Below, one piece after another: positions 1 to 22,973 of a stretch of 22,973 nt of DNA. The position numbers and the translations under genes were made by a program. The number at the start of each line of letters is the position of its first letter. Within the stretch, counting starts at the first letter, position 1. The DNA lies in the IMG/VR virus record IMGVR_UViG_3300046000_011226, positions 1 through 22,973 of that record; one strand, written 5' to 3'. The DNA is from a virus. The notes under the pieces are model-generated. The model searched no databases. It had not been told where the DNA came from and saw only the letters and a program-made list of their open reading frames with translations.

Positions 1-259
1 GGATCGTCTCGATGCGGCCGGTGAGCTGCGTGGCGTTGTCGATGGACAGCGAGACGTCATCGCCCGCGCGCACGAGGGTCTTGATGATGTCCCAGGTCGT
101 GCGCCGCGCGGCTGATCGAAAGAACGCGAAGGTCCACGCGTTGCCGCTCTGCAGCATGTCCAGCGTGATGACGTACTCGTCCCACACATCGATGGCCGTG
201 CCCGATGTGCAGAGCAGGAGGTCGACGGTGTGGTCGTATGGCGTCGGGTCGATCGTCAC
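1..259 (-). CDS. Baseplate hub / tail protein, Mu gp44 (gpP)-like, partial
   Basis: N-terminal fragment of about 86 residues; the gene continues beyond the left edge. The start is GTG at 259, in a GTGA overlap with the stop of the upstream gpN-like gene. The visible part has the beta-rich pattern of baseplate-hub first domains: a WDEYVITLDML strand, a FAFF strand, then AGDDVSLSIDNATQLTGRI, which resembles the 'pGd.v.v.i.g....tG.i' strand pair seen in Mu gp44 and T4 gp27-type hubs. Mu has the order tape measure, N, P, and this gene sits in the P position. The hub would connect tail tube and spike at the baseplate. The identification rests on position plus this short pattern. Catalytic or C-terminal features are outside the window. 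Confidence 0.6.
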   Translation of the reverse strand, partial: MTIDPTPYDHTVDLLLCTSGTAIDVWDEYVITLDMLQSGNAWTFAFFRSAARRTTWDIIKTLVRAGDDVSLSIDNATQLTGRIETI

Positions 260-1146
260 GACGGCAGCACCGTCACGACGGTCCCCGCGGGCACCAGCAG
301 CGGGTCAGGGAACGAGTTGGCGGCGTAGAGCAGCGACGTCTTGCTGATGTCGTTGTAGACGCTCGCGGCGATCTCACACACGCCCATGTCGGCGGGGACG
401 ACGAAGTACCGCACGCCTGCGATGCCCGGTGCGAAGCGCGCGTAGTAGCCCTGCGTGGCAACCCGCAGCGTCAACAGCGCCGCGTAGGCGGCGGCGGCGT
501 CGAGGCCCGTCATCGAAGGCAGCGAGAGCGCGTAGGCGATCGCCCCGAAGAGCACCGAGAACGCGCCCTGCACCTCGGAGTAGGGCAGCACCAGCGACGA
601 CTCCAGCAGCGTCATCGTGGTGGTGAACACGGGCGCGAGCGGCACATACCCGGCCTTGCCAGCGGAGAGCGTGTCGGCGGTCGTCGCGAGGCTCTGCACC
701 GTGGTCGTCGGGTCCGTCGTGACGGCGCCGTCGAGGGCGATGAGCGCCGCGAGCGAGGCGTTGTGCTCCTGCCACTGGACGGTGAGCCGCTGACCGTTGC
801 GGAGGTCGGGCGAGTCCTTGGTCGCCCACGACAGGATGGCGACCTCGAGGGATCCCCAGGTCGGGTGGATCAGCGTCCCGATGGGGTTGTCCGAGAACAT
901 CTGCACGAGGTCGGCGCGGAGGTCGGGCCACAGCGTGCCGTACCGCTGCACCAGCGGCCCGGCGTTGATCAGCGGGATGGTCAGCGAGCCCTTGTACGCC
1001 TTGAGGCCCGTGGGCTCCATGTCGGCGCCGCGTCGGCGGTAGGCCACGTGCTCCACGAAGTCGGTGCCGCCGTCGACATCGGCGGTCTCGACCGGGAAGA
1101 GGATGCCGCGGTAGGACGCCTCTGGGATCAAGTCGAAGTCGGTCAT
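256..1146 (-). CDS. Mu gpN-like tail protein (DNA circularisation protein N-terminal family)
   Basis: 296 residues, ATG start at 1146 overlapping the tape-measure stop by four bases (ATGA). The N-terminus (ASYRGILFPVETADVDGGTD, then FVEHVAYRRRGADMEPTG) matches the conserved opening of the family once called 'DNA circularisation protein N-terminal' (Mu gp43/gpN): an 'a.yrGv.F.v......gGRr...hefp.rd....edlG' type pattern. A GTLIHPTWGSLEV segment near residues 90-105 also fits the family, where a 'HP.wG' stretch follows. In Mu this protein is a baseplate/tail component. Its place directly after the tape measure and before the hub gene is the Mu order. The C-terminal half (Ala-rich, helical) is less recognisable. 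The historical 'circularisation' name should not be taken as function. Confidence 0.8.
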   Translation of the reverse strand: MTDFDLIPEASYRGILFPVETADVDGGTDFVEHVAYRRRGADMEPTGLKAYKGSLTIPLINAGPLVQRYGTLWPDLRADLVQMFSDNPIGTLIHPTWGSLEVAILSWATKDSPDLRNGQRLTVQWQEHNASLAALIALDGAVTTDPTTTVQSLATTADTLSAGKAGYVPLAPVFTTTMTLLESSLVLPYSEVQGAFSVLFGAIAYALSLPSMTGLDAAAAYAALLTLRVATQGYYARFAPGIAGVRYFVVPADMGVCEIAASVYNDISKTSLLYAANSFPDPLLVPAGTVVTVLPS

Positions 1147-3242
1147 GGGGTTGCCGCCTGTGTGCGTGCGTGCGTGGCGTCCACCGCCGAGACCGTGGCG
1201 ACCATAGGCGCAGCCGCAAGCGCCGCCGCGACTGCTGAACCGATCTGCTGGGCGGTCGGCGGCGGCTGGTTGGCCGCGGTTGCCGCCGCGCTGAGGCGGT
1301 TGCTCTGCCGCTCGTACTCTAGACCCGCGCGCTGCTGCGCCTGGACGTCGCCCTGGTCCACGCCGCCGTAGCTGCCGCCGAGGGTCAGCAGCGACCCTAG
1401 CAGCGCGGGCGCGCCCATGACCTTGCGCGCTATTTGCCCGCCAACGGCGAGAGCACCACCGCCCGCCGCACCGCCACCCGCTGGGGCCGCGACACCAAGC
1501 GCCGTCCCGAGGGCCGTACCCGCAAGTTGCCGCCCGATGAAGCCCGCTGCCATTTGCCCGACGAGAGGAATGCCCGTCGCCGCCACGATCGTGCCGAGGG
1601 GGTTGCGCGCCGTGAACTCGGAGAACGCGTTGCTGAGATTGCCTAGCATCGTCGTGTTGTCGCTGAGCGCGGTGATGCGCGACTCCTCCGACGACACCAG
1701 CGCCGTGCGTTGCTCTGAGTCGATGACGGCACGACCCGCCTCGACCTGCGCCGGTCCGAACCGCTCGCCTTGCGCCTGGAGGTCTGCGACCTTCTGCGCG
1801 ATGGTGCCGCCCCCGGCGCTGGCTCCCGCGAGGAGTGTGATGGCCGTCCGCTGCGGGCTCGTGAGAATCATCGGCGCGCCGGGGCCACCCGTCGCGAGCA
1901 GGTTGGAGGCAGCATTGGCGTCGCCTCCCATGCCCGTGATCAGTTGAGACATAAACGCTAGAGGGCTGCGGTTGCGGAGAGAGGCGTTGCCCGCACGGTC
2001 ACGCACGATCATCTGATCTGCCAGTGCGGCGTGGTTGGTCGCGCGGAGTCGGCGGTCGAGCCGATCGGCCATCAGCGGACTCTCGACGGACCCCCTCAGT
2101 TGCGCCAAGGAGTTAAGCGCAGGGCGCGCGTTCGCGCCCGCCGACGCTTCGACCTCTGTTGTGGCCATCGACTCCAGCACCGTTGCGCGCACTGACGCCG
2201 ACCGCTGCTCTGGGGTCTGACCGGGTCTTTGGGCTCGCGCAATGTTCTGCATCAGCGGCCCTAGTGATGACCCGACCATCGTCGAAAGCTCGACCGACCC
2301 CGCCTGTCCGATGCCCGTCATCGCCATCAGCGTGGACATCTGATCTGCGCCAGTGATCCCTTGGTCTTGCAGCATTCCCGCCGCTAGCAGCACCTCGCGC
2401 GGCGTTTGCGACGTGTTCCGCGCAAACGCCATCAGTCTAATCTGCTGCTCAAGCGCCGCCGCCCTCCCTTGTGCCGTGGGGGCTGTGAGGACGCTCTTCT
2501 GCGTCTGCGCCGCCGACAGACCCTCCGCGACATCGCCCATCGACAGGCCGCGGAGCGACCCGGTCGTGACCTCCGTCTGCAAGCGCGCGCGGAGCGCCGC
2601 CGCCTCCGGCGCGCTCATCATCGTCCCCGTGCCGCTGTTGCCCGCCTGCATGAAAGCGTTGTTGAGCGTGTGCTCGCTCTCGGCCCTCGTGGCGCGCGCG
2701 TCCTGGATCTGCGTGTGTGCGTTGCGAGCGACGTTGATGGCGGCATCACGGCCCACGGTCAGACCGCGCCGGATGTCGTGCGCCACGCTGGATCGGTTGC
2801 GGTTGCGGGTCGCTTGCTCGCGCTGCGCGATGGCCGTCTGGCGCTTCTCTTCGCTCTCGTAGACCCGCGTCAGGCGCTCCGCCGCGGTCTGCCTGACCCG
2901 CGCCTCCTGCTCCGCGGTCAGCCCCCGTTTGGCGGCTTCGGTGCGCGCCAGCGTCGTGGCGTCGCGCTCAACCCGCTCCTGCGTGGCGGCGGTGAGACGC
3001 GCTGCACGGCGCTTCTGCTCTTCGGCGCGGACGAAGGCCGATACGGTGCGCGCCGCGGCCCGTTCGCCCTCGGCGACCTGCTGCCGGGCGGATGTGCGGT
3101 AGACGCCGGCCGACCCGGTCGCAGCGCGCTGCATCGACGACCGCACATCGCGCTCGGTCTGCTGCGCGGCGGTGCGGATGGCGCCGAACGCCGCGACGAT
3201 GCCCGAGGTGTCCGCGGTGATCTCAAGTACGGCGCGAGGCAC
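1143..3242 (-). CDS. Tail tape measure protein
   Basis: 699 residues, the longest gene of the tail block, between the chaperone-position gene and the gpN-like gene as in Mu. The start is GTG at 3242, sharing one base with the upstream stop (TAGTG), with a purine-rich GGTGGAG just before it. Residues about 20-190 are strongly charged and Ala/Arg/Glu/Gln-rich, suggesting long helices. The middle part is helical with many polar residues. A hydrophobic Gly/Ala-rich stretch at about residues 555-640 (TIVAATGIPLVGQMAAG through ALLGSLLTLGG) resembles the membrane-active segment of tape measures. These proteins set tail length and leave through the tube with the DNA. A 699-residue length suggests a fairly short tail, roughly 100 nm at 1.5 angstrom per residue (inference). 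Confidence 0.8.
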   Translation of the reverse strand: MPRAVLEITADTSGIVAAFGAIRTAAQQTERDVRSSMQRAATGSAGVYRTSARQQVAEGERAAARTVSAFVRAEEQKRRAARLTAATQERVERDATTLARTEAAKRGLTAEQEARVRQTAAERLTRVYESEEKRQTAIAQREQATRNRNRSSVAHDIRRGLTVGRDAAINVARNAHTQIQDARATRAESEHTLNNAFMQAGNSGTGTMMSAPEAAALRARLQTEVTTGSLRGLSMGDVAEGLSAAQTQKSVLTAPTAQGRAAALEQQIRLMAFARNTSQTPREVLLAAGMLQDQGITGADQMSTLMAMTGIGQAGSVELSTMVGSSLGPLMQNIARAQRPGQTPEQRSASVRATVLESMATTEVEASAGANARPALNSLAQLRGSVESPLMADRLDRRLRATNHAALADQMIVRDRAGNASLRNRSPLAFMSQLITGMGGDANAASNLLATGGPGAPMILTSPQRTAITLLAGASAGGGTIAQKVADLQAQGERFGPAQVEAGRAVIDSEQRTALVSSEESRITALSDNTTMLGNLSNAFSEFTARNPLGTIVAATGIPLVGQMAAGFIGRQLAGTALGTALGVAAPAGGGAAGGGALAVGGQIARKVMGAPALLGSLLTLGGSYGGVDQGDVQAQQRAGLEYERQSNRLSAAATAANQPPPTAQQIGSAVAAALAAAPMVATVSAVDATHARTQAATP

Positions 3243-3901
3243 TACTCCACCTCACCGATGGTCATCGTCGGGGTCCAGCTCTCGGAGGAGTCCGCGGGCG
3301 AGTCGGTCGGCGGCGAGATACCCGAGGAGTTCGCCGTCGTCCATGTCGCACGCTGGTCGACCAGTGCAGTGATAATGAGCCGCAGCGTAGTGTACTCGTA
3401 GCGAGGCAAGCTGGTCATCGACGCCTGCCCTTTTCCCAGCGCGTCAGCTACCTCCTTCACTTCGGCCAGCGTCTTGAGCGACCGGAACGGCGAGCGTTCC
3501 TGCGACCACGACGCGTACTCATCCCAGACCGCACGGATCTCGTCGACCTCGAAGAACTTCCGCACCTCCGCGGCATCGGCCGCGAACGCAACATCGGGCT
3601 TCTCGGGGTCGACCAGCGCGCGAGTCAGCGTCTGCACCATCACCTCGAGGTTGAGGATGGCGTCGCCCGCGTCGCCAATGAGGTCTTCGCGCTGCCAGCC
3701 GCCCGTGCTGACCAGCCACTTGATGGCGTCAGCGTGAGCTCGCGCCGCATCGTCAGCGGTGAGCGACCGCACCGCGAGCGGGAGCGTCGTGCGCCCGTCG
3801 TTGCGGGCGATCTCGATGGAGAAGAGCTTGTGTGGGCGCACTCGCCCGGCGAGGAGCTTGGCGAGGGGAGAACCAACGCGGAACTGGTCGAGGGCGCTCA
3901 C
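3242..3901 (-). CDS. Putative tail assembly chaperone (position of Mu gp41)
   Basis: 219 residues, GTG start at 3901. I do not recognise the family by motif. It lies exactly where contractile and flexible tails carry the tape-measure chaperone, between the tail tube and the tape measure. The N-terminal half is a compact alpha/beta stretch (HKLFSIEIARNDGRTTLPLAVRSLTADDAARAHADAIKWL), which is the style of proteins that describe column-like phage 'gpG/gp41' chaperones. The C-terminal tail is Ser/Thr/Pro-rich and probably disordered. Many phages make a longer chaperone by programmed -1 frameshift; I found no slippery heptamer or a suitable second frame before the stop. The chaperone role is an inference from position. 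Confidence 0.5.
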   Translation of the reverse strand: MSALDQFRVGSPLAKLLAGRVRPHKLFSIEIARNDGRTTLPLAVRSLTADDAARAHADAIKWLVSTGGWQREDLIGDAGDAILNLEVMVQTLTRALVDPEKPDVAFAADAAEVRKFFEVDEIRAVWDEYASWSQERSPFRSLKTLAEVKEVADALGKGQASMTSLPRYEYTTLRLIITALVDQRATWTTANSSGISPPTDSPADSSESWTPTMTIGEVE

Positions 3902-3920
3902 GCCCGCGACCGTACCACGT

Positions 3921-4292
3921 TCAGGCGATGGAGGTGATCTTGCCGTGGAACTCCCACGACACGCTGTTGGCGTCGGCGACCTTGGTGCCGATCTTCGCGG
4001 TGCGGATGTCGCCCGTGCAGGTGTACATCTTCCCGGCGATCTTGAAGCCGAGCGTCACCACCGCCTGGGCGAGCGCGATGCCGACCCAGTCGAACTCCAG
4101 CCCGCTCTGCGGGACGGCGTTCTCGACGCGCACCATCACCTTCTGCGGGCCGACGGAGAACCCCGCCGTGCCGAGGAGGAGCGTCTGGACGTCCTTGTTC
4201 TGGGTGTCGACGTCGAAGTCGATGCTGGACGACTGGAGCACCGGCACGGCGTTGACCGTCACGAAGCCGGGGCCGCTGTAGATGGTTGCCAT
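3921..4292 (-). CDS. Tail tube protein (Mu gpM-like)
   Basis: 123 residues, ATG at 4292, two bases after the sheath stop. It is short, beta-rich and rich in Val/Gly, for example MATIYSGPGFVTVNAVPVL, then SIDFDVDTQNKDVQTLLL and later FHGKITSI. The length is near that of Mu gpM (about 118 residues). The strand pattern with the phrase 'NKDVQTL' matches the Mu-type tube family, where 'v.tl..g..G.s.G' follows the first hairpins; here LLLGTAGFSVGPQKVMV. Hexamer rings of this protein would form the inner tube inside the sheath. The sheath-tube-chaperone-tape measure order supports the assignment strongly. Confidence 0.75.
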   Translation of the reverse strand: MATIYSGPGFVTVNAVPVLQSSSIDFDVDTQNKDVQTLLLGTAGFSVGPQKVMVRVENAVPQSGLEFDWVGIALAQAVVTLGFKIAGKMYTCTGDIRTAKIGTKVADANSVSWEFHGKITSIA

Positions 4293-4294
4293 GA

Positions 4295-5905
4295 TCAGAG
4301 GCTCGCGATCTGCCGGACGTTGCCAGCGATGATGTGGAGCCCAGACACGGGCTCGCAGGGGATCTCACAGTTGAGCCGACCGGACACGACCGGGTCGGCC
4401 TCGACCACCAGGAGCGAGACGTTGGCGGTCACGTCTCGCAGGATGCTCCGCGCCTCGTAGGCCGAGAGGCGGTCGAGGATGACCGCGCGCACCAGCGACG
4501 GCGTGGTCACGCGAGGCGACAGCGGCGGGTTGCCGTTGGCGCTGTCGGCCCCGAGCTTGAATCCCGCGTAGGTCGTCGCGAGGTAGCCCTGGAGGTCGTC
4601 CGCGACGTAGTCGCAGGCCGTCACGAACTCCGTGTCGATGACCGCGAAGTTGGGCACGTTGTTGGCGAGCGACCTCGAGGTGACCGACCGCGCGAGGGCG
4701 CAGAAGCCGGGGCGCGCGGTCGAGGGGACCAGGACCGCCAGGCCGTTGTTGAGCGCCGACTCGACCTCGGTGGCCGTGGGCTGATCGAGGGCCGCGGTTT
4801 GCGCGAGGATCGTGGCGAGCTGGCATCCGTCGAGGTTGGCCGCGGGGTCCGCGCTCTCGCCGACCAGCGACCCGCCGACGCTGCCGTCACCCGCGAGCCG
4901 CGCCGCCGCGAGCACCGCGGCGACCTCGGGGCCAGGCACCTTGGAGGCGAAGTGGAAGCCCACCTGCAGGCGCGCGGCGTTCTGCCCCGTCGCGAGGGTG
5001 ATGGCGTTCGCCAGCGTGTCGATGGTCGCGCCGATGCCCTGCTGACGAAGGCCGACCGTGACGCCCGCGAGCGCGTTGAGGTGCGTGGCCAAGCGGGTCA
5101 GGTTGGTGCCGTCGTTGGACGACACCACGATGCGGTTGTACCGCTGCGAGGCGATGGCGGTGATGACGTTGGCGATGCTGTCCGCGGTCGTGCCGCCGGA
5201 CAGCGGGAACTCGGTCCCGATGACCGACCCGATGGACGTCCACTGGCCCGTGGTCGCGCCGGGCGAGGTGGTCGATGACCCGGTGATGCGGAGGGACACG
5301 GTGCCCAGCACGAAGTACGCGTCGACGATCAGGCTGTTGCCGCGCAGGCCCGCCATCTTGGCGGTGAAGGTCACGACGCCCGCCGCGAACTGCGCGTAGT
5401 ACGGCAGATCGGCGGCGTCGTTGACGGCGGTGGCGACGGCGGTGGCGATGACGGTCGGCGTGTCGCCCACGCTGACAGCGACGTCAATCGCCTGGTCGCA
5501 GAGGAGCAGCCGCACCGTGAACGCCGCGGTCGCGGTCGTCGCGAACGTCAGGTCGGCAGTCGCGGCCGAGCCCGCGCTCACGGCGTTGGCCGCGAGGAAG
5601 AGGTTAGCCGCGGGGTACTGCGCGAAGACCGCGCGCGCCATGCGGTGAAGCTCGGAGCCCTGGCCGCAGAGGGTCAGCGCATCGTCGACCGACGCGCAGA
5701 ACGTCGGGGTCGCGAGGGGCATCGTGCCGTCCGAGACGTCGATCGTGGGCGCCGAGTCGCTGATGGCGACCTCGAGCTTGTTGCCGATGAGGAGGATGGA
5801 CTCCGGTGCAGCGCCCGCGCTGGTGCCGGGGCCGCCGAGGATGACGTTGAGGTAGACGGCCGGCGTCTTGGTGGACGCGCTAAGCCCGGGGATGCTGATG
5901 CTCAT
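4295..5905 (-). CDS. Contractile tail sheath protein (Mu gpL-like)
   Basis: 536 residues, ATG at 5905 with an AGGAG ribosome site eight to nine bases upstream, overlapping the upstream stop by four bases (ATGA). The opening SISIPGLSASTKTPAVYLNVI with GGPGTSAG, the central strand set TEFPLSGGTTADSIANVITAIASQRYNRIVV, and a C-terminal block with ILRDVTANVSLLVVEADPVVSGRLNCEIPCEPVSGLHII fit the Mu gpL sheath family, including the final 'vR..nv..lvv..n..dp.rld...p..vv..L.i' strand that hooks neighbouring subunits. The length is close to Mu gpL (about 495). It makes this particle a myovirus. Neighbouring tube and DUF2635 genes are in Mu order. Confidence 0.88.
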   Translation of the reverse strand: MSISIPGLSASTKTPAVYLNVILGGPGTSAGAAPESILLIGNKLEVAISDSAPTIDVSDGTMPLATPTFCASVDDALTLCGQGSELHRMARAVFAQYPAANLFLAANAVSAGSAATADLTFATTATAAFTVRLLLCDQAIDVAVSVGDTPTVIATAVATAVNDAADLPYYAQFAAGVVTFTAKMAGLRGNSLIVDAYFVLGTVSLRITGSSTTSPGATTGQWTSIGSVIGTEFPLSGGTTADSIANVITAIASQRYNRIVVSSNDGTNLTRLATHLNALAGVTVGLRQQGIGATIDTLANAITLATGQNAARLQVGFHFASKVPGPEVAAVLAAARLAGDGSVGGSLVGESADPAANLDGCQLATILAQTAALDQPTATEVESALNNGLAVLVPSTARPGFCALARSVTSRSLANNVPNFAVIDTEFVTACDYVADDLQGYLATTYAGFKLGADSANGNPPLSPRVTTPSLVRAVILDRLSAYEARSILRDVTANVSLLVVEADPVVSGRLNCEIPCEPVSGLHIIAGNVRQIASL

Positions 5906-6105
5906 GAGTGCTCCTGCTCTGCGACGAGCGTGATGTCGCCGCGCAGAATGGCGCGGCGGTAGTGTGTGTGGTCGCGGACTAGCTCGCCGCCGGGGAGCGC
6001 CACGCCGCTCTTGTCGCGCGCCGCGAAGCGACCGCGGACAGCGATGCCGCGAGCGTCCACCAGCGAGAAGAGACGGCCCTCTATGGCCTGGATGAGTAGC
6101 ATCAT
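5902..6105 (-). CDS. DUF2635-like small protein (Mu gp38 position)
   Basis: 67 residues, with two adjacent ATG codons; the first (6105) overlaps the stop of the gp37-like gene by four bases. It contains a VRDHTHYRRAILRGDI segment near residues 39-54. That is the hallmark of DUF2635 (a 'v.....yw.RRl.dGDv' pattern at the C-terminus) found directly upstream of the sheath gene in Mu-like phages. Mu gp38 is similarly short. The role is not established; position suggests tail completion or sheath assembly. Its single-domain length and flanking overlaps support that it is a real gene. Confidence 0.7.
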   Translation of the reverse strand: MMLLIQAIEGRLFSLVDARGIAVRGRFAARDKSGVALPGGELVRDHTHYRRAILRGDITLVAEQEHS

Positions 6106-6719
6106 GGGTTGGGCTCCGAGGTGAACGGCGAGAGCGGGTTGGACGTGTAGCCGGTGCCCGTCAGGTTGACGTCCCCGACGATGGGATCGAGCAACGGAAG
6201 CGCCGCGCCGGGGTCCGCGTTGGCTGCTAGCGGGAGGTCGCGCATGGCCTCGACCCGCGCGGCGTAGGCGTACACCACGCCCGCCTCGACGAGCTCGGGG
6301 GTGATCGAAGAGACTCGCGTCGGGCGCTCATTGTAGAGCCCTACGACCAACAACCCGTTGGTCGCGCCCATCGCAACGTCCAGGAGTTGGAGGATGCCCG
6401 GTGCGCCGACCGCGCTGGCGTTGATCGCATCGTCGATCTCGCGAGGCTCCTCGCTCACAACGATGACCGACCACGTTGCGACGCCGCGGTCCTCGATGCC
6501 CGCCATGAGGGTGTTCACGATGCGCGTCGGCACCTCGCCGTCGAAGCGGAGCAACACCGCAGGGTACTGCGACCCGCACACGCGCGACAGCCCCTCCCGG
6601 GTCACTGGACCGGCGTAGCGGGTGGCGACGGCGAACGGGAGGATCGCGGTCTGCGGGGCCGCTACGCACGCCGTCAGAGCGGCCAGGAGGGCGGTGTCGA
6701 TGGATGCGAGCGTAGTCAC
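6102..6719 (-). CDS. Mu gp37-like tail protein (DUF1834 type)
   Basis: 205 residues, GTG start at 6719 in a GTGA overlap with the preceding stop. The N-terminal part has a helix (LLAALTACV), then strands with AILPFAVATRYAGPVTREGL and a 'AVLLRFDGE' strand. It continues with a WSVIVVSEEPREIDDA strand-helix and a LLVVGLYNERP segment. This order matches Mu gp37 (DUF1834), a tail terminator/completion protein of about 180 residues. The C-terminal 'GDVNLTGTGYTSNPLSP' tail looks like a short beta extension. The family assignment leans on both fold pattern and gene order between the gp10-like and DUF2635 genes. Confidence 0.6.
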   Translation of the reverse strand: MTTLASIDTALLAALTACVAAPQTAILPFAVATRYAGPVTREGLSRVCGSQYPAVLLRFDGEVPTRIVNTLMAGIEDRGVATWSVIVVSEEPREIDDAINASAVGAPGILQLLDVAMGATNGLLVVGLYNERPTRVSSITPELVEAGVVYAYAARVEAMRDLPLAANADPGAALPLLDPIVGDVNLTGTGYTSNPLSPFTSEPNP

Positions 6720-7123
6720 AGGTTCTCGATGGCGCCCACCATGGACGCCTCTACGATGCGGGCGACAGTATCACCCTCCGCGGCCCACGGGGGGGAGACG
6801 CGGTAGGAACCCTGCCTCGTCTTGTCCGAAAGGAACGGGTACGGCCTGTTGGGCCTCCCAGTGCGGTGGTTGATGCTCGTGCCCTGGTCCACGTAGGACC
6901 CGTAGTGCATGCCGCCGTCGACGCGGATGGTGTACCCGCCCTCGAACGACCCGGCGGTGAACTGGTACTCGGTGGTGCGCTGCAGCCGGTACGTGCGGTT
7001 GGTGTACGGGTGGTTGGCGCGGGCGTACCACGCGACCAGACGACCGCCGCCCGCGAGCGCCGGGGGGAGCGAGCGCACGACCGCGGAGCGCATCGCGTCG
7101 ATGCTGGCGGCGAGGCCGAGCAT
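6716..7123 (-). CDS. HK97 gp10-like neck/tail completion protein
   Basis: 135 residues, ATG at 7123 with one-base TGATG coupling to the upstream stop. The segment GGMHYGSYVDQGTSINHRTGRPNRPYPFLSD, around residues 70-100, is the family signature: 'YA.yVE.GT.....r.a.pFl'. That pattern is typical of HK97 gp10-type head-tail joining proteins. N-terminal helix plus beta strands fit the usual 110-150 residue length. Such proteins sit at the neck between connector and tail tube. Classical Mu does not have an obvious copy of this exact family at this locus, so it may be a substitution. Confidence is moderate because only the signature region is clear. Confidence 0.6.
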   Translation of the reverse strand: MLGLAASIDAMRSAVVRSLPPALAGGGRLVAWYARANHPYTNRTYRLQRTTEYQFTAGSFEGGYTIRVDGGMHYGSYVDQGTSINHRTGRPNRPYPFLSDKTRQGSYRVSPPWAAEGDTVARIVEASMVGAIENL

Positions 7124-7605
7124 CAGAACATGCCCGTGACTTTGTAGTCGGCGATCCGGCTCCAGACGTTCGTCTCTTGCCCATCGGGCGCGAGCGCGTT
7201 GTTGACCCGCGCTCGAGGGTTGGGCGGCGCGTTGGTCGAGCCCGCGGCGCGGGCGTCGGCATCGCGGTTGAGTTGCTTGATGAGCTCGCGGGCGCGCTTG
7301 CCCTGCTCGGCGAATGCGCCCGACTCATCCCAGACTCCGTGACGGCGCGCGGCGATCTCGCACGCGAGGTCCACCACGCACCCGACCATCGCCGGGTCGA
7401 GGGTGTCGGTCGTCGTGTAGATGCCCGCCGGGAAGGCCACGCGCGTCATCGTGCGGAAGAGGCTGTTGGCCTCGGCCAGGCACAGGTCGCGAAAGCTGGT
7501 GTCGGGGGTCGCGCCGCCGTTCTTCGCGAACAGCCTCGCATACATGGCGGTAGACAGCCGCGCCGTCAGGTCGGTGGAGGTCGCGATCGTAGTCTGTTCA
7601 GCCAC
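7123..7605 (-). CDS. Mu gp36-like head-tail adaptor
   Basis: 160 residues, GTG start at 7605 with GGGAG eight bases upstream; it overlaps the preceding 65-residue gene by eight bases. The protein is mainly helical: a first helix DLTARLSTAMYARLFA, a second SFRDLCLAEANSLFRTMTRVAF, a third AMVGCVVDLACEIAARRHG, and a fourth FAEQGKRARELIKQLNRDA. This four-helix plan is what Mu gp36 (DUF1320) and gp6-type adaptors show: they begin with an 'l..rl....l..l.d......' phrase, and later carry an 'ai.dAs..id.yl..ry' helix. The last 40 residues are Asn/Pro-rich. It would form the connector ring under the portal. Confidence 0.6.
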   Translation of the reverse strand: MAEQTTIATSTDLTARLSTAMYARLFAKNGGATPDTSFRDLCLAEANSLFRTMTRVAFPAGIYTTTDTLDPAMVGCVVDLACEIAARRHGVWDESGAFAEQGKRARELIKQLNRDADARAAGSTNAPPNPRARVNNALAPDGQETNVWSRIADYKVTGMF

Positions 7606-7795
7606 AGTCGTACTCCCTGCCCTGGACGAAGCCGTCTAGTGCCACGCGCTCGGGGATCTCTTGCCCCGGCTCGTAGGTCACGCCCGCATGGATGGTCACG
7701 CGAGCGAAGTAGCGCACCTGCGCCAGAGGTGTCTCTACCTCTGGCGCGGGCGCGACGACAAGCGCCGCCACTGGCTGTGCACGGCGCTTGCTCAT
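7598..7795 (-). CDS. Small protein downstream of major capsid gene
   Basis: 65 residues from ATG at 7795, one base after the capsid stop; an in-frame start further upstream would run into the capsid gene and is unlikely. N-terminal 20 residues are basic then Ala/Val/Pro-rich (SKRRAQPVAALVVAPAPE). The rest has a beta-hairpin look: VRYFARVTIHAGVTYEPGQEIPER. The phrase 'G..Y.PGd.i.' resembles small DUF-type proteins located between capsid and neck genes in many phages. No function can be assigned. The gene contains a perfect 11-bp inverted repeat (see the separate entry). Confidence 0.6.
   Translation of the reverse strand: MSKRRAQPVAALVVAPAPEVETPLAQVRYFARVTIHAGVTYEPGQEIPERVALDGFVQGREYDCG
7720..7747. 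repeat. Perfect inverted repeat (hairpin) just after the capsid gene
   Basis: An 11-bp perfect stem with a 6-base loop: left arm 7720-7730 (GCGCCAGAGGT) and right arm 7737-7747. It lies 50 to 77 bases past the major capsid stop, inside the 65-residue downstream gene. No run of T follows on the minus strand, so it does not look like a complete rho-independent terminator. It could stabilise the capsid message or reduce read-through. Confidence 0.55.
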
Positions 7796-7796
7796 G

Positions 7797-8825
7797 TCAG
7801 GACACGCAGGTGGTGTAGAGGAAGCCGGTGGTGGCGCCACCGATCACGAACTCCGAGTCGGAGTGCGAGGTCTTGATGAACACGCCGCCGCGCACGCCGC
7901 GGAGGCTGTCGACGATCTCGGTGGTCTCCATCGAGCCGAAGCGGAAGGTGTAGCCGAACGTGCGGGTCGCGCGCGGCGACGGGGTCCGCTCGACGCGGAT
8001 GAGCGCCGTGGACTTGCCCCAGAGGTAGTCGCTCGAGGCCGACGCGCCTTCGTGCGCCGAGTTGTACTTGGCGCGGCCGATCACGACGTTGTCGAGGCCG
8101 AACGCCTCCGCGAAGAGCTGCTCGTTCACGCGGAGCGGCACATCGCCCATCGTGGTCGCGGAGCGCGAGAGGATGTACTGCAGCACCTTCGGGTGGTTGC
8201 GGAGCTTGATCCAGACCTGCGCGCCGATCACCATGGTGTTGGGGCGAACGAAGCAGGACTCGATGGCGTCCTCGATCTTCTGGATGGGGTCCGAGGTCGC
8301 GACGTCCCAGCGGTCGGCGCCCGAGAGGGCGGCGGTGTTGGAGCCGTAGTTGCCCGACGCGAACGCCACGTCCGCGACCCGCTTCTCACGCGCGAGCATG
8401 AGGAAGTTCATCACGATGTCCTGCGCGTAGATTTTGGGCTGCAGGGGCGCATCGGCGTTGGCGATCTCGTCGTTGCTGACGAAGTCCATCAGCGCGTAGT
8501 CGCTGACCGCGTAGGTCAGAGAGCTCTCGATGTTGTACTTGACCTCGCCGGGCATGCCGCGGGGCGAGGCGACCGCGGAGGCCGCGACCTCCTGCATCGT
8601 GGTCACCGGGAACGAGAAAATCTTGTCCGAGCGGTGCTTGACGCTCAGGACGGGCAGGACCGAGTCCGCGATGTACTCGCGGTTGTTGTACTGCACCGCC
8701 AGGTTGGTCAGCGCGCGGTCGATGTGGACGGCGCTCGGGGAGAGCGACATCAGGTGGGCGGCTTCGGCGGCGCCGATGCCGTGCGATGCGAGCATCGCGG
8801 CCTGGAGGTTTTGGATGGAGGTCAT
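7797..8825 (-). CDS. Major capsid protein (HK97-fold type)
   Basis: 342 residues, ATG at 8825 with AGGA eight to eleven bases upstream. Features of phage major capsid proteins are visible: YIADSVLPVLSVKHRSDKI near residues 50-70 (the 'a..vfP.v.V......' opening strand), then a central helix LAREKRVADVAFASGNYG and a late WGKSTALIRVERTPSPRATRTFGYTFRFG strand set. It follows the protease/scaffold and the small decoration-like gene as the T gene does in Mu. The sequence looks closer to gpE/P22-like lineages than to Mu gpT. HK97 fold is an inference from family behaviour. It would form the icosahedral shell. Confidence 0.8.
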   Translation of the reverse strand: MTSIQNLQAAMLASHGIGAAEAAHLMSLSPSAVHIDRALTNLAVQYNNREYIADSVLPVLSVKHRSDKIFSFPVTTMQEVAASAVASPRGMPGEVKYNIESSLTYAVSDYALMDFVSNDEIANADAPLQPKIYAQDIVMNFLMLAREKRVADVAFASGNYGSNTAALSGADRWDVATSDPIQKIEDAIESCFVRPNTMVIGAQVWIKLRNHPKVLQYILSRSATTMGDVPLRVNEQLFAEAFGLDNVVIGRAKYNSAHEGASASSDYLWGKSTALIRVERTPSPRATRTFGYTFRFGSMETTEIVDSLRGVRGGVFIKTSHSDSEFVIGGATTGFLYTTCVS

Positions 8826-8837
8826 GATGGTTCCTGA

Positions 8838-9248
8838 TCAGCCCTGGAGGCTACCGATGCGGATGTCGATGGCGACGCGCTCGCCCGACGAAGCGGACTC
8901 CATCGCGTAGCCGATGGTGGCCACGTTGCTGCCCGCGCTCGGGGCCGCGACGATGACGCCGCCGCTCGAGTTGCCCACGGTGAGGAGCTGCCCGCGGGTG
9001 ATGCTGCCCGCGGCGACGCCGGGGAAGATGCCCGAGGTCACGACGTCCGCGCCGGTCTGGGTCGAGACGACGGCCTGGTGCGACAGGCCGAGGATGGCGA
9101 TGCTGGTCGGGTCGGGGCTCGCGCCCGCGGGGAGCGCGGCGGCGTTGTCAGCGCCCGTGGCGTTGACGAGGACGGCACCCTCGACCGCGGTGAGCGAGCT
9201 CACGGCGAAGGGCGCGACGGACTGCGGGGTACGACGAGAAGTGGTCAT
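8838..9248 (-). CDS. Capsid decoration-like / DUF2190-like protein
   Basis: 136 residues, ATG at 9248 with GGAGG about nine bases upstream. It is low in charged residues and rich in Ala, Gly, Ser, Thr and Val: LSHQAVVSTQTGADVVTSG, then GSITRGQLLTVGNSSGGVIVA and VATIGYAMESASSGERVAIDI. This beta-sandwich-like pattern ('G.a......G..v.......G...g.a......g..v.v.l') is typical of DUF2190 and head-fiber/decoration proteins, which usually flank the capsid gene. Mu has no exact counterpart here. Role as outer-capsid decoration is inferred from composition and position. Confidence 0.6.
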   Translation of the reverse strand: MTTSRRTPQSVAPFAVSSLTAVEGAVLVNATGADNAAALPAGASPDPTSIAILGLSHQAVVSTQTGADVVTSGIFPGVAAGSITRGQLLTVGNSSGGVIVAAPSAGSNVATIGYAMESASSGERVAIDIRIGSLQG

Positions 9249-9253
9249 GGCGA

Positions 9254-9739
9254 TCAGCCTCCGAGTGCGGCGGTGAGGGGAGCGAGGGCCTCATCGCGGA
9301 GATCGCGCGAGGCACGGAGCAGGGCGTCCTTGTAGGTCATGCCGTGCGCCGACATGAGGGCCGCGGCGCGCGAGTCGGCGGCGTCGGCGTGACGGACGGG
9401 GGTGGCCACGCGCGACACCGGGGCGCCGCCCTGGGGCGACACGCGGGCGCTCATGAGCTTGGCGTCGGACGCGGGCGCCTCGACGGCCGGGAACAGCGCG
9501 TCGAAGGTGCCGCGGTCGGCGCGGCAGAGCTTGGCGAGGCGGTCGCGCGAGGCGGCGGGGGCGCGGCCCTCGGCGATGACGCGGTCGCTGCACTGCGCGG
9601 CTTCGGCCATCTGGCTCATCTCCATGCGCTCCATCATCGCCTCGAGGGCGGCGATGATCTCGCTGTCGGGGCTGGCTGGGTCCATCTGCATCCTGGAGGC
9701 GAGGCCCGCCAGCATGCTCTTCATCTTCTCGGGTTCCAT
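9254..9739 (-). CDS. Putative internally started scaffold protein (Mu gpZ analogue)
   Basis: An in-frame ATG (codon 288 of the protease gene, first base 9739) is preceded by AAGGAAG with ten bases between AAGGA and the start codon. Translation from it gives 161 residues opening MEPEKMKSMLAGL, Met- and Glu-rich and helical, ending PLTAALGG. In Mu the scaffold gpZ is made from an in-frame start inside gene I, and lambda Nu3 lies inside gene C in the same way. The sequence shows the start and ribosome site; that it is used is an inference from these precedents. Confidence 0.5.
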   Translation of the reverse strand: MEPEKMKSMLAGLASRMQMDPASPDSEIIAALEAMMERMEMSQMAEAAQCSDRVIAEGRAPAASRDRLAKLCRADRGTFDALFPAVEAPASDAKLMSARVSPQGGAPVSRVATPVRHADAADSRAAALMSAHGMTYKDALLRASRDLRDEALAPLTAALGG

Positions 9740-10600
9740 GGTCTTGTCTTCCTTGACCGCAACCGCGGTCGGTACGTGGACGCTCTCGGGAGCGAGAGAC
9801 GCCGCTATCGGGTCGCGTGCGGTCAGCGCCGCCATCCCGTCCAAGAACGGCCGGTTGGTCAGCGCGACAGAGGTTAGCTTCGGGCCGATGCCCTCGCCGG
9901 ATGCGGGGTCGATCGCGCCGAACACGACCGCGGGCGAACAGTACGCGTACTGCCCCATGCGGATGCGCTCTACGGCCTGCGGGTCCACCCAATCGACGTG
10001 CGCGTAGAGTCCCGCATCGCCACGGTTGTCGAGGTGCGTGATCCACCCGACCGCGGGCGCGCCGTGCTGCATCACGCCGGGTGCCGTTGGCATCTCGCTG
10101 GCGTGCTCGTAGTCGACCGGGACGCGACGGTTCTCGGTCGCGTCGAAGTTGCGGATGATCGCGTCGAAGGTCGCCGGGTCGAAGGCGAAAGCGCCCTGCG
10201 AATGCCCATCGTAGGTGCCGCATCGCGCCACTTGGATGACGCTCTGCGAGACGGGGTCCGCGGTCATCGTGATCGCGCAAGACATCTGACGTGCATCCAT
10301 CTGCTCCACAACCTTCCGCGCCCACGCGTAGCCGGCATCGCCGCCCCACCCGTGCCAGGCTTGCCAGCCCTTGCCCTGCTCGTCCCAGGTCGCGCCCTGC
10401 TTGTCGACCTCATGGCGGGCGAAGAACGAAACCATGCGCCGCACAGTCTCGGGGGAGAGCGCCTTGCCGTTGGCGAGGTCGCGGGCGCGCGCGATGCCCA
10501 CGGCCGTCATCCCGCGCTCGCTCGGCGGCTTGGTGGCGCGTACCTCGAGGGCGCGGCGCGCGGCCTCCTGCGCGCCCTTGGGTGGCGTCAGGTCGATCAT
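9254..10600 (-). CDS. Prohead protease (Mu gpI-like) with extra N-terminal domain and C-terminal scaffold
   Basis: 448 residues, ATG at 10600, ATGA overlap with the portal stop. Three parts are visible. Residues 1-105 hold a domain with IDLTPPKGAQEAARRAL, VGIARARDLANGKALSPETV, RRMVSFFARHEVDK and WGGDAGYAWARKVVEQM, a block I know as a stand-alone or N-terminal piece of other phage head proteins. Residues about 107-260 match Mu gpI: PVDYEHAS (His166) and YAYCSPAVV (Ser222) are the likely catalytic positions, with GWI at 185 and LTNRPFLDGM at 247-256. Residues 288-448 are Met/Glu/Ala-rich and helical, as in scaffolds. The protease would cleave scaffold and capsid during maturation. An internal start for the scaffold is listed separately. 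Fusion of the first domain to gpI is the odd point. Confidence 0.8.
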   Translation of the reverse strand: MIDLTPPKGAQEAARRALEVRATKPPSERGMTAVGIARARDLANGKALSPETVRRMVSFFARHEVDKQGATWDEQGKGWQAWHGWGGDAGYAWARKVVEQMDARQMSCAITMTADPVSQSVIQVARCGTYDGHSQGAFAFDPATFDAIIRNFDATENRRVPVDYEHASEMPTAPGVMQHGAPAVGWITHLDNRGDAGLYAHVDWVDPQAVERIRMGQYAYCSPAVVFGAIDPASGEGIGPKLTSVALTNRPFLDGMAALTARDPIAASLAPESVHVPTAVAVKEDKTMEPEKMKSMLAGLASRMQMDPASPDSEIIAALEAMMERMEMSQMAEAAQCSDRVIAEGRAPAASRDRLAKLCRADRGTFDALFPAVEAPASDAKLMSARVSPQGGAPVSRVATPVRHADAADSRAAALMSAHGMTYKDALLRASRDLRDEALAPLTAALGG

Positions 10601-11913
10601 CGCGGCACCAGGAGGGCGTCACCCTCGAGCGGCTCAGGGAGTTGCAGCATCTCGCGTGCATCGCGCTGCGACACCTGGACGCCCGCGCGCACGGCCACGT
10701 CGAGACGCTTTGCGAGCTCGGTGAGATCCTGCGCCGGGTCGGTGGCGAAGACGATCCGCGGCACAGGCGTCCCGCGCCCGAACATCCTCTCCACCATCGG
10801 GCGCAGCAGGTCGCGCCGCAGGGTGCTCGCGACGGCTTCGGCATCGCCGCGGGCGATCATCAGCGTGACGCGCTCGTGCACCTCGCCGAGAGCTCTGTTG
10901 CCGCCGTTCTCGCCGACCTCCGCGGAGAGCGTCGAGCCCACGACGGCCTTGCTCATCTCGCCGTTGCAGAGCGCGACCAGGTGCTCGTGCAGCGCGTTGA
11001 CGTTGGGGGCGTCGAGCACCGTCAGCTTGGTGGTGTCGGGGATGACGATGGAGACCGTCGAGCTCATCGCCTCGATGGCCTCCTGCAGCGCCGTTACGTC
11101 CTCGGGGGAGGACCGCACCGGGCTGTCCGGCGTCGAGCCGCTGGAGTACTCGCCAACGCGCAGACCGCGACCCGCCCACTCAGTGAGCGCGAGGAGGTCA
11201 CGCATGCCGAACTTCTTGAAGAGCGCGTACCAGCAGACCGTGCGCCCGATTCCCTCGCGAGTCGGGTAGCCGCCGCGGATGCGCGGCCGGTGCACGATAA
11301 ACTTGCCGCTCGGGAACACGTCCAGCGGCACGCCCGGGAAGAGGGCGAACGCGCGCTCCGCTGCGGTCTGCTCCGCGGCGATCGCGTAGCCACTGCCCGT
11401 CGCGTCCCACAGGTGGATGCGCCAGTCGGTCGCGTAGGCGAGCCGCCGCGGGTGGACGAACTCGATCGCCTCGGGGCGCCGACCATCCGGCGACCAGATG
11501 ACCTCTGCGACCGCGCGCCCGTAGTAGACCGCGGTCTGCATGTGGTGCAGGAGGTCGCGGAAGCTCAACGCCATGTCGCCGCGCGACTCCAGATCGGAGA
11601 GCGCGCCCGTAACGTAGTCGGTGACGCGCTGGTCATCGCCGATGATCTGCCACGCGCTCCCGGCGACTAGCGCCTCGCGCTGGAAGAGGACCGAGTGCAG
11701 GTGCGGGTCCGTCTCGCGTAGCTCATCGAGCACGTCGATCCACTGCCACAGGTAGCCGATGTCGGCCTGTCGCTGGACCGCGGAGAGCGCCTGCGGGGTG
11801 AGCGCGCTGCCCAGCCGATACTGGAACCTGTCGTTGTACGGCGCGCGCGCCAGGAACGCCGATGGCGGCGCCTGTAGGGCGGCGTACTCAGAGCGGGAGA
11901 AGGGGGCTACCAT
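10597..11913 (-). CDS. Portal protein (Mu gp29-like, DUF935)
   Basis: 438 residues, ATG at 11913, overlapping the terminase stop by seven bases. Family traits of the DUF935 portal: DELRETDPHLHSVLFQREALVAGSAW near residues 62-88 ('i...D.hl.s.l..R...v...dW'), then YGRAVAEVIW at about 130-139, FVHPRRL, FIVHRPRIRGGYPTREGIGRTVCW and FKKFGMRDLLALTEWAGRGLRVGEY near 215-265, and PDTTKLTVLDA. The late STLSAEVGENGGNRALGEVHERV segment corresponds to the 'gqt.tt...g.gSralg.vh..v' motif. Length is near Mu gp29 (about 510). The dodecameric portal is the DNA gate at one capsid vertex. Confidence 0.9.
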   Translation of the reverse strand: MVAPFSRSEYAALQAPPSAFLARAPYNDRFQYRLGSALTPQALSAVQRQADIGYLWQWIDVLDELRETDPHLHSVLFQREALVAGSAWQIIGDDQRVTDYVTGALSDLESRGDMALSFRDLLHHMQTAVYYGRAVAEVIWSPDGRRPEAIEFVHPRRLAYATDWRIHLWDATGSGYAIAAEQTAAERAFALFPGVPLDVFPSGKFIVHRPRIRGGYPTREGIGRTVCWYALFKKFGMRDLLALTEWAGRGLRVGEYSSGSTPDSPVRSSPEDVTALQEAIEAMSSTVSIVIPDTTKLTVLDAPNVNALHEHLVALCNGEMSKAVVGSTLSAEVGENGGNRALGEVHERVTLMIARGDAEAVASTLRRDLLRPMVERMFGRGTPVPRIVFATDPAQDLTELAKRLDVAVRAGVQVSQRDAREMLQLPEPLEGDALLVPR

Positions 11914-13226
11914 GCGCGGCCCTGCGACCGTACCAGCATTGGCCGCGCTTGCAAAGGAGCGATCGGCCTGTCCACTACGAGATCAGTGAGCGCCCACACA
12001 AGCGCGTCGAGCCGGTCGGGGCTCGAGGTGTCCGTTGCCGGATCCCAGCCGGCGCACTGGTCCTCGAGGCGCGCGAGGAGGCCCACGTGGGAGACGCGCC
12101 CCTGCTCATAGAGCGCCGCGACCGGCTCGGCCCGCAGCGCCTTGCCGCGGCTCGCACGCACGGCCACGACGTGGCACGCGGGGTCGACGGTGCGCAGGAC
12201 CGACGCCACAAGGTCGCCGCCGTTGTTGACCTCGGCCACGATGCGGTCGGCGCGATGGCGGCGGTACGCCTCGACCGCGCGCCGCGCCCACTGCTCCGCG
12301 GGGTAGGTGCCCGACAGGTCTTCGAGGACGTAGGCGCGCCCGTCGAGGCCTATGCCGGCGACGATGATGCCGGTCTCGTCGCTGCCTTCGTGCGCGGTCA
12401 CCGCCGGGTCGATCGCCACGACCACGCGCCTCATGGCGGGCGCGGAGTCCACGCGCGAGGCGTCGAACATCGCCAGCCGCCAGAGCGCGCCGGGGGCATC
12501 GTCGAGGATCTCACCGTCAAGCTCTTGGCGCCCCAGGCGGGTCGACCCATAGCGGGCTGTGAGCGCCGCCACGACGCCGGGCGCGAGGTTGCTGGCGTTG
12601 TCGGCGGTGCGCCCGCGGGTGATGGCCGTGGTCGAGGCCAGCGCTAGGGCGCGGACCAGCGGCGTCGGGCGCGGCGTGGTCGTGACGCAGACCCTCGGGT
12701 CGGAGCCGAGTCGGAGGCCCATTTGCAACTGGTCCCACGCGTCGGGGTAGCGCCACGCCGCGAGCTCGTCGCACCACGCCGCGTCGTGCTGCGGCCCGCG
12801 GAGCTGGTCGGGCTCCTCCGCGCTGTAGGTCGTCGCGATTGCGCCCGACGGCCAGGTCAGCCGGCGCTTGGATGGCTCCCACACCGGGCGCTCGGAGTCG
12901 GGGCAGCACGCGAGGATCCCCGACTCGCCCTCGATCAGCACGTCACGCACGTCGGCGGCGGTGCGCGCCACCAGCGCGACGCGACGCGCGGCGCCCGAGG
13001 CGACGACGGCGCGCACCCACTCGGCGCCCGTGCGGCTCTTGCCCCAGCCGCGCCCGGCGAGGATCAGCCACGTGCGCCACTCACCGAGCGGCGCGATCTG
13101 ATCCGGGCGCGCCCAGAACGGCCACGCCGTGAGCAGCGCCGTCGCTGCTGCTGGCGTCAGCGACGACAGCACCGACTCCCGCTCCTGCGGCGTCAGTAAG
13201 GCGAGCGATTCGGCGGCGGATCTCAT
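11907..13226 (-). CDS. terL: Terminase large subunit (ATPase and nuclease)
   Basis: 439 residues, ATG at 13226. The opening phrase ERESVLSSLTPAAATALLTAWPFWARPDQIAP is typical of the terminase N-terminus, so this start is preferred despite a 146-base overlap with terS. Walker A is LAGRGWGKSRTG (residues 56-67), Walker B with catalytic acid is AWCDELA (150-156, Asp153 Glu154), and the coupling motif is TTTPRP (182-187). The nuclease domain shows AIDPAV (Asp273), AEVNNGGD (Glu332) and SPDRLDALVWALT (Asp404/Asp407). It drives DNA into proheads and cuts the concatemer. The motif spacing resembles the HK97/GTA-type lineage more than Mu gp28 (by eye). Confidence 0.93.
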   Translation of the reverse strand: MRSAAESLALLTPQERESVLSSLTPAAATALLTAWPFWARPDQIAPLGEWRTWLILAGRGWGKSRTGAEWVRAVVASGAARRVALVARTAADVRDVLIEGESGILACCPDSERPVWEPSKRRLTWPSGAIATTYSAEEPDQLRGPQHDAAWCDELAAWRYPDAWDQLQMGLRLGSDPRVCVTTTPRPTPLVRALALASTTAITRGRTADNASNLAPGVVAALTARYGSTRLGRQELDGEILDDAPGALWRLAMFDASRVDSAPAMRRVVVAIDPAVTAHEGSDETGIIVAGIGLDGRAYVLEDLSGTYPAEQWARRAVEAYRRHRADRIVAEVNNGGDLVASVLRTVDPACHVVAVRASRGKALRAEPVAALYEQGRVSHVGLLARLEDQCAGWDPATDTSSPDRLDALVWALTDLVVDRPIAPLQARPMLVRSQGRAW

Positions 13227-13632
13227 CGACGACAGCTACCTCCGTGACCTCGTGGCGCTCGACGTGGTCACCCTTCGCGCGGTGCTCTGCAATCTCGGCC
13301 TCCCACCGGGCGCGGCGCGCGTCGGCCTTGCGGCGACGATCCGTGACGCGGTGGTCGATGGCCCACGCGGAGGCACGCCAGTCGCTCTCGCCCGCGGCGG
13401 TGACCGTCGCCATCAGCGCGGCGGTGGCCTTCGCGTACTCCGCGTGAGCGTCGGTGACGAGCGCCTCGATCTCGGGCGACGGCGGCTCACCAGCACGGCA
13501 CGCGGCGACCCACCGATACCACGTCCGACAGCTCAGCCCGACGGTGCCCACGGCCGTGTCGAACGTGGAGCCACCGCGCAGCGCGTCGAGCATGCCGCGG
13601 TAGCGCGGCTGGTAGTCGACGCGAGCACTCAC
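13081..13632 (-). CDS. terS: Terminase small subunit-like protein
   Basis: 183 residues, GTG start at 13632. The N-terminal helix-turn-helix is visible: YRGMLDALRGGSTFDTAVGTVGLSCRTWYRWVAACRAG (residues 11-48), the 'm...L..G.t...A....gvs..T.y.W' pattern of small terminases. A central ESDWRASAWAIDHRVTDRRRK segment matches the 'gdWrAaaw.LerR.p..rr' phrase. The last 48 residues overlap the start of terL in another frame and are low complexity (Ala, Gly, Ser, Asp). It probably recognises the packaging site and feeds DNA to the large subunit. Unusually, the overlap with terL is 146 bases. Confidence 0.75.
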   Translation of the reverse strand: MSARVDYQPRYRGMLDALRGGSTFDTAVGTVGLSCRTWYRWVAACRAGEPPSPEIEALVTDAHAEYAKATAALMATVTAAGESDWRASAWAIDHRVTDRRRKADARRARWEAEIAEHRAKGDHVERHEVTEVAVVDEIRRRIARLTDAAGAGVGAVVADASSSDGAAHGVAVLGAPGSDRAAR

Positions 13633-13663
13633 CGGCAGCCCGTGCGCGGCGACTGCCGACGGC

Positions 13664-13900
13664 TCACCGCGCGTCCTCCGGCCACCGCACGCCCCACCGT
13701 CGGCGCTCGTGCCGCGTCACGGCGGCGAGCTCGTGCAGCGAGCGCACCGAGAGCACCACGCCCGCGACGGCGATCGTGTACGCCCGCGCCTCGTCGCTGT
13801 GAGCGTGGCCCGCGAACGCGTCCTGCGCCGCGTCGCGAATCTCGCCCCACGCGGCCTGCTGTTCGTAGTCCCTGTCTTGGCGTGGCGGCACGACGGCCAC
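13664..13900 (-). CDS. Small helical protein before terS
   Basis: 78 residues, GTG at 13900; another GTG three codons on (13891) is better placed relative to a CAGGG sequence. Two helices are likely: DYEQQAAWGEIRDAAQDAFAGH and SDEARAYTIAVAGVVLSVRSLHELAAVTRHE. It is acidic/neutral at first then basic at the end (RRRWGVRWPEDAR). It is the only frame in this interval with normal protein composition; the competing 112-residue frame is Arg/Gly/Ala-rich. Function unknown. Position between the primase-helicase and terS is where phages often carry HNH or packaging accessory genes, but no HNH motif is present. Confidence 0.5.
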   Translation of the reverse strand: MAVVPPRQDRDYEQQAAWGEIRDAAQDAFAGHAHSDEARAYTIAVAGVVLSVRSLHELAAVTRHERRRWGVRWPEDAR

Positions 13901-13924
13901 CCTGCGCGCACTCGGCGCCCGGCG

Positions 13925-16900
13925 TCAAGAATCCCACCGCTGCGAGTCCACGCGGAGCCACGCCCACCCGCCCTCGTCGTGCTCCTCGGCGACGGTGCGC
14001 CGGGAGGGCGACGGGAGCGGCTCCTCGTCGGGAAGTGTATCTCCGCGCGGTGATACCGTGGGACCGAAACCCCTTTCAGATACTCTTCTTCTGTTAGGGG
14101 TTTCGGTCCCATTGGTATCTCCGCTCGGACATATCGTGGGACCGAAACCCCTATCAGAGACACCCACAGGTGGGTGCGTGTCTGTCTCTGTCGCAGGGCA
14201 GAGCACACGCACGGCGGCCGCGACGTCGTGCGGCACCTCCCGCTCGCCTCGCTCGTACCGCTGCACCGTCTTGCGGGAGACGCCTAGCAGCCCCGCTAGA
14301 GCCTCCGCCGTCAGCCCGAGGGCGGTTCTAGCGGCCAGCACCTCCGCGGCCCCTATAGCGCCCTCAGCGCGCGCCGGGCGCCCCACCGGCAGGACGCGGA
14401 CGTCGACGGCGCGGCCCTGCCACCCGGACGGCGCGACGGTGCCGACGTGGAGCTGTCGCCCTGGTCGCGTGCGGTGGACGGTGCGGAGTCGGCCGTGCGC
14501 CTGCCCGAGCTCGGCGCCCGCGAGCGCGTCGAGGCGGCCCTCGACGTCGAGCCCGAGGTAGGCCGCCTTGACGCGCTCGACGCCCAGGTTGGGGCGCGGG
14601 TCCATCAGCGTCAGGGTGGCGTCGCAGTCGGCCATGTGGTCGAGGCCTTCGAGCGCCTGATAGTGCCCGAGGACGTAGCGGCCTTGCCACCCGGCGAGGA
14701 TCGGCGCGAGGTGAGCGCGCGCCCGGTCGAGCGACGCGGCGGTGCCACGGCAGGCCTTCCACGCCTTGCGCGGGGCGGGGTCGTCGGGCGCGAGGGTGTG
14801 CGCGATTGCGGCCTCGATCACCTGCGGGGCGATCAGCCCGACGGAGCGCGTGGCGCCGCCCTCCGCGAGCCACGCGATAGCCCAGCGCAGCGCGGGGAGG
14901 ATCGCGGGCCAGTCGGGCAGTCCTCGCGGGAGCCACGTCGCGCGGCTGGCGCGAGCGGCGAGGATCGTCCGTGCGATCGGTGCGCCGTCGGGGACGCGGA
15001 GCGCGGTGACGGGCGGCGCCCACCCGAGCAGCTTCGTGAGCGCCGGGACGTGCAGCGCCACGTCAGCGTCGAGGATCACCACGGGACCTGGGTGCGCGAG
15101 GGCGGTGGTCAACTGCGCGTTGACGCCCACCACCACCGCGGCGCGGTCGTCGTCCTCGCCGTCGAGGGCGGCCGCGTAGGGCGCGGTACGTAGCAGCCCC
15201 TCGACGGGCGCGACGGCGGTGAGTCCGCGCCAGAGCAGGTCGAGCACGCGTGACGCGGCGCCGAGCTCTGCGGCGCGCGCCGCGTTGACGCGTGCGACGG
15301 CGAGCGCGCTCCACCGGATCGGCGGTGCCTTCGATCGGGCGTCGGGGCGGATCGCGCCCGCGGCGGCGTCCAGCACGGCGGCGGCGGTGCCCTCGATCCC
15401 GGCCGCTTCGAGCAGGTCCGGCGACACCTCGTGCGCGTACGCCTCGACGGCGTGGCGTAGGTACGTGAGGCCCTCGGCGACGGAGCCGGGCGCCACGAAC
15501 CACCGGCGCCACGCGTCGAGGGCGGGCGCGAGCGCGACGGAGTACGCGGTGACGAACTGGTCGAGGTAGCGCACCGCGCCGTCCAGTTGGTCGAGGGTGA
15601 CGCGCTCGGTGAAGAGAGGGTCTCCGGGCTCGTCGACCACCAGCGTGCCGGAGGTGCCAGCGTACCCGGAGAGGGCGCTCGCGAGGCCGTGCACACCGAC
15701 GACGAGGGACGCGTCCGGCGCGCCCTCCTGCCCGGCGTAGGCGGGGCAGCGGGCACGCTCCGGGCACGGGTCGCGGCCGCGGCCGTCGCACAACTCCTTC
15801 GAGACGCTCTGCCCACCCGCGGCGAGCGGCGCGGCAGAGTCGGAGTAGATGCACGTCAGCGAGCCGTCGGGCTGTGTGTGCGAGGTGGGCGAGTAGATCC
15901 TGAGCGAGCGCCCGGGGAGTTTCGCGGCGATCTGCTTGCCCAGCTTGTGTGTCGGTACGCTGATCGCCATGCGCGAGCCCGGTGCGGCGCGTCCCTCGAT
16001 CGGCGGGAGTGTGGCCGCGTGCGCGAGCACGGCTTGAGTCTTCCCGGTGCCGGGCGGCGCGGCAATGCACGTCACGCCGTAGGCCTCGCGGATCGCGTGC
16101 GTGATTGCCATGCCCGCGGTCGCGGCGGGCACCTCGACGCCCGGGACGGCGGTGAGTTGCGCGCGCACGGCGACGGCCTCGGCGGTGGCGGCGACGCCGG
16201 CGAGATGCAGCGCGAGGCGCGCGGCGACACCCACGAGCGGGACGCCCTCGCCCGCGGCGGCGGTGAGCTGGTCGATCACCCGCGCCTCGGCGGCGGTGCG
16301 ACGCGTGGCGTAGTCGAGCGCGTCGGCGACGCCCGGGAAGTCCGCGCGGAGGGTGGCGTATCCGCTGACGGTCTGCCCGGTGGCGTACCGTGTGACGGTC
16401 GTCGACGCGAGCGCGGTGCGGTCGTCGAGCAGGTAGGCCCACGCCGGGTCGACGAGGTGCGCGCGGGCGACGACGGCGGGGACGTACTCCAGCGGGCAGC
16501 CGCGCGAGCACAGCGCCCCGGCGAGCGCGAGGTAGCAGCGGCGCCAGTCGCGGGTGACGGTGTCGCGGATCGCGGCGCCGACGGCGTCGGCCACCGGGTG
16601 CCACTCGGGCGGTGAGTCGGCGGCGACGGCCGGGAGCGCACCGACGGCGTCAGCGCGGACGATCACGCGAGGGAGCGCACCGCCGCGGGCGACGCGTGCC
16701 GGGAGCGCGCGCGCGGGCGGCGCCTCGACGGCGCGGAGTCGCGAGAGGTCGACGAGGTCCGGCGCGCGACGCTCGCCCTTGTAGACGCACCTCGCGACGC
16801 GCATCAAGTGTCCCCAGTCTTTGCACTCCAGCGCCGACGCCCACGCGCCTTCGGCCACGAGCGCATGGAGCCACGCGAGGAGACGCGGCTCGGCCTCGTC

Positions 16901-17413
16901 GACGGGGAGCCACGTTGCGAGCGGCTGGAGCAAGCGGTAGCCCTTCGGCGACAGGTAGAGCCCGCAGGTCTGGAGGGACGGCGCGGAGTCCCACAGCGCG
17001 TCGAAGGCGGCGCGCGTCTCGGGTGTCCAGGGCAGGTGCCCGGGCGTGTCGATGTCGGCGATAAAGCACGTCTGGAGCGCGTCGAGGCCCTGCGCGCGGA
17101 GCCACGGCAGCGACTCCTTGGACACGCGCGGTGTAGCAGGAACCGGCACACCCTGACGGCACACGACGTAGCCCGAGACGAGAGCACCCGTGCGCCACGT
17201 CCTGCCGCCCGCGGCCTCGGCGAGCGTCGTGTGCTGCTCGGCCCTGACGTCGTGGCGGTTGCCCTCGGAGCCTCGCGGCTCGCGCCAGTCGGAGGTGTGC
17301 ACCGTGCAGCCCTTGCGAGCGCACCCGGCGCTCGGGACGCCGGGCGAGTGGAGCGTCATCACGCGCTGGTCGCTGATCCACATGAGGGGCGTGTCGAGGT
17401 CAGCGGGGCGCAT
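13925..17413 (-). CDS. Primase (AEP-like)–helicase fusion with C-terminal XRE helix-turn-helix
   Basis: 1162 residues, ATG at 17413 with GGAGAG close upstream. The N-terminal region carries AEP primase-like motifs: IADIDTP (Asp120, Asp122), LSPKGYRLLQP (154-164) and a KDWGHLMRVARCVY segment (198-211). The helicase-like region has Walker A PPGTGKT (453-459), Walker B LVVDEPGD (591-598), a VVILDAD strand (778-784), a 'GHYQALEGLDHMADCDATL' block ending DPRPNLG (916-944) and motif-VI-like QAHGRLR (971-977). Four cysteines (521, 542, 550, 556) lie between Walker A and B. Residues 1024-1060 are an XRE-type HTH (ALGLTAEALAGLLGVSRKTV). The tail repeats a 16-residue unit at 1085-1100 and 1111-1126. 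It likely primes and unwinds phage DNA. Assignments of AEP and helicase are by motif only. Confidence 0.75.
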   Translation of the reverse strand: MRPADLDTPLMWISDQRVMTLHSPGVPSAGCARKGCTVHTSDWREPRGSEGNRHDVRAEQHTTLAEAAGGRTWRTGALVSGYVVCRQGVPVPATPRVSKESLPWLRAQGLDALQTCFIADIDTPGHLPWTPETRAAFDALWDSAPSLQTCGLYLSPKGYRLLQPLATWLPVDEAEPRLLAWLHALVAEGAWASALECKDWGHLMRVARCVYKGERRAPDLVDLSRLRAVEAPPARALPARVARGGALPRVIVRADAVGALPAVAADSPPEWHPVADAVGAAIRDTVTRDWRRCYLALAGALCSRGCPLEYVPAVVARAHLVDPAWAYLLDDRTALASTTVTRYATGQTVSGYATLRADFPGVADALDYATRRTAAEARVIDQLTAAAGEGVPLVGVAARLALHLAGVAATAEAVAVRAQLTAVPGVEVPAATAGMAITHAIREAYGVTCIAAPPGTGKTQAVLAHAATLPPIEGRAAPGSRMAISVPTHKLGKQIAAKLPGRSLRIYSPTSHTQPDGSLTCIYSDSAAPLAAGGQSVSKELCDGRGRDPCPERARCPAYAGQEGAPDASLVVGVHGLASALSGYAGTSGTLVVDEPGDPLFTERVTLDQLDGAVRYLDQFVTAYSVALAPALDAWRRWFVAPGSVAEGLTYLRHAVEAYAHEVSPDLLEAAGIEGTAAAVLDAAAGAIRPDARSKAPPIRWSALAVARVNAARAAELGAASRVLDLLWRGLTAVAPVEGLLRTAPYAAALDGEDDDRAAVVVGVNAQLTTALAHPGPVVILDADVALHVPALTKLLGWAPPVTALRVPDGAPIARTILAARASRATWLPRGLPDWPAILPALRWAIAWLAEGGATRSVGLIAPQVIEAAIAHTLAPDDPAPRKAWKACRGTAASLDRARAHLAPILAGWQGRYVLGHYQALEGLDHMADCDATLTLMDPRPNLGVERVKAAYLGLDVEGRLDALAGAELGQAHGRLRTVHRTRPGRQLHVGTVAPSGWQGRAVDVRVLPVGRPARAEGAIGAAEVLAARTALGLTAEALAGLLGVSRKTVQRYERGEREVPHDVAAAVRVLCPATETDTHPPVGVSDRGFGPTICPSGDTNGTETPNRRRVSERGFGPTVSPRGDTLPDEEPLPSPSRRTVAEEHDEGGWAWLRVDSQRWDS
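14037..14161. repeat. Repeat cluster inside primase-helicase gene, candidate replication origin (iterons)
   Basis: Core GGGACCGAAACCCCT occurs exactly at 14060-14074, inverted at 14096-14110, and again direct at 14138-14152. Two 47-base direct repeats (14037-14083 and 14115-14161; 41 of 47 bases identical) are spaced by exactly 78 bases. The inverted copy sits between them, and flanking GATACC/GGTATC and CAGA/TCTG also pair. In 14051-14160 I count 57 GC of 110 (52 %), against 70-73 % in the adjacent 60-base blocks. The element is in frame and forms most of the protein tail. Location in a replication gene resembles lambda ori within gene O. Origin activity is an inference. Confidence 0.5.
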
Positions 17414-17780
17414 GGACTCTCCTCGTAGCGATAGCAGCGCGCACCGTCTCGGCCGCGTCGATGGCGTTCTCCGCGAGGGTGCGCGAGGCGTCGAGGCGCA
17501 GCGTCAGGGCGACGCACCCGAGGGCTGTCATGCGCTCGCGCCAGTGCACCTGCTCCGGTGTCTCGCGGGTACGCGCGCCCTTCACTTCGAGCTCGACGCG
17601 CCAGCCTTCGGGGGCGACGACTCCGGTGAGGTCCGCGGCGCCGACGGGCGCGCACTCCACCCAGGTCCCGCGGTCGGTGCGGACTTTCCCGGCGGGCTGT
17701 CGCCAGAGAGTGACGCCGCAGCGCGCGGCCGTGATTGCGACGCGCAAGGCGTTCGAGAAGTCCTGCTCTGATAGGCTCAT
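17400..17780 (-). CDS. VRR-NUC domain nuclease
   Basis: 126 residues from ATG at 17780, in an ATGA overlap with the helicase stop; it overlaps the primase-helicase start by 14 bases. The pattern is that of stand-alone phage VRR-NUC proteins: GVTLWRQPAGKVRTDRG (the 'R.n.G....' strand), GAADLTGVV (Asp50 as the 'sDl.g' acid), VELEVKGAR (Glu63/65, Lys67 as the 'E.K' motif) and TPEQVHWRERMTALGCVAL (the 'qt.Q..w...l...Gg' helix-strand). These residues correspond to the PD-(D/E)xK-like active site. Such enzymes cleave branched or structured DNA. Its neighbours are a helicase and a primase-helicase, which suits a role in replication-intermediate processing. Confidence 0.8.
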   Translation of the reverse strand: MSLSEQDFSNALRVAITAARCGVTLWRQPAGKVRTDRGTWVECAPVGAADLTGVVAPEGWRVELEVKGARTRETPEQVHWRERMTALGCVALTLRLDASRTLAENAIDAAETVRAAIATRRVHAPR

Positions 17781-19213
17781 TGCGTCACCGAGGGGCGGGG
17801 ATAGTAGCGCCGTTCGAGGTCCGTAAACGCGGGCCACGCTCCGAACTTTTCCCGGTAGCGGTGGCGCGCGGCGCCCACCTTCCAGCCGCGCGAGGCGGCC
17901 GTCGCCACGGTGCCTTCGTACCACGCGCGGCGCACCGCCACGGGGAGCGTCGAGGGCGGCACCACCTCGACGAGCGCGCCGTCCACGGTCTCGATCTCCT
18001 CGCGCGGCGGCGCCTCGAAGACGTGCCCGCACTCGGGGCACACCAGCGTCCCGGTTGGGAGCGCCGCGAAGCAGCTCGGGCAGGTCTTCACCGGGGCCGC
18101 GCTCGCGCGCTTCTTCTTCGATTCGAGGGACCACTCCTGATCGTCCTGCGGGAAGCCATGCGCGAGCACGCAGCCCGCGTGGTCGAGGAGCAGCGCGGGC
18201 GTGTCGCCGTCGGGCCGCAGCCCGCGCCCGGCCATCTGGAGGTACAGGCCCTTGCTCTTCGTCGGCCGCGCGAGCACCACGCACTTGCAGCGCGGCAAGT
18301 CCCACCCCTCGGTGAGCACGCCAAAGTTCGCGACGACGGTAGTCTCGCCCGTCGCGAGTCGCGCGAGGATCGCAGCGCGCTCGTCGTCGTCGGTGGTGCC
18401 GTCGAGGTGCTCGGCGCGCACGCCCGCCTCGACGAACTGCGCGACGATTGCCTTCGAGTGCCCGACGCTCGCCGCGAAGACGACAGTGGTGCGCGAGGCG
18501 GCGTGCTCCTGCCAGTGAGCGACGATATCGCCGACGAGCTCGCGGCGGTTCAGCGCCTCGTCGAGGTCGTGCAAGTTGTAGTCGCCCGCGGTGCTCTTGA
18601 TCGTCGACAGGTCCACCGGGTGACGCGTGCTGTACACCGTCGGGACGATCAGGAATCCCTCGGCCGCGAGGTCGCCGAACTGCGCCACCTGGACGAGGGC
18701 GCCGAAGGCGTCGCCGAGTCCGCGCCCGTCGCCGCGGCAGGGCGTTGCGGTGAGGCCGACGACGACTGCGCCCGGGTAGGATTCGAGGATCCGCTCATAC
18801 GTGCGCGCGGTGGTGTGGTGCGCCTCGTCCACGAAGATCAAGTCGGCGGGCGGGTGCTTGCGCCCGACGAGAGTCTGCACCGACGCCACTTGCACCGGGG
18901 CGTGCGGCCGGGCGCGCGGGTCACCCGCGAGGATCGTCCCGAGGTGCTCGCGCGCGAGGCCGCTCGCGAGGAGCTTCGAGTAGCACTGGTCGATGAGCTC
19001 GCGGCGGTGCGCCAGGAAGAGCGCGCGCTTCTGCTTGCGGACGGCGCCCGCGATAATCGCGGCGGCGACGACGGTCTTTCCGCCGCCCGTTGGCAGCACC
19101 ATCAGGACGCGCTTGACGCCGCGGGCGATCTCGGCGCGGACGGCGGCAATGCCTCGCTCCTGGTACGGGCGGAGTTGCAGGACTGGGGGTGTCGGTGGTA
19201 GGGAATCGGTCAT
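17777..19213 (-). CDS. SF2 DEAH helicase with C-terminal zinc ribbon
   Basis: 478 residues from ATG at 19213. A strong GGAAGGAGG eight bases upstream decides this start over an in-frame TTG at 19237. Motifs in order: LRPYQERGI (14-22), Walker A PTGGGKT (41-47), LAHRRELIDQ (68-76), DEAH (129-132), TATP (155-158), TEGWDLP (301-307) and QMAGRGLRP (326-334). A CPSC...CPEC zinc ribbon lies at 378-395. The layout matches phage UvsW/type III restriction-like SF2 helicases, which remodel branched DNA in replication and recombination. The last 60 residues hold a short helical domain (YEGTVATAASRGWKVGAARHRYREKFGAWP), a pattern often found after the zinc ribbon in these phage helicases. Confidence 0.9.
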   Translation of the reverse strand: MTDSLPPTPPVLQLRPYQERGIAAVRAEIARGVKRVLMVLPTGGGKTVVAAAIIAGAVRKQKRALFLAHRRELIDQCYSKLLASGLAREHLGTILAGDPRARPHAPVQVASVQTLVGRKHPPADLIFVDEAHHTTARTYERILESYPGAVVVGLTATPCRGDGRGLGDAFGALVQVAQFGDLAAEGFLIVPTVYSTRHPVDLSTIKSTAGDYNLHDLDEALNRRELVGDIVAHWQEHAASRTTVVFAASVGHSKAIVAQFVEAGVRAEHLDGTTDDDERAAILARLATGETTVVANFGVLTEGWDLPRCKCVVLARPTKSKGLYLQMAGRGLRPDGDTPALLLDHAGCVLAHGFPQDDQEWSLESKKKRASAAPVKTCPSCFAALPTGTLVCPECGHVFEAPPREEIETVDGALVEVVPPSTLPVAVRRAWYEGTVATAASRGWKVGAARHRYREKFGAWPAFTDLERRYYPRPSVTQ

Positions 19214-19368
19214 CGGCTGCGCCTCCTTCCGGCGCAATAGTCGGTCACATGTCCGAGCGGTTGCACCCGCTGCGGACAGCTATTGCTACCGCGGGACGCG
19301 TCGGATTGCAAGCGCGTAGCAACACGCCAGAAGTTGCACGGCGTCGCTCACCGTGGTATTCGCCGGGT
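19214..19368. promoter_or_regulatory. Divergent control region between helicase (-) and HTH gene (+)
   Basis: This 155-base gap separates divergent genes and is the only sizeable noncoding stretch. It contains an imperfect dyad at 19251-19277 and a second dyad TTGCTAC (19283-19289) with GTAGCAA (19316-19322). TTGC also recurs at 19261, 19306 and 19334. For the plus strand, TTGCAC (19334-19339), 17 bases, then TATTCG (19357-19362) is a weak -35/-10 candidate that would start RNA at about the ATG. These are candidate operators and promoters only. Confidence 0.45.
19251..19277. repeat. Imperfect dyad (operator or leader hairpin) upstream of helicase
   Basis: Left arm GTCCGAGCGG (19251-19260) pairs with CCGCTGCGGAC (19267-19277) with one extra base; the centre is six bases. 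It is about 38 bases before the helicase start, upstream of its strong ribosome site. It could be an operator for the adjacent HTH protein or a hairpin in the helicase leader. Which one cannot be told from sequence. Confidence 0.4.
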
Positions 19369-19548
19369 ATGACTGCATCACTGGACGATAGGTTGATCGC
19401 TCGCATCAAGGCCGTGCTCCTGACGTGCACGCGGACGGAGCTCGCAGCGCGCTGCGGAGTCTCGCACGCGACGCTCGGCCGCGCGCTGAACGGGCTCCCG
19501 GTGGGAGCGCCCACGCGCAAGCTCATCGCGCTGGAGGTGGGCAAGTGA
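19369..19548 (+). CDS. Small Cro-like helix-turn-helix regulator
   Basis: 59 residues from ATG at 19369; no clear ribosome site precedes it, so translation may be leaderless. The reading frame stays open to 19189 but that extension overlaps the helicase control region and has unlike composition. One helix-turn-helix is visible: TRTELAARCGVSHATLGRALNGLPVGAPTRKLIALE (residues 21-56), with the 'elA...Gvs..Tl.r.l.G' core of lambda-Cro/XRE proteins. There is no dimerisation or cleavage domain, so a Cro-like switch or early gene repressor is plausible. It is translationally coupled to the DUF3223-like gene by a GTGA overlap. Confidence 0.7.
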   Translation: MTASLDDRLIARIKAVLLTCTRTELAARCGVSHATLGRALNGLPVGAPTRKLIALEVGK

Positions 19549-20225
19549 AGTACGTGCTCGGGGGGCAGGAGTACACCTCGAAGGCAGCGCTCGAAGCGCG
19601 GTGTCGCGAGATCCTCGGCCCGATGCCCCGCCGGGAGTACACGCTCGAAGGCGAAGACCTGGAGTTCATTCGCGCCCTCTTCGCGCGGCACCCGGAGGCC
19701 CTCACGAAGAGCGACGTGATCGGGTCGAAGAGCTTTCGCGTGGTCGCTTCGACCATGGGCACGCACTGCCTCGCGGTCGCTCGCGCTGACGGCACGTGGG
19801 AGCGATGGAGCTACGCCAGTGCGATCAGCCCGCCGAAGCCGTGGGCGCGATTCGCTGACGTTGCGCGTCATGTGATCTCCCCTCAGATTCTGGCGTTTCG
19901 CGAGTCGGTGAGCGAGCGCGTGAGCGCCGTCTCTGGCGTCGCGATTGTCGGGAGCGGCCACGTAGATCATGCCGAGCCGTGGACGTTTGACGCCCTGCTC
20001 CGCTCGTTCGTGACGTCGCACGCGGTGGACGTTGACGCTGTTGCGTACGTTGACCGGCCCGATGGGTTCACGTGGTGGGTCGATGACGCGCTGACGACCG
20101 CGTGGTCGACGTACCACGCCGAGACGGCCGTGCTTCGTCTCGTCACGGCAGAGGAGAATCTCGGGCCGTCCTGTCGCGCTAGCCGCCTAGCACCACCGCC
20201 CACTCCTCCGCGTCGCGCGCTGTGA
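19545..20225 (+). CDS. DUF3223 / DCL-like protein with HNH-like C-terminus
   Basis: 226 residues from GTG at 19545, with GGAGG seven bases upstream and a GTGA overlap with the HTH gene. The first ~120 residues follow DUF3223/DCL: YVLGGQEYTSKAALEARCREIL, LEGEDLEFIRALFARHPEALTK, FRVVASTMGTHCLAVARADGTWERWSY, and a final RHVISPQILAFRES helix. Family members outside phages include plant DCL, tied to plastid rRNA maturation. Residues 138-206 show GHVDHAEPWTF then WSTYHAETAVLRLVTAEEN, a degenerate HNH-like His/Asn arrangement (inference). The last 15 residues come from DNA that also encodes the end of the opposite-strand gene. The biochemical role in phage is not established. Confidence 0.65.
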   Translation: MKYVLGGQEYTSKAALEARCREILGPMPRREYTLEGEDLEFIRALFARHPEALTKSDVIGSKSFRVVASTMGTHCLAVARADGTWERWSYASAISPPKPWARFADVARHVISPQILAFRESVSERVSAVSGVAIVGSGHVDHAEPWTFDALLRSFVTSHAVDVDAVAYVDRPDGFTWWVDDALTTAWSTYHAETAVLRLVTAEENLGPSCRASRLAPPPTPPRRAL

Positions 20226-20382
20226 TCCGGCGCGCGCCGCCGTACCACGACACCACCAGCGACGAGACGGACGCGAGCCGCCACGCGGGCACGCCCGCCC
20301 GCAGCCGCACGGAGAGCACCCGCGCGTAGCACTCGCGCCCGTCGTCGGAGCGCAGCCGCACCACCTCGCCGACGCTCAGCAC
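20179..20382 (-). CDS. Small beta-rich unknown protein
   Basis: 67 residues from GTG at 20382, overlapping the upstream stop by seven bases. It is strand-rich: LSVGEVVRLRSDDGRECYARVLSVRL and WRLASVSSLVVSWYGGARRITARDAEEW. This looks like a small SH3-like or KOW-like barrel, but no family is recognised. Its 3' end overlaps the end of the DUF3223-like gene on the other strand by 47 bases (20179-20225). Coding in this frame is supported by normal composition compared with the Arg-rich alternative upstream extension. Confidence 0.5.
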   Translation of the reverse strand: MLSVGEVVRLRSDDGRECYARVLSVRLRAGVPAWRLASVSSLVVSWYGGARRITARDAEEWAVVLGG

Positions 20383-20570
20383 GACGGAGGCCCCGACACG
20401 GCGACCACGGCCCACCCACGCGAGCGGCCATGCGCGGCGACGGCCTCGGCGACCGGTACGTCCAGCGAGTAGCGATCGCCCTCGACGTAGCGACTGCCGC
20501 CCTCGACGCGCACCCGCACGCGCCGCACGCCACCGTCGGCGAGGTGCACGCGGTAGAGCTGCGTGCTCAC
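20376..20570 (-). CDS. Small unknown protein
   Basis: 64 residues from GTG at 20570, in a GTGA overlap with the preceding stop. The first half is a strand pair (TQLYRVHLADGGVRRVRVRVEGGSRYVEGDRYSLDVPV), the second a helix with a short strand (AEAVAAHGRSRGWAVVAVSG). No family recognised. Start choice relies on the stop/start overlap, the rule at most gene borders here. Confidence 0.5.
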   Translation of the reverse strand: MSTQLYRVHLADGGVRRVRVRVEGGSRYVEGDRYSLDVPVAEAVAAHGRSRGWAVVAVSGPPSC

Positions 20571-20782
20571 GGCGCACCGTCCCGCGCGATCAGCTCCAGC
20601 GCGCGCGTCCACCAGCGGGGCGCGCCGTCGCCGGTCGCGTCGAGGTACTCCCCGACGCGGCTCGACGGGGTCCACCCCGCGGCGAGGAGGCGCGCGGCAT
20701 CGTCGTCGTCGGGGAGGCGCATCGGGCACCGCACCCGACGCGTCGACCACAGCGCGAGGGCGTTGCTCTCGACGTCGCTCAT
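20567..20782 (-). CDS. Small acidic unknown protein
   Basis: 71 residues from ATG at 20782, with GAGGG five to six bases upstream and an ATGA overlap with the PP-loop gene. Visible parts: MSDVESNALALWSTRRVRCPMRLPDDDDAARLLAAGWTPSSRVGEYLDATGDGAPRWWTRALELIA (one domain, Trp- and Asp-rich, with a final helix). No family recognised. Codon and protein composition are normal, so it is probably a real accessory gene. Confidence 0.55.
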   Translation of the reverse strand: MSDVESNALALWSTRRVRCPMRLPDDDDAARLLAAGWTPSSRVGEYLDATGDGAPRWWTRALELIARDGAP

Positions 20783-21660
20783 GCTGCCCTCGCGAAGATG
20801 CACGCAAGCGTGTGCTGTCGACTGCGGCACCCGCAGCGCCGCCGCACCGGACGGCGATCGGTGCACCCGCAGGTAGCGAGGTCATCCTCGTCGTCGACCA
20901 CTCGCAGGTGGAGCCGCCCCTGCGCGGCCACGTCGGATAGGATGCGCGCGTAGCTGGGGCCATCCTTGCGGAAGCGGGCGCCGATGCGCGCCTCCATCTC
21001 CGCCCACCACGCGAGGGCCGCGGGCGCTTCCTCCGCGATGCGACGGCGCTTGGCGTGGCCCTTCAAGAAGCACCCGACGCAGTTCCCGGAGTGCGCCGGG
21101 ATGCGCAGGTCGAAGGGCGCAGCGCGCCAGTAGGCCGCCACGTCCTCGACGGTGACCCGCGCGTCGAAGAGCGGGCACGCCACGTCCCATGCCGCGGGCC
21201 GGGCGCGCAGCTTGTGGACGCGGTGCGGCTCGTCGTAGCGGAGGCCAACGACGGAGGTCCAGTGGTCGTACCCCTGCGAGCGCATGAAGGCTGCGGCCGT
21301 CTCGATCTTGAGCGCCTGCGTACAGAAGCGCATCACCGCGTTCGGGAGGAAGCGCCGCCGCATCACCAGCTCCTCGAAGGGCTCGCTCTCGCGTGAGGCC
21401 GTCTCGTAGGTGACCTCACGCCACCCGGGCGCGTCGGGCGTGCGCTCGATCCACCGGAGGTCAACGCCCCACTGGTCGGCGCACTCCGCGAGGAAGCGCA
21501 GCGTCCCTTCGTGCTCCGCGCCGGTGTTCGTGAACACTGCGTGCACGTCCTCGGGCAACGCGCCGTCGTGAGCGTCGAGGGTCCGGCGCAGCATGAGCGC
21601 GGACGTGCGCCCGCCGCTCACGTTGATGATCGTCGGCCCGTCGCAAACGAAGGGCCTCAC
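20779..21660 (-). CDS. PAPS-reductase-like PP-loop (adenine nucleotide alpha hydrolase) protein
   Basis: 293 residues from GTG at 21660, with GGAGG six bases upstream and a GTGA overlap with the previous stop. The PP-loop SGGRTS (15-20) is followed by VFTNTGAEHEGTL (42-54), MRFCTQALKIE (110-120), GLRYDEPHR (139-147) and GNCVGCFLKG (192-201). A C-terminal CGC pair at 264-266 and 276-278 may add metal ligands. This is the phage-type 'phosphoadenosine phosphosulfate reductase family'; relatives include CysH and DndC. It probably adenylates a substrate with ATP. Sulfur transfer to a nucleotide or DNA is possible by analogy with DndC, but no other dnd genes are nearby. Confidence 0.75.
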   Translation of the reverse strand: MRPFVCDGPTIINVSGGRTSALMLRRTLDAHDGALPEDVHAVFTNTGAEHEGTLRFLAECADQWGVDLRWIERTPDAPGWREVTYETASRESEPFEELVMRRRFLPNAVMRFCTQALKIETAAAFMRSQGYDHWTSVVGLRYDEPHRVHKLRARPAAWDVACPLFDARVTVEDVAAYWRAAPFDLRIPAHSGNCVGCFLKGHAKRRRIAEEAPAALAWWAEMEARIGARFRKDGPSYARILSDVAAQGRLHLRVVDDEDDLATCGCTDRRPVRRRCGCRSRQHTLACIFARAA

Positions 21661-22010
21661 CGCACACCTCCGCCCAGGTACGCGGCGACCGTCTCGCGTG
21701 TGGCGCGGCGACGAATCATTGCGACGTGACCGCGGTGCCGACACTGCGGGCAGTAGGGCTCCATCTCCCGATAGCGGCTCGCGCGCATGGGCCTCGCGAC
21801 GCCCGCGCACCCGGCCGCGGCGCATGGCTGCGGGCCAGCGGGCACGCGACACGCCATGCACAGGGCGAGGGCCGCCGGGGGGTCGCCGGGGCGCGGCTTC
21901 GGCGGGCGCCCGGCGCACCCGCGAGTAGCGCAGTGATCGCGCGGCGGGAGCGACAGCACCCACGGCCAGAGCGCGGGGACGCCGGTCGCGTCGGGGACGT
22001 AGGCGCTCAC
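21657..22010 (-). CDS. Protein with two tandem Cys4 zinc-binding modules
   Basis: 117 residues from GTG at 22010, GTGA overlap with the transglycosylase-like gene. Cysteines form two copies of the same spacing: Cys27-x4-Cys32-x18-Cys51-x2-Cys54 and Cys63-x4-Cys68-x18-Cys87-x2-Cys90. Both modules open with a similar knuckle (CATRGCAG and CAAAGCAG) and end in CMAC or CPQC. This is probably an internal duplication giving two zinc sites. I do not recognise a named family. Nucleic-acid binding is a reasonable guess, with no direct evidence. Confidence 0.6.
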   Translation of the reverse strand: MSAYVPDATGVPALWPWVLSLPPRDHCATRGCAGRPPKPRPGDPPAALALCMACRVPAGPQPCAAAGCAGVARPMRASRYREMEPYCPQCRHRGHVAMIRRRATRETVAAYLGGGVR

Positions 22011-22432
22011 GGCGTCACCCGAGCGGCCACGCGTGCGGCGAGTCGGAGCACGTCGGCGGGGCCGTAGCCATGCGCGCCACGGGGCGGGCGACACAGCCCC
22101 CACCGGAACGAGCTCACCGCGCCCTCGTCGGTCTGCCCGCAGCGCCGGTAGCCCAGCGCGAGGGCCGACGCGGCGCGGTCGGGGCCGCCGGCCACGCCTC
22201 GACGGGCGCGCGAGATCGGCGCGCCCCAGCACCCGCCCGAGCGCGCGGCGCACCCGAGGTGCGACTCCAGGTACGCGACGGACAGGAGCAGGGCGACGGG
22301 TACGTGGTGCGCGGCCGCAGCAGCCTCAGCAGAGGCGGCGATTGCCTCGCGACGGGCGACAATGCAGGCGCGCTCTGCGGCGGGTACGCGCACCGCTAGG
22401 AGCAGCGCGGTGAGCCATGCGGCGGCGGTCAC
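22007..22432 (-). CDS. Secreted lytic-transglycosylase-like (lysozyme-fold) protein, candidate endolysin
   Basis: 141 residues from GTG at 22432 in a GTGA overlap. The N-terminus TAAAWLTALLLAVRVPAAERA is a likely signal peptide or signal-arrest segment. After it, HVPVALLLSVAYLESHLGCAAR carries a Glu (residue 56) placed like the catalytic Glu of SLT transglycosylases ('p.lLlAvi..ESgf'). GGCWGAPISRARRGVAG matches the 'G..GlwQ' region, and later ALALGYRRCGQTDEGAVSSFRWGLCRPP, HGYGPADVLRL the Y/G helix. Cysteines (61, 68, 98, 114) could form disulfides outside the cytoplasm. It would cleave peptidoglycan for lysis, or for entry. Motif recognition only. Confidence 0.65.
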   Translation of the reverse strand: MTAAAWLTALLLAVRVPAAERACIVARREAIAASAEAAAAAHHVPVALLLSVAYLESHLGCAARSGGCWGAPISRARRGVAGGPDRAASALALGYRRCGQTDEGAVSSFRWGLCRPPRGAHGYGPADVLRLAARVAARVTP

Positions 22433-22599
22433 GACTCACCCCGGCGCGCGGCGTGGCGCACGGCGTCGAGGACGTCGCACGCGCGAGCGACGAGGCGCAC
22501 GGCGTCGGGGTGGACGACGGGGGGCAGGTCGTGGGCGATCGCGATCGCGAGGCGCGCGAGGCGTGCCAGGGCGGCGACGAGAGCAGCGCGGCCGGTCAC
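22429..22599 (-). CDS. Small helical protein in the lysis-like cluster
   Basis: 56 residues from GTG at 22599, with GTGA overlaps on both sides. Two helices: ALVAALARLARLAIAIAHDL and PDAVRLVARACDVLDAVRHAAR. The first is hydrophobic but includes Arg, so it is not a clear membrane span. No family recognised. A role next to holin and endolysin is possible, from position alone. Confidence 0.45.
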   Translation of the reverse strand: MTGRAALVAALARLARLAIAIAHDLPPVVHPDAVRLVARACDVLDAVRHAARRGES

Positions 22600-22748
22600 G
22601 CGCCCGCTCCGTCCGCGGTCAGGGCGCAGGCAACGCAGCCCGCGCCCGCGAGGAGCAGCCCGGCGACGACGGCCCCGACGAGCACCAGCGCCGCGCCGGT
22701 CCCGACGACCAGCAGCGACAGCGCGTAGTCCCGTGACGCGCGGCTCAC
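22596..22748 (-). CDS. Short hydrophobic membrane protein, candidate holin
   Basis: 50 residues from GTG at 22748, with GTGA overlaps on both sides. After a charged start (SRASRDYA) there is an uncharged run of about 37 residues from LSLLVVGTGAALVLVGAVV to CALTA. That is enough for two short membrane helices with a Gly turn, or one long one, and it ends with Asp. It is small for a holin, but its location two genes before a secreted transglycosylase-like gene supports that role. Cys38 and Cys41 are noted. Confidence 0.45.
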   Translation of the reverse strand: MSRASRDYALSLLVVGTGAALVLVGAVVAGLLLAGAGCVACALTADGAGA

Positions 22749-22936
22749 GCGCACCCCGCGAAGAGGCTCTCGACCGTGGCGTCGAGGGCGCGAGCGATCC
22801 GCAGCGCGGAGCGGACGCTGACGCCGAGGCCGCTCTCGGCTCGCTCGATGGTGCCGCGGCGCACGGCCGCGCGCAGGGCGAGCTCGGTGCGGGAGAGGTG
22901 CTGTCTGGTGCGGAGGGAGGCAATCGGGTGGTCCAT
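22745..22936 (-). CDS. XRE-family helix-turn-helix regulator
   Basis: 63 residues from ATG at 22936 (an in-frame GTG lies at 22945; neither has a clear ribosome site). The protein is one XRE domain: IASLRTRQHLSRTELALRAAVRRGTIERAESGLGVSVRSALRIARALDATVESLF, i.e. the 'lr..R...sq.eLA...gvs..tis.iE.G....s....l.iA.aL.v....lf' pattern. It is the first gene of the minus-strand series seen in the window. It probably controls the downstream operon or the lysis-lysogeny choice. Sequence upstream (22937-22973) has a TACTGT that could serve as a weak -10, nothing more. Confidence 0.75.
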   Translation of the reverse strand: MDHPIASLRTRQHLSRTELALRAAVRRGTIERAESGLGVSVRSALRIARALDATVESLFAGCA

Positions 22937-22973
22937 GCGCTGCACAGTACACAGGTCGGAGCGTGGCGCAAAG

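Follow-up and report, generated by a model that had tools for sequence, protein, structure and literature searches.

The repeat cluster in the virus sequence analyzed here (IMG/VR record IMGVR_UViG_3300046000_011226, positions 1 to 22,973; the whole 22,973 nt stretch is referred to as the window) forms a palindromic element that is most likely the replication origin of the phage, recognized by the protein that the surrounding gene encodes. We put the probability of this reading, which draws on sequence comparison, at roughly 0.7. The same comparisons identify the repeats as this phage's form of a hairpin that ends the same gene in about 30 (pro)phages, mostly myxobacterial. To our knowledge, the origins of most phages known from sequencing alone have not been identified.

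Features of the window are listed in Table 1. A 15-base core, TGGGACCGAAACCCC, occurs in three exact copies at 14059-14073 (+), 14097-14111 (-) and 14137-14151 (+), as described in the initial annotation, and the two 47-base direct repeats have the offset given there but are not exact copies of each other. A search with the 16-mer TGGGACCGAAACCCCT, allowing up to three mismatches, gave three matches in the window, all inside the cluster (0.04 expected), and none of 100 shuffled windows contained three. The arms of the canonical hairpin (22 nt) are 91% complementary around a 9-nt loop, and the second arm can also pair with the third copy (95%, 25-nt loop), which excludes the first hairpin; two mutually exclusive hairpins, formed by copies one and two or two and three, had been predicted. 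The local drop in GC was likewise confirmed, with 54.4% at 14037-14161, the lowest of any 125-base stretch in the window (71.4% overall), against 75% and 70% in the flanking 60-base blocks. Single copies of the 15-mer were found in 16 other viral contigs, which by our own estimate is the chance expectation in so large a collection.

Table 1. Features of the replication gene and its repeat cluster in the window.
Feature	Position	Strand	Basis or remark
Replication initiator gene, 1162 aa	13925-17413	-	ORF, AlphaFold model, fold matches
AEP primase catalytic region, residues ~60-235	16709-17236	-	Conserved columns and fold match
XPD/DinG-type SF2 helicase, residues 428-1010	14384-16132	-	Fold matches and cysteines
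XRE-like HTH, residues 1022-1071	14201-14350	-	HTH_31 E 7.8e-8, HTH_3 E 1.5e-7; helices in model
Tail, residues 1075-1162, coded through the hairpin cluster	13928-14191	-	Predicted disordered, pLDDT <50
Second SF2 helicase (phrog_16), just upstream of the initiator gene	17777-19237	-	E 7.5e-105
First 47-base direct repeat	14037-14083	+	Sequence comparison
Second 47-base direct repeat	14115-14161	+	87% identical to first, 78 bases apart
Canonical hairpin, 53 bp	14059-14111		Arms 14059-14080 and 14090-14111, AT-rich center; form common to relatives
Third arm copy	14137-14158		Alternative hairpin with 14090-14111

The entire cluster lies within the ORF of the putative initiator, for which sequence and predicted structure indicate an AEP primase, an XPD/DinG-type helicase, an XRE-like helix-turn-helix (HTH) and a disordered tail. 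The AlphaFold model (pLDDT 78.7) is good apart from some linkers and the last 88 residues. The primase region carries the conserved residues D120, D122, G158, R160, Q163, D199 and R205, and a fold search placed RepB' (3h20) first (E 3.3e-4, probability 0.96) with other AEPs next, S-2L PrimPol, LigD and CAPP also being matched; given TM-scores as low as 0.19 and 0.25, the RepB' match suggests the same fold class rather than close kinship. The helicase region matches DinG (6fws, E 2.5e-11) and XPD (6ro4_B, Z 15.6 over 496 aligned residues), and its cysteines C521, C542, C550 and C556, nearly invariant and predicted to be of the Fe-S type, complete the SF2 core with Fe-S cysteines by which the sequence and model would place it in the XPD/DinG family. 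The HTH match ends at base 14201, about 40 bases from the repeats and not the roughly 75 first estimated. A sequence search of the PDB with the initiator returned HTHs only, no relative of the protein was found among the named phages and plasmids searched, and none of the named phages searched was related at the DNA level. The fusion of AEP primase, XPD/DinG-type helicase and XRE-like HTH was not found in two surveys (PMC5862659, PMC11981726). Most relatives with a long enough locus likewise carry a second helicase gene upstream. In the window, terS (about 430 bases downstream) and terL follow the initiator gene, and the remaining genes include a Mu-like portal and protease, capsid, terminase and tail sheath.

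Comparison of homologous genes, a check proposed in the initial annotation, showed that the repeats are not confined to this phage. Five viral contigs are close relatives (93-100% in best segments) and carry the same triple core, and L030 (60% identical) has a different core, TGCGCCCGAAACCCC, at the same place, in one inverted and three direct copies. A genome scan gave 17 loci in MAGs, nearly all of them Myxococcota or deltaproteobacterial, so the host of the window phage is probably a myxobacterium; a further viral scan added loci, and class- and phylum-wide protein searches added a few more. About 30 homologs, from Myxococcota prophages and viral contigs, have, at the 3' end of the gene, a hairpin with long arms, for example TGGTACCGAAACCCC in L033, TGTAACCGAAACCTC in L045 and TGTTCACGGGATCCC in L066. 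In 24 of 32 loci the top-ranking inverted repeat is the one at the gene end (-400 to +300 of the stop), where 2.3 would be expected (P ~3e-22), L046 and L060 probably being one gene counted twice; because the homologs are related, P values in this analysis overstate independence. Except for L116 and L107, the statistics were devised once the pattern had been noticed, and this location window and the arm registers (set by hand) were fixed after the data had been seen. Among the other eight loci, the family hairpin is present at lower rank in L036, L041 and L064, short or interrupted in L040, L042 and L077, weak in L047, and has one degenerate arm in L034. The top palindrome near the stop in L067 is unrelated, the family hairpin coming after it at +161. 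L116, a 36% identical homolog with the HTH that was found later, is an out-of-sample case: 9 bp past the stop it has perfect arms of 21 bp, the best in its locus, which fits the prediction of a gene-end hairpin. The remote homolog L107 is without the HTH and has no hairpin, and in L038 a hairpin is present and an HTH is not recognizable.

In 19 of 28 loci the whole palindrome measures 49-58 bp, and hairpin centers are AT-rich (68% versus 32% in the locus). The unit common to the family is a single inverted pair, extra arm copies being confined to L030-L032, L068 and the window's group, where a third copy has been added; the lambda-like direct iterons first envisaged are not the family's form. 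A site inside the gene, as originally described, holds for the window's group, and the hairpin is also in frame in L030-L033 and L068, but in most of the distant homologs it is found across the stop codon or as much as 264 bases beyond, making the internal position secondary. Other repeats were seen in these loci. L067 (9083-9133) has the near-perfect unrelated palindrome, with 24-bp arms and a 3-nt loop, 44 bases past the stop. In L040 the hairpin region is tandemly duplicated, 19 and 201 bases past the stop, with 80-nt exact repeats 182 apart, while L034 (6195-6362) has a very long GC-rich inverted repeat with 61-bp arms, upstream of the initiator gene and unrelated to the hairpin family.

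Several features of the cluster point to DNA as the conserved entity. The cores are identical across the six contigs of the window's group, and 4-fold sites differ by 0-10% in the cluster versus 12-23% in the gene (few sites). The segment between copies two and three (window 14075-14096) has one orientation in the window, L024 and L029 and the opposite one in L025-L027, a difference that turns NRRRVS into FRYSSS in the protein while the DNA palindrome is kept; it looks like a flipped hairpin loop among sister phages. Over 16 positions in 27 loci, arm complementarity is 90.5% Watson-Crick, a value that alone proves little, the arms having been chosen for pairing; it is the variety of pairs, with several types at each position, that carries the argument.

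The arms also vary in step with one part of the protein. Arm similarity is correlated with HTH similarity (Mantel r 0.44, p 0.0005, n=17), but not positively with that of the primase (r -0.20) or helicase (r -0.15), and the arm-HTH correlation survives the removal of close pairs and shows the same trend with 28 loci. The loci L036, L037 and L039 are instructive, as their helicases are 83-89% identical and their linker and HTH regions only 46-53%; the outer arms alone differ, each with its matching complement, against a conserved background of inner arms, loop and flanks. This is the pattern expected if the HTH binds the outer arms. The earlier suggestion of a self-recognized origin in the initiator gene therefore has good comparative support in its main idea and is retained in part: among these sequences, about 30 relatives have the element after the gene, and the arms appear to co-vary with the HTH only, whereas the iteron form and the place inside the gene are not general.

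An element at a primase-helicase gene, with an AT-rich center and arms matched to the HTH, would most simply be an origin, and the replication module counts in favor of this, with its RepB'-like AEP fold, its XPD/DinG helicase and the second helicase upstream. The HTH would bind both arms, at half-sites about 38 bp apart, and load the helicase domain at the AT-rich center; the opened strands, possibly folded as hairpins, would then be primed by the RepB'-like primase and the primers extended by host enzymes. In the window's group the reading frame may have absorbed the element, which also gained a third arm, and the protein would thereby have acquired its disordered tail. GC skew, suggested as a check, did not show the usual pattern of an origin in relation to the hairpin in five longer contigs, where gene direction confounds the signal.

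The arrangement resembles that of several known replicons. In the Sulfolobus plasmid pRN1, a stem-loop 3' of the AEP-helicase gene orf904 is required for replication and is movable, and its structure rather than its letters is conserved (PMC4234260). The likeness includes an AEP primase, a helicase and a C-terminal DNA-binding domain in one protein, and a stem-loop just downstream of the gene in which letters vary and pairing is kept. However, pRN1 has an SF3 helicase, a winged helix and a 58-nt loop, in place of the XPD/DinG-type SF2 helicase (Z 15.6 over 496 residues), XRE-like HTH and short AT-rich loop seen here, and, unlike in pRN1, the arms in the window's group lie inside the ORF with a third arm. 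By analogy the window system would work like a pRN1-type replicon, sharing its AEP primase domain, yet it is classed apart because its helicase is of another class. RepB' of RSF1010, the closest solved fold to the primase domain, is a primase that recognizes a hairpin (ssiA/ssiB) (PMC4434180), but RSF1010 uses three separate proteins, with iterons at oriV bound by RepC (PMC4234260); here a RepB'-like primase is part of one fused protein, with one palindrome, in place of the separate RepA helicase and iteron-binding RepC. The Bordetella phages BIP-1 and BPP-1 also encode an AEP-helicase protein, of the D5_N/DUF5906 helicase type, with a downstream stem-loop proposed as origin (PMC4234260). As a positive control of the inverted-repeat scan BPP-1 was weak, the proposed stem-loop ranking about tenth in the genome. 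The strongest inverted repeat in BPP-1 (L131, 26607-26710) has 22-bp perfect arms and a 60-nt loop, and is found downstream of the replication protein gene, some 470 bases away. In phage lambda the origin lies within gene O, and the P4 alpha protein acts with iterons, so that both initiators bind repeats in or near their own genes, as proposed here. Their repeats are direct iterons and not one inverted pair, lambda O has no primase or helicase, and P4 alpha has a Toprim primase; a lambda-type origin, with several direct iterons in the initiator gene plus an AT-rich region, is not what this family has.

The main rival to an origin is an operator, at which the HTH would control transcription of its own operon or of the late genes that follow, with the origin elsewhere. 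XRE-like HTHs are typically repressors, the element sits between replication and packaging genes, and co-variation of arms and HTH would suit any HTH site. Nevertheless, we consider an operator unlikely, since the site is at the 3' end of the gene and not at a promoter, the packaging genes lie at varying distances (TerL 1.9-4.7 kb), the HTH is fused to a primase-helicase, and long complementary arms with AT-rich centers are more than an operator needs. A site bound by an HTH could also serve regulation, which counts against the origin. Strong stems at a gene end would equally suit a transcript hairpin that stops or processes the message, but no T run follows the arm as it would in an intrinsic terminator (mean 2.0 T in 10), arm mismatches show no wobble signature or G-U excess (A-C 9, G-U 8), an Rfam search gave no match anywhere in the window, and the arms track a DNA-binding domain; such an RNA element is very improbable.

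A packaging site (like cosB or pac) for the small terminase subunit would recall lambda cosB, with its three repeats near terS, and in the window the two terminase genes do follow. In relatives, however, the distance to terS and terL varies while the hairpin stays at the initiator gene, showing no fixed link to terS, and it is the HTH of the initiator that the arms track, which leaves this explanation with very little to commend it. Least credible of all is a mobile palindromic element inserted in frame, similar to the Rickettsia palindromic element, which had been offered as an alternative from the start and would account for the in-frame position and the added disordered tail: the hairpin is at the same place in about 30 divergent homologs, arm sequences differ among them and recur at no second place in any of the 32 loci, and six host genomes had no scattered copies above control level.

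Some hosts and contigs hold more than one member of the family. MAG SKS1.bin3 (L037, L039) and MAG bin-17204 (L034, L040, L045) each contain several related prophages, in some of which the outer arms differ, as expected if co-resident prophages need distinct origin specificities. Two differing copies of the gene, with their own hairpins and different arms, occur on one 82.6 kb contig (IMGVR_UViG_3300035523_000117; L064 and L074), which probably represents two (pro)phages, and a frame change splits the gene in L074. In G155 (IMGVR_UViG_3300014202_000303, 43.4 kb) the gene spans the contig ends, so the genome is probably complete and circularly permuted, and a short hairpin lies 12 bases past the stop. 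L042, whose record title names a gammaproteobacterial MAG contig, and the viral contig L076 are both 52,618 in length and apparently the same sequence, and the host label is uncertain.

Taken together, the data would allow a one-protein initiator with a specificity code, in which the HTH determines the palindrome that serves as origin, and joint changes of HTH and outer arms would let prophages that share a host replicate without cross-talk; the hairpin would be extruded as a cruciform, to be primed by the RepB'-like domain, and the flipped loop in sister phages would be a scar of this mode. As a whole this fuller scheme is tentative, and we think it rather doubtful. An origin as proposed here would be a candidate that can be read from sequence across a family, along with the part of the protein that should read it, and L036, L037 and L039 would offer ready-made swaps for following joint changes of specificity in an initiator and its origin.
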